Origin: Clostridia bacterium
GTDB taxonomy: Bacteria; Bacillota; Clostridia; Oscillospirales; Acutalibacteraceae
NCBI GenBank assembly: GCA_017410325.1
Contig: JAFQRA010000025.1
Coordinates: 1 to 45,944 of the forward strand
Direction of reading: 5' to 3'
DNA: 45,944 nt
Each line of letters starts with the position of its first letter. Position 1 is the stretch's first letter. The translations under genes were made by a program, and so were the position numbers. The notes under the pieces were generated by a model. It was not told the DNA's origin, did not search any database, and saw nothing but the letters and a program-made list of their open reading frames with translations. Below are positions 1 to 45,944 of the stretch, piece after piece.

Positions 1-149
1 ATTACAACAATCGCAGAATCAAGCTAAAATTAAATGGCTTGACACCTGCTATGCACAGATCTCAAGCCATTTTAGCTGCTTAATATTCAATTTGCACAAG
101 TTTTATTTTAAAACTTTGTCTAACTTTTTGGGGTCAGTTCAGTCTTGAA

Positions 150-1442
150 ATGATGCCTTTTTACAATATATTTAATGAATGGTATGCAGAACAAACAAGC
201 AAGAAAATAAAGGCTGTTTGGAAAGCAAAAGCCGACAATGGAGAAAGAGTTTCCGCTTCAATACCTTTTGGATATGTAAAAAGTGCAGATGACCCTAAGC
301 AGTGGATTGTAGATGAACCTGCCGCAAAAGTTGTAAAGTATATTTTTGAACTATGTCTTGCAGGGTTGGGGCCGTCACAAATAGCAAAGCGATTAGAAAG
401 TGAAGAAATAATTACTCCCACCGAATATTGTTATCGTAATGGGCGTAAGTGCTCTAATCCAAGACCTGAGAATCCATACAGATGGGTATCGGACTCAGTT
501 ATTCACATTCTTGAAAATCGTCAATACACCGGTTGTACGGTAAACTTTATGACATCTTATGTAAGTTTTAAAGTTAAGAAAACAGTATATCACCCTGAGG
601 AGGAATGGAATATAATTCCAAACACTCAGGAAGCTATTATTGATGAAGATACTTTTGAAAGAGTTCAGGAATTACGTAAAAGTCGCCGACGAAACTCTGC
701 TACAGGTAAAACAAGCATTTTTTCAGGACTTTTATATTGTGCTGATTGTGGTTCGAAATTATATTATTGTGCAGCAAAAAGTATTGAGGATGGAAAAGAA
801 TTTTACCGTTGCTCCCAATATAAAGAAAAGCGAGGTTCCTGCACAATTCATTTTATCCGTGATGCGGTATTAAAAGAAATTGTTCTTGACACCATAAAAG
901 CCGTAGCCAAATATGTTACTGAATTTGAACCGATATTTCTTTATCTGTACGCAAAGCATAACACAGCTGATAGGGAAATAAATATTAGGCTGTTGAAACA
1001 AAAGGTAGAAAAAGCTCAAAAGCGTATCGCTGAATTAGATAAACTAATTGAAGGTCTTTATGAATATAATCTTCTTGGCAAGGTCTCCGATGAACGATTT
1101 TATCGTATGTCGGCAAATTATGAAAAAGAGCAAAAAGAATTGCTTGCTGCAGTAGAAAACGACAAGCAAGCAATAAAAACAGCTGAACAAGAAAAAATAG
1201 ACCTTGATGCTTTCTTAAAAGCAATTCGTGGTTGCACCGACTTAAAAGAATTAACACCTACACTTGTAAACACATTGATTAAGCGAATAGATGTTCATAA
1301 CAGTATCAAAGGTGATGATGGATTAAAGCATGTTCCTGTTGATATTTCATTTACAGCAGCGGGTATTATAAACATACCGACAGAACAAGAGATTCTTGAA
1401 ACGATTCAGGAAATGCGTGAAAATCCCCTAAAAACCGCTTGA
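150..1442 (+). CDS. Large serine recombinase, N-terminally truncated (TnpX/Tn4451-like)
   Basis: Site-specific DNA recombinase of the large serine family, which moves integrative elements. What remains is the part after the catalytic domain: a long-helix segment (NIFNEWYAEQTSKKI, residues 6-20), a recombinase DNA-binding domain (about 35-175), a zinc ribbon with Cys197, Cys200, Cys221 and Cys231, a coiled coil (about 275-360) and a DUF4368-like tail. The resolvase-type catalytic domain with its active-site serine, about 130-150 residues, is missing. The frame stays open upstream only to a stop at 81-83, and that extension does not look like recombinase. No good ribosome binding site precedes the first ATG. 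It is therefore probably a non-functional relic or an edge fragment. Family assignment is secure; the inactive state is inferred. Confidence 0.85.
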   Translation: MMPFYNIFNEWYAEQTSKKIKAVWKAKADNGERVSASIPFGYVKSADDPKQWIVDEPAAKVVKYIFELCLAGLGPSQIAKRLESEEIITPTEYCYRNGRKCSNPRPENPYRWVSDSVIHILENRQYTGCTVNFMTSYVSFKVKKTVYHPEEEWNIIPNTQEAIIDEDTFERVQELRKSRRRNSATGKTSIFSGLLYCADCGSKLYYCAAKSIEDGKEFYRCSQYKEKRGSCTIHFIRDAVLKEIVLDTIKAVAKYVTEFEPIFLYLYAKHNTADREINIRLLKQKVEKAQKRIAELDKLIEGLYEYNLLGKVSDERFYRMSANYEKEQKELLAAVENDKQAIKTAEQEKIDLDAFLKAIRGCTDLKELTPTLVNTLIKRIDVHNSIKGDDGLKHVPVDISFTAAGIINIPTEQEILETIQEMRENPLKTA

Positions 1443-1453
1443 AATAAGGAAAA

Positions 1454-1479
1454 CGGCGTAGCCCTAACGGGCTACACCG
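1454..1479. other. Hairpin after the recombinase
   Basis: GTAGCCC (1458-1464) and GGGCTAC (1469-1475) pair around a TAAC loop, and outer CGG/CCG bases extend the stem across one mismatch. There is no T tract, so terminator function is doubtful. A second small inverted repeat, TTAGAGT-GCG-ACTCTAA, lies at 1502-1518. The 1443-1700 gap holds these and a two-hairpin repeat; no gene is seen. Confidence 0.5.
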
Positions 1480-1577
1480 CAACCTGTTTCCAGACTGTCC
1501 TTTAGAGTGCGACTCTAATTTGTGTCGGCTTGTTTTAAGTGTTAAGTTATATTCCGCCTTAGCTTGTTTCAATTAAA

Positions 1578-1654
1578 ACTTCACAGTAGGGGCACATATT
1601 ATGTGCCCGTGAAGTCAGATGAAACCTATCGGGCGGCTGATAGCCGCTCCCTAC
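1578..1654. repeat. Two-hairpin repeat, copy A
   Basis: The unit runs from GTAGGG (1586) to CCCTAC (ending 1654). The left hairpin is GGGCACAT-ATT-ATGTGCCC (1590-1608), extended outward by ACTTCAC/GTGAAGT (1578-1584 and 1609-1615). The right hairpin is GCGGCT-GAT-AGCCGC (1633-1647). The same architecture occurs three more times at 9971-10273. Confidence 0.8.
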
Positions 1655-1700
1655 GCGAACAACCATTGAGTTGTATCTCTTAAGTTGACGGCATTGCTTT

Positions 1701-3044
1701 TTAATGATACTTAGGCATCCAGTCGCCGTGGACTTCGATGAGTTCATCGACCATCTTGACGATATCGTCAATGCTCAGCTCTGAGCCCGTATGCGGGTCG
1801 AGCATAGCTGCCTGGTAGATGTGCTCCTTCTTCTTGGTAACGGCGGCTTCGATTGTGAGAAGCTGAACGTTGATATTCGTCATATTCATTGCGGCAAGCT
1901 GAACGGGAAGTCTGCCGACGTGGCAGGGCGTTACGCCGCTTGCATCGACAAGACAGGGAACCTCAACGCAGGCATCGGCAGGAAGGTTGTCGATAAGGCC
2001 GGTATTGAGCACGTTACCGCCGATTTTGTACGGGTTATTGGTAACCATAGCCTCCATAATGTAAGAAGCATACTCGTGTGAACGGGTGTGAGTAATCTTG
2101 CCGTTGTTGAAAAGCTCTTCCTTTTCCTTTGCCCAGCGGCCTATCTGATTGATACAACGTCTGGGATATTCGTCGAGCGGAATGTTATAATCGGCAATAA
2201 GGTTCGGGTACTTATCCTTTATGTAGAACATATTGTACTCGGAATTGTGCTCGCTGGACTCCGTGCAGTAGTAGCCCAGGCGCTTGATATACTCAAAGCG
2301 CACCATATCGTCGTGCTTCTTTTCGGGGTCAGAGGTTGCAAGGGCGGCAGCGTTGATTTCGGCTGCCCTGCGCTTGATTTCGGGGTAAAGGTCGTTACCG
2401 TCCTTATCGTGAATTTCAAGCAGCCAAGCCATGTGGTTAATACCTGCAATCAGGTCGTATCTGCCTTCCACCTTGTCGTCCATACCGACCTTTCTGAGCA
2501 AGTCACGGGAACAGCCCTGAACGGAGTGGCAGAGGCCTACCGTTTTAATGCCTGTATATCTCTGCATATAGCCCGAAAGGATGGCCATGGGATTGGTGTA
2601 GTTGAGGAACCATGCATCGGGACAGACCTCCTGCATATCCCTTGCAAAATCCTCAAGAACGGGAATTGTACGCAGGCCGCGCATAATGCCGCCGATACCG
2701 AGGGTGTCGGCAATAGTCTGGCGAAGGCCGTATTTCTTCGGAATTTCAAAGTCCGTTATCGTACAGGGGTCATAGAGACCGACCTGAATTGCGTTAACAA
2801 CGAAGTTTGCTCCGCGCAGAGCTTCCTTGCGGTTTTCAACGCCGAGATAGGCCTTGATTTTTGCCTTACCGCCGTTTGCGTTGTTGTTGATGGCACTGAG
2901 AATAAGCTCGGAATCTTCAAGGCGCTGCTTGTCGATATCGTAAAGGGCAATTTCCGCTTCGCAAAGAGCCGGTGTGCACATACTGTCACCCAGAACGTTT
3001 TTTGCAAATACGGTACTGCCGGCGCCCATGAATGTAATTTTCAT
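1701..3044 (-). CDS. melA: Alpha-galactosidase, glycoside hydrolase family 4 (MelA-like)
   Basis: Cytoplasmic NAD- and metal-dependent glycosidase; the family cleaves by a redox-assisted elimination mechanism. The N-terminal Rossmann motif GAGS is at residues 7-10, NYTNPMA at about 148-154, the metal/specificity motif CHSV at 172-175, and GINHMAW at about 201-207. In GH4, CHSV points to alpha-galactosidase rather than 6-phospho-glucosidase. The length of 447 residues matches MelA. The ATG follows TAAGGAGA at a good distance. It starts 34 bases after the stop of an exported metallophosphoesterase on the same strand, so the two are probably one operon driven from 4192-4219. Likely role: release of galactose from imported alpha-galactosides; substrate not determined from sequence. 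Confidence 0.92.
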   Translation of the reverse strand: MKITFMGAGSTVFAKNVLGDSMCTPALCEAEIALYDIDKQRLEDSELILSAINNNANGGKAKIKAYLGVENRKEALRGANFVVNAIQVGLYDPCTITDFEIPKKYGLRQTIADTLGIGGIMRGLRTIPVLEDFARDMQEVCPDAWFLNYTNPMAILSGYMQRYTGIKTVGLCHSVQGCSRDLLRKVGMDDKVEGRYDLIAGINHMAWLLEIHDKDGNDLYPEIKRRAAEINAAALATSDPEKKHDDMVRFEYIKRLGYYCTESSEHNSEYNMFYIKDKYPNLIADYNIPLDEYPRRCINQIGRWAKEKEELFNNGKITHTRSHEYASYIMEAMVTNNPYKIGGNVLNTGLIDNLPADACVEVPCLVDASGVTPCHVGRLPVQLAAMNMTNINVQLLTIEAAVTKKKEHIYQAAMLDPHTGSELSIDDIVKMVDELIEVHGDWMPKYH

Positions 3045-3078
3045 AAAATCAGTCTCCTTATTTTTATTTGTTTCGGCT

Positions 3079-4155
3079 TTAAGCCGTTGGTTGCTCTTCG
3101 GTTGTCTGTTCTTCGGTTGTTTCCTCTACGGAAGGCAGTTCGGTATCGGCTTGCTCAACGAGAGGAATTGTGTATTCGTAAGCCGTGTACCAGATGTTGC
3201 TGGAATAGCTTCTTGCGCGGATTACAACCTCATCCTCATAAACCTCGAAAACAAAGCCGAGGCCGCTCATAAGCTGACCGCGAAGATTGAGGTACATATA
3301 GCTGGGCAGATTCACGCTCGTGATATTGCCGTGGGTCTCAATGCTCTTGAAGCCGTTGATTTTGTAATTGAGTTCATCGCTTATTCCGCTGTGGATATGG
3401 CCGTTGATATAGAACACGTTGTTGTACTTTTGCAGAATTGCGTTGACTGCTTCGGACTGCAGGCCGATACCGCCCGTCATTTCGTCATAATCCTCATCAC
3501 CCCAGGATTCGGGCAGACCGTGAGTCTGATTTATCGGCTGATGGAAAACAACGAAAATCGGCAGGCCATCCTTGGCGGCAAGCGCCATTTCCGCCTCTAA
3601 CCAGGCAAGCTGAGCATCGCTTACATCGGCGGCAACGTGGTCAGCCTCACTGCCGAGTACGATAAAGGTGTAGCCGTTGATTTTGGTTGAATAATAGACG
3701 TTTTCAATTTCTCTGTCGGCGATTTTTTTATTGTACTCGATGAAAAGCTGCTTTGATACCTCGTAGGAGTCGTTACCTTCAGCATCGACACCCCACGTAT
3801 CGTGATTACCCAAAGCGAAAATGATATTTTTTGCAGGTGTATAATCCGCAAATGCCTTTTCAACGTTCTGCCACTCCTCGGGATAGGCGTGGTCGGTAAT
3901 GTCGCCCGCGTGAACGAGCGCATCAAGCTGATAATCCGCATACTGCATATCGGCAAGGCCGAGTTGAGTCATAAACACGCGGCCCTGAGAGGTGGAATTA
4001 ACATGCGTGTCGGACATTGTTGCAAAGGTGAGCTTAACGTTTTCCTCGTCCTTCGGTGCAAACGGTGCGGAAATGTTACCCGCAACGGGGAAAGAGATAA
4101 GCGTGGCAATAGCCATAAAGAATGCAGAAATCGCCCTGAAAATAGTTACAAACAT
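3079..4155 (-). CDS. Exported calcineurin-like metallophosphoesterase
   Basis: Two-metal phosphoesterase. An N-terminal hydrophobic segment (about residues 5-22) acts as signal peptide or membrane anchor. The metallophosphatase motifs are in order: DTH (49-51), GDITD (84-88), GNHD (116-119), a histidine in VVFHQP (about 208) and GHIHSG (about 253). The protein ends in an acidic Thr/Glu tail (ETTEEQTTEEQPTA). It is first in an apparent operon with the downstream GH4 gene and has its own promoter. The GAGGG element before the ATG serves as ribosome binding site. The substrate cannot be told; outside location is inferred from the N-terminus. Two other metallophosphoesterases are in the window (30.2 and 39.2 kb), only the 30.2 kb one also exported. 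Confidence 0.87.
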   Translation of the reverse strand: MFVTIFRAISAFFMAIATLISFPVAGNISAPFAPKDEENVKLTFATMSDTHVNSTSQGRVFMTQLGLADMQYADYQLDALVHAGDITDHAYPEEWQNVEKAFADYTPAKNIIFALGNHDTWGVDAEGNDSYEVSKQLFIEYNKKIADREIENVYYSTKINGYTFIVLGSEADHVAADVSDAQLAWLEAEMALAAKDGLPIFVVFHQPINQTHGLPESWGDEDYDEMTGGIGLQSEAVNAILQKYNNVFYINGHIHSGISDELNYKINGFKSIETHGNITSVNLPSYMYLNLRGQLMSGLGFVFEVYEDEVVIRARSYSSNIWYTAYEYTIPLVEQADTELPSVEETTEEQTTEEQPTA

Positions 4156-4191
4156 AAATAAGCCCTCACACTTAACATAATATTTGGTTTA

Positions 4192-4219
4192 ATTATACAA
4201 TTTTTATATATAAAGTCAA
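4192..4219 (-). promoter_or_regulatory. Promoter of the phosphoesterase/GH4 operon
   Basis: On the minus strand TTGACT (4219-4214) and TATAAT (4197-4192) are separated by 16 bases, about 37 bases before the start codon at 4155. Confidence 0.65.
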
Positions 4220-4247
4220 TAAATTATTGAATTTTTATGAAACATTA

Positions 4248-4658
4248 TCAATAAAGCACCTTGGAAAGCACGAAGCAGGTCCACAGGGCGATAACGAAAA
4301 GGCCCTCTGCAGGAATTGCAAGCTTTGTATAGGGGCATTTCCAGCCCTTGTCAACACAGAGAAAAATCGTTCGGGTGACAAACACGGTTGTTGCAAAGAT
4401 AACACCGCCGACAAGAGAATAGACGGGGGTTTTGAGCGCAACGGTAAGATAGAGCAAAAACGCACCGAGTGCAAAAGAAATACCGCCGTAGTAAACACGG
4501 ATTTCGGTTTTACCCGCATTATCAACGGGCTTTACCGCAAATTTTTCGGCATTCTTTACAGGTGAAGCAATAAACACAACAGCCATACCGAAAAAGTAGC
4601 ATACGAGACCTATTACCGCAACGGCGGCAGGAATATTGGACATCAGAATTTCTTTCAT
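4248..4658 (-). CDS. Four-helix membrane protein, DUF4345-like
   Basis: A 136-residue integral membrane protein with hydrophobic segments at about residues 10-31, 56-76, 80-98 and 114-134. The segment RVYYGGISFALGAFLLYL resembles the DUF4345 family, whose function is unknown; this match is from memory of the pattern and is tentative. The start ATG is preceded by AGGAGGTAA at about 10 bases. It has its own promoter (4691-4719) and lies divergent from the blaI-like gene. No neighbour reveals its job. Confidence 0.75.
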   Translation of the reverse strand: MKEILMSNIPAAVAVIGLVCYFFGMAVVFIASPVKNAEKFAVKPVDNAGKTEIRVYYGGISFALGAFLLYLTVALKTPVYSLVGGVIFATTVFVTRTIFLCVDKGWKCPYTKLAIPAEGLFVIALWTCFVLSKVLY

Positions 4659-4690
4659 AGCTTGAATTACCTCCTGTTATTTATGCTTAC

Positions 4691-4719
4691 ATTTTACTAT
4701 TGTTTTTTCAGTTTAGCAA
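4691..4719 (-). promoter_or_regulatory. Promoter of the DUF4345-like gene
   Basis: Minus-strand TTGCTA (4719-4714), a 17-base spacer and TAAAAT (4696-4691). The start codon is at 4658. Confidence 0.55.
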
Positions 4720-4755
4720 CAACAATTTTTCCTGTTTACAATTTTCGTAAAACTA

Positions 4756-4823
4756 TTGACAAGGTTGTCTATCGGTGATAGACTATAGTTGTAGTCTATT
4801 GACAGTAGACACACAAAAGGAGG
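4756..4823 (+). promoter_or_regulatory. Promoter and clustered BlaI-type operator
   Basis: A -35 TTGACA lies at 4756-4761; the -10 is probably within TAGACTATAGT (4779-4789). Over the promoter sit GTCTAT-N5-ATAGAC (4767-4783) and GTCTA-N7-TAGAC (4794-4810), with centres 27 bases apart. GACTA-N6-TAGTC (4781-4796) interleaves with both. This is the arrangement expected for a dimeric BlaI/MecI-family repressor controlling its own gene. The ribosome binding site AAAGGAGG is at 4816-4823. Confidence 0.75.
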
Positions 4824-4833
4824 ATTTACATAT

Positions 4834-5196
4834 ATGGATGAAATGAAATTGGGAGTTGTTGAAAGCCGCTTTGCCGACATCGTGTGGCAAAACGAGCCAT
4901 TAAGCACGAAGGAGCTCGTTTCGCTTTGCGAAAAAGAGCTTAACTGGAAGCGCACGACCACCTACACCGTGCTGAAAAAGCTGTGCGAAAGAGGAATATT
5001 TCAAACCGAAAGCAGCACGGTAACGGCAAAAATAAGCCGCGAGGAGTTTTATTCCATTCAGAGTGAAAAGTTTGTCGAGGAAACCTTTGAAGGCTCACTC
5101 CCCGCTTTTCTCGCCGCATTTACCTCGCGGAAAAAACTTACGCAAAAGGAAGTAAACGAATTAAGACGGCTGGTTGACGAATATGAGGTGAAGTGA
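4834..5196 (+). CDS. BlaI/MecI/CopY-family transcriptional repressor
   Basis: A 120-residue winged-helix repressor (DNA-binding half about residues 5-75, with the typical WKRTTTYTVLKKL recognition region at about 48-60) followed by a short dimerisation half. In the family, the partner M56 membrane protease triggers cleavage of the repressor and releases the operator. Here the gene overlaps or directly abuts such a protease gene and has several half-sites over its promoter, so autoregulation is very likely. Start codon spacing of 10 bases from AAAGGAGG is ideal. There is no beta-lactamase or PBP gene next to it, so the signal sensed is probably not simply beta-lactam. Confidence 0.92.
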   Translation: MDEMKLGVVESRFADIVWQNEPLSTKELVSLCEKELNWKRTTTYTVLKKLCERGIFQTESSTVTAKISREEFYSIQSEKFVEETFEGSLPAFLAAFTSRKKLTQKEVNELRRLVDEYEVK

Positions 5197-5198
5197 TT

Positions 5199-7910
5199 AT
5201 GGATATTTTTAATATAATCACTACCGCCGTTGACTGGTTTGTAAACGATTTTTACTACCGCTCGCTTAACGTCAGCATATCTGCAACATTTCTGATTCTT
5301 GCAATCGTGTTACTGCGTTTTGTATTGAAAAAAGCACCGAAGTCGCTTATTGCTGCGTTGTGGGGACTGGTTGCAATACGGCTTATATTACCGTTTTCTC
5401 TTGAAAGCTCATTCAGCCTTGTGCCAAGCGGAGAAACAATACCGCAGGAGGCAATTTTCAGCCAGGAAACACAGCACGACAAATTCACTATTGATATTAT
5501 TACAAACCCGAATTACCCCGAAACGGTAACGCAGGAATTCGATGCACCCGTAAGCAGTGTCGGCATTGACCTGATTCAGCTGGAGTTTTTGTGGCTTATC
5601 GGTATTGCGGCAATGCTGCTTTACGCACTTATAAGCTATATAATTATCCGCAGAAAAGTCAGGACATCCGTACGGCTTCGGGATAACGTTTTACTTTGCG
5701 ACAGTATTCCGACACCGTTTATTTTAGGGATAATCAAGCCACAAATCTATACCCCCTCTTACCTGAACGAGGAGGATATGAGCTACGTCATTGCGCACGA
5801 GACGGCTCATTTAAAGCGAAAAGACCACATCTGGAAACCGCTTGGCTTTGTTCTGCTGAGTGTTTACTGGCTCAACCCTGCGATGTGGCTTGCATATATA
5901 CTGCTTTGCAGGGATATTGAGCTTGCCTGCGACGAAAGGGTTATCAAGGAAATGGGCACGGAAATCAAAAAGCCGTACTCGCTTGCCCTTATAAACTGCA
6001 GTGCACCCGGAAAAAGCATAACCGCCTGCCCTCTTGCCTTCGGTGAGGTCGGCGTAAAGGACAGGGTGAAATCCGTGCTCAGCTACAAAAAGCCTGCGTT
6101 TTGGGTTATTATTGTTGCGGTTATACTGAGCGTTGCCGTTGCGGCCTGCTTTATGACTAACCCGATTTCCGTAAACTACGACAGAATTATGAACGAGCAG
6201 GGCTTTACAATAACGGCACAGGAAAGAGCATTGATTACGCTGAGAGTACCGCTTGACAAGCTGCCCGAAAAGGTTACCCGCGAACACGGCTACGGCAAAA
6301 ACGAGATTACGGTATTTCAGCACGGCAAGGCATCAGCCGTTTATCTTGAAAAAGTTATGCCCGTAAGCGACAGAGAAGACCAAATATATCTGTTATTCAA
6401 TATGGCGCACGAGCCCGACAAAGACGGCTTTATCCTTTCAACGGTTTGCAAGGATTACAACGGCTTCACGGACGGCTTAAGCCTTGCAAGCAGTAACGTA
6501 TCAGACAGCGCAACGCAATACGAAAATGCGGTTGATTTGCGCTCAATGGGGCCTGATAATCAGTTCGGAATAACAATAAGCAAAGACGTTTACGAAAGCG
6601 CACAAGACCATATTTTAATATCGCTTTACTGCAACATAATTCACTACACAAATGACAGAAGCTTCAAAAATCTGTATGTAAAAAGCCAAAACGCAAGCTC
6701 GACCAATCCCGAAATCAAGGCGGAAATAACCAACATACTCACAACGGACACTTCGCCGTATATCAACATCCGTTGGGATAATATGAGCGACAGAAAATTA
6801 ACAATTGGCGAAGAATTTTACATTTACCGCAATGAGAACGGTAAATGGGTTGACTGCCGCAAGCCGAGCGATATTGATTTTGCGTTTAACGCCATTGGCT
6901 ATTATATTGAGGCGCAAAGCTTTTCGTTCAAGAAATACAGCCTTGACTTTATGGACCTGAGCGAAAAAGGCAGATACCGTTTTGAAAGCAAGGGCACTCT
7001 TGACGGTGAGGAAATAACGGTATCGGTTGAGTTTGAGCTGAGCAAAGACAGCGTAAAATACTACAAAACACTTCGTGAAGATTACGAAAAAACAACAGAA
7101 TCACCCGATTACGAAACGTATCCGTCTGACACACGCGTAACTGAAGCCCCGACAAAAGAACTGCCGCCTGAAACGACAAACGTGCAACAGCCTGTTGCAC
7201 CGAAGAATTATCCCCAAACCGCCGTTGCATTTACGGGCAGCCGAATACCTTCGGGCGGACTTAATGCAGACAAGGCGTACATCAGCAGTATTCAGCACCT
7301 GCCGATATACAAATTTGAAAGCCGCAAGGAAATTGACAGATTCGTTTCCGAAAACGGTAACAAAATTGCGCTTGATTCAGGCTGGAATGAAGTGCCGAGT
7401 GTCAACACGGTTTTAGCACAGTACGATGATGCGTTTTTTGAAGAAAACGTGCTGTTTGCGGTATTCGTTCACTGCTCCAACTGTACGCACCGCTTTGCAG
7501 TTGACAGCGTTTACAACGACGGCACAAATTTCGCAATTTACGTAAAGCAAACCAACAATCCGCAGGCCGTTGAACATTTGGTAGCAGGCTGGATGCTGAC
7601 GTATACAGCGAAGAAGGATGATGTAAAAAGCTGCATCAGTTTTGACGCACAGCTTAACAGTAGCACAACGCTTGTTACCTCAATTGAGGATTTAACGGTG
7701 ACGCAACAGCTTACAACCGACTCAGCCCTGCAGCCGTTTTACGAAGACGATGAATACGTATATTCCTATCCGTCGATACGAAACGATTACGTAATAGTCA
7801 CATTCGTAAACGGAACACAGATGACAGCCAAGGAAGCACTCGAAAAAGGATACATCACAATCGGCGACCTTGACTTATGGCAGATACAATATATAAAACA
7901 GCCCAAATAA
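5199..7910 (+). CDS. M56-family (BlaR1-like) membrane peptidase/sensor with large novel outer domain
   Basis: Membrane zinc protease that signals to the adjacent BlaI-type repressor. Counting from the ATG at 5199, hydrophobic segments are at about 26-46, 50-68, 130-151, 215-235 and 301-318. The zinc motif HETAH is at 200-204 and the downstream metal-ligand region DIELACDE at 239-246. The outer part is about 580 residues and shows no transpeptidase-type SxxK penicillin-binding domain. It contains an Ig-like segment (about 505-620), a Thr/Pro/Glu-rich linker (about 630-665) and a further globular part with a Cys-Ser-Asn-Cys pair (HCSNCTH). A GTG at 5193, overlapping the repressor stop, is an alternative start, but GAGGTG at 5184-5189 is better spaced for 5199. 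The ligand is unknown. Confidence 0.88.
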   Translation: MDIFNIITTAVDWFVNDFYYRSLNVSISATFLILAIVLLRFVLKKAPKSLIAALWGLVAIRLILPFSLESSFSLVPSGETIPQEAIFSQETQHDKFTIDIITNPNYPETVTQEFDAPVSSVGIDLIQLEFLWLIGIAAMLLYALISYIIIRRKVRTSVRLRDNVLLCDSIPTPFILGIIKPQIYTPSYLNEEDMSYVIAHETAHLKRKDHIWKPLGFVLLSVYWLNPAMWLAYILLCRDIELACDERVIKEMGTEIKKPYSLALINCSAPGKSITACPLAFGEVGVKDRVKSVLSYKKPAFWVIIVAVILSVAVAACFMTNPISVNYDRIMNEQGFTITAQERALITLRVPLDKLPEKVTREHGYGKNEITVFQHGKASAVYLEKVMPVSDREDQIYLLFNMAHEPDKDGFILSTVCKDYNGFTDGLSLASSNVSDSATQYENAVDLRSMGPDNQFGITISKDVYESAQDHILISLYCNIIHYTNDRSFKNLYVKSQNASSTNPEIKAEITNILTTDTSPYINIRWDNMSDRKLTIGEEFYIYRNENGKWVDCRKPSDIDFAFNAIGYYIEAQSFSFKKYSLDFMDLSEKGRYRFESKGTLDGEEITVSVEFELSKDSVKYYKTLREDYEKTTESPDYETYPSDTRVTEAPTKELPPETTNVQQPVAPKNYPQTAVAFTGSRIPSGGLNADKAYISSIQHLPIYKFESRKEIDRFVSENGNKIALDSGWNEVPSVNTVLAQYDDAFFEENVLFAVFVHCSNCTHRFAVDSVYNDGTNFAIYVKQTNNPQAVEHLVAGWMLTYTAKKDDVKSCISFDAQLNSSTTLVTSIEDLTVTQQLTTDSALQPFYEDDEYVYSYPSIRNDYVIVTFVNGTQMTAKEALEKGYITIGDLDLWQIQYIKQPK

Positions 7911-7917
7911 AGTAAAA

Positions 7918-7950
7918 GCACTCCCGTCTCGGTTGACGGGAGTGCCTTTT
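7918..7950. terminator. Bidirectional intrinsic terminator
   Basis: GCACTCCCGTC (7918-7928) pairs perfectly with GACGGGAGTGC (7935-7945), followed by CTTTT. It lies between convergent genes. Confidence 0.9.
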
Positions 7951-7965
7951 GTTTATGTATTCGGA

Positions 7966-8880
7966 TTAATACTTGAAGTTCTTGTAGATAACGTGTGATG
8001 AACCGGTTGCGTTACCGCCGCCTGCTGCATCGATAACAACGCTGATATTATATTCAACAGTAAGGCTTACAAGATGACCTGTTGTTGAATCGATAACAGC
8101 CTTAACCTTTGCGTTGTTGTAGCTCTCGCTGATTTTTGCGCCGCCAAGAACGTCGTCAATAGCATCGTAAATAACGATAGCTGTCTTGTGGTCATAATAG
8201 CTCTTGTCTGCATCGCCAACGCAGATACCGCACTTGTCGATGGGAGAGTTGTTGGACTTGGAATTCTTGTCAGCATAACTCTTGCCGCCCTTAACGTTAA
8301 GAACGACTGTGTACTGAGTGCCGTTAGCTGTGCAAGTTGCATTTGTAACGTCAGCTGCTGTAAGAGTGCTCTTGCGAAGGTACTGGTGAGGAAGATCGGA
8401 TTCCCACTGACCCTTGGTTACGTCCATTGTGTACTTGTTTTCTGCGCCGATGCCCATAAACTTATACAAAACGTCGCCGAATGTCTTGAGAAGGAAGCCT
8501 GCATTGAGCTGCTCGTTGTCAACGTAACGAACCTTGTTAAAGCCAACCTTTGCAGCAACAGCCTTGTTTACTGCTGTGTTGTAGTAGGAAATGATTTCGT
8601 CTACTGTAACGGGCAAAACGGCTTGTGTTGTTTCTTCTGCTTCGGAGCTGCTCTCTTCGGAAGCGGCCTCGCCTGTTGCACCCTCAGCGGAAGCAGGCTC
8701 TGTTTCGCCTGTTGCGGACTCTGTTGCATCTGCTGAGGGAGCCTCAGTAGCGTTTGCGTCGAGAGTTTCGTCGGCAAGTGTGGTGGATTCGTCTGTTACG
8801 GGGTCGGGCTCTTTCTCGCCGCAGGCAGCAAAGCTAAGGAGCATTGCAGCGGCAAGAAGAAGCGCAAGAAGTTTTTTCAT
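7966..8880 (-). CDS. Lipoprotein with acidic linker, paralogue of the 38.2 kb lipoprotein
   Basis: Exported lipoprotein of about 304 residues. A lipobox (LLSFAACGEK) gives a lipidated cysteine near residue 19. A linker rich in Thr, Ser, Ala and Glu (about 22-95) is followed by a folded domain of about 210 residues. The domain resembles that of the lipoprotein at 38174-39034: both open with a helix of the type I-I-x-x-Y-x-x-A, have an amphipathic helix (LLKTFGDVLYKFMG here), then paired strands. The start chosen is the ATG before KKLLAL, eight or nine bases after AAAGGAGAA; longer starts lack this. It follows an mltG-like gene by 53 bases on the same strand. No function is known. Confidence 0.8.
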   Translation of the reverse strand: MKKLLALLLAAAMLLSFAACGEKEPDPVTDESTTLADETLDANATEAPSADATESATGETEPASAEGATGEAASEESSSEAEETTQAVLPVTVDEIISYYNTAVNKAVAAKVGFNKVRYVDNEQLNAGFLLKTFGDVLYKFMGIGAENKYTMDVTKGQWESDLPHQYLRKSTLTAADVTNATCTANGTQYTVVLNVKGGKSYADKNSKSNNSPIDKCGICVGDADKSYYDHKTAIVIYDAIDDVLGGAKISESYNNAKVKAVIDSTTGHLVSLTVEYNISVVIDAAGGGNATGSSHVIYKNFKY

Positions 8881-8933
8881 ATCGGGGAATTCTCCTTTCA
8901 TATTTAATGCCTTTACAGGCATTGATTACAAAT

Positions 8934-9737
8934 TTAATCTTCGATATACTTATCGACGTTTGCGCTGTGCTCCTTCCACGTTACGGCATAGTGATAGTTC
9001 ATATCCTTATCCGTAAGGAAGAAGTAATAGTCGGTATCCTCGGGGTAAAGTGCGGCTTCAATTGCGCTTCTGCCGACGTTGGTTATAGGCCCTGCCGGCA
9101 AGCCGACGCGCTTATACGCATTATAAAGCTCGCTGTAAACGGAAATATCCTCAACATAGGGCTCGACGGAATTGCGAAGGTAGAAAACAGTTACGTCACA
9201 CTCGAGCTTACCGTAGGCGGAATCAAGCCTGTTGTGAAGCACTGAGGAAACCGTTTTCATCTCGGGGTCAAGCGCCTCCTCCTGAATAATTGAAGCTATG
9301 CGGATAACCTCGTCAAGCGTGTAGCCAAGCTCAGCAGCACGGTCAAAATCCGCCTGAGTGAGCTTATTTTCAAAATTATCAAGGAATTTCTTTAACACCG
9401 CCTGCGGATTCATATCGAAATAGAATTCGTAGGTATCGGGGAAAATATATCCCTCAAGCAGAAAAGGTCTTTCCTCGGGATTGTCTATGCCCTCGATAAA
9501 GTAATAGTCACCCTCCGGCGCATTGACAGCCGCCATAAAGTCCGCCGCGGCACAGACACCGTTCTGCTCTAAAAGGGCGGCAATTTCGCTGACGGTTGAG
9601 CCCTCGGGAAACATAACCCTGACGGTGGGAATGGCGGTAGTGGTCGGGCGAAGCTCCTCTTTTATTTTTTCAGCCGAACAGCCGAAAAGAGAAAATACGG
9701 ATAGTAACGCAAGAATTACGGTTAAAGTCCTTTTCAT
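8934..9737 (-). CDS. mltG: Endolytic transglycosylase MltG-like (YceG), lipoprotein form
   Basis: Peptidoglycan-cutting enzyme that ends glycan strand growth. The core motifs are present: EGYIFPDTYEF (about 95-105), ASIIQEEA with the invariant glutamate at 154, HNRL (168-171), GLPAGPITN (212-220) and ALYPEDTDYYFFL (229-241). The protein has 267 residues, short for the family (usually 330-400), lacking most of the N-terminal region. Most MltG proteins have a single membrane helix; here the N-terminus ends in LFGC at residues 17-20, a plausible lipobox. GGAGG is best spaced for the ATG at 9737; an ATG at 9743 touches the ribosome binding site. Promoter at 9762-9790. Confidence 0.9.
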   Translation of the reverse strand: MKRTLTVILALLSVFSLFGCSAEKIKEELRPTTTAIPTVRVMFPEGSTVSEIAALLEQNGVCAAADFMAAVNAPEGDYYFIEGIDNPEERPFLLEGYIFPDTYEFYFDMNPQAVLKKFLDNFENKLTQADFDRAAELGYTLDEVIRIASIIQEEALDPEMKTVSSVLHNRLDSAYGKLECDVTVFYLRNSVEPYVEDISVYSELYNAYKRVGLPAGPITNVGRSAIEAALYPEDTDYYFFLTDKDMNYHYAVTWKEHSANVDKYIED

Positions 9738-9761
9738 TCTCATCCTCCAACATACTGTGTA

Positions 9762-9790
9762 ATTATACTACATCTTTTTACACATTGCAA
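9762..9790 (-). promoter_or_regulatory. Promoter of the mltG-like gene
   Basis: Minus-strand TTGCAA (9790-9785), 17-base spacer, TATAAT (9767-9762). It is back to back with the tRNA promoter. Confidence 0.7.
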
Positions 9791-9793
9791 GGG

Positions 9794-9823
9794 TTGACAA
9801 AAATATTAATATTGTTTTATAAT
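9794..9823 (+). promoter_or_regulatory. Promoter of tRNA-Ala
   Basis: TTGACA at 9794-9799 and TATAAT at 9818-9823 with an 18-base spacer, about 20 bases before the mature tRNA. Confidence 0.75.
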
Positions 9824-9843
9824 CTATTTACAAAATTACATCT

Positions 9844-9919
9844 GGGCCCGTAGCTCAGCTGGGAGAGCGTACGGTTCGCATCCGTAAGGCCGAGGGTTCA
9901 ATTCCCTTCGGGTCCACCA
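9844..9919 (+). tRNA. tRNA-Ala (anticodon CGC)
   Basis: A 76-base cloverleaf with encoded CCA. The acceptor stem GGGCCCG (9844-9850) pairs with CGGGTCC (9909-9915) and includes the G3:U70 pair that is the identity element of alanine tRNAs. The D stem is GCTC/GAGC, the anticodon stem TACGG/CCGTA with loop TTCGCAT, and the T loop is TTCAATT. Anticodon CGC reads GCG codons. Confidence 0.96.
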
Positions 9920-9920
9920 C

Positions 9921-9946
9921 AAAAAGCACGCTTATGCGTGCTTTTT
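9921..9946 (+). terminator. tRNA terminator
   Basis: AAAAAGCACGC (9921-9931) and GCGTGCTTTTT (9936-9946) form a perfect 11-base stem with loop TTAT directly after the CCA end. Confidence 0.92.
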
Positions 9947-9970
9947 CAACTAAATCCGTCTTCGTCTATT

Positions 9971-10047
9971 GTAGGGACAATTCATGAATTGTCCGCCGTA
10001 AAAGAGATATGAAGGTAAATTACGGGCGATTCGTGAATCGCCTCTAC
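9971..10047. repeat. Two-hairpin repeat, copy B
   Basis: Starts GTAGGG (9971) and ends CTCTAC (10047). The left hairpin is GGACAATTC-AT-GAATTGTCC (9975-9994); the right is GGCGATTC-GT-GAATCGCC (10025-10042). Stems differ from copy A but layout and ends are the same. Confidence 0.8.
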
Positions 10048-10076
10048 TACATTGTAACATCTTAAAGTTGACTTTT

Positions 10077-10144
10077 GTAGGGGCGGATATTATCCGCCCG
10101 TGCTGATATTGCTCGGTTTGCTGGCGGCTGATAGCCGCCCCTAC
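10077..10144. repeat. Two-hairpin repeat, copy C
   Basis: Starts GTAGGG and ends CCCTAC. The left hairpin is GGGCGGAT-ATT-ATCCGCCC (10081-10099); the right is GGCGGCT-GAT-AGCCGCC (10123-10139), nearly identical to the right hairpin of copy A. Confidence 0.82.
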
Positions 10145-10150
10145 AGTGAA

Positions 10151-10331
10151 GTTTTAGTTGTTACAGCGTACTACTTGGTTATTATATCAATTAAAAACAT
10201 ATCGTAGGGAAGAGGCTTACTCCTTCCGATAAGTTTAATCAGACTTTACGGCAGGAGCGAGCCCCTGCCCTACATTACACTCTCAAAAAAAGAATTATAA
10301 TTGTAATGTTTTAGTAGTTACAAAGCACTAC
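10151..10331 (+). repeat. Pair of 24-base direct repeats around copy D
   Basis: The segments 10151-10174 and 10308-10331 match at 20 of 24 positions (both begin GTTTTAGT and end ACTAC). They flank two-hairpin copy D. A related inverted stretch (TGTAACATCTTAAAG) lies at about 10054-10068, left of copy C. No gene is seen in 9947-10383; it is filled by these repeats. Confidence 0.65.
10204..10273. repeat. Two-hairpin repeat, copy D
   Basis: Starts GTAGGG and ends CCCTAC. The left hairpin is GGGAAGAG/CTCCTTCC with a one-base bulge (10207-10227); the right is GGCAGG/CCTGCC (about 10250-10269) with an imperfect GC extension. Stem sequences are unrelated to those of A-C. Confidence 0.72.
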
Positions 10332-10383
10332 AAGTCTTCACCCTGAAGTTTTACAGTATAATCAGCACCAAGGAAGTGATAGT

Positions 10384-10728
10384 GTGCACTATGATACAGA
10401 GTTCTGGAATGCATTAGACGAATTGGTAAGCAATTCGGAAATTGTGATTGACAGACCCAAAGGAACTTCACACCCGAAATATCCCGATTTCGTTTATCGG
10501 GTAGATTACGGATATCTGAAGGACACGTCATCTATGGACGGTGCGGGAATAGACGTATGGGTCGGAAGCGGCGAAAAGAAGGTTGATGCAATAATGTGCA
10601 TTGTTGATTTGATGAAGAAAGATTCAGAAATTAAAATATTAATCGGATGCACAGAGGAAGAAAAGTCCATCGTATACGAAACACACAACGAAACACAGTT
10701 TATGAAAGGTGTTTTGATACGCAGATAA
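10384..10728 (+). CDS. Small inorganic pyrophosphatase-like protein
   Basis: A 114-residue protein similar to the core of family I soluble pyrophosphatases. It has DRPKGTSHP (about 23-31) and YRVDYGYLKDTSSMDGAGIDV (about 38-58), corresponding to the family's Tyr-Gly-Tyr and D-x-x-x-x-D metal-binding signature. At 114 residues it is much shorter than normal enzymes (about 175), so pyrophosphate hydrolysis is not assured. The start is GTG, seven bases after AAGGAAG (10370-10376). It is followed after 22 bases by another gene with its own AAGGAG site, so both are probably cotranscribed. It sits just downstream of a repeat-filled region next to a tRNA gene. Confidence 0.75.
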   Translation: MHYDTEFWNALDELVSNSEIVIDRPKGTSHPKYPDFVYRVDYGYLKDTSSMDGAGIDVWVGSGEKKVDAIMCIVDLMKKDSEIKILIGCTEEEKSIVYETHNETQFMKGVLIRR

Positions 10729-10750
10729 ACACGTTTTAAGGAGAACAAAA

Positions 10751-11293
10751 ATGCTTTTATATCACGGTTCCTGTGTTGGGGGTCTGACTCAATTAAAGCC
10801 GTTTTTATCCGAGCACGGGAAGGCTTACGTTTATCTGTCGAGCAACCCCGTTGTTGCTCTGCTGTACGCTGTTAAGCCCGTGCCAAAGCCTTTCAGCTTT
10901 TACCCCTACGGCTTTGACTCAGGCAAGGTTATTTACAGCGAATACTTCGAGGACTGCTTTAAAAAGCTTTACCAAGGCAAGACGGGTTTTCTGTACGAAT
11001 GTGAGGTTGCGGAAAACGCCGAAAATGCAACGGCAATCAACTGCGCCTACACAACCGAAAGCCCTGTCAAGGTATGTAAATGCATTGAAATTAAAGATAT
11101 TTATGAAAAATTTGCCGAGTACCGGAAAGAAGGTTTATTCGATATAAAGCCTTTTGACCGCATACCGGAAAAGGAAATGACTTTTGTGCTTGACGATATG
11201 AGAAGCACTATTGAAAAATACGGCCTGAAAAATGATATGAATAATCCGATGAGTAAATTTATTGCGGAAAATTTTCCGATGCTGTGGAATTGA
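10751..11293 (+). CDS. Conserved hypothetical protein, possible ADP-ribosyltransferase-like fold
   Basis: A 180-residue cytoplasmic protein with no signal peptide. The N-terminus reads LLYHGS (2-7), followed after about 20 residues by VYLSSNPVVALLYA (27-40) and later GFLYECEV (about 79-86). This order (xYHGS, then a strand-helix ending in Ala/Tyr, then an acidic strand) is reminiscent of ADP-ribosyltransferase-fold proteins such as DUF3990 or KptA relatives, but the residues are not diagnostic. I do not recognise the family with certainty. AAGGAG at 10738-10743 serves translation. It forms a two-gene unit with the pyrophosphatase-like gene and ends at a terminator. Confidence 0.7.
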   Translation: MLLYHGSCVGGLTQLKPFLSEHGKAYVYLSSNPVVALLYAVKPVPKPFSFYPYGFDSGKVIYSEYFEDCFKKLYQGKTGFLYECEVAENAENATAINCAYTTESPVKVCKCIEIKDIYEKFAEYRKEGLFDIKPFDRIPEKEMTFVLDDMRSTIEKYGLKNDMNNPMSKFIAENFPMLWN

Positions 11294-11298
11294 TTATT

Positions 11299-11333
11299 AA
11301 AGCTCCCTTGTTCGATTGAACAAGAGAGCTTTT
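11299..11333. terminator. Bidirectional terminator
   Basis: AAAGCTC-CC-TTGTTC pairs with GAACAA-GA-GAGCTTT around GATT, with T runs on both strands, between convergent genes ending at 11293 and 11346. Confidence 0.85.
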
Positions 11334-11345
11334 AATAATATTATC

Positions 11346-12368
11346 TTATTTAGCGTTGACGATATCGTTTACCATATCGGGGTAGTCGGACATAATACAG
11401 TCTGCACCGTTATTGGTGAGGTACTCAACCGCTTCGGCATCGTTGATAGTCCAGTACTGTGCGGCAATATTGTACTTGTGGGCGTAGTTGATGCACTGCT
11501 TTGTGCCCAGGTTGATAAGGCCGTCTGCTGCGCTGTGGCCGTAGGGAATCTGAAGCGCAACGTAAGTGGGGTTAACATCGTTCAGATCCCAATCCATTCT
11601 TGCGTAAATGTAGAACTGAAGAACTTCGATAACGCCTGCCGAACGGGGCATATCGGGATATTTGTTTTCCATATAGTAGGAAACGGCAAGCTTGGAGGAG
11701 GCCCAGATTGCCCTGTCCTCTATCCCCTTTTCGTAAACGAGCTCATAGAGCTTGTCCGCCGCCTCAAAGCCCTGCGTACCGGTGCTCTTGATTTCGATAA
11801 TGTAGCGGAATTCTCTGCCCTCGGCATTGGCTTCAATAAGGTCGATAACCTCCTCACAGGTGGGAACACGCAGGTTGTCGGGAATATCGTCGCCGCGAAG
11901 ACCTCTGTAGGGATATTCGCCGTTGAGCTGGAAGTTTTCACCCATATTGAGCTGCTTTGCCTCGGCAAGAGTAAGGTCGGAGGCATAAACGGAATCGTGG
12001 CCGTAAACCTCGACCGCGTTCGTGGTTGAATCGTAAGTAAGGTCGTGAAGAACTATAAGCTCGCCGTCAGCGGTAAGCTGAACGTCAAACTCAAAAGTGT
12101 CAACGCCGTATTCCTCGTTATTTGCCAGCATCGTTTCAAACGCCATAAGCGTGTTCTGCGGTGCTACGCCGGCACCCGAACGGTGAGCGGAAATATCGGG
12201 GTTTTTGTATTCGACAATATAAGGATTGGTTGCGTTTTCATTAATAACGACCTCGGTGCCTGCTTTGTCGTCTGCACCCATTGTGAAAACAAGGGGAAGT
12301 GCAACGATAACGGAAAGCAGAGCGTGATAAACGTTTTTAAAAAGCATAAGTACGCCTAAAATATTCAT
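11346..12368 (-). CDS. Exported glycerophosphodiester phosphodiesterase (GDPD 1)
   Basis: Hydrolyses glycerophosphodiesters to glycerol-3-phosphate and an alcohol. A hydrophobic N-terminus (about residues 5-30) directs export. The TIM-barrel motifs are SAHRSGAGVAPQNT (60-73, catalytic His62-Arg63), EFDVQ (93-97, metal-binding Glu/Asp) and VLHD (106-109, second catalytic His). The C-terminal strand ends with YLTNNGADCIMSDYPD. It lies 27 bases after a second GDPD gene on the same strand and starts after AAGGAGAAA. Likely substrates outside the cell are deacylated phospholipids or glycerophosphate-type wall polymers; this is inference. Confidence 0.92.
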   Translation of the reverse strand: MNILGVLMLFKNVYHALLSVIVALPLVFTMGADDKAGTEVVINENATNPYIVEYKNPDISAHRSGAGVAPQNTLMAFETMLANNEEYGVDTFEFDVQLTADGELIVLHDLTYDSTTNAVEVYGHDSVYASDLTLAEAKQLNMGENFQLNGEYPYRGLRGDDIPDNLRVPTCEEVIDLIEANAEGREFRYIIEIKSTGTQGFEAADKLYELVYEKGIEDRAIWASSKLAVSYYMENKYPDMPRSAGVIEVLQFYIYARMDWDLNDVNPTYVALQIPYGHSAADGLINLGTKQCINYAHKYNIAAQYWTINDAEAVEYLTNNGADCIMSDYPDMVNDIVNAK

Positions 12369-12395
12369 TGTAATTTCTCCTTAAGTTGGCTGGAA

Positions 12396-13241
12396 TCAGT
12401 TGCAGAGGATATCGGTTTCTATATATCTGATACCCATATCGTAAAGCTTTTTTGCTTCCTCAACGGTATTTACCGTCCAGAAAGAAGCCGGAACGCCTGC
12501 ATCAATTGCAAGCTGTATGCTTTCCGTTGTGTTGTCCTCAAAATCGGGTGAAAGCCATACGTTGCCGCCGAGTGACTTTGCTTCTTCAATGGTCTTGGGG
12601 GTAATTTCGTCAATGAGATACCACAGCTCTATATCGGCGTCAAGCTCACGGATTTTCTTAAGCTGTTCAAGGTCAAATGAAATAATAATCGCCTGTTCTT
12701 TGAGGCCCTTTGCCTTTACGGAATCAACTATTTTGTAAAGCAAATCGTAATTGTCGCCCTTAATTTCAATCTGCGGACGGGTGCTTGTACCGACGAAAAC
12801 GTCGAGATATTCGTCAAGCGTGGGAATTGTCAGCCCCTCCTGCCAGAAGTTAACGCCCCATTTATAGCTGAAGGTCTTGAGCTCGGCAAGCGTAAACTCC
12901 GAAACCTCGCCGGTCTGGCAGAACCAGGTATCAATCGAGCTGTTGTGAATAAGCACCCACTCGTTATCCTTGGTAAGGCGGATATCACACTCGGCGGTAT
13001 AGTAGCCCAGCTCAACAGCAGCCTCGTAAGCGGGAACTGTATTTTCGGGCGCACGCGCAGTAACGCCCCTGTGTGCGGTAAGGTAAACGGGATCCTCATC
13101 CGTGCCGACACCGTACTCGCTGAGTGAAATCAGCTCCTTGGGCTGGTTGAAAAGCTTAACTACGTTAAGGCAGGGCAGCCACGGGCACATATAAATCGGT
13201 ACAAGAATAAGCGTTATGATTTTGTTGATAATCGGAATCAT
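12396..13241 (-). CDS. Membrane-anchored glycerophosphodiester phosphodiesterase (GDPD 2)
   Basis: Second GDPD-family TIM barrel of 281 residues with a short hydrophobic N-terminus (about 5-28) that is more likely an anchor than a cleaved signal. Motifs: TAHRGVTARAPENT (55-68, His57-Arg58), AECDIRL (83-89) and LIHNSSIDTW (97-106). The usual HD at the second histidine is HN here, so activity may be altered; GDPD 1 keeps HD. First gene of a two-GDPD operon with a promoter at 13271-13298 and AAAGGAGAA before the ATG. The two proteins are only distantly alike, so this is not a recent duplication. Confidence 0.9.
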   Translation of the reverse strand: MIPIINKIITLILVPIYMCPWLPCLNVVKLFNQPKELISLSEYGVGTDEDPVYLTAHRGVTARAPENTVPAYEAAVELGYYTAECDIRLTKDNEWVLIHNSSIDTWFCQTGEVSEFTLAELKTFSYKWGVNFWQEGLTIPTLDEYLDVFVGTSTRPQIEIKGDNYDLLYKIVDSVKAKGLKEQAIIISFDLEQLKKIRELDADIELWYLIDEITPKTIEEAKSLGGNVWLSPDFEDNTTESIQLAIDAGVPASFWTVNTVEEAKKLYDMGIRYIETDILCN

Positions 13242-13270
13242 ATTTTTTCTCCTTTAGCATTAATAGAAAC

Positions 13271-13298
13271 ATTATATCACAATGGAATATTTTGTCCA
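13271..13298 (-). promoter_or_regulatory. Promoter of the GDPD operon
   Basis: Minus-strand TGGACA (13298-13293), 16-base spacer, TATAAT (13276-13271), 30 bases before the start codon. Confidence 0.65.
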
Positions 13299-13478
13299 CG
13301 ACCGAAATAAACAAATTATTATAATTATTATATTTATTTTTCACAAAAAACTGCACTTCTAATTGTTTCTAATTACGAATTTCCTAAAGGAAGAATAATT
13401 AATAAAATATTCATTGATTTTTAAAGTAAAAAAATGATAACATAACAAAAACATTATATTTTAAACGGAGTGACATCT

Positions 13479-14717
13479 ATGAATATTTTAATGTCCATCG
13501 TCGGCTTTATTCTGGCTGTGCTTACTCCCATTGCCAATCTTATACTGACCGACCCTACGGCACCCTTCGACAAGGAGGTAGCCGCTGTTGAAGAAAAGGT
13601 CGGCGGCTTTATGAAGGGTATCTGCCACACAGACCGCGAGTACGAGCTTATCACGGGAGCAAACATTGAATGGCTGCGTGAGGATATCCCCATTCCCATA
13701 GCTCCCGACGGCAGCCGCAATATTTATTACGACTACTGGAAAGCGGAAATGCAGAAATACGTGGATAACGGCATTCGCATTATGGGCGTTACCCCCTACC
13801 CCGATGACTATATTGCAGTCGGCCTTGACCCGAGAAACCCCGAAAACGAGGAAAAGATAAAAGAAATTGCAGTTTTCTATCTTGAAGACCTCAAGGGTAT
13901 AGTTGATGCTTATCAGATTACCAACGAAATGGGTGTTGACCGCTTCACAGAGCCGCTTACGCTTGAAGAGGCGGCAAGATTCATCGGTATTCAGCTTGAA
14001 GCCATGTACCCTGTCAAGGGCGATATAATTACCGGCTACAACCTTTGTGCACAGGCAATGCTTCAGCTGCCGGGACTTATGAGGGAATATCACCAATACT
14101 GCGATTACGTAGGAATTGACGTATATCTCGGCTGCTTCGAAAACATAACCAAAAACGCAGCTATGTACCTGACGGCTCTCAAATACGTGCGCTTTGCCAC
14201 GGGCAAGCCCGTAATGATGTGCGAATTCGGCTATATCGGACTCGGTGAGCCGAAGAGCGCTGCAGAAAAGAAGGAAATTCTTGAAGGCTACGGCTATTCA
14301 AGCGAAATGGAAGCAATTGCGGATATTGACAATTTCATTGCACAGCTTCCGCCCGACATCAAGGAAGAATTCGACGAATACTACGCCGACCTGAGTGCGG
14401 AGGAAAAAGGTGCTCTCCTTTTTGACGGCGAATACAGCAACCACATTTACTGCGAGCTTGCAGAGGGAATCGGTCTCTATGGCTTTGAGCACACGGCAGA
14501 GGGCCAGGCAAAATTCTACGAGTACATCATTCCCAAAATCGAAAACCTTGATTACGTTATAGGCGCATTTGTTTACGAATGGCAGGACAACGGCAGGTGC
14601 TACGTATGCGGCCAGAACGAATGCCCCGTAGAAACAAAGTGGGGTATCGTTGATTACGAGGGCAACCCGAAGCCTGCATATTACGCTGTACAGAAGGCTT
14701 TCGGCGAAATTGACTGA
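13479..14717 (+). CDS. Clan GH-A glycosidase-like protein 1, membrane anchored, with C-x2-C-x4-C motif
   Basis: A 412-residue protein with an N-terminal hydrophobic anchor (about 1-24) and a TIM-barrel glycosidase pattern. ITNEMG (147-152) carries the Asn-Glu pair expected for the acid/base after strand 4, and MCEFGY (247-252) the nucleophile Glu249 after strand 7. VGIDVYLGCF lies between. Near the C-terminus is Cys374-x2-Cys377-x4-Cys382, then PVETKWGIVD and GNPKPAYYAV, typical of barrel-closing segments. The paralogue at 28934-30178 shares all of these. The ATG at 13479 is nine bases from GGAG; a GTG at 13470 overlaps the ribosome binding site. GH family and substrate are not determined. 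Confidence 0.8.
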   Translation: MNILMSIVGFILAVLTPIANLILTDPTAPFDKEVAAVEEKVGGFMKGICHTDREYELITGANIEWLREDIPIPIAPDGSRNIYYDYWKAEMQKYVDNGIRIMGVTPYPDDYIAVGLDPRNPENEEKIKEIAVFYLEDLKGIVDAYQITNEMGVDRFTEPLTLEEAARFIGIQLEAMYPVKGDIITGYNLCAQAMLQLPGLMREYHQYCDYVGIDVYLGCFENITKNAAMYLTALKYVRFATGKPVMMCEFGYIGLGEPKSAAEKKEILEGYGYSSEMEAIADIDNFIAQLPPDIKEEFDEYYADLSAEEKGALLFDGEYSNHIYCELAEGIGLYGFEHTAEGQAKFYEYIIPKIENLDYVIGAFVYEWQDNGRCYVCGQNECPVETKWGIVDYEGNPKPAYYAVQKAFGEID

Positions 14718-14738
14718 CAATTCTTCATAATAAACACT

Positions 14739-14770
14739 AACGGCAGGGCTTACACCCTGCCGTTAATTTT
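14739..14770. terminator. Bidirectional terminator
   Basis: AACGGCAGGG (14739-14748) pairs with CCCTGCCGTT (14755-14764), followed by AATTTT, between convergent genes. Confidence 0.88.
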
Positions 14771-14784
14771 GTTTTGATTGAGTT

Positions 14785-16056
14785 TTAGAGAATGAAACCG
14801 AAGAACAGACTCTGGAACCAATATGTAAGCTTCTGGAAGAAGAACATAATCTGTGCCCAGATGCCGTCGCCGACCATATCAACCTGAGTATAAATTTCCA
14901 TATATACCGCACCGGTTTCGTAGTCCTCGTAATAGAAAACTTCATCGTCACTAAGCTGACGGCCGTTGAGCGTTACGGTTTCAAGGCGTTCATGATGAGG
15001 TAAGAAATAGCCTTCTTCGGGGGTCATATAAATAAATATGTTGTAGATATTGCCCTGCTCAAAGCTGTCGTAAACGAAGTTGCCGAAGTAATCGTAAACC
15101 TCTACGGAATAGTAATCTTCGCCAAGGAAGGAAAGACCCTCGGTGTTGATTGTAACGTAATTCTGCCAATCAAAAACGGGCATACCTTCAAGGTTTTCGC
15201 TGAGCGTAATATCAACTCTTTCGATGTACTTGGGCTCTTTTGCCGTTACCGTTGTTTCGAGCTTGATGTACTCGTACTGAGTATCCTCATACTCGTACGT
15301 ACCAAGCGTATAATCAACATCGTTTCCGCTCAGCTTTACGCTGTCAAGTGCGGCCTCGCCTGCTTCGTTCTTTTTGAACTCGCAGTTTTTCTTGGCAGTA
15401 AGCCACAGTTCTACGGTGTATTCCTCGCCCGAAACAAATTCGCCGATTACTGGGTTGCCGTCCTTATCGTAAGCACGCACGGTATCTGCCTCGCCGTACA
15501 GAGCTTCGATACCCTGTGAATTGATTTTGAGATATCTGTACCAATCGGAAACAGCCATATCGCCGTATATATTGAGTGAGGCATCTACGCTTTCTATCGT
15601 GCCGCCGATAACGAGCTCATATATAACTGCGGTAACGGTAATTTTAACTGTAAGAACCTGTGCACTTTCTACCATTACTTCCGCAGGCTCGCCATTGACG
15701 GTAACGGATTCGAATTCTTCTGCGCTGTCCGGGAATGAATAGCCGTCCTTAGGCTCAAGACAGATTGTAATTAAATAGGTTTCGCCCATTTCATAAGTGC
15801 CGGTAATCATTTCGTCTTCGCCGATTACGAGAACACCTAAGCCGTACTCCTCCATCGTTTCGGAAACAGCTATGCCTTCGGTCTGAATTGAAAGCTGCTC
15901 TGCCCAGTCCTCAAAGCTGTCGCCGGGCTTTGCGTTGAAATTCAACTCAATGGTGTCAATTTCCGTATCGGCTGCCGCAAAGGCACCGAAGCTGAAAACG
16001 GAAAAGACCATTACAAGGGACATAAGCAATGATAAACCGATTTTGAACTTTTTCAT
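14785..16056 (-). CDS. Secreted protein with three beta-rich repeats and hydrophobic C-terminus
   Basis: A 423-residue exported protein of unknown function. The signal peptide ends near AFAAADTE (about residue 28). Three related domains of about 110 residues begin at IDTIELNFNAKPGDSFEDW (about 34), IESVDASLNIYGDMAVSDW (about 153) and IERVDITLSENLEGMPVFDW (about 280). Each has the D-W helix start, an IxTEGI-like strand and a later ExGxxY segment. The C-terminus (about 393-423) is rich in Phe, Trp, Leu and Ile and may associate with the membrane. Glutamate and aspartate are abundant. The gene stands alone between a terminator and a divergent flavoprotein gene. Domain family not recognised. Confidence 0.78.
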   Translation of the reverse strand: MKKFKIGLSLLMSLVMVFSVFSFGAFAAADTEIDTIELNFNAKPGDSFEDWAEQLSIQTEGIAVSETMEEYGLGVLVIGEDEMITGTYEMGETYLITICLEPKDGYSFPDSAEEFESVTVNGEPAEVMVESAQVLTVKITVTAVIYELVIGGTIESVDASLNIYGDMAVSDWYRYLKINSQGIEALYGEADTVRAYDKDGNPVIGEFVSGEEYTVELWLTAKKNCEFKKNEAGEAALDSVKLSGNDVDYTLGTYEYEDTQYEYIKLETTVTAKEPKYIERVDITLSENLEGMPVFDWQNYVTINTEGLSFLGEDYYSVEVYDYFGNFVYDSFEQGNIYNIFIYMTPEEGYFLPHHERLETVTLNGRQLSDDEVFYYEDYETGAVYMEIYTQVDMVGDGIWAQIMFFFQKLTYWFQSLFFGFIL

Positions 16057-16251
16057 AATTTTTTCTCCTTTATGTTTTTGGCGGTAAATTCTTCCGTCAA
16101 TTTTAGATTAGCACATCAGATTGGAATTATATTTCTAATTAAGAATTAATAATTAATAAGAAATAAAGATTACCGTAAAAAAGCATTTTTTACTTGAATT
16201 TTAATGTTTATTTCGTTACAATTCAGTTATAACAAGCGGGAGGTAAAAGCT

Positions 16252-17577
16252 ATGGGCAGAAAAATTATTGTTGCGGGACTTGGCCACGGCGGAATTGCGG
16301 CGGCGGCTTTGCTTGCAAAAAACGGATTTGACGTAACTGTTTTCGAAAAGAAGGAACAAGGCACCCTCGGTTACGACTGGACCGATATTTTTGCTCCTGC
16401 GGCGTTGAGGATTGCCGAAATTCCGATGCCCGAGAGAAGCAAGTACGAATTCAAGGAGAATATGACCTTCTTTTCTCCCAACACCGTGAGAGGACTTGAG
16501 CAGCAGGTGCCGCACGACGAGCTTGAAATCAAGATGGAGAGAAAGGATATTTACGACCACCTTATCAACCACGCTGTCGGCTGCGGAGTAAAGATTGAAT
16601 ACGGCTGCGAGGTGGTTTCCCCCATTGTTGAAGGCAAACGTGTAGTAGGCATTAACACTTCAAACGGCGAAAAATACGCTGACCTTGTTATTGATGCCTG
16701 CGGTATGAATTCACCCGTAAGACGCAATCTGCCAAAAGAGCTTGGCATTGAAAACGAAATTGCAAGAAGAGAAAGAATCACCATTTTCCGTGCGTTTTTC
16801 AACAAGGCAACAGATGAAGAGGTTGAGGCAAAATTCCGTGTAATGCTGCTTGAGGGCGACAGGCTCGGCGTAAGCTGGGTTGCAAGCGAGGAAGAGCACA
16901 CAGACCTGCTCATAGGCAGATTTGAGGATTTTGACCTTGACGAGGTTAACGCCTTTGCCGATTACCTGCGCACAAAGTGTCCGAGGCTGGGAAAAGAGAT
17001 AGTCCGTGGCGGTCAGTTTGTGGAAATCCCCGTACGTCACCCCTTATCAATAATGGTTGCAGACGGCTACGCCGCAATCGGTGACAGTGCCTTTATGACC
17101 GTGCCGCTTATAGGTTCGGGCATAGCCAACTCGCTCAAGGCAGCAAAAATTCTTTGTGACACCGTAATCAACGACGAGAACGGTACATATTCAGCCGCTT
17201 CACTGTGGAATTATCAGGTAAAATATTACCGTACACTCGGCGCAGGGCTTGCACCGCTTGAATGTGTCAAATTCCTGCTTCTCACTCTTGAGCCCGTAGA
17301 GCTTGATTACTGCTTCAATTCGGGAATGCTCAACGAAGATAACATTACAATGACGGCAAACTTCACAGCACTTACCGACCTGTTTAAATTCGATGTACCC
17401 GACCTTCTTAATAAGGGCTTACAGGTAATCAAATACCCTACCCTGCTTAAAAAGATACTCGGCTGCGGAGCATCAATTGCAAAGGTTATGGCGGCTTGTG
17501 CCGCTATGCCGCCCGTATGGAACGAAAAGGCTGTAAAAAAATGGGCAGATATGTACACATCAGCGTTCAAATCATAA
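16252..17577 (+). CDS. FAD-dependent oxidoreductase, geranylgeranyl-reductase-like
   Basis: A 441-residue flavoprotein. The N-terminal dinucleotide-binding motif GLGHGGIAAAALLAKNG (about 8-24) is followed by VFEKK, and a second FAD motif AIGDSAFMTVPLIGSGI is at about 276-292, the arrangement seen in geranylgeranyl reductase and aromatic-ring hydroxylase relatives. The C-terminal third is helical with several Cys residues (LGCGASIAKVMAACAAM). There is no signal peptide or obvious membrane helix. The chosen ATG follows GGGAGG (16238-16243); an ATG at 16204 lacks a ribosome binding site. The likely role is reduction of an isoprenoid or oxidation of an unknown small molecule; the neighbours do not decide. 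Confidence 0.82.
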   Translation: MGRKIIVAGLGHGGIAAAALLAKNGFDVTVFEKKEQGTLGYDWTDIFAPAALRIAEIPMPERSKYEFKENMTFFSPNTVRGLEQQVPHDELEIKMERKDIYDHLINHAVGCGVKIEYGCEVVSPIVEGKRVVGINTSNGEKYADLVIDACGMNSPVRRNLPKELGIENEIARRERITIFRAFFNKATDEEVEAKFRVMLLEGDRLGVSWVASEEEHTDLLIGRFEDFDLDEVNAFADYLRTKCPRLGKEIVRGGQFVEIPVRHPLSIMVADGYAAIGDSAFMTVPLIGSGIANSLKAAKILCDTVINDENGTYSAASLWNYQVKYYRTLGAGLAPLECVKFLLLTLEPVELDYCFNSGMLNEDNITMTANFTALTDLFKFDVPDLLNKGLQVIKYPTLLKKILGCGASIAKVMAACAAMPPVWNEKAVKKWADMYTSAFKS

Positions 17578-17627
17578 CATTTCACCCCTTTGAATTCTCT
17601 TTCCTTGATTTGATATTATCACTATGA

Positions 17628-17688
17628 TTATAACTTGTCAACACTTTAGTTGTAATTTAACACCACATTTTTTGTTAATGTTATAACT
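17628..17688 (+). promoter_or_regulatory. Putative operator repeats before the XRE gene
   Basis: TTATAACT occurs at 17628-17635 and 17681-17688, and its near-complement AGTTGTAA at 17648-17655. This set covers the region upstream of the small XRE regulator and could be its autoregulatory site. The motif is AT-rich, so chance is possible. Confidence 0.35.
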
Positions 17689-17721
17689 ATAGAATTAATT
17701 TTGTGTGACAGGTGATAAACT

Positions 17722-18003
17722 ATGGATATAGGTGCACGAATCAGATACTTTCGAGAAAAGAAAAATATAACGGTAAACAAGCTCGCCAACATAAGCGGAG
17801 TTTCACAAAGCTACCTTCGTGATATTGAGCTTAACAACAAGCAGCCTACCGTAGAATATCTCGAATACATTTGCTTTGGACTTGGAATAACCCTTAAGGA
17901 TTTTTTCAACACAGACGAACCGCAGGATGAGTTTGGACAGGCTGTTTCAAAGCTGACACCCGAACAAAAAGAGCTTCTTATTAAATTTATAAACTCATTA
18001 TAA
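17722..18003 (+). CDS. Small XRE-family transcriptional regulator
   Basis: A 93-residue DNA-binding protein. The Cro/CI-type helix-turn-helix covers residues 3-58, with the core KLANISGVSQSYLRDIELNNKQPT at about 20-43. A short C-terminal helix (QDEFGQAVSKLTPEQKELLIKFINSL) probably dimerises. It is preceded by ACAGGTGATAAACT, giving a moderate ribosome binding site. It stands alone, with TTATAACT repeats upstream and a terminator downstream. The target genes cannot be told from sequence. Confidence 0.9.
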   Translation: MDIGARIRYFREKKNITVNKLANISGVSQSYLRDIELNNKQPTVEYLEYICFGLGITLKDFFNTDEPQDEFGQAVSKLTPEQKELLIKFINSL

Positions 18004-18120
18004 TTTATAAACCCTAGCACATGACTAAATAATCTTCATAATACTTAACGAAAAAGCTCCATAAAAACTTACAACATTTTATTTTCAGTTGCAAAAAATT
18101 GATAAGTGAGATAAATAGAT

Positions 18121-18156
18121 AAAGACCTTTGCTTCACGGTTGAAGCAAAGGTCTTT
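18121..18156. terminator. Bidirectional terminator
   Basis: A perfect 16-base inverted repeat (AAAGACCTTTGCTTCA, loop CGGT) lies between the convergent XRE and PHP genes. Confidence 0.92.
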
Positions 18157-18169
18157 GTGCTTTTAACGT

Positions 18170-19669
18170 TTATGGTTTGTCAAAAATTCTTACAATCGGG
18201 TTGTAGCCGAGGCCGAAATACTTGAACGCCCAGATGATGGGGTTAAGTCGGAAAAACGCAACGTCAATTACGGTTACAAGACCGCGGAGGAAGGTTGAAA
18301 TATCGTGTGTTTCGGGAACGTCTACGGGTGCAAATTCCTCGCCCTCAACGTTGAGCACCATAGGCTGTGAGTAGCAGATGCCGTTATCGCCCGAAAGATA
18401 AAAGCGCACGTAGAGATAGGGCTCGTCAAGAAGCTCATCGCTGTGAAGGTCGAGTGTTGCGGAGCCGTCAGCATTAAGTTCTACACGCTCAATAACATTA
18501 CCGTTTGAAACCCAGGTGATGATATTGGCGTTATCACCCCATACGGTGATAGTGTCGTTTTCCTGGTCAACGGTTATTTTTGTAACACCGGGTGTATTGT
18601 CAAGCCAGTAGCTCTTTGTGTCGTAAACGTCCTGCTCAACAAAGCCGGGCATTTCCTCCATACCGTTGAGCTCAACACCGTTTGAATAGTGGGAAACGCC
18701 GAAGAACCAGCCGTTTTCCTGTGACTCGCGGAAAGCGTCCATTGTGAATTCGGGCATCCAGGTCATTGTGTAAGCATCGTTTACGGCGTTTTCGTTGTGG
18801 GAGTCGGCAAAGGTATTGCCCCACGGTACGACACCGTTGGGAATGGTCTTCTGCAGAATTTGGTCGTAAAGAATTCTGTCGCAGCGAGTGTGGGCATCCG
18901 TTGCGCTGTTAATGCCCATACCGAGAGATGAGCCGGGATAATCGAGGAAAATTCTTGCGAACTTGTTGGCATAGTAATCGTCCACGGGCTGACCGACGTA
19001 ATTTTCGGAGTCCTTATCGGTATAAACGTACTCGCCTACGTGGGAGAGGTAGGAAATACCGCCGTCTTCCGCAACACCGCGTGAGGGTGTTTCATAGTCG
19101 CCGAAAACACCTGCAAGGCCCTGGCCGTAATCGGAAAAATAGCCCGTGAGGTGGCAGTCGGCAACAGGTGTTGCCATATTCAGCTCAATGCCCTTGGGCA
19201 CGTCGAGCATACCGTTTTCTTTCGTTCTCGTAAGTGTATAGCCATCCTTCGTGGTATAGCTCTTATCGGCATAGGTGCCGTCGAGATATGCCTCGTAATC
19301 CTCCTGCGGAATCGGGATTATAGGTGCCATATTGGTGCGTTCCTTTTTGATAAGGCGCATAAGCGGAACGGTTTCGGGAACCTTGTTCCAGCCCTGATTT
19401 ATCGTACCGTGGTCGGTAAGGGCAACTATATCGAAGTCTGCGGCATAGTGCATCTGCACGAATTCCTCAATTGTGAGAAAGCCGTCGGAAGCGTTTGTGT
19501 GGCAGTGAAGCTGAGTTTTGTACTCGCCCCAGGTGTCCCAGTTAATTTCCTCGTAGGGGTTATCGATAATATAGTTCTTCTCATCCGATGCCATTGCAGG
19601 AATAAGCGTAAGACAAAGAAGAGAAGCAACGAGTATAAGCGAAAGCGTTTTTTTGAGTGTTGATGACAT
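18170..19669 (-). CDS. Secreted PHP-domain phosphoesterase with hydrophobic C-terminal tail
   Basis: Exported metal-dependent phosphoesterase-like protein of 499 residues. The signal peptide ends at about AMA-SDE (27). PHP motifs: LHCHTNASDG (54-63), ALTDHG (83-88), SHVGEY (about 209), TDAHTRCD (about 256) and FADSHNEN (about 288). A C-terminal beta-sandwich-like region (about 370-455) precedes a hydrophobic end (about 466-499) that may anchor the protein. Third gene of an operon after the ceramidase-like and DegT genes, 35 bases behind the latter, with GGAGG before the ATG. Substrate unknown; a sugar or lipid phosphate outside the cell is a reasonable guess. Confidence 0.85.
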   Translation of the reverse strand: MSSTLKKTLSLILVASLLCLTLIPAMASDEKNYIIDNPYEEINWDTWGEYKTQLHCHTNASDGFLTIEEFVQMHYAADFDIVALTDHGTINQGWNKVPETVPLMRLIKKERTNMAPIIPIPQEDYEAYLDGTYADKSYTTKDGYTLTRTKENGMLDVPKGIELNMATPVADCHLTGYFSDYGQGLAGVFGDYETPSRGVAEDGGISYLSHVGEYVYTDKDSENYVGQPVDDYYANKFARIFLDYPGSSLGMGINSATDAHTRCDRILYDQILQKTIPNGVVPWGNTFADSHNENAVNDAYTMTWMPEFTMDAFRESQENGWFFGVSHYSNGVELNGMEEMPGFVEQDVYDTKSYWLDNTPGVTKITVDQENDTITVWGDNANIITWVSNGNVIERVELNADGSATLDLHSDELLDEPYLYVRFYLSGDNGICYSQPMVLNVEGEEFAPVDVPETHDISTFLRGLVTVIDVAFFRLNPIIWAFKYFGLGYNPIVRIFDKP

Positions 19670-19704
19670 AACCTTTATCCTCCGTGATTAATTAATTAAT
19701 TCTT

Positions 19705-20865
19705 TCAACCGTTGAGTATTGACTTGATTTTTTCTGCTGTTGCTTCTATTTCCTCATCCGTCCAGTCGGGTGAAATTCCGTAGGTGACCGTGCGTTTGAG
19801 CAAATCAAGCGATTTCGGGCACATATCAGGCGAATAGTTGTGGTTGAGGTCCTTGTTTGCCGGCATATTATAGGGATTCATCAGCTCGTGTGCCGCTCCC
19901 CTCTTTTCCATAATCGGTGCCCAGTCATAATAGACGTGCTTACCGCAGTTGTAAAGAAGCATCTGCCCCGTCTTTTCGGAGAAATCCTTTGCCTTTTCGT
20001 AGGTATCAAAGCGGAAGGGAATCTGTATTCCGCAGTCGCCATCCGCATCGTTTGAGGGGGCTACGCAGACATCGCCGAGAAGCGAAAGCAGCTTTGCCTT
20101 ATTTCTGCGAAGGTCGGCAACAATTGAGTCGAGCTTTTCGAGCTGACAGCACATAATTGCGGCAAGAATTTCGTTGCCTCGGTACTCGTTTCCGCAGAAA
20201 GGAAGCTGTGAAAAGCCGTTCATCTGGTCGCCGAAATAGGCTATTGCAGAGCTGTCCTGATAGATGCACGCTTTTTCGTAAATACTGCTGTCCTTGGTGA
20301 GAAGCGCACCGCCCTCACCGCAGGAAATGATTTTAAAGAAATTGAAGCTGAGCGCACCTGCATCGCCGATTGAGCCGAGAAGCCTTCCGCCGAAGGAAGC
20401 ACCGTTTGCCTGGCAAGCATCTTCGAGCACCTTAATTCCGTGCTTAGCTGCAATTTCGCATATTCTGTCCATATTACAAGGCATACCCTGCATATGCACG
20501 GGAATTACCGCCTTTGTGTATTTACTGATTTTCTTTTCAAAATCGTCGGGGTCAAGACCGAGCGTTTCATCAATTTCGGCTATAACGGGAATTGCGCCGA
20601 CGTTGACTACCGCCATAGCCGTTGCAATATAGGTGTAAGCCGGGACTATAACCTCGTCACCCGGGCCGATACCGAAACCGATAAGCGCGGAAACCAGTGC
20701 GCCGAAGCCCGAGGTTACAAAAGAAGCGTGATTTACGCTGAAACGGTTTTTAAGCGCTTCTTCAAGTTTATAGCAGGACTGCAAAGAGCCGTTTACCTTA
20801 AAAAAGTCCTTCGTTTCAATTACGGTTTTGGCCGCATTGATTTCTTCCTGTCCTATTCTGTACAT
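19705..20865 (-). CDS. DegT/DnrJ/EryC1/StrS-family PLP aminotransferase
   Basis: Cytoplasmic PLP enzyme; the family transfers amino groups to keto-sugars or makes related compounds. Motifs: TSGFGALVSAL (51-61), VPAYTYIAT (74-82), LEDACQANGA (147-156, Asp149 contacts the PLP ring) and LSFNFFKIISCGEGGA (172-187, Schiff-base Lys178). The length of 386 is normal. Its ribosome binding site (GGAGGAG) lies inside the end of the upstream ceramidase-like gene, and only three bases separate the two, so translation is coupled. There is no other nucleotide-sugar pathway gene nearby, so a surface-glycan role is unproven. Confidence 0.9.
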   Translation of the reverse strand: MYRIGQEEINAAKTVIETKDFFKVNGSLQSCYKLEEALKNRFSVNHASFVTSGFGALVSALIGFGIGPGDEVIVPAYTYIATAMAVVNVGAIPVIAEIDETLGLDPDDFEKKISKYTKAVIPVHMQGMPCNMDRICEIAAKHGIKVLEDACQANGASFGGRLLGSIGDAGALSFNFFKIISCGEGGALLTKDSSIYEKACIYQDSSAIAYFGDQMNGFSQLPFCGNEYRGNEILAAIMCCQLEKLDSIVADLRRNKAKLLSLLGDVCVAPSNDADGDCGIQIPFRFDTYEKAKDFSEKTGQMLLYNCGKHVYYDWAPIMEKRGAAHELMNPYNMPANKDLNHNYSPDMCPKSLDLLKRTVTYGISPDWTDEEIEATAEKIKSILNG

Positions 20866-20868
20866 AAA

Positions 20869-22158
20869 TCACATCTCCTCCAATGCTTTCGCTAGTGCGG
20901 TTACAAGATAATTGTCGGCATCGTTCACCATAGGCTGACTGCCTGCCGTTTTGAACATATTGACCTCGTAGCCGCCGCGGCACATCTGATCCTGCGACGG
21001 GAAATAGCTGTCGTTTCCGTTGGCGTTGCTAAGGCACAGTATGCGGCTGTTTTTGCAGCTTTTCTTGAGTCTCAGCGATATTTCGGAAAACATTTCATAC
21101 GGGAAAGCTATGAAATCAAGGTTTGCAATACGCAGAATGCTGATTGAAAGCGTTTTGATTTTTTCTTCGGGCACGCCGTCTTCCCAAGCCTTAATAACTC
21201 TTTCGTAATAAACGGCGGTCTGTCTGTCGATATTGTAAACTGCCGATTTATATTTTTCGTACTCTTCCCTTGCCTTTTCAAGCGGCACACGCTTATCCAG
21301 CGGAATATCTATATCGGCCTGCACGGACTTCATATCGGCTGTACGGTATTCCTTAATCATTTTGTAAGTATTTACCGCATCGTTTGCGGCAACGGCGCCG
21401 TGCTCCATTGCGTAGTTGATATCCCCTACCGTCTGGCCGTTGGTCAGCCTCGGGCCGACATCGCCCTCACAGCCGTTGAAATAAACGCTCGGACAGCCGC
21501 TTAACGCTTCAAGGCGGTCACACATTACACCGCACCAGTCACGCGAAATAAGCGGACAAAGGCCTGCGGCAGTATTGTGCGCGCCGTAATGGATTATATT
21601 TGCAATGGGCTTGTTTTCATAATCGGCAAAGGAGATGACCGTCATATCGGGGTCGTAGGTGCCCCACTCATTCTGGCCCAAGCCTATATCACCGTTTGCA
21701 AAAAGCTCACGGCGGTTGATGCCGACCTTGCTTTCTCTGACAGCAAAGCCGACCTTTACGGGCGTGCCCTGCTGTGAGGAAGCTTCTTTGCATATTCTTC
21801 TGATTTCGGGGATAAATAGGCTCTCGCAGTATTCGGTATCAATTGCGCCCCAGCCCTCTTCACCCGCGGTATTCGGGCCCGTGTGAGTATGTACGGCGGT
21901 GAGGATTATATTCTTGACGGCAACCAAGCAGTCGGCAGAAATTTCCGCTCTCATACGGTGGGCAAGCTTTGTATTGATAAGGCAGACATCCGTGCTGACA
22001 AGCAGGGATTTTTCGCCGTTATACGTAAAACAGAAAGCGGTTGCAAAAAGCCTGTCGTTTATGCCGGTGCTGTAAAAATCGTCACGGTAGCCGTAAAGCC
22101 TTCCGCCGATTTCGGGGGTAATATCCGTACGGCAGACGGCAAGCCTTAATTTATCCAC
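20869..22158 (-). CDS. Neutral/alkaline ceramidase-like protein, cytoplasmic form
   Basis: A 429-residue protein resembling the N-terminal catalytic domain of neutral ceramidases, which cleave amides through zinc. Motifs: RTDITPEIGGRLYGY (10-24), TAVHTHTGPNT (87-97, zinc-type histidines 90 and 92) and YFNGCEGDVGPRLTN (about 221-235). Unlike secreted ceramidases it has no signal peptide. The start is GTG at 22158: an in-frame stop lies three codons upstream and the only Shine-Dalgarno-like element is GGGTGA. It begins an operon with DegT and PHP genes. The true substrate may be an amide other than ceramide. Confidence 0.83.
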   Translation of the reverse strand: MDKLRLAVCRTDITPEIGGRLYGYRDDFYSTGINDRLFATAFCFTYNGEKSLLVSTDVCLINTKLAHRMRAEISADCLVAVKNIILTAVHTHTGPNTAGEEGWGAIDTEYCESLFIPEIRRICKEASSQQGTPVKVGFAVRESKVGINRRELFANGDIGLGQNEWGTYDPDMTVISFADYENKPIANIIHYGAHNTAAGLCPLISRDWCGVMCDRLEALSGCPSVYFNGCEGDVGPRLTNGQTVGDINYAMEHGAVAANDAVNTYKMIKEYRTADMKSVQADIDIPLDKRVPLEKAREEYEKYKSAVYNIDRQTAVYYERVIKAWEDGVPEEKIKTLSISILRIANLDFIAFPYEMFSEISLRLKKSCKNSRILCLSNANGNDSYFPSQDQMCRGGYEVNMFKTAGSQPMVNDADNYLVTALAKALEEM

Positions 22159-22190
22159 AACAAATCACCCGTTTTATATTATTTTACAAT

Positions 22191-22219
22191 ATTTTAGCAC
22201 TTTGAACAGAATTTATCAA
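22191..22219 (-). promoter_or_regulatory. Promoter of the ceramidase-like operon
   Basis: Minus-strand TTGATA (22219-22214), 17-base spacer, TAAAAT (22196-22191), about 33 bases before the GTG start. Confidence 0.6.
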
Positions 22220-22245
22220 GACAATTAAAGAATTTTATACAAAAT

Positions 22246-22270
22246 AAACCCCCGAGCAAGTCGGGAGTTT
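22246..22270 (-). terminator. Terminator after the transporter gene
   Basis: Read on the minus strand, AAACTCCCGA and TCGGGGGTTT pair around CTTGC with one mismatch, followed by ATTTTG. It ends the GH78/transporter unit just before the next operon's promoter. Confidence 0.75.
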
Positions 22271-22289
22271 AAAGAAAATTTTAAATTGA

Positions 22290-23819
22290 TTACTTGATAA
22301 ATTCGCCCTTGATTTCCGCTTCGGCAATTCTCTTTGCCTCTTCTGCGGAAGCGTCCTTCATAATCTCTGCCATCTTGTCACGGCGCTCCTGAAGCTCGGC
22401 ATACATCTGATTGCGGATATCTGCATTAAGCGGATAGAAGAACTTCGGTATAATACCAAGGCTGCTCGTGATAATCGGGATACCTGTACCCAGAGCAAAA
22501 ATCCACCACTTTGTCTTCGTGGTCTGTGTACCGATATCGAGGCCCTGCTGGTAGCCGATTTTCTTCATAACGATAGCGTTTACACTGCCCATAACGGCGT
22601 TCTGAAGCTTGCTTATCATAGACTGGGCAACGCCCGTCATAGCCTCCGCACGGTAGCCGTTTTTCCATTCGCAGTAGTCCATAGACTCGTTGACGATTTC
22701 GTTGGGAATAACTCGGCGCAAGCCGTAAACGCACATTTCGAAGATTTCTTCGATACCCATAAGAGGAAGAATGATAGGCTTCTTCATAAAGTTGTTGTTG
22801 ATTGAGCCTATACCGAAGACAATCATCCACAGCATATCCGTCCAGGCATCCTCGAAAATCCAGAGAGCCTTTGTGGAGAAGCGCTTACGAAGCGGAGCAA
22901 CGAAGCTGTAGCTGATAAACTTGACGGGGAATGCGGGAATACCGACGATTGTTTTCCAGGTGATTGAACCGATAACGTCGATATAGAAGTTCGTTCTGCT
23001 CTTGCCGATGCTGAAGCCGCTGAGGAAAGAGGAGATAACCTGAATGAGAACAGGCTTGTTCGTTACGATAGCCTTAAGGCCCTGAATAACGCTGGGTCTT
23101 TCAACGGACTGCATAACTCTTTCACGGGACTTGAGGAAGAAGTACATAACGAAGCTCGTTGAAAGAATTGCACAGGCAAGACCGAAGCCTGCAAAAAGCT
23201 TGGAGAATTCCCAGTCAACAACCTTGTTGGCAACAAGGTCGTAGAGAATACCGAAAATCTGCTTGGGCAAATCCTCAAAGATATGGGAGAGAAGATGCGC
23301 CATCGTGATAAGCCTTGTACGTTCAACGGGGTTTGGCGTAATGGTCGTCATAAAGCCCGTATTTGCAATACTTGTAAAGGTACCCGCCGTTTCCTGAACC
23401 ATCATCATTACGGAGTAGAACAGAAGCTTGGGCAGATATGTAGAAGATGCACCGGGGAAAATAAACGGAATAACCCAATAGAACAGGCCGATTATCATAA
23501 GCGGAATCTGACCGAAAATCATATAGGGCTTGAACTTACCCCAACGCGTTCTCGTTCTTTCAACAATAACGCCGATAAAGGTGTCGTTGATAACGTCCCA
23601 AACGGTAGCTATCATATTGTGAAGAGCAAGGTAGTTGAAGTCGATTTTTACTACGTCGTAAATATAACGCTCGTAGAAATCGCTGATATTAAGGGTCTGT
23701 GCGGCATCGTTGAGAACGTAGGCTACGGTTTCCGCCCTGCCGACATAACGTCGGTTGCCCTTGTAATCAATCTGCTCGAACCTGGCACCCTTCTTTGCTT
23801 TTTCTTTTACGTTTGCCAT
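22290..23819 (-). CDS. Glycoside-cation symporter, GPH family (MFS)
   Basis: A 509-residue sugar transporter with about 12 membrane segments. The family signature VWDVINDTFIGVIVERTRTRWGKF (about 73-96) matches the GPH motif with Asp-x-x-Asn-Asp and Arg-Trp-Gly-Lys. The C-terminal 50 residues are charged and helical (ELQERRDKMAEIMKDASAEEAKRIAEAE). GGCGGTGA precedes the ATG. It lies 119 bases behind the GH78 gene on the same strand and ends at a terminator; the pair likely imports and uses rhamnose-containing glycosides or their sugars. Confidence 0.9.
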   Translation of the reverse strand: MANVKEKAKKGARFEQIDYKGNRRYVGRAETVAYVLNDAAQTLNISDFYERYIYDVVKIDFNYLALHNMIATVWDVINDTFIGVIVERTRTRWGKFKPYMIFGQIPLMIIGLFYWVIPFIFPGASSTYLPKLLFYSVMMMVQETAGTFTSIANTGFMTTITPNPVERTRLITMAHLLSHIFEDLPKQIFGILYDLVANKVVDWEFSKLFAGFGLACAILSTSFVMYFFLKSRERVMQSVERPSVIQGLKAIVTNKPVLIQVISSFLSGFSIGKSRTNFYIDVIGSITWKTIVGIPAFPVKFISYSFVAPLRKRFSTKALWIFEDAWTDMLWMIVFGIGSINNNFMKKPIILPLMGIEEIFEMCVYGLRRVIPNEIVNESMDYCEWKNGYRAEAMTGVAQSMISKLQNAVMGSVNAIVMKKIGYQQGLDIGTQTTKTKWWIFALGTGIPIITSSLGIIPKFFYPLNADIRNQMYAELQERRDKMAEIMKDASAEEAKRIAEAEIKGEFIK

Positions 23820-23938
23820 AATTCACCGCCATATAAAAATATAGTTTTACGCAGTAATTGTATCATAAGTATTTCAAAAACACAATACCTTGTGAATAAT
23901 AATTTTTTTCCGTTTGTGAACAATGATTTATTTGCGCT

Positions 23939-26263
23939 TTACGGATTGGGGATTTCCATAACGTTTTTAATGAGCTTTAACGAACGCGAGTGCGTAAGGG
24001 TTTTGTGAGTGGTTGAATCCTCAAAGCACCAGCCTTCGGGCGCTTCGATAACACAGTTAAACACGTTATCGGGAATACCGACGCTGACGATAACGTCCGC
24101 CTTTTCACGCTTCCACTCGGTTTCTATTCTGCCGTAGGGTGAGTCAAAATACGCCCTTGCAAAAGAAAGCTTTTCAATAAACGAGGGCTTGATAAGAACC
24201 TTTTTGTGGTCGTCTCTGTACGGATTATACTTAAGGCCCGCAACGCCCGAAATAAACCAGTTGAGAATATCACCCATAAAGTGATGGTTGAGCGAATCCT
24301 TACGGCTGTAAATTGCATCAAGGAAATCCTCAGGCAGAGAGTTCATACCGAGCGTGAGGAAGAAGCCGTAGCTCGGCCAGTCACGGCGGCAAATCATATT
24401 ATACGCAAGCTCGGATTCGCCGTACTCGGAAAGCACGTGGAACAGCACTCTTGAGCCGAGAAGGCCGAAGTCTATATGGTCGCAGCTGTCGTGAATTATA
24501 TCAAGCAGCACTCTGAAGGCTCTCTGCTTTTCGTTTTCCTCAAAGAGATTATGGAAAAGTGCCATTGCCTGCGCAGTCTGGCAGCCCGTATCTGCGGTGA
24601 GGGTTTCGAGGTCAACGAGGTGTTTTCTTACAGCCGCCTTTATTTCATCGTGAAGGTAGCGTGCAAACTTCTTCTGTAAGGGCATATTGAGCACGCCGAA
24701 TATAAACTCTGCCTTTTCGGCAATGCTCATACAGCAAAGAGAGCTTGTGAATTCAACCGTAGGCTTGACAACTCTGCCGACGGGACACCAGTCTCCAAGG
24801 CCGAAATCGACCGTTCCCCTTTCGGTACGGTTAAGCGAAATATAATTAAGATAGCGGAATATAGCCGTTGCGTTCTCTTCAAGAATGTTTCTGTCGCCCG
24901 TGTAAAGATAGGTGTAATAAGGCAGGTATGTAAGCACTCTGTCCCAGGCGGGGCCGTTGCCCCACTCGTAGCCCCAGTCGCCCGTGGGAATAATGCCGGG
25001 AAGCTGACCGTCCTCCTTCATTGCCTTGCGGATGTTGCGAAGCCACTCCGTAAAGCTCTTTTCGGGGGTAAGCGTCATCAGCATGTGCTCGGCAGAAACT
25101 GCAGCATCGCCCGTCCAGCCGTTTTTCTCTCTGTGGGGACAGTCCGGGGGGAAATAGAAGAAGTTTGAAAGGTCGGAAACCGAGGTGATTTCGCAAAGCC
25201 TGTTTGCATCCTTATCCGAGCACTCAAAGCCGCCTCTGCGCTTTAAATCGGAATTTGTTACGACGTAGGTAAGCAGTCCGGGTGTTGCCTGGTCATCGTC
25301 AATGCCCGTTACACCGCAATACTGAAAGCCGTGGTAAGTGAAGGACGGCTCAAAAATCTCCTCGCCGCCCTTACAGATATAGACGTCTCTCTGTGAATAT
25401 CCGTCGGGATAAAAGTGAATGTTCGTGTAGTCAAGCTTGCCGTCCTTGCTTAAGCACTCGGCGTACTGAAGCTCAATGCGCTGACCGGGTCTGCCGTTGA
25501 TTTTAAGGCGGCAATGGCCCGTTTTATTAACGCCGAAATCATAAACCCAGTATTCGGCAGCCTCGTTCTTTTCCTGAGGCTTCATCAGCTTGATTTTACG
25601 GTGGTCGGGGTCAAACGGAACGGCTTCGCGCTTGGTAATATCAACGGCGGTAAGCTCCTCGCCCGTGGGCAGAATGGGGTCTGCCTCGCAGATTCTCAGT
25701 TCACCTGCGGGCTTTGAGCAAACTATGGCGTTTGCCCACGCGCTGTCATCAAAATCGGGCAGATTCCAGCCGTTGATTTCGTTTCGTGCATCATATCTGC
25801 AGCCGCAGCGGATGTCGTCAAAATATATCGGCGAAGGTGCGGTTTTTACCGTTTCATCCGCCTCAATTGAAGTTTCGCCGTACTCAACACAGAAGCTGAG
25901 CTTGGGTGCGCTTCTGAAACGCGCAAGCTCAAAATCCCATATAAAGCCGCCGGGACAGTTCTGCATACCGTTGCCAAGCTGAACGCCGATGCAGTTATTG
26001 CCCTGCTGAAGGTATTTTTCAATGCTGTAGTGGTCGTAATATACGATATGGTCGGTATTGGAAATATAAGGCGCAAGCAAGCCCTTGGTGATTTCCGTGC
26101 CGTTAATCCAAAGGCGGTAAAAGCCGAGTGCGGAAATTGTGATATCGCACTTTTCGGGCACGCTGTCGAGAACTATGCTCTTGCGGAAATACGGCGAAGG
26201 AACGAATTTTTCAAAGGTTGTATATTCGGGTGAAGCATAAATAAAGGATGTTGAAAGTTTCAT
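23939..26263 (-). CDS. Alpha-L-rhamnosidase-like enzyme, GH78
   Basis: A 774-residue glycosidase without signal peptide, so it acts in the cytoplasm. Order: N-terminal beta-sandwich domains (ISALGFYRLWINGTEIT at about 43-59, typical of the family), a second sandwich (about 240-330), then the (alpha/alpha)6 barrel with the catalytic stretch DCPHREKNGWTGDA (about 377-390), which corresponds to DCPQRDE-x-x-GWTGDA of GH78, and a C-terminal sandwich (LKYNPYRDDHKKVLIKP). GGAGG before the ATG and a TATAAT about 25 bases upstream support the start. The transporter behind it suggests uptake of rhamnosides. A different bond specificity within GH78-like enzymes is possible. Confidence 0.87.
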   Translation of the reverse strand: MKLSTSFIYASPEYTTFEKFVPSPYFRKSIVLDSVPEKCDITISALGFYRLWINGTEITKGLLAPYISNTDHIVYYDHYSIEKYLQQGNNCIGVQLGNGMQNCPGGFIWDFELARFRSAPKLSFCVEYGETSIEADETVKTAPSPIYFDDIRCGCRYDARNEINGWNLPDFDDSAWANAIVCSKPAGELRICEADPILPTGEELTAVDITKREAVPFDPDHRKIKLMKPQEKNEAAEYWVYDFGVNKTGHCRLKINGRPGQRIELQYAECLSKDGKLDYTNIHFYPDGYSQRDVYICKGGEEIFEPSFTYHGFQYCGVTGIDDDQATPGLLTYVVTNSDLKRRGGFECSDKDANRLCEITSVSDLSNFFYFPPDCPHREKNGWTGDAAVSAEHMLMTLTPEKSFTEWLRNIRKAMKEDGQLPGIIPTGDWGYEWGNGPAWDRVLTYLPYYTYLYTGDRNILEENATAIFRYLNYISLNRTERGTVDFGLGDWCPVGRVVKPTVEFTSSLCCMSIAEKAEFIFGVLNMPLQKKFARYLHDEIKAAVRKHLVDLETLTADTGCQTAQAMALFHNLFEENEKQRAFRVLLDIIHDSCDHIDFGLLGSRVLFHVLSEYGESELAYNMICRRDWPSYGFFLTLGMNSLPEDFLDAIYSRKDSLNHHFMGDILNWFISGVAGLKYNPYRDDHKKVLIKPSFIEKLSFARAYFDSPYGRIETEWKREKADVIVSVGIPDNVFNCVIEAPEGWCFEDSTTHKTLTHSRSLKLIKNVMEIPNP

Positions 26264-26584
26264 ATTCTGCCTCCGATTTTTAATTTATGTGTTGATTATA
26301 TCACAACTGTTTGCGATAAATCTACATACAATTCAGCCAATAAATTTAATAAAAATTTAGTAAGTTGTTACTTTCTCTTAACAATTCTTAATTCAGAATT
26401 AACCTTATTTTTGAATGAATTTAAGATGTGAAATATAAAATTCAAATATAGAAATCATAAAGAATATTTAATCGCCACACTTTCTGTACCCCTAAAACCG
26501 CTTTCTGTACCGATGATAAAAAATTTCAGTGATTTTGATATATAATACCGCAAAACCTATTTTTGAAAGGGCTCAGACACAGAA
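26264..26584. promoter_or_regulatory. Divergent regulatory region between GH78 and YfhO genes
   Basis: No gene is seen. Toward GH78 there is a TATAAT (plus 26294-26299, read on minus) with a weak -35. Toward YfhO there is TATAAT at 26541-26546 with a weak -35. An 11-base direct repeat CTTTCTGTACC is at 26480-26490 and 26501-26511, period 21 bases, upstream of the latter. TTAATTC-A-GAATTAA (26388-26402) is a further palindrome. Confidence 0.55.
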
Positions 26585-28894
26585 ATGAAAAAAGAAAGAT
26601 GTTTAACAGAAAAAATATGTTTCAGTGCATTTGCAATAGCATTAACAGCTATACTGCCCGTACTCATTACAAACGGCGGCAATTTTTATCTTGTCGGCGA
26701 CTATATGACACAGCAGATACCGTTTATACGGGAATGCAGGCGTATGCTGCTGTCGGGAACGCCGTTCTGGAGCCACAACACCTTTCTCGGCGCTAACTTT
26801 CTCGGAACATATTCTTTTTACAATTGGGCAAGCCCGTTTTTCTGGACGTTATTTCTCATACCGGAAAAGCTCATCGCCTCAGGCACGGGAATAATGCTTG
26901 CAGTAAAGCTCTGCGTTGCGGCAACAACGGCTTCAATTTACCTGAAGAAGCACGTACATACACCGCACTTTATTTTCATAGGCTCACTGATTTATGCGTT
27001 TTCATCGTTTACGCTTGACTCAACCTTTTTCTATCATTTCATTGACGTTATTGCCGTGTTTCCGCTTTTGCTTTACTGCACGGATGAAGTTCTTGAAGGC
27101 AGAAAAAAGTCTATGCTTTCCTTGGCGGTAATGCTCAATGCCTGTGTTAATTATTACTTCTTTTTTATTTCATCCGTCTTCTTTCTGATATATCTGTTTT
27201 TCAGAATACGCAACGGCAAATACAGCGTGAAAACTGCTTTAATATGTATAGCTTACTATGCGTTGGGAGCTTTTTCGGCTATGTTCGTATTGCTGCCTTC
27301 TGCGTTCAGCCTGCTTGAAACATACAAGGTTTCGGGCAGCTTTGCAGACACGATTGTGAGAGGGCTTTCCTCAATTCCTCAGCTTTTCAAAACGCTCAGG
27401 GGAATAATATTACCAAGCGAGGGAATTATGGGCAGCGCTATGGGGTTCCGTTATTCCGTATTCAATTCAAACAACGCTTTTCTGCCGTTTTTCGGTGCGG
27501 TGTTCACGTTCACGGCACTGCGAAAAAAGAGCAAGGAGTGGTATTACAGGCTGATAAAATTCCTGTTTGTGCTAACTCTCTTTCCTTTCGGCAACGGTAT
27601 TTTCAGCCTTTTCACCAACGTCAGCTATACACGCTGGTGGTATGCGTTCGTGTTGGTGCAAGGGCTTACAAGCATAAAAATAATTGAAGAATACGAAAAA
27701 GACAAACAAAGAGCAATAGCCGAATACCGCAAAAGTGCAAAAACAATAATAAAAATTGCCATTGCGGTTGTCGGCTGTCCGTTGCTTGCCAAAGCGGTTA
27801 TGGCTTATTTTTTAAAAGACTTTACAGCCAAAATACTGCCTGCACATATTCTTGATTATCTTGCAGATATAGGCATAACCGAAGGCTTTAACACGGAAGA
27901 TTTCAGGTATCTGCTCGTGCTTGTCTTCTTATGTTCAGTCAGCTTCATACCGCTGTTTATGAGTGTAAAAAACGGATGGCTTTACAGGGCAAAGAGGGTT
28001 ATTCCTGCTGTTATTCTTATCTGTACGCTGAATTTCGGTGTGTATTTCGCCAACGAAGCAAACCTAGCCGACACAAGCTACGAGGACAGCTACAACGGCA
28101 TGGATCCCGCCGTAACCGAGGGGACAAATTACACAAGCAGAACCGATTACAGTTATTCAATTGTCAATTATCCGATGGTTGCAAACACACCCGGCACTAC
28201 GGTTTTTCATTCGTTCAAGTCAAAGGCAACGGCTCAGTTCTGCAAGCTAATCGGTTACGAAGACACGCTTCACGCTTCATCAAAAAAGTATTTCGACTCC
28301 CCAGCCGTTCAAACAGTTTTAAGCATAGAAACAACAGTAAACAAAAGCGGCGTGAGCACTCCCGCGGAATACTACACGCCGTTTGGCTGGACTTATGATT
28401 ATTACGTTATTGACGAGGGCTTTGAATACACAACCGACAAAAGCGAAAACAACAGACGCATTGAGCTTATGACAACAGCCTGCATTGTTGACACAGAAAC
28501 CGCAGATAAGCTGAAAGGTATTGTCACGCCGCTTGAAAGCACGGAAAATATTGATTGGAAATCCGCCTGCAAGCAAAACAGAGCGACAGCCGCAACGGAT
28601 ATTTCGCTGACATCAAAGGGTCTGACCTGCACGACAAGCGGAGCAAAGGAAAGGCTTGTTTATTTCAGCGTACCGAACGATAACGGCTGGCGTGCTTACA
28701 TAAACGGCGAAGAAGCCGAAATTCTGACAGTCAACGGCGGTATGACAGGCATTATCGTACCCGAGGGTGAATCTAAAGTCTGCCTCGAATTTCATACACC
28801 GGGGTTGACTGAGGGAATAATTATAAGCTTGAGTTCGTTAGCCGTAATGATAATTATAAATTTGAAAAAGTTAGTGACAAACCGAAAAAAATAA
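26585..28894 (+). CDS. YfhO-family multi-pass membrane protein
   Basis: A 769-residue membrane protein with about 13 hydrophobic segments. The N-terminal loop with GDYMTQQIPF (about 38-47) carries the acidic residue typical of GT-C-type transferases. The C-terminal outer domain reads VPNDNGWRAYINGEEAEILTVNGGMTGIIVPEG (about 698-730), the YfhO signature, before a last membrane helix. Family members act in glycosylation of wall or lipoteichoic polymers in Firmicutes. GAAAGGG lies 13 bases before the ATG, rather far. The following glycosidase-like gene starts 39 bases downstream and is probably in the same transcript. Confidence 0.9.
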   Translation: MKKERCLTEKICFSAFAIALTAILPVLITNGGNFYLVGDYMTQQIPFIRECRRMLLSGTPFWSHNTFLGANFLGTYSFYNWASPFFWTLFLIPEKLIASGTGIMLAVKLCVAATTASIYLKKHVHTPHFIFIGSLIYAFSSFTLDSTFFYHFIDVIAVFPLLLYCTDEVLEGRKKSMLSLAVMLNACVNYYFFFISSVFFLIYLFFRIRNGKYSVKTALICIAYYALGAFSAMFVLLPSAFSLLETYKVSGSFADTIVRGLSSIPQLFKTLRGIILPSEGIMGSAMGFRYSVFNSNNAFLPFFGAVFTFTALRKKSKEWYYRLIKFLFVLTLFPFGNGIFSLFTNVSYTRWWYAFVLVQGLTSIKIIEEYEKDKQRAIAEYRKSAKTIIKIAIAVVGCPLLAKAVMAYFLKDFTAKILPAHILDYLADIGITEGFNTEDFRYLLVLVFLCSVSFIPLFMSVKNGWLYRAKRVIPAVILICTLNFGVYFANEANLADTSYEDSYNGMDPAVTEGTNYTSRTDYSYSIVNYPMVANTPGTTVFHSFKSKATAQFCKLIGYEDTLHASSKKYFDSPAVQTVLSIETTVNKSGVSTPAEYYTPFGWTYDYYVIDEGFEYTTDKSENNRRIELMTTACIVDTETADKLKGIVTPLESTENIDWKSACKQNRATAATDISLTSKGLTCTTSGAKERLVYFSVPNDNGWRAYINGEEAEILTVNGGMTGIIVPEGESKVCLEFHTPGLTEGIIISLSSLAVMIIINLKKLVTNRKK

Positions 28895-28933
28895 TGTATA
28901 TTGATTTTACAGAACAAAAAGGGAGAAAATGTT

Positions 28934-30178
28934 ATGGATCAGTTTCTGAAAGACCAGATTATCAACAGCATTAAATATATCCCGACGAACATAGTAAAAT
29001 CATATTTCATCAAGGACCTTTCGGAAGAAAAGGCAATACGCAAAAAGCACGGATTTATCCGCGGTGCCTGCCATGTAAGCGACAACCACGAACAAATCAA
29101 AGAAGCTAATATTGAGTGGGTGCGCACGGACGTACCCTGCCCGTTCAACGCAGACGGCACAATAAACCCGAGGTTTACCGAGACTAAGGAAAAGTGCAGA
29201 AGATTCCACGAAAGCGGCCTGAAGGTTATGGCTATAACTCCCCTGCCCGTTCATTATTTTGATATAGGAATTGACAGCCGCACAAAAGAAGGCGAAGAAA
29301 AGTTGCGTGCTGTCAGCCGCTATATGATTGAAGAAATACAGGGTTATATTGACGGCCTGCAGATTTCCAACGAAATGGGTATGCCAAGGTTTACCGTACC
29401 CTACACAATGGATGAAGCAATAAAATTCATCGGTATTCAGCTTGAGGAAATGTACCCTTTAAGAAAGGATATCATCATCGGCTACAACTCCGCAGGCCCT
29501 CAGGTTGACCTGCACTACGGCTTAAAGCCCTACCACAAATACTGCGACTACGTCGGGCTTGATATGTACCTCGGCTGCTTCTTCTCGCTGCCCGGCTTCT
29601 TTTTCCTGTTTGAAACAATGGCAAGATTCCTGTGGGCATTCACGGGCAAGCCGATACTTATGCAGGAATTCGGCTATATGAGCGAGGGAAAGCCCAAGAC
29701 AAAGGCTGAAAAGAAGGCAATTTTACAAAGCTACGGCTTTGAAAGCGAAAAGGAAGCCAAAAAAGACATTGTCCGCTTTGTTGACAGCCTGCCCGAGCAT
29801 TTCAGAGAACACGTAAAATACGTCTGCGAAAACAAGCCCGAATTATACACGGACTTTATGTTCCACGGCGATATGACAAACCACCTGTACAAGGAACTCC
29901 CTGCAATTACGGTTATACCGGGCTGTCCCCACACACCCGAAGGTCAGGCAAAATTCTACCGCAAGGTGCTCAAGCTTTTCTATAAGCTCGATTTCATCTG
30001 CGGTGCGATAGTTTTCAACTACACGGACTACAACAAATGCGCCTACTGCGGACAGAGCGACTGTCCCACGGAAACGAGATGGGGCCTTGTTGACGTAGAC
30101 GGCAACCCGAAGCCGTCATATTACGCAGTTAAAGAGCTTTACGGCGAGTTTATCGAAAAGGACAAGAGCTATAAATAA
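28934..30178 (+). CDS. Clan GH-A glycosidase-like protein 2, cytoplasmic, with C-x2-C-x4-C motif
   Basis: A 414-residue paralogue of the protein at 13479-14717. It has no signal sequence or clear membrane anchor. Shared landmarks: GACHVSD (44-50), EANIEWVRTDVP (57-68), ISNEMG (144-149, acid/base Glu147), FIGIQLEEMYPL, VGLDMYLGCF, MQEFGY (243-248, nucleophile Glu245), Cys369-x2-Cys372-x4-Cys377, PTETRWGLVD and GNPKPSYYAV. A hydrophobic stretch FFSLPGFFFLFETMARFLWAF (216-236) replaces the equivalent helix of paralogue 1. The ATG follows GGGAG at about 8 bases; an upstream in-frame start at 28901 lacks a site. Cotranscribed with YfhO. Confidence 0.8.
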   Translation: MDQFLKDQIINSIKYIPTNIVKSYFIKDLSEEKAIRKKHGFIRGACHVSDNHEQIKEANIEWVRTDVPCPFNADGTINPRFTETKEKCRRFHESGLKVMAITPLPVHYFDIGIDSRTKEGEEKLRAVSRYMIEEIQGYIDGLQISNEMGMPRFTVPYTMDEAIKFIGIQLEEMYPLRKDIIIGYNSAGPQVDLHYGLKPYHKYCDYVGLDMYLGCFFSLPGFFFLFETMARFLWAFTGKPILMQEFGYMSEGKPKTKAEKKAILQSYGFESEKEAKKDIVRFVDSLPEHFREHVKYVCENKPELYTDFMFHGDMTNHLYKELPAITVIPGCPHTPEGQAKFYRKVLKLFYKLDFICGAIVFNYTDYNKCAYCGQSDCPTETRWGLVDVDGNPKPSYYAVKELYGEFIEKDKSYK

Positions 30179-30183
30179 CAGTT

Positions 30184-30213
30184 AAAGCCACGGATTTCTC
30201 CGTGGCTTTTTCT
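30184..30213. terminator. Bidirectional terminator
   Basis: AAAGCCACGGA (30184-30194) pairs with TCCGTGGCTTT (30199-30209) around TTTC, followed by T residues, between convergent genes. Confidence 0.92.
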
Positions 30214-30222
30214 TTACAGATA

Positions 30223-31425
30223 TCAGTTATATGCACACTGTCTGCCTGTGAAAATATAGACTATAGTTGTTGCGAATTTGTCAGCATACTTTTGGAAGAA
30301 GCCCTGGAACAGAACGCTGAACGCAAGGCTTGCGCCGTATTCGTCGCCCGACTGCTTCAAGGCAACGGTATCGGCAAGAGTATAGAATTCGTACCAATGC
30401 ACGGCTCTTGTTGAATAGGTTGAGGTATCGGCTTCGCTGATATCAATAATTCTGTAGCCGTACTGCGAGGAAAACGCATCGCCGTTGTACCTTGAGCTGA
30501 GTGAGTTGGTTATATTGATGCCCTGATACTTTACGCTGAATGCGTTCGTGTGGTCGTGACCCGTGAAAATCCCCAAAACATCTCCGTTTTCAACCATAGC
30601 GGCAAACTGACCGTGGTTATAATAGCCGGGACAGGGATACTCGTTGAGCACGCCGTGGTTTTCAAGCTCGGGATTAAACGCGTAATACTCACCCTTATTG
30701 TAAATATGCTCAAAGGCATAGGCACGCGGAGTGTCGTATTTTTTAAGAGCGTCGTATATTTCGGGAACGATTATGTGCTGGAAAGCAAGCGAATTTATTT
30801 TGCCGTTTTCCTGCTCAATGCTTGCATACACCGTCTTGTACCACTCAACCTGGTCAGCAGGAACGTTGCTGTAGTGGCCCTCGCCATCCGTTGAGCCGGA
30901 ATCAAACACCCAGACGTTGAATTTCATTTCATCGCTGTCCGATGCCAGAATCGGTATATTATACGTACCGCAGCCGCTGAGAGCATCGCCCTCGTCAACG
31001 GAAATTGAACAATCGTAGGAATTGTAAAGAGCCATAAGGTCGCTCGGATTCGTATAGCTCTTCGTTTCAATATCGTGGTTGCCGAAGCAGACCGCAACGG
31101 GAATGTTCCTTTCCTCAAAAACAGTCATAAGGCGGTCAATGCAGGTGTCCATTTCCTCCTTGTCGTCGGACATTGCGATATCACCCGTGAGAGCAATCAT
31201 ATCAGGCTTTTCTCTGTCGCAGGCAGATGCGATAAGATAAATGGAAGCGTCAAGATTGGAATATCCAAGGTGAGTGTCAGTGATGTGCATAATTCTGAAT
31301 GTGCCGTCATCATTGAAGCGTTGCGCCTCGGCCGTGTTTGTGTAAGCAAGGGAGCTTAAAGCGAAGGAAAGCACGAGCATAATACTCAAAAACATGCAAC
31401 AGATTGATTTAAAAGACTTTTTCAT
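30223..31425 (-). CDS. Secreted calcineurin-like metallophosphoesterase
   Basis: A 400-residue exported phosphoesterase of the purple acid phosphatase/Icc-like type. The signal peptide ends near SSLAYT (about 28). Motifs: DTH (50-52), GDIAMSDD (81-88), GNHD (115-118), a histidine in FQHIIVP (about 217) and FTGHDHT (about 281-287). The C-terminus is hydrophobic (SLAFSVLFQGFFQKYADKF and on). The ATG at 31425 is ten bases behind GAGGT; a GTG at 31434 is too close. It starts 24 bases after a small lipoprotein gene and shares its promoter (31970-31998). Confidence 0.88.
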   Translation of the reverse strand: MKKSFKSICCMFLSIMLVLSFALSSLAYTNTAEAQRFNDDGTFRIMHITDTHLGYSNLDASIYLIASACDREKPDMIALTGDIAMSDDKEEMDTCIDRLMTVFEERNIPVAVCFGNHDIETKSYTNPSDLMALYNSYDCSISVDEGDALSGCGTYNIPILASDSDEMKFNVWVFDSGSTDGEGHYSNVPADQVEWYKTVYASIEQENGKINSLAFQHIIVPEIYDALKKYDTPRAYAFEHIYNKGEYYAFNPELENHGVLNEYPCPGYYNHGQFAAMVENGDVLGIFTGHDHTNAFSVKYQGINITNSLSSRYNGDAFSSQYGYRIIDISEADTSTYSTRAVHWYEFYTLADTVALKQSGDEYGASLAFSVLFQGFFQKYADKFATTIVYIFTGRQCAYN

Positions 31426-31449
31426 AATGTTCACAACCTCAAAAATTTT

Positions 31450-31899
31450 TTATTTACCCATCGGGATAAAATACAAAGAATATTCGCCGAAATTAATCGG
31501 CAGAGTCGGCACTTGCGTACCGCTGTAATACGTTGTAGGTGCGACAGCCGCATAACCCGTCTGTCCGTTTATGACGAGCTCGTAATCCGTACCCTTCGGT
31601 GTTTTTGCAGTAGCCTTATATGTACCCGTGTACGTTTTGCCGTTTGTAAAATCTTCAACGGTGATTACGCCATTCTCCGCTTTCAAGGTAAGTTCAACGA
31701 TTTTTGCCTCGGGATATACTTCGTCAGCTTCGCCTACACAGACTATAAAATCAGCCGTATCAGCAGTAACGCCGTCGTTACCGCGCATAACCGCGCTCAT
31801 TTTCCATTCATAGTCTTCAATAGAAAGCTTTTCCGTAACGCAGGAACAAAGTAATAAAGATAAAGATAAAAGAAGCAAGATTATTTTTGCTTTTTTCAT
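31450..31899 (-). CDS. Small lipoprotein
   Basis: A 149-residue exported lipoprotein. LLLCSCVTEK places a lipidated cysteine at residue 20. The mature part is beta-rich: WKMSAVMRGNDG, VELTLKAENGVITV, GKTYTGTYKATAKTPKGTDYELVINGQTGYA. This looks like a lipocalin-like or META-type small barrel, but no family is certain. GAGGTGA before the ATG is the ribosome binding site. First gene of a two-gene unit with the secreted phosphoesterase, so it may help the phosphoesterase at the outer membrane face. Confidence 0.75.
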   Translation of the reverse strand: MKKAKIILLLLSLSLLLCSCVTEKLSIEDYEWKMSAVMRGNDGVTADTADFIVCVGEADEVYPEAKIVELTLKAENGVITVEDFTNGKTYTGTYKATAKTPKGTDYELVINGQTGYAAVAPTTYYSGTQVPTLPINFGEYSLYFIPMGK

Positions 31900-31969
31900 A
31901 TACCTGTCACCTCAAAATATAATGTATCAATCAAAATATTTTCTTTCACCAAAGCTGCATATTTATTTG

Positions 31970-31998
31970 ATTATACCACAGCGGTTTAAATTAGTCAA
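31970..31998 (-). promoter_or_regulatory. Promoter of the lipoprotein/phosphoesterase unit
   Basis: Minus-strand TTGACT (31998-31993), 17-base spacer, TATAAT (31975-31970) preceded by TGG (extended -10-like). The leader is about 65 bases. Confidence 0.75.
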
Positions 31999-32149
31999 AA
32001 CTATTCATCGGCGACAGCGTTTTTTTCATTATTAAACCGAAAATCCGTTTCAGATAAAAAAATAATATAAGATTGCTTGGATAAGGAGAGACTGCAACAC
32101 CGTAAGAAGCTTTTTCAAAAGTGAAAGCAGTTAATTGTTATTTAATAAA

Positions 32150-32596
32150 TCAGTTATAATCTTTCGCGCCTTGCTGTTTTTCTTTCAGCATTTTATTGAG
32201 CTTTTCGGTGTTCCGTTTGGTTGCGCAATAAATAATTGCCCACACCGCCAAATAGCCTGCAGCAAAAACACCCGAGAAAACCAAAATCGGCGTTGTGCCC
32301 AATTCAATCCAATCATTAAGCAGATAAGCACCTAAATAGCTGAAATATAAGACAATACCGTGAATCAGAATTGCCGACATCAAGGGCAGGCGTTCTATCT
32401 GATAAACAGCATTCATCCCCCCTACCGTAAAGGCAAGTGCAGTTATTGAAAAAATTCCTGTACAAACCTGATTGACAGTTAATGTATCTATCATACCTTT
32501 ATAATGCAGAATTAGATATAAAACAGCAAGAACAATCGGACCGAAACCGCAAGCAATCAAACCTCTGCGAAAAAATGCCGTAATAAATCTTTTCAT
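32150..32596 (-). CDS. DUF3021 membrane protein
   Basis: A 148-residue protein with four membrane helices (about 10-30, 45-62, 72-93, 102-125) and a charged, helical C-terminus (NTEKLNKMLKEKQQ). DUF3021 proteins are regularly encoded directly after LytTR regulators and are thought to hold or inhibit them. Here the gene overlaps the LytTR gene by four bases (ATGA type), so the two are translationally coupled. Last gene of the ABC transporter operon. No clear terminator follows. Confidence 0.88.
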   Translation of the reverse strand: MKRFITAFFRRGLIACGFGPIVLAVLYLILHYKGMIDTLTVNQVCTGIFSITALAFTVGGMNAVYQIERLPLMSAILIHGIVLYFSYLGAYLLNDWIELGTTPILVFSGVFAAGYLAVWAIIYCATKRNTEKLNKMLKEKQQGAKDYN

Positions 32597-33036
32597 ACTC
32601 CCTCATACCTCCTTCTTATTTGTGAAAAGCAACGCCTCGAAACATACTCACGGTAACCGCACCTGAACACTGCATCCACGCCGCCGTTGAACACTGCGTC
32701 AAACCGCTCAATGCGGTGTTCGTTGGCAAGAGCAGACTTATTAATGCGTATAAAATAAGAAGGCAGAACGTTCTCCAAATCACGAAGCCTTTCCTGAACA
32801 CGGTAGCTTTTCCCTTTCGTATCGACAGCTGTCACCTTTTTATCAACAACAGTAATACACTCTATTTCAGAAAATAAAAGCTTTTTCATCTCATCGTCGT
32901 TGTATCCCATAATGCTTTCAGCACCCGAAAAGCTGCAGACAAGATTTTCTATCTGCTCAGTCAGAGAAGAGGGAGCGTGAACCTTTGCAATTATCTCTTC
33001 ATCCGCATCTTTATCTATAATGAGCTTGTATTTCAT
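32593..33036 (-). CDS. LytTR-domain transcriptional regulator (no receiver domain)
   Basis: A 147-residue DNA-binding protein. The LytTR domain covers about residues 48-145, with IECITVVDKKVTAVDTKGKSYRV and YFIRINKSALANEHRIERF typical. The N-terminal 45 residues are not a response-regulator receiver. With DUF3021 it makes a stand-alone LytTR regulatory pair that commonly controls its own operon. The matching direct repeats at 34575-34604 upstream of the operon support autoregulation here. The permease gene ends 12 bases upstream. Confidence 0.92.
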   Translation of the reverse strand: MKYKLIIDKDADEEIIAKVHAPSSLTEQIENLVCSFSGAESIMGYNDDEMKKLLFSEIECITVVDKKVTAVDTKGKSYRVQERLRDLENVLPSYFIRINKSALANEHRIERFDAVFNGGVDAVFRCGYREYVSRRCFSQIRRRYEGV

Positions 33037-33048
33037 CGCATCAAATCC

Positions 33049-33780
33049 TTATTGTTTTTTCTTTTGTCTGAGGAAGCAAACCACTGCTGTCGCTGTTATA
33101 AACACACTGTACAGAATAATGGGTATGAGGTGAGTTAAGGCAAGCTCAAGGTTTCCGCCGAACAATGCTTTTTCCGTTTCTGCCGCGTGAACAAACGGCA
33201 GCACATTCGCGATTTTTTCGAAAAATCCGCCCACAAGCTTCAAATCAAACCATACTCCGGACAGCCACGCAGAAAGATTTGTAAGCAACGCACCGCAAAT
33301 ACCGCCGACCTGCTTAACGCCAAAGATACTGCCGCACAAAAGCCCTAATGCAATATTAAAAACAGCCATCGGTATTATACCTATTATAGCATAGATAATG
33401 TTTATGCTGACCGTCAAGCCCAACGGAATGGCAAACAGATAGCAAATAACCGTCTGACTGACGGCAAGCGGTAAAAGCGGCAGCATATAGCCGAGAATAA
33501 AATCCCAACCCGTAAGCGGTGTTGCATATAATCTCTGCAAAAAGGCGCTTTCTCGGTCCTTGGCAATAAGCGTGGCGGAAAAAAGTGTAACGAACGACAA
33601 GCCGAACACGGTAATTCCGGGCGTAAGTGTGTCAATATCAAACAGTTCTGCGGGAATATTTTTCTGCAAGCTGCTCAAAAGCAACAGCAATGCCAAGGGA
33701 AAGCCGAGGCCGAAAGCAAGGTTTATCGGGTCTCGCAGAATCTCCTTTGTACATCTTTTGGCAAACGTCAGCATTCTCAT
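33049..33780 (-). CDS. ABC-2-type transporter permease
   Basis: A 243-residue integral membrane protein with six hydrophobic segments (about 20-36, 55-72, 94-116, 127-155, 160-175, 213-236). The segment LIAKDRESAFLQRLYATPLTGWDFILGYMLP matches ABC-2 permeases. It overlaps the ATPase gene by four bases. With the ATPase it forms an exporter, probably for a drug, peptide or lipid; the substrate is unknown. Confidence 0.9.
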   Translation of the reverse strand: MRMLTFAKRCTKEILRDPINLAFGLGFPLALLLLLSSLQKNIPAELFDIDTLTPGITVFGLSFVTLFSATLIAKDRESAFLQRLYATPLTGWDFILGYMLPLLPLAVSQTVICYLFAIPLGLTVSINIIYAIIGIIPMAVFNIALGLLCGSIFGVKQVGGICGALLTNLSAWLSGVWFDLKLVGGFFEKIANVLPFVHAAETEKALFGGNLELALTHLIPIILYSVFITATAVVCFLRQKKKQ

Positions 33781-34505
33781 AATGCACCCTCCTTCACAAC
33801 GGAAACAAAGGCTGCTTCAAAGTCATTTGTACCCGTCATTTTCTTCAATTCTTCCGCAGTTCCCACAGCAAGAAGATTGCCGTCTTTCATTACGCCTATA
33901 CGGTCAGAAAGTGATTCTGCTTCTTCCATATAATGCGTTGTAAGAATAACGGTTGTTTTACCCTTCAGCGAGCGAATCATATCCCAAAGCTCGTGCCGTG
34001 CAATAACGTCCAAGCCAAGGGTTGGCTCGTCCAAAAACAGAATTTCGGGTTCACTGACCAGTGCCATTGCAATACTTAATCTGCGCTGCCATCCGCCCGA
34101 CAGCTTACCTGCCTTTCTGTTCAAAACGGAATCCAAAGCAAAGCGACGGGTAAGTTCTTTTATTTTTGCTTTGCTTTTTTCTTTAGTAAACCTATGAATA
34201 CCGCACATTAATTCAAGGTTTTCCTTTACAGAAAGATTTGGTGCAACAGCAATTTCCTGAGGCGATACGCCAATCAGCCGCTTTACCTGTTCGGGTTGTT
34301 TGGTCACACTGTATCCGCCTACAAATGCATCCCCGGCCGTTGGCTTTGTTATACAGGTTAACATCTTTACCGTTGTGGTTTTTCCCGCTCCGTTAACCCC
34401 TAACAGAGAAAACAGTTCCCCTGGATGTATTTCTAAATTAAGCTTGTTCACAGCAGTAAGCCTTTTGTAGCTTTTGACAAGCTCAACCGTTTTTATTCCT
34501 TGCAT
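33777..34505 (-). CDS. ABC transporter ATP-binding protein
   Basis: A 242-residue ATPase. Walker A GVNGAGKTT (about 36-44), Q loop at VSPQE, signature LSGGWQRR (about 136-143), Walker B ILFLDEPT (about 156-163) and switch His in LTTHYMEEAE. The ATG at 34505 follows AAGGAGG by nine bases; an in-frame ATG at 34541 lacks a site and lies within the promoter. First gene of the operon ATPase-permease-LytTR-DUF3021. The family organisation resembles self-regulated multidrug or antimicrobial-peptide exporters. Confidence 0.93.
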   Translation of the reverse strand: MQGIKTVELVKSYKRLTAVNKLNLEIHPGELFSLLGVNGAGKTTTVKMLTCITKPTAGDAFVGGYSVTKQPEQVKRLIGVSPQEIAVAPNLSVKENLELMCGIHRFTKEKSKAKIKELTRRFALDSVLNRKAGKLSGGWQRRLSIAMALVSEPEILFLDEPTLGLDVIARHELWDMIRSLKGKTTVILTTHYMEEAESLSDRIGVMKDGNLLAVGTAEELKKMTGTNDFEAAFVSVVKEGAL

Positions 34506-34536
34506 CTTCGTAAGCCTCCTTTTTATTTGCAGTACC

Positions 34537-34604
34537 ATCATAGCAAATAAAAAAGAGGAAATGTCGGTTTTTATCTAATCGGTCGTTTACAGCAGCTAAT
34601 CGGT
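34537..34604 (-). promoter_or_regulatory. Promoter and LytTR-type operator of the ABC operon
   Basis: On the minus strand TATGAT (34542-34537) is the -10, with GACA at about 34564-34561 as a weak -35. Upstream are two exact direct repeats ACCGATTAG (plus-strand CTAATCGGT at 34575-34583 and 34596-34604) separated by 12 bases, centred about 50 and 70 bases before the start of transcription. Nine-base direct repeats 12 bases apart are the known LytTR site layout, and ACCGATTAG fits eight of nine positions of the general consensus. Confidence 0.7.
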
Positions 34605-34679
34605 TATAATAACGGCTGATTTATCAAAATTTACTATAACATATTCTGAGGGATAAATAATATATTTTTAACAAATTAA

Positions 34680-34950
34680 AATCCCGCATCAAAAATGATA
34701 TTAACTTTTATCACAAGTAGCACTTCCGTTTCGTATGAATTATATCATATATTGTCTTTCACTGATATATCGCTTTCGCGATATGATAAGAAACATAAGA
34801 TTTACAAACAAATAAGAAAACATGTGTGCCTTGCGGCACGTGAAGATTGCTTCATTTTGCTCCAATCATGCAACTGTTCCCTTACTGTTTTTATGACGTT
34901 ACGTTATGTTTACAAAAAGTTCACAATTTAACCTTCTTGTTACACTCATT
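34680..34950. repeat. Palindrome-rich repeat region before the triplicated gene
   Basis: No convincing gene is seen. It contains ATATCGC-TTTC-GCGATAT (34767-34784), a partial palindrome around TATGAATTATATCATAT (34733-34750), and TGTGCCTTGCGGCACGTGAAG-type sequence at 34825-34845 that recurs with one change at 36467-36487. Confidence 0.6.
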
Positions 34951-34952
34951 CA

Positions 34953-34981
34953 TTGATTAAAATTCGGGCTATTGCTATAAT
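34953..34981 (+). promoter_or_regulatory. Promoter of the triplicated secreted protein
   Basis: TTGATT (34953-34958), 17-base spacer, TATAAT (34976-34981). It predicts a leader of about 72 bases. Confidence 0.75.
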
Positions 34982-34992
34982 ATGGTTGCACG

Positions 34993-35051
34993 ATCAAGAG
35001 GTAACAAGCTCACTTGGCAGCCCTTGATTAAAACGCAAATCAAGAAAGGAG
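34993..35051 (+). promoter_or_regulatory. Leader with two mutually exclusive hairpins before the ribosome binding site
   Basis: ATCAAG (34993-34998), CTTGAT (35023-35028) and ATCAAG (35039-35044) occur in order. The middle element can pair with the first (extended by GG/CC, 34993-35028) or with the last (CTTGATT/AATCAAG, 35023-35044). The second hairpin abuts AAAGGAG (35045-35051). No known riboswitch class was recognised. Confidence 0.5.
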
Positions 35052-35060
35052 TATTCTAAA

Positions 35061-36326
35061 ATGAAGTTTTTCTCAATCATTATGTCATTCGTTTTATCAA
35101 TTTTCGGCGTTGCACCGCCTGCTCAGTCTGTTGATGCATACACACAGGCAGAGTGGTATGCGCTTGTTGTTGAGGAGTTCGACCTTGCATACAGCCTTGA
35201 GGACAACGACAACTACGACATCGCTTCGGACGATGAATATTTCGCAGTCGTTCAGGCTTGCCACGACAGCAAAGTAATTGTCGGTGAGTACGATGCAGAT
35301 GCTTACGTAACCAATGTTCTCGTTGCTAAGTCCCTCGCAGTTGCTGCAGGTCTTGATGGCGCAAAGCTCTCCGACGAGACTGCCCTCGACGTTGCTGTTG
35401 ACGCAGGCTTTGTTAAGGTTTCCGTCAACCTTTTCGGCAAGGTTAAAGAAGTTGTAATTACAAAGGCAGAGGCTGATGCAGCCCTTGAAGCAGCAAGCGT
35501 TGCATACCTCAACAAGATACAGGCATATACACAGGCAGAATGGTACACACTTGTTGCCAATGAGTTCGACCTTACATACGACCTTGAAGATGATGACAAT
35601 TATGACATTGCTGCCGACGACAAGTATTTTGAAACCGTTCAGGCTTGCTACGACAGCAACGTAATTGTTGGTGAGTATGTTGCAGATGCGCAGATAACCA
35701 ACATTCTTGTTGCAAAGTCACTTATTGTTGCCGTAGGTCTCAAGGCTCCCGGACTTTCCGACGAGGTTGCCGTTAATGTTGCCGTCAGCGCAGGTTTTGT
35801 TAATGCTTCCGTAAATGTTAACGGTAAGGTCGAAGAAGTTGTAATGCCCAAGGCAGAGGCTAACGCAGCTCTTAAAGCAGCAGGCCTTGTATATCTCAAC
35901 ACCAAGATACCGGCTGCACAGCCTTCCTACGTATACACTCAGGCAGAGTGGTACGCACTTGTAGCTAAAGAATTCAACCTTGCATACAGCCTTGATGACA
36001 ACGATAACTACGACATCGCTGCGGACGATGAATATTTCGCAGTTGTTCAGGCTTGCCATGACAACAACGTAATTGTCGGCGAGTACAATGCAGATGCATA
36101 CGTAACCAACGTTCTTGTTGCAAAGTCACTTGCAGTTGCCGCAGGTCTCGATGGAGCAGAAATTCCCGATGAAGGTGCTCTTGACGTTGCTATTGATGCC
36201 GGCTTTGTCAGCGTTTCCTTCACCATTTTCGGTAAGGTTAAAGAGGTTGTAATATCCAAGGCAGAAGCTAACGTTGCTCTTAAAGCAGCAGGCCTCGTAT
36301 ATCTTAACAACAATACTCTTATCTGA
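35061..36326 (+). CDS. Secreted protein of three near-identical 125-residue units
   Basis: A 421-residue acidic exported protein of unknown function. The signal peptide (1 to about 25) ends in PPAQSVDA. Three units begin with YTQAEWY at residues 27, 156 and 292 and each ends YLN (151, 280, 416). Units 1 and 3 differ at about 24 of 125 positions by eye; unit 2 is more divergent. Every unit has one cysteine in VQAC (67, 196, 332), an acidic DxDNYDIAxDDxYF segment, VIVGEY and NxLVAKSL. Linkers are four residues and eleven residues (TKIPAAQPSYV). The ATG follows AAAGGAG by nine bases, and a strong promoter and terminator frame the gene. The units are not a family I recognise. Confidence 0.85.
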   Translation: MKFFSIIMSFVLSIFGVAPPAQSVDAYTQAEWYALVVEEFDLAYSLEDNDNYDIASDDEYFAVVQACHDSKVIVGEYDADAYVTNVLVAKSLAVAAGLDGAKLSDETALDVAVDAGFVKVSVNLFGKVKEVVITKAEADAALEAASVAYLNKIQAYTQAEWYTLVANEFDLTYDLEDDDNYDIAADDKYFETVQACYDSNVIVGEYVADAQITNILVAKSLIVAVGLKAPGLSDEVAVNVAVSAGFVNASVNVNGKVEEVVMPKAEANAALKAAGLVYLNTKIPAAQPSYVYTQAEWYALVAKEFNLAYSLDDNDNYDIAADDEYFAVVQACHDNNVIVGEYNADAYVTNVLVAKSLAVAAGLDGAEIPDEGALDVAIDAGFVSVSFTIFGKVKEVVISKAEANVALKAAGLVYLNNNTLI

Positions 36327-36350
36327 AACAATTGTTTCCAAAAGCTTAAT

Positions 36351-36370
36351 TAGGTTAAAAACTTAACCTA
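36351..36370. other. Hairpin after the triplicated gene
   Basis: TAGGTTAA and TTAACCTA form a perfect 8-base stem around AAAC, 25 bases after the stop codon and before the main terminator. Confidence 0.55.
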
Positions 36371-36388
36371 TATAATATCGAAACCGGA

Positions 36389-36437
36389 AAACGGCTTGAT
36401 CCATGCTATTCTTATGGGGCAAGCCGTTTGATTTTTT
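36389..36437 (+). terminator. Terminator of the triplicated gene
   Basis: AAACGGCTTG (36389-36398) pairs with CAAGCCGTTT (36420-36429), with an inner CCAT/ATGG, followed by GATTTTTTC. Confidence 0.85.
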
Positions 36438-36466
36438 CAAGGCAATTCGCTGCATTTTCAACTAAA

Positions 36467-36487
36467 TGTGCCTTGCGACACGTGAAG
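36467..36487. repeat. Second copy of the bracket repeat
   Basis: Matches 34825-34845 at 20 of 21 positions, same orientation. Next to it CACGC/GCGTG (about 36488-36503) can fold. Apart from the promoter at 36593-36621 nothing else is seen in 36438-36670. Confidence 0.65.
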
Positions 36488-36592
36488 CACGCTTCTCGCG
36501 TGAAGTGATGGTAAGCATTATAAAGTGCCTTCGGGTATTTTTAGTTAATAAATTTTATCAATCACGGTACGGTCTTTTAATTGACAAATATT

Positions 36593-36621
36593 TTGACATA
36601 GATTTTTGTATATGCTATGAT
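36593..36621 (+). promoter_or_regulatory. Promoter of the PHP gene
   Basis: TTGACA (36593-36598), 17-base spacer, TATGAT (36616-36621). Another TTGACA lies at 36581-36586. Confidence 0.75.
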
Positions 36622-36670
36622 AAAAGCAACTTGATTAACTTAAAATACACAAAAACGAGAAGGTAAGAAT

Positions 36671-37342
36671 ATGTACAAATATCAGCTGCACACACATTCC
36701 TCTCCGGCGAGCCATTGCAGCAAAACCGCTCCCGAAGATTTTGCGCACGCAATTCTTGAGGGAGGATACACAGGCTGTGTTCTCACCAACCATTTTTTAC
36801 ACGGCAATACGGGTATTGAAAGCTTTATATCCTGGAAAGCTTTTGTTGAGGAATACTGCGAGGACTATTACCGTATGAAGAAGGTTGGCGATAAGCTTGG
36901 CATTGATGTGCTGTTCGGCGTTGAGGAAGAGGTCACCAAAGGGCTTGAGGTGCTTTGCTACGGCATCACGCCCGAAATTCTTCTCGCTCACCCTGAGCTT
37001 GAAAACAACGACTGTAAATTGTGGCACGAGGTTCTGGGGAAGTACGGGATATTATGCATACAAGCCCATCCTTTCAGGCGCAGGGGTTCAATCCCCAACC
37101 CCGGTCCACTGCCGCTCGACTGTATTGACGGAATAGAGGTTTTCAATTCCGGCAACACAGCCGAGGATAATGCTTCGGCACGGGAATTTGCCGCGGCTCA
37201 CCCGGAGCTGATACTCACCTCGGGCGCAGATGCTCACGGCGTAGCTTCGTGCTGTATCGGCGGCATTGAAACAAAGGAAAGAATCACCTGTGAAGCCGGG
37301 CTTGCAGACGTACTCCGACACGGTGCATATACTCTGCTTTGA
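36671..37342 (+). CDS. PHP-domain phosphoesterase, cytoplasmic
   Basis: A 223-residue single-domain PHP protein, no signal peptide. Metal-binding motifs: LHTHSS (6-11), LTNHF (38-42), GVEEEVTKG (83-91), QAHPFRRRG (131-139) and TSGADAHG (183-190). The length and motif order fit small PHP phosphatases related to histidinol-phosphatase and to nucleoside diphosphatase RtpA-like proteins. GAGAAGG precedes the ATG. It is a single-gene unit with its own promoter and a strong terminator. Substrate not predicted. It is unlike the secreted PHP protein at 18.2 kb in size and location. Confidence 0.87.
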   Translation: MYKYQLHTHSSPASHCSKTAPEDFAHAILEGGYTGCVLTNHFLHGNTGIESFISWKAFVEEYCEDYYRMKKVGDKLGIDVLFGVEEEVTKGLEVLCYGITPEILLAHPELENNDCKLWHEVLGKYGILCIQAHPFRRRGSIPNPGPLPLDCIDGIEVFNSGNTAEDNASAREFAAAHPELILTSGADAHGVASCCIGGIETKERITCEAGLADVLRHGAYTLL

Positions 37343-37397
37343 TATTTTTCAATTTAAATCATCCTTATATAAAACAAACAACATCATACAACACACA

Positions 37398-37432
37398 AAA
37401 GGGACAGAGTCTGCAAAAAACTCTGTCCCTTT
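37398..37432. terminator. Bidirectional terminator
   Basis: AAAGGGACAGAGT (37398-37410) and ACTCTGTCCCTTT (37420-37432) form a perfect 13-base stem between the PHP gene and the relic region. Confidence 0.9.
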
Positions 37433-37506
37433 CACATTGTCAAATGACCGCTTTTTTCAACTTAACCCACCGTTTCGGGTGGGGTGGCGTGTAGACGGTC
37501 AATACT

Positions 37507-37854
37507 TTATCTCTGAGCCTGATAACATCCGTGGACGTAATTTGTAACACTGACATTTTTTGCACAGCCGGGGCGGCCGTATTTGATACCGTCGGGCGAC
37601 AAGCCTCTGTAAATCACGTTGCTGATTACGGAATCGGTCAGGTAGCCTGCGATATTTACAGCATACAGACCGCCAGAGGACACGTTGGAAATCATTATGT
37701 TTCTCATACTGTCGGGCAGATTTTTACCGTACGCTCCGTCGAGCTCGCCCAACAGAAGCGCACAGCCGTTGGGCTGACCGGGAGGCGCAGAATCGACAAT
37801 CCCGTCTATTACAACGTTGTAGATGCTTGAATTAACCGGCAGAAGGCGCACCAT
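37507..37854 (-). pseudogene. C-terminal remnant of a parallel beta-helix (pectinase-like) protein
   Basis: About 115 codons with repeated short strands of the beta-helix type: IYNVVIDGIVDSAP, MRNIMISNVSSGG, LYAVNIAGYLTDSVISNVIYRG, CAKNVSVTNYVHGC. Such coils of about 20-25 residues (N-V/I-x-I-x-N/D) occur in GH28-like and pectate-lyase-like proteins. There is no start region, signal peptide or catalytic part. The open frame merges, in another reading frame, with the truncated Gfo/Idh/MocA start immediately upstream. It is read as the end of a gene whose front was deleted. The exact enzyme family cannot be told. Confidence 0.6.
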
Positions 37855-37996
37855 AAAAGCTCACAAGTTCGGCACGCTTCGGATTAATGTCGTAAACACC
37901 GCAGAGCTGAACATGCTCTTTAAAATCCTTAAGTATAGGTTCGGCATATCCTTCTATACCCCGTATACCGCAACCAACCTGTACAAACTTTTTCAC
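37832..37996 (-). pseudogene. N-terminal fragment of a Gfo/Idh/MocA oxidoreductase
   Basis: GTG start at 37996, eight bases after GGAGG, followed by VKKFVQVGCGIRGIEGYAEP, the NAD-binding start of Gfo/Idh/MocA dehydrogenases, then LCGVYDINPKRAELVSFYGAP. The reading frame stops after about 54 codons, whereas complete enzymes have 330-420 residues. Downstream sequence switches to a beta-helix protein near 37840-37855, so a deletion joined two genes. The translation start still looks intact, so a short peptide may be made. Not functional as an oxidoreductase. Confidence 0.7.
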
Positions 37997-38071
37997 CGCT
38001 GACACCTCCGTACTGATTTTAACATAATGATTAAAGAAACACAAGATTTACGGACAAACAATTGCGGTGTA

Positions 38072-38100
38072 TTGAAATTCTCATCAAAATGTGTTAGAAT
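38072..38100 (+). promoter_or_regulatory. Promoter of the 38.2 kb lipoprotein
   Basis: TTGAAA (38072-38077), 17-base spacer, TAGAAT (38095-38100). Confidence 0.7.
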
Positions 38101-38173
38101 ATATCAGTAAACAGCGTATTAATCTAAAATAGAAAATACAAGGCTGAATGCTGTAAAAAAGGAGTAAAAAATA

Positions 38174-39034
38174 ATGAAAAAGCTTTTAAGTTTACTTACT
38201 GCGGCTGTAATGATATTCACGTTCACAGCCTGCGGTGACGAAAAAAATCCCGATGAAACAACAACGGGGCAGACAGAATTCAACGAAGAAATCACCGTTT
38301 CCGCAAGCACCGACTCAGCGCAAACAGAGACAACAACAGACGGTGAAGCCGAAATGACAGAGCTTAACGAAGAAGAAAGCTCAACAGAAGAAGCAACCGT
38401 GCTTGACGCTGACCCTGCAAACTGGACGGACGAACAGATTGTGTCAGTTTATAAGGCGGCTGCAAGGAAGACTCATCCTCACGTAACATCCGTACAGACG
38501 ATGACTATGAGAGAGCTTGTGGTAAACGACGGTGACGGCTGGCTTGGCAAGCTTGTTGATATGATAACACCGTTTCTTGTAAAGGCACTTGAAAAGAATT
38601 CCAAGGAAGTTGAAGGCATTACGGGCGGTTTTGAAAAGCTTACCGTATCCGACACGCAGAGCGTTAAGGCATACAAGAGCGGCAAATACACCGTTATTGA
38701 AATGACGATGAAGGAGCAGACAGACGGTATTCACGGCGATAAGTTTTCGGGCACTGTCGGTCACGCAATCACCGTTGTCGGCGACATCTCCGTTGTTGAG
38801 CAGGAGCTTCCGCAGTTTGATATCGGCTTTGAAGAATCCGACATCACACTGCGTTATGCCAACCCCACGCTCAAGGTTAAAATCAACGAAAACGGTATGA
38901 TTGAAAGCGGTGAATGGTCATACAGGGTTGTTGTAAACCTTAAAAACCTTCGTGTTAATGCCAAAAGAGTTCCGATTGGCGCAACAGTAAAAACAGGCTA
39001 CGGATCGGTTGACTACAAAATCGTTCTCAACTGA
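38174..39034 (+). CDS. Lipoprotein with acidic linker, paralogue of the 8 kb lipoprotein
   Basis: A 286-residue lipoprotein. FTFTACGDEK gives a lipidated cysteine at about residue 20. A Thr/Glu-rich linker (about 25-75) leads to a folded domain starting WTDEQIVSVYKAAARKT. Later come KLVDMITPFLVKALEK, LTVSDTQSVKAYKSGKYTVIEMTMKE and LRYANPTLKVKINENGMIESGEWSYRVVVNLKNL. The order of helix, helix, beta-pair and final antiparallel strands matches the lipoprotein at 7966-8880, with low sequence identity. AAAGGAG precedes the ATG. Single-gene unit with promoter and terminator. Function unknown; binding of a ligand at the surface is only a guess. Confidence 0.82.
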   Translation: MKKLLSLLTAAVMIFTFTACGDEKNPDETTTGQTEFNEEITVSASTDSAQTETTTDGEAEMTELNEEESSTEEATVLDADPANWTDEQIVSVYKAAARKTHPHVTSVQTMTMRELVVNDGDGWLGKLVDMITPFLVKALEKNSKEVEGITGGFEKLTVSDTQSVKAYKSGKYTVIEMTMKEQTDGIHGDKFSGTVGHAITVVGDISVVEQELPQFDIGFEESDITLRYANPTLKVKINENGMIESGEWSYRVVVNLKNLRVNAKRVPIGATVKTGYGSVDYKIVLN

Positions 39035-39051
39035 ATATCAGGCTAATGTCC

Positions 39052-39086
39052 GTGTCTTCATCCGTTTGGGTGAAGACACTTTTTTA
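39052..39086 (+). terminator. Terminator of the 38.2 kb lipoprotein gene
   Basis: GTGTCTTCA (39052-39060) pairs with TGAAGACAC (39071-39079), followed by TTTTTT. Confidence 0.9.
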
Positions 39087-39098
39087 TTGAATTAACCA

Positions 39099-39127
39099 TT
39101 GAAACAGCTTTGTATTTTTGATATAGT
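39099..39127 (+). promoter_or_regulatory. Promoter of the phosphatase/FkbM/GH95-like operon
   Basis: TTGAAA (39099-39104), 17-base spacer, TATAGT (39122-39127), about 26 bases before the phosphatase leader's ribosome binding site region. Confidence 0.7.
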
Positions 39128-39159
39128 AATACTAATAATTATTTGAAGGACAAAAGCCA

Positions 39160-40278
39160 ATGATTAACCTGACAGCTAAAATTGAACAGATGACCGTTGA
39201 GCAAGGCAGAAGAATACTTGTCACAAGTGATATACACGGTAATCTTTCTTATTTTAAAAAGCTGCTTGAAAAAGCAGAGTTTTGCGGCAACGATATACTG
39301 TTCATCGTCGGTGACATAGTAGAAAAAGGCAATGAAAACCTGAATGCATTGCGCTACGTTATGGAGCTTTGCGAACAAGGTAATGTTTTTCCACTTATCG
39401 GAAACGTAGACGCAAACCGCTTGAAAATAATCAACGAATTATGCGAGGATAACGTTAACGGATTTTACAAATACATTCTCAATTTAAGGGAATGGGCAGG
39501 TACGTCGTTTTACGAGGAGCTTGCAAACGAATGCGGCTACACGCTCAACTCGGCAGAAGATGTTTTATCTGCAAAGAAAGCCGTTATTGCTCATTTTGAA
39601 AAAGAGTTCAGCTTTCTTACCGGTCTGCCGACAGTCATAGAAACGCAGAGTTTTGTTTTAGTTCACGGAGGCTTGCGTGAAAAGCAGGTTGCAGACAACA
39701 TAGAAAAAAGCATTTTTGAGCTTACGAAATTTGATGCTTTTATGGAAACCGCAGAACACAGCTTTGACAAATACGTTATAGCTGGTCACTGGCCTGTATG
39801 TCTTTACAATAATTGCATACAGCAGTTTAATCCCATAATCAATCACGACAAAAGAATAATATCCATTGACGGCGGTTGCGGTGTAAAGAAAGACGGACAG
39901 CTAAACCTTCTAATTATCTCCGATATTAACTGCTCCGCCGATGAAATTACATATATAAGCTATGATGAAATTCCCGTTGTGACTGCGCTTGAAAACCAAG
40001 AAGCAAGCGCAAACTCCGTACATATTTCGTGGGTCAGCAATGAAATCAGAATAATAAATAAGGGTGAAGAATTCTCGTTAATTGAACACGTGCAAAGCGG
40101 TAAAAAGCTGCAAATTCCGACAACTTATTTAAGAGGCGAAAATAAATGCTCCGACTACACGGACTACGTACTGCCCGTGAATAAGGGCGACAGACTTTCG
40201 CTGATTACGCAGACCTCCAAGGGCTGTATTGTAAAAAAAGACGGTGTAACAGGTTGGTATTACGGAAAATATGTTTAA
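39160..40278 (+). CDS. Metallophosphoesterase (PPP-like) with C-terminal extension
   Basis: A 372-residue cytoplasmic protein. Phosphatase motifs: SDIHGN (23-28), GDIVEKG (51-57), GNVDAN (81-86, where serine/threonine phosphatases have GNHE), LVHGGL (about 169) and AGHWP (about 208). A substantial insert is present between GNVD and LVHGG. The C-terminal 90 residues form a small beta domain (KGDRLSLITQTSKGCIVKKDGVTGWYYGKYV), SH3-like in appearance. AAGGAC lies before the ATG. It overlaps the FkbM gene by eight bases. It could be a protein phosphatase or a small-molecule phosphatase acting on a glycan precursor. Confidence 0.85.
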   Translation: MINLTAKIEQMTVEQGRRILVTSDIHGNLSYFKKLLEKAEFCGNDILFIVGDIVEKGNENLNALRYVMELCEQGNVFPLIGNVDANRLKIINELCEDNVNGFYKYILNLREWAGTSFYEELANECGYTLNSAEDVLSAKKAVIAHFEKEFSFLTGLPTVIETQSFVLVHGGLREKQVADNIEKSIFELTKFDAFMETAEHSFDKYVIAGHWPVCLYNNCIQQFNPIINHDKRIISIDGGCGVKKDGQLNLLIISDINCSADEITYISYDEIPVVTALENQEASANSVHISWVSNEIRIINKGEEFSLIEHVQSGKKLQIPTTYLRGENKCSDYTDYVLPVNKGDRLSLITQTSKGCIVKKDGVTGWYYGKYV

Positions 40279-41323
40279 TGAATTATTAACACTTCAGTCA
40301 AGCTGGGAGTTTCTGAAAAGCACTCCCCTGCCCGTTGCGGTTTACGGCACGGGCAACGGCGCAGACCGTGTGTTTGATGAGTTTGAGAGATTGGGAATCA
40401 AGGCCTCGGCGGTTGTTGCAAGCGACGGCTTTGTGAGAAGCCGTACCTTTCACGGCTTTACGGTAAAATCCGTTTCACAGCTTGAAAACGAAATCGGAGA
40501 ATTTGCGGTTGCGCTGTGCTTTGCAAGCCCCCTGCCCGAAGTAATTGACAGCATAAAAAAGCTGAGTGAGAGACACAGGGTCGTTATGCCCTCCGTACCC
40601 GTTTACGGTGAGAATATTTTCAACAAAAAGTTTCTCAAAGACAATCTGACCGAGATAGAAAAAGCGTATTCATTGCTTGCCGATGAACAAAGCAAAAATG
40701 TTTTTATGAGCATTATCCGTTTCCAGATTACAGGTAAACTGAACTGCTGCTTTGAATGTGAAACGCCCAAAAGCGAGAGCTTTGAAATTCTCGGTTTAGG
40801 TGAAAACGAAAGCTTTCTTGACCTGGGTGCTTACCGCGGAGATACGGTTGAGGAATTTCTGACCTGCACGAAAGCCTTTGAGAAAATCGTTGCGGTTGAG
40901 CCCGATAAAAGGACTTTCAAAAAGCTTCGGACAAACTGTGAAAGCATAAAAAACTGCACTTTGCTCAACGCTGCGGTATGGTCGCGTGACTGCACGCTGG
41001 AATTTGACGGCAACAAGGGCCGCGGCGCAAGCGCAAAGACAGGCAAAGAAAAAATTGACGCTTTATGTGTTGACGGCTTTTTTGAGAAATACGGAAAATT
41101 CACATATATCAACATCGATATTGAGGGCGCAGAAAACGAAATGCTCAAAGGCGCACGCAACGCACTTAAAGCGAAACCGAAAATCTGTATGGCGGCCTAC
41201 CACAGGAGCGAGGACATTTTCGGGCTGATAAACGAAATTCACGCCATCAACCCCGATTACAGAATATATCTGCGGCATCACAGGCACATTTCATTCTGGG
41301 ACACAAACATCTACTGTATATGA
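40271..41323 (+). CDS. FkbM-family SAM-dependent methyltransferase
   Basis: A 350-residue enzyme. The N-terminal 110 residues form a Rossmann-like domain (VAVYGTGNGADRVFDEFERLGI at about 22-43) seen in some FkbM proteins. The methyltransferase domain has FLDLGAYRGDTVEEF (about 182-196, SAM-binding), IVAVEPDKRTFKKL (motif II), LLNAAVWS, and YINIDIEGAENEML (about 278-291), the FkbM signature with IDxEGAE. The C-terminal HHRHISFWDTNIYCI is also typical. FkbM enzymes O-methylate sugars and natural products. It overlaps the upstream phosphatase, and its stop overlaps an ATG of the following glycosidase-like gene, so a joint task on a glycan is plausible. Confidence 0.9.
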   Translation: MFNELLTLQSSWEFLKSTPLPVAVYGTGNGADRVFDEFERLGIKASAVVASDGFVRSRTFHGFTVKSVSQLENEIGEFAVALCFASPLPEVIDSIKKLSERHRVVMPSVPVYGENIFNKKFLKDNLTEIEKAYSLLADEQSKNVFMSIIRFQITGKLNCCFECETPKSESFEILGLGENESFLDLGAYRGDTVEEFLTCTKAFEKIVAVEPDKRTFKKLRTNCESIKNCTLLNAAVWSRDCTLEFDGNKGRGASAKTGKEKIDALCVDGFFEKYGKFTYINIDIEGAENEMLKGARNALKAKPKICMAAYHRSEDIFGLINEIHAINPDYRIYLRHHRHISFWDTNIYCI

Positions 41324-41340
41324 AAGAAGACGGTGATAAA

Positions 41341-43419
41341 ATGAACACTTATTTTAACGAAATTACGGCAAAGCCCGTTAACACTGTTGACGGCAAGGTA
41401 CTTTACAAAATTCCCGCAGGCGCAATGTGCGCTAACGGCGATTTGGGAGTTGTTTTCGACAACGACGAAACCGACCTTATTATCCACGTTTCAAAGTGCG
41501 ATTTCTGGAAATTCACACCCGGCGCACACAAGGACGGCGGCATCAAAGCCGTAGGCAGTATCCGCATTAAAAACGTTGACTTGTCGCAGTATAACATAAA
41601 GCAGTATATTGATAAGGGTCTGCTTGAGTGTACTTTTGCAAACGCTGAAACTGAGTTTTTTGTTGCGCCCGAAAACAGGATTTATTTTGAAATAAAGACA
41701 GAGTCCGAAAAAAAGCCGTGTGTTGAAATTGAAATTCCCGACACCTGCGGCTCTGTTAATTCCGATTTTAACGAAAACGGTGTTGCTTGCAAAATCCGAA
41801 AGTTTGAAGGCGAAAGCCTTGAACGTGATTCGGCCGTTGCTGTTGCCCTTAATAAAATCGGTACAGACGAAAAAGCCGCACGGTACTGCGTTGCGGTCGT
41901 TACGAATTTTGACAGCGAGGAGTATGCCGACAAGGCAGTTAAAATGGCTCTGGACTGCGACTATGCGGCCGACAAAGCGCGCACGGAAGAAAAATGGCAG
42001 AAATTCTTTGCCGCTTCAAGGGTAACTCTTGAGGACAAGGAAATTGAAAAGCACTACAATTTAAGCCTTTACCACCTTGCCGGCTGTATGGGCAACAAAG
42101 GCTTTCCGCCCGGACTTTTCGGCAACTTCATAACGGACGATTTCTTCCCCTGGGCGGGAGATTACCACATGAATTACAACTACGAGGCACCGTATTACTG
42201 CATATTCTCCGCCAACCACCCTGAGCTTTTTGACGGCTATATGACACCCGTTAACGAGATGACGGCTTACGCAGAGAAATTTGCAAAGCTCTTCGGCTGC
42301 GGCGGCTACGCCTTCCCCGTTAGCTTCGGCCCGAAGGCGCTTGACGTATTTTCACAGAAAGACTGCAAGGAGCACGGAATACTTTTCCTCGGCCAAAAAA
42401 GCAACGCCGCCTACGCCTGCGTAATTCCGATTATGCACTGGTATTCTACCCGCGACAAGGAATACGCCAAGGCAAACTACTACGATTTCGTGCTGAACAC
42501 GGCAAAATTCTGGGAGGATTACCTTGTAAAATCAAGGGGAAGATACGTAATTACAAAAGACGCTGCGCACGAAATTCCCTTCTACCGCGGCGAAAAGTTC
42601 CGTTACATAACGCACATCGGCCAATTAAACACAGTCAACGCCATCAACTCGCTTGGCCTTGTAAAAATGCTGTTCAAGGCGGTTTACGATATGGCAAAGG
42701 AGCTCGGACTGAGCGCCGAAAAATACGCGCTGTGGGAGGACATCAACAAGAATCTCAGCGATTTCCCGACCTTTATCAAGAACGGCAAAAGGTGTTTCAG
42801 ATATTCACGCTTCGGCATACGCTGGAGAGACGAAAACACTGTAGGTCTTCAGCACATATACCCTGCTTCGCAGATTGGCTTGAATTCGGACGAAAAGCTG
42901 CTTAAAATTGCCAAAAACTCATATTTCACAAACGACAGACGGCTTGACGACAACGGCTCAAATTCATACCTGCCCGCAGGTGCAAGAATCGGCGTTGACC
43001 CCGACTTTGTGATGGAAGGAATAAAGCAGAACATAAATGAATTTGCACTGCCCAACGGACTTTTCCGCCACCACGGCGGCGGTATAGAGCACCTGACTAT
43101 GGTTCCCGCAACGGTAAACGAAATGCTTATGCAAAGCTATGAAGGCATAATCAGGCTTTTCCCCTGCTGGAACAGAAAATCGAACGCTTCATTTGAAAAC
43201 TTACGTGCCGACGGTGCTTTTCTCGTTTCTGCCGCACTTGAAAACTCTCAGATAACTTCGGCAAAAATAAAGAGCCTTATCGGCAGAAAGTGCACCGTGG
43301 AAAACTGCGGCATCAAGCGTATAATAAGAGAAAGCGACAACAGCGAAATCAAGTTCAACAAAAACGGAAATACGGTTGAATTTGAAACGCAGGCAAACGA
43401 AACATATACTCTTATATGA
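41341..43419 (+). CDS. GH95-like (alpha/alpha)6-barrel glycoside hydrolase
   Basis: About 692 residues, no signal peptide. The N-terminal half is beta-rich (KIPAGAMCANGDLGVVFDN and on), then comes a helical barrel with HYNLSLYHLAGC (about 238-249), DDFFPWAGDYHMNYN, and a C-terminal region FRHHGGGIEHLTMVPATVNEML-QSYEGIIRLFP followed by LRADGAFLVSA. This last combination is characteristic of GH95 and related alpha-L-fucosidases/galactosidases. Whether the catalytic residues are kept needs an alignment. The ATG at 41341 is preceded by GACGGTGAT; an ATG at 41320 overlapping the FkbM stop (ATGA) is an alternative. Third gene of the operon. Confidence 0.78.
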   Translation: MNTYFNEITAKPVNTVDGKVLYKIPAGAMCANGDLGVVFDNDETDLIIHVSKCDFWKFTPGAHKDGGIKAVGSIRIKNVDLSQYNIKQYIDKGLLECTFANAETEFFVAPENRIYFEIKTESEKKPCVEIEIPDTCGSVNSDFNENGVACKIRKFEGESLERDSAVAVALNKIGTDEKAARYCVAVVTNFDSEEYADKAVKMALDCDYAADKARTEEKWQKFFAASRVTLEDKEIEKHYNLSLYHLAGCMGNKGFPPGLFGNFITDDFFPWAGDYHMNYNYEAPYYCIFSANHPELFDGYMTPVNEMTAYAEKFAKLFGCGGYAFPVSFGPKALDVFSQKDCKEHGILFLGQKSNAAYACVIPIMHWYSTRDKEYAKANYYDFVLNTAKFWEDYLVKSRGRYVITKDAAHEIPFYRGEKFRYITHIGQLNTVNAINSLGLVKMLFKAVYDMAKELGLSAEKYALWEDINKNLSDFPTFIKNGKRCFRYSRFGIRWRDENTVGLQHIYPASQIGLNSDEKLLKIAKNSYFTNDRRLDDNGSNSYLPAGARIGVDPDFVMEGIKQNINEFALPNGLFRHHGGGIEHLTMVPATVNEMLMQSYEGIIRLFPCWNRKSNASFENLRADGAFLVSAALENSQITSAKIKSLIGRKCTVENCGIKRIIRESDNSEIKFNKNGNTVEFETQANETYTLI

Positions 43420-43424
43420 CACAA

Positions 43425-43455
43425 AAGCAGTACAGCCGATTTGACTGTACTGCTT
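43425..43455. terminator. Terminator-like hairpin between convergent genes
   Basis: AAGCAGTACAG (43425-43435) and CTGTACTGCTT (43445-43455) form a perfect 11-base stem with a nine-base loop. The T tract is weak. Confidence 0.75.
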
Positions 43456-43464
43456 GAATATTTA

Positions 43465-43995
43465 CTAACAGATATTGAATTTTTTTGCATAGTCGGTAAC
43501 TGTTTTTGAAAAATGCTCATGCTTAAAATTGCGCTTAATATCCGAAATATCGATATAATAGCCTGCTTTGAGGTTTTGTATGATAGCTTCGGCAAGGAAG
43601 GCTTCAAAAACGTAATCGTCACTGAAGGCGGCTTCGATATCGGTGTTCATCCCCGTATTTATTCCGTTTACCGCGTGGCGGTATATTATGTTATGATGAC
43701 CCAGCTTTTCACCTGCCGTTTTCAGTGCGTTAAGACCCTCCACAATATTAGAAACCTTGTATTTTCCTTTAAACGCCACCTGTCTTTGTGTGCCGCACAA
43801 AACATTATCCACGGTTGTTTCAAGCACGTTCGCAAGGTCGGGCAGCAGAGCAGTATCGGGCAGCGTTTCTCCCCTCTCCCACTTGCTGACAGCCTGAAAC
43901 GATACACCGAGTCTTTCACCCAGTTCACTTTGTGTCAACCCTTTATCTGTTCGTAATAAAGCAATCTGTCTGCCGACAGCTTCGTTATCTATCAT
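43465..43995 (-). CDS. XRE-family transcriptional regulator with C-terminal domain
   Basis: A 176-residue regulator. The helix-turn-helix is at about residues 5-62 (LRTDKGLTQSELGERLGVSFQAVSKWERGETLPD), a typical Cro/CI domain. The C-terminal 110 residues (GLNALKTAGEKLGHHNIIYRHAVNGINTG and on) match the extension found in many Clostridia regulators of this type, probably for dimerisation or ligand sensing. The ATG at 43995 follows AAAGGA by eight bases; a GTG at 44013 lies within that site. Targets unknown. Confidence 0.9.
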   Translation of the reverse strand: MIDNEAVGRQIALLRTDKGLTQSELGERLGVSFQAVSKWERGETLPDTALLPDLANVLETTVDNVLCGTQRQVAFKGKYKVSNIVEGLNALKTAGEKLGHHNIIYRHAVNGINTGMNTDIEAAFSDDYVFEAFLAEAIIQNLKAGYYIDISDIKRNFKHEHFSKTVTDYAKKFNIC

Positions 43996-44021
43996 TTTTA
44001 AATTTCCTTTCACAAATAATT

Positions 44022-44066
44022 CAAGGCACCTTATAAGCGAATTATAAGATGCCTTGTTCGTTTTTT
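44022..44066. other. Hairpin upstream of the XRE gene
   Basis: CAAGGCA-CC-TTATAA and TTATAA-GA-TGCCTTG pair around GCGAA, followed on the plus strand by TTCGTTTTTTC. It looks like a plus-strand terminator, though no plus-strand gene precedes it; on the minus strand it lies in the leader of the XRE gene. Confidence 0.6.
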
Positions 44067-44124
44067 CAATAACCCGTTAAGTTATTTATGTTAAGGAAAA
44101 CTCAACCGATGCGGATTTTTTATA

Positions 44125-45261
44125 TTAATAATAAAACTCCGTATAATAGTGATAATCACCGCAATCGCATTCCTGATTGATGCCGAGAATAGCACAGAAG
44201 TAGTTGGCAATTGACCAGATAAAGCTCAAAAACCAATTGTCACTGTGGCAGATGCACCTGCATCTGTAATCTGTTCCGCAAAGGTCGCAGATATAATCAT
44301 AATCTTCGTCAATGTGCCAGTATTCGTCGAGCTCCAGTTCCTCGTGACCCGATATGTATTCTTCACAGGTGTTGCAGTAAACGCCCTCTGTATAACCGTG
44401 CTCGGTACAGTTGGACCAGGTTTCTTCCTCAAAAGCAAGGTCGGTATGTGTCACGCCATCGTCAGTAGTGTGAGTTACACGGCTGAATTTAATATCCGTA
44501 TCCGGCTCACAGTAATACGGATAAGCATTATGATAATAAGTTTCGCCTGCTTCAAGGATATAGTAAAGGCGGAAATCCATACCTACGCTGTCAGAATCGC
44601 CGCAAAGCCACTCCCCTTCTGCATTATAAAGGTCTGCTTCAAGGTCACTCAATTCATCATCCGAAGCGGATTCCAGAAGATAAAGACCCGTTTCCTCAGG
44701 AACAAATCTGAACCACATTTCTGTCTTAGATTTATCGTACTCCACTTGTGCGCCGACTGCCAGCTCATTGCCGATATATTTTGCTCCGCAAAGGCAGAAG
44801 CCGAGGAAATCAACCGTATCGTGCTCACAGACCTCACCGCAAACGGAACAGGTATCGCCGTCAAAGCTGTGACCGCACAGCAGCGTTATTTTATATTTGC
44901 TGACGGGAGCATCCTCATCGCCGTAAACACCAACGCAGAAATAATATGTTTTTCCTGCTTCAAATTCATATTCAAGGCGGAAATCACTTCCGTTTTCATC
45001 ATCCGATATTTGAAGCTCCTCGTCTGTTTCCGCAGCAAAAAGCCAGCAGTATGTATCCAAGTCTTCGGATTCAGCTTCAAGGATAAATACCGAATCGTGC
45101 TCGGGAGCAAATTTTACCGTTCTTTCTGTTACGGGGCTTACGGCAACCTCCAGTGTCTGACCAAGCGAAATTTCGTAGTCGTACACCTTTGCCGAAGCTG
45201 CAACGGATAAAGAGCAAATAAGCATTGCTGTTGCAAGGACGATTGACAATAATTTTTTCAT
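44125..45261 (-). CDS. Secreted Cys-rich protein with two beta-sandwich domains and C-terminal Cys tail
   Basis: A 378-residue exported protein; the signal peptide ends at ASA-KVY (about 24). Two related beta-sandwich (pre-peptidase C-terminal-like) domains: 27-128 and 165-262, both with VKFAPEHDSVFILEAES / WFRFVPEETGLYLLESAS and FEAGKTYYFCVGVYG / LEAGETYYHNAYPYY. Each is followed by Cys/His-rich segments (CGHSFDGDTCSVCGEVC at 129-145; CTEHGYTEGVYCNTCEEY at 285-302; CDLCG at 325-329). The C-terminus reads CRCICH (334-339), a Trp/Phe/Ile-rich stretch, and CDCGDYHY (365-372). I recall similar tails on other Clostridia secreted proteins. The cysteines suggest metal or disulfide stabilisation. 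Function unknown. Confidence 0.8.
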   Translation of the reverse strand: MKKLLSIVLATAMLICSLSVAASAKVYDYEISLGQTLEVAVSPVTERTVKFAPEHDSVFILEAESEDLDTYCWLFAAETDEELQISDDENGSDFRLEYEFEAGKTYYFCVGVYGDEDAPVSKYKITLLCGHSFDGDTCSVCGEVCEHDTVDFLGFCLCGAKYIGNELAVGAQVEYDKSKTEMWFRFVPEETGLYLLESASDDELSDLEADLYNAEGEWLCGDSDSVGMDFRLYYILEAGETYYHNAYPYYCEPDTDIKFSRVTHTTDDGVTHTDLAFEEETWSNCTEHGYTEGVYCNTCEEYISGHEELELDEYWHIDEDYDYICDLCGTDYRCRCICHSDNWFLSFIWSIANYFCAILGINQECDCGDYHYYTEFYY

Positions 45262-45340
45262 TTTCTTCTGTCTCCTTTTTAGATTTTTATTAAAAGCCTT
45301 TTACAGCTTATTAATCATAACAACTATCCTTAAAAAAGCG

Positions 45341-45363
45341 CCAATATTTTCCACCAATATTTT
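45341..45363. repeat. Short direct repeat upstream of the Cys-rich protein gene
   Basis: CCAATATTTT occurs at 45341-45350 and 45354-45363, period 13 bases, about 80-100 bases before the start codon at 45261. It may be a regulatory site or chance. Confidence 0.35.
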
Positions 45364-45404
45364 ATCACAGCATTTCAGACAAAGCAATTCATTTTATAAA
45401 AAAT

Positions 45405-45812
45405 TCACAGCTTTCTCGCCTTAATAACTATCGACAGCGGAAAGTGCTTTGCTTTAAAATCGGCGTAATAGCCCGAACTGAAGTCTGCTGATTTTTCGAG
45501 AACGGTTTCGCTTGTTTCTTCAACCACTCTTTCAACGGCAAAGCCTGCATTTGCCAGAGTGTTTATGTATGTTGACAGCTTACGGTTTTGCAGGGTTAAG
45601 GGATTACCGTACTTCTCAAAAGTGTAATAATCTTCTTCTAAATAATTGCCGCTGAAAACAATGCGTTCTTCGTTTGCAACTGTTCTGTTGCCGCCAGAAA
45701 TAGCAACGCTCTCCAAATCAACGCAATGCAGAAGCGGATGATCCCAAGAGAAAATATATGTGCCGCCTTGTTTTAAATACGATGCGGCATTTTTGATTGT
45801 TTTCTCAAGGTC
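45405..45812 (-). pseudogene. C-terminal remnant of a class I SAM-dependent methyltransferase
   Basis: The frame reads DLEKTIKNAASYLKQGGTYIFSWDHP (from 45812), a typical late part of a class I methyltransferase (helix then strand after motif III), then a strand-rich end closing with FPLSIVIKARKL. About 135 codons remain; the SAM-binding first half is absent. Upstream the sequence changes at 45812-45815 into the end of a Gfo/Idh/MocA gene. A TTG at 45716 is the first plausible start but has no clear ribosome binding site. Either a deletion relic or an assembly junction near the window edge. Confidence 0.55.
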
Positions 45813-45944
45813 TGTAGTCCGTCGATAATAGCCTGATTGTAAAGAATCTGGCTGCAGGGAACGGGAGCTTCGCCGTCTTCCTTGACTGCGTCAACAAAGG
45901 AGCGGATCTTGATATCGAAGCAGTCAACATCATTCTTCTTCATG
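45773..45944 (-). pseudogene. C-terminal end of a Gfo/Idh/MocA oxidoreductase, fused and running off the right edge
   Basis: Read from the right edge, the frame gives MKKNDVDCFDIKIRSFVDAV, then KEDGEAPVPCSQILYNQAIIDGL, the usual C-terminal stretch of Gfo/Idh/MocA dehydrogenases. Homology stops at about 45815; the frame then runs through methyltransferase DNA in a foreign frame to a stop at 45773-45775. The normal last residues (about 10-20) are missing. The start of the gene lies outside the window. Confidence 0.6.

Follow-up and report, generated by a model that had tools for sequence, protein, structure and literature searches.

A family of GTAG-tagged two-hairpin repeats (REPINs) in a Clostridia bacterium, with nested composite units and hairpin pairs in RAYT genes

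The described systems that lie closest to the repeats reported here are the REPINs/BIMEs formed from GTAG-tagged REPs (Bertels & Rainey 2011, PMC3116915; Di Nocera 2013, PMC3733652). As far as these two texts describe them, they are extragenic, inverted REP doublets with the GTAG outermost, which occur in clusters and show heterodimers and compensatory changes (the last two properties were already published in both PMC3733652 and PMC3116915); all of this recurs here. The REP dimers of GTAG-15 in Anabaena variabilis, which according to PMC3733652 lie within long palindromes that were never found empty, resemble the nested units that we recovered. For the associated transposases, the text of Quentin 2018 (PMC6006769) describes a TnpA-REP subclass 2.4 with REPs in frame in the RAYT gene, generally between the HuH motif and the Y. 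The Group 3 REPtron of Stenotrophomonas maltophilia, as presented in PMC8266576, shares with the repeats here an 8-bp perfect stem, a 3-nt loop and a GTAG foot, and its loop and GTAG were reported to matter, the stem bases less so. The term 'firmicutes' is absent from the main text of PMC3116915 and PMC3733652, and 'clostridi' from that of PMC3733652; a literature search, with subscription journals mostly outside its reach, retrieved no title naming REPINs in this bacterial group.

The window, i.e. the whole analyzed stretch of 45,944 nucleotides (contig JAFQRA010000025.1), contains four two-hairpin units of 68-77 bases, all present where the original prediction had placed them. These units and the sequences that adjoin them are:

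1560..1585, minus strand: arm similar, in reverse complement, to the right arm of the 130-bp unit, adjoining REPIN A (on the basis of matches to query 261-294)
1586..1654, 69 bp: REPIN A; left REP GGGCACAT-ATT-ATGTGCCC (1586-1609), inverted REP with a GGCGGCT-type hairpin (1630-1654)
9971..10047, 77 bp: REPIN B; left REP GGACAATT-CATG-AATTGTCC (9971-9995), inverted REP GGCGATT-CACG-AATCGCC (10023-10047)
10048..10076, plus strand: left arm of a 130-bp composite unit (TACATTGTAACATCTTAAAGTTGACTTTT), touching the CTAC end of REPIN B
10077..10144, 68 bp: REPIN C; left REP GGGCGGAT-ATT-ATCCGCCC (10077-10100), inverted REP GGCGGCT-ATC-AGCCGCC (10121-10144)
10145..10174, plus strand: right arm of the 130-bp composite unit (AGTGAAGTTTTAGTTGTTACAGCGTACTAC), imperfectly complementary to the left arm
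10204..10273, 70 bp: REPIN D; left REP GGAAGAGG/CTCCTTCC (10204-10228), inverted REP GGCAGGGG-CTCG-CTCCTGCC (10249-10273)

As to details, the right stem of the 1586 unit contains an additional base (GCTCCC) and the 9971 unit ends in CTCTAC. Each of the four units, taken as single-stranded DNA, folds better than 200 of 200 shuffles (z -4.1 to -4.9), and the stretch 10041-10174 has a fold z of -6.9. The covariance model that had been proposed as a check was made for a single half, from 16 halves that partly coincide with those it then recovered; its eight matches in the window with E ≤ 1 are exactly the eight halves of the four units. A scan of the window against Rfam at gathering thresholds gave a tRNA only, and no terminator-like sites were found in 9800-10450. 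The four units are members of a large family of tiny mobile repeats, the REPINs.

Further copies in the genome, on which the original prediction depended, are plentiful: the pattern GTAGGG-N40-60-CCCTAC occurs 48 times and the version widened to N40-66 74 times, against 1 for the backwards-pattern control in both cases. The type of REPIN C is the commonest among the 48. A typical half consists of GTAG, a stem of ~8 pairs that starts with GG, a loop of 3-4 bases and, in most halves, a closing CG. At least seven stem types occur in this one genome, including: GGGCGGAT together with GGCGGCT; GGGCACAT; GGGAGGGG/GGGAGGCG; GGAACGGT and kin; GGCAGGGG; GGACAATT/GGGCGATT; and GGGACGGCG..CGACGTCCC, a longer type in which a mismatch is conserved. 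Among the fetched loci, one and the same loop combines with several stems (CTTG with six).

The claim that the stems differ between copies and yet stay paired was tested on larger sets, as four units of different families are too few to show compensation. In the least biased set (38 distinct halves from 24 units, of which 23 were chosen by their ends alone and one is the 9971 unit of the window) a perfect stem of at least 6 pairs was present in 31 halves (81.6%, versus 1.7% in shuffles) and lacking in 7. For 16 halves hand-picked with the structure in view, 95.3% of the cells were paired versus 67.0% after reshuffling. For the 53 distinct rows among 150 model matches, a set that was fitted to the covariance model and hence leans to structure, the figures were 96.9% versus 66.9% (at most 58.5% for slid versions), with a covariation score of 0.772 versus 0.202 reshuffled; the underlying genome search (R1) scored 150 of 1006 candidates and is no full census. 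All three pairing tests exceed the shuffled level and lend support to the suggested selection on shape.

With respect to genes, ORFs of at least 120 aa are overlapped by 82% of random 70-mers, whereas 17 of the 18 REPINs that were checked lie clear of them. The proposed comparison of strains at 1586 and 9971 revealed differences at both. At 1586, where a REP hairpin was sought in the fetched flank (only 241 bases for G009), a unit is present in the window genome and its near relative G006 and was found in none of the other 8 of the 10 genomes that match there; at 9971, neither of the two genomes compared (G006, G005) has a REP hairpin. A clean empty site in G006 for 9971-10273 was considered and rejected, the sequence there being unrelated. 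The unit at another locus (L009) is absent from G006 between flanks that are 95-96% identical, and at L011 G006 carries a REPIN of another type at the same place with both flanks kept. At the 1586 site G006 has the right hairpin and right flank in common with the window and differs in the left half and left flank, which fits an exchange inside the unit, or misassembly. The modular exchange of hairpins that had been suggested is thus supported by G006 at 1586, with this proviso, and by the type switch at L011. Units that join different stem types recur elsewhere in the genome.

REPIN C is enclosed in a unit of ~130 bp that has inverted arms of imperfect match; in many copies its outer ends are again GTAG and CTAC. 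Among the 32 copies of this family in the fetched stretches (both arms found by script motif in 27, one armless, L104, and 2 cut by the end of the stretch), 23 abut the tip of another REP; in one of these (L014) a base of the REP end is altered. By eye, another four adjoin a REP that differs at one base. At one site (L010; flanks ~82% identical) two GTAG are found when filled and one in the relative that lacks the unit. Another composite, ~200 bp in length, is bounded by REPs of the mismatch type, and its inner slot is occupied by REPINs of several types or by the 130-bp unit. Among the matches listed, none spanned the joined arms of the ~200-bp outer element without an insert, and therefore the age of the inner slot could not be set; its layout has a precedent in the never-empty long palindromes around REP dimers that are described in Di Nocera 2013 (PMC3733652). 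Both this nesting and the cognate hairpins inside transposase genes had been missed by the original prediction.

The genome contains two RAYT-type Y1_Tnp transposase genes, each with GTAG hairpins. In RAYT1 (L001) one REP lies just upstream of the coding start, and an inverted REP follows the HuH motif in frame; in RAYT2 (L002) both REPs fall within the gene region, with a change of frame near the first hairpin. NF047646 (REP-associated tyrosine transposase) was the best family for 6/6 RAYTs tested, in 1/6 above the 80-bit NCBIfam cut-off. The His-x-His and the Tyr are present in 22/22 aligned proteins, and the positions aligned with the GTAG-contact residues of 4ER8 (roles as given in the text of Quentin 2018, PMC6006769) hold Gln in 22/22, Arg in 22/22 and Trp in 16/22. 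The sole match of one of these proteins (L195) to a solved structure was 4ER8 (E 0.0018), and RAYT1 matched no solved structure. A structure model of RAYT1 from two sequences was too poor for use (mean pLDDT 50.6), its strand/helix order being a fitting one. Two relatives of RAYT1, one of them 100% identical, occur in sequences assigned to Clostridia bacterium from sheep rectum.

GTAG hairpins lie in the gene or at most 200 bp away in 14/14 RAYTs of the genus, in 11/20 loci of the family and in 0/36 IS200-like loci, i.e. in 25/34 of the RAYT-like or lower-scoring Y1 loci. The genus set comprises 14 of 24 Y1 matches (6 of the other 10 are IS200-like controls; L032, L036, L041 and L042 were left out) and the family set 20 hand-chosen, lower-scoring loci, from which further low-scoring or fragmentary rows (e.g. 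G088:C226, G071:C8) were left out. Since the gene position used in scanning 30 family controls was a generic one, it is safer to say that the 36 controls hold one GTAG hairpin in total, outside the scanned ranges. In the other 9/20 family loci the scanned range was free of hairpins; four of these (L179, L180, L182, L186) are on reading other Y1 types, and in L196 a single hairpin lies 402 bases upstream of the HuH codons.

Within 26 genes the hairpins occupy two slots. Before the HuH codons we found 15 hairpins, 96-132 bases upstream, all on the coding strand and 14 in one phase; after these codons we found 19, 33-54 bases downstream, all on the opposite strand and 17 in one phase. Both slots are filled, head-to-head, in 11/26 genes; the former is empty or unseen in 11/26 and the latter in 7/26, and some genes are near-identical (L001, L040). 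A few genes have further hairpins elsewhere. Across all 41 GTAG hairpins of the 18 genes with at least two (an earlier version of the test used two hand-chosen ones per gene), arm identity within a gene is 0.950, versus 0.593 when the hairpins were dealt out anew (0/5000). In 28 distinct in-gene hairpins 96.0% of the cells are paired versus 59.1% with reshuffled arms, a figure that is partly circular because the hairpins were found by pairing, so that its main message is the difference in stems from gene to gene. The peptides encoded at the hairpins differ too, and the simplest reading is selection on the in-gene hairpin as nucleic acid, be it DNA or RNA. The distance between stems tracks the distance between proteins outside the slots (r 0.44 for 21 genes, 0/5000; r 0.24 for 17 non-redundant genes, P 0.003).

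A predicted match between RAYTs and the repeats of their own genome failed: in-gene stems scored 0.776 against own-genome REPINs and 0.744 against those of other genomes (P ~0.20; partial REPIN lists of six genomes, mismatch-type composites left out). Neither of the two RAYTs of the genome fits its commonest REPIN type, and a RAYT with the GGGCGGCT stem is present in G007 (L033). In G006, with 46 REPINs and a genome that is 86% complete, no Y1_Tnp match was found. Gene transfer, loss and incomplete assemblies could account for these results. The frame change in RAYT2 and the 9/20 family loci without a hairpin in range also count against the REPIN/RAYT reading.

Taken together, it is very probable that the units are REPINs, non-autonomous repeats of two inverted, GTAG-tagged REP hairpins that are moved by RAYTs, and that cognate REPs are kept in frame in the RAYT genes. 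What was directly observed are the repeats, the varying paired stems, the intergenic sites, the presence/absence, the RAYT genes with catalytic residues and the in-gene hairpins; no transposition event was seen, and what points to movement here is presence/absence between genomes. This, together with copy number and the RAYT genes, supports the mobile REP/MITE-like element that had been suggested. It appears highly improbable that the hairpins work in RNA, terminating transcription or stabilising mRNA, and that they multiplied by ordinary duplication: they are stable and mostly intergenic, and the text of PMC3733652 has REPs proposed to act so, but the absence of terminator-like sites in 9800-10450 and the difference in unit presence between close relatives argue against it, and it would leave unexplained why the GTAG foot is constant and why transposase genes hold copies in frame.

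Two narrower alternatives concern single observations. The 130-bp unit around REPIN C might be a MITE of a DDE transposase, with inverted terminal arms, a 4-bp target duplication and the REPIN as cargo, in line with the conservation of its copies over ~130 bp, past the GTAG..CTAC, with the complementarity of its arms and with the GTAG count at L010. Those arms are, however, imperfect, many copies end in GTAG and CTAC themselves, and the 23/32 that adjoin the tip of another REP indicate a REP-like target, and we regard a MITE as decidedly unlikely. Less improbable, if still rather unlikely, is that the hairpin exchange at 1586 is only apparent, an artefact of a fragmented assembly broken at repeats; at least 10 contigs have one of their ends no more than ~140 bases from such a repeat and the left flank switches inside the unit, but mixed units recur elsewhere and the type switch at L011 lies between two kept flanks.

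For the REPIN/RAYT reading, TnpA-REP of E. coli and Stenotrophomonas (as presented in PMC8266576) serves as the model of the transposase step. By analogy, it would be the small REP-linked transposases (RAYTs) that spread these repeats, and the chemistry of the cut would likewise be the same. On single-stranded DNA the RAYT, a HuH/Y1 single-strand transposase, would bind to the hairpin, take the GTAG as guide and cut nearby. We propose that the ends of the units stay fixed because GTAG is needed for cleavage, and that the bases of the stem are free to change as long as they still pair, since what is recognized is shape, loop and GTAG. Mixed stems in one unit would come from heterodimers and from recombination between dispersed units, and cognate REPs are retained in frame inside the RAYT genes as well, in the two slots flanking the HuH codons. 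Tentatively, and with rather more doubt than conviction, we suggest that the RAYT gene of this bacterial family carries a REPIN built into it, formed by two cognate REPs that stand head-to-head at fixed slots and in fixed phase and are spaced by the HuH codons. Though coding, the pair would be preserved as nucleic-acid hairpins and would serve as the transposase's own target (in self-regulation, or as a template that matches enzyme and repeat during stem drift), and dispersed REPINs would land on each other's GTAG tips and thereby form nested composites.

By the features tested the system is REPIN/RAYT, a known kind, here in a notable variant marked by nesting and by paired hairpins in the gene. 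As in REPINs/BIMEs, there are inverted REPs with outer GTAG feet, pairing that is kept despite change, many extragenic copies, and a RAYT gene in the genome that has such REPs within or next to it; as in TnpA-REP, there are HuH and Y1 motifs and GTAG-contact residues, and as in subclass 2.4 an in-frame REP in the gene. In contrast to REPINs/BIMEs as far as their published texts describe them, the repeats here occur probably in a Clostridia genus, with at least seven stem types in one genome and with units tip to tip or concentrically nested around a variable inner unit. They differ from the Group 3 REPtron of PMC8266576, as presented there, in host and in their many stem types. Relative to the text of PMC6006769 on subclass 2.4, to which the supplementary Figure S10 may add a second slot, the genes here have two, before and after the HuH codons, head-to-head and in near-fixed phase with stems that match within a gene; new with respect to that text are the slot before the HuH codons, the constant head-to-head phase and the stem common to both hairpins of a gene.

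These findings bear on how RAYTs and REPs stay matched while the stems change. About two dozen diverged versions of a gene that combines the enzyme with its cognate hairpins are ready enzyme-site pairs for testing which bases are read, and the tip-to-tip and concentric layouts provide sequence evidence on the landing sites of such units.

The 200-bp composite repeat, in which outer REPs of mismatch type enclose a slot filled by varied REPINs, lies at the start or end of contigs C8, C15, C17, C28, C29, C32 and C36 of the window's own genome. Because contigs start or stop inside it, this repeat probably broke the assembly, and repeat copy numbers are therefore lower bounds. In RAYT2, one of the genome's two RAYT-type transposase genes, the reading frame before the first hairpin differs from that past it (positions 1319-1800 of locus L002), reflecting either gene decay or an assembly error.

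Two features were compared with the near relative G006:

serine recombinase gene with matches to PF07508, zinc ribbon and DUF4368, window 150-1517
G006 stretches L069 and L073, short-hairpin array; counterpart places window 9971-10273 (REPINs B, C and D) and after 1517

The recombinase sequence is common to the window and G006 contig C16 until ~1517 and divergent beyond; an integrated element probably ends at this point. REPIN A (1586-1654) lies outside this putative element. The G006 hairpins, found downstream of the tRNA and downstream of the recombinase, form an array different from the window's, are connected by TATATCATC-like linkers, and represent another palindromic repeat family.
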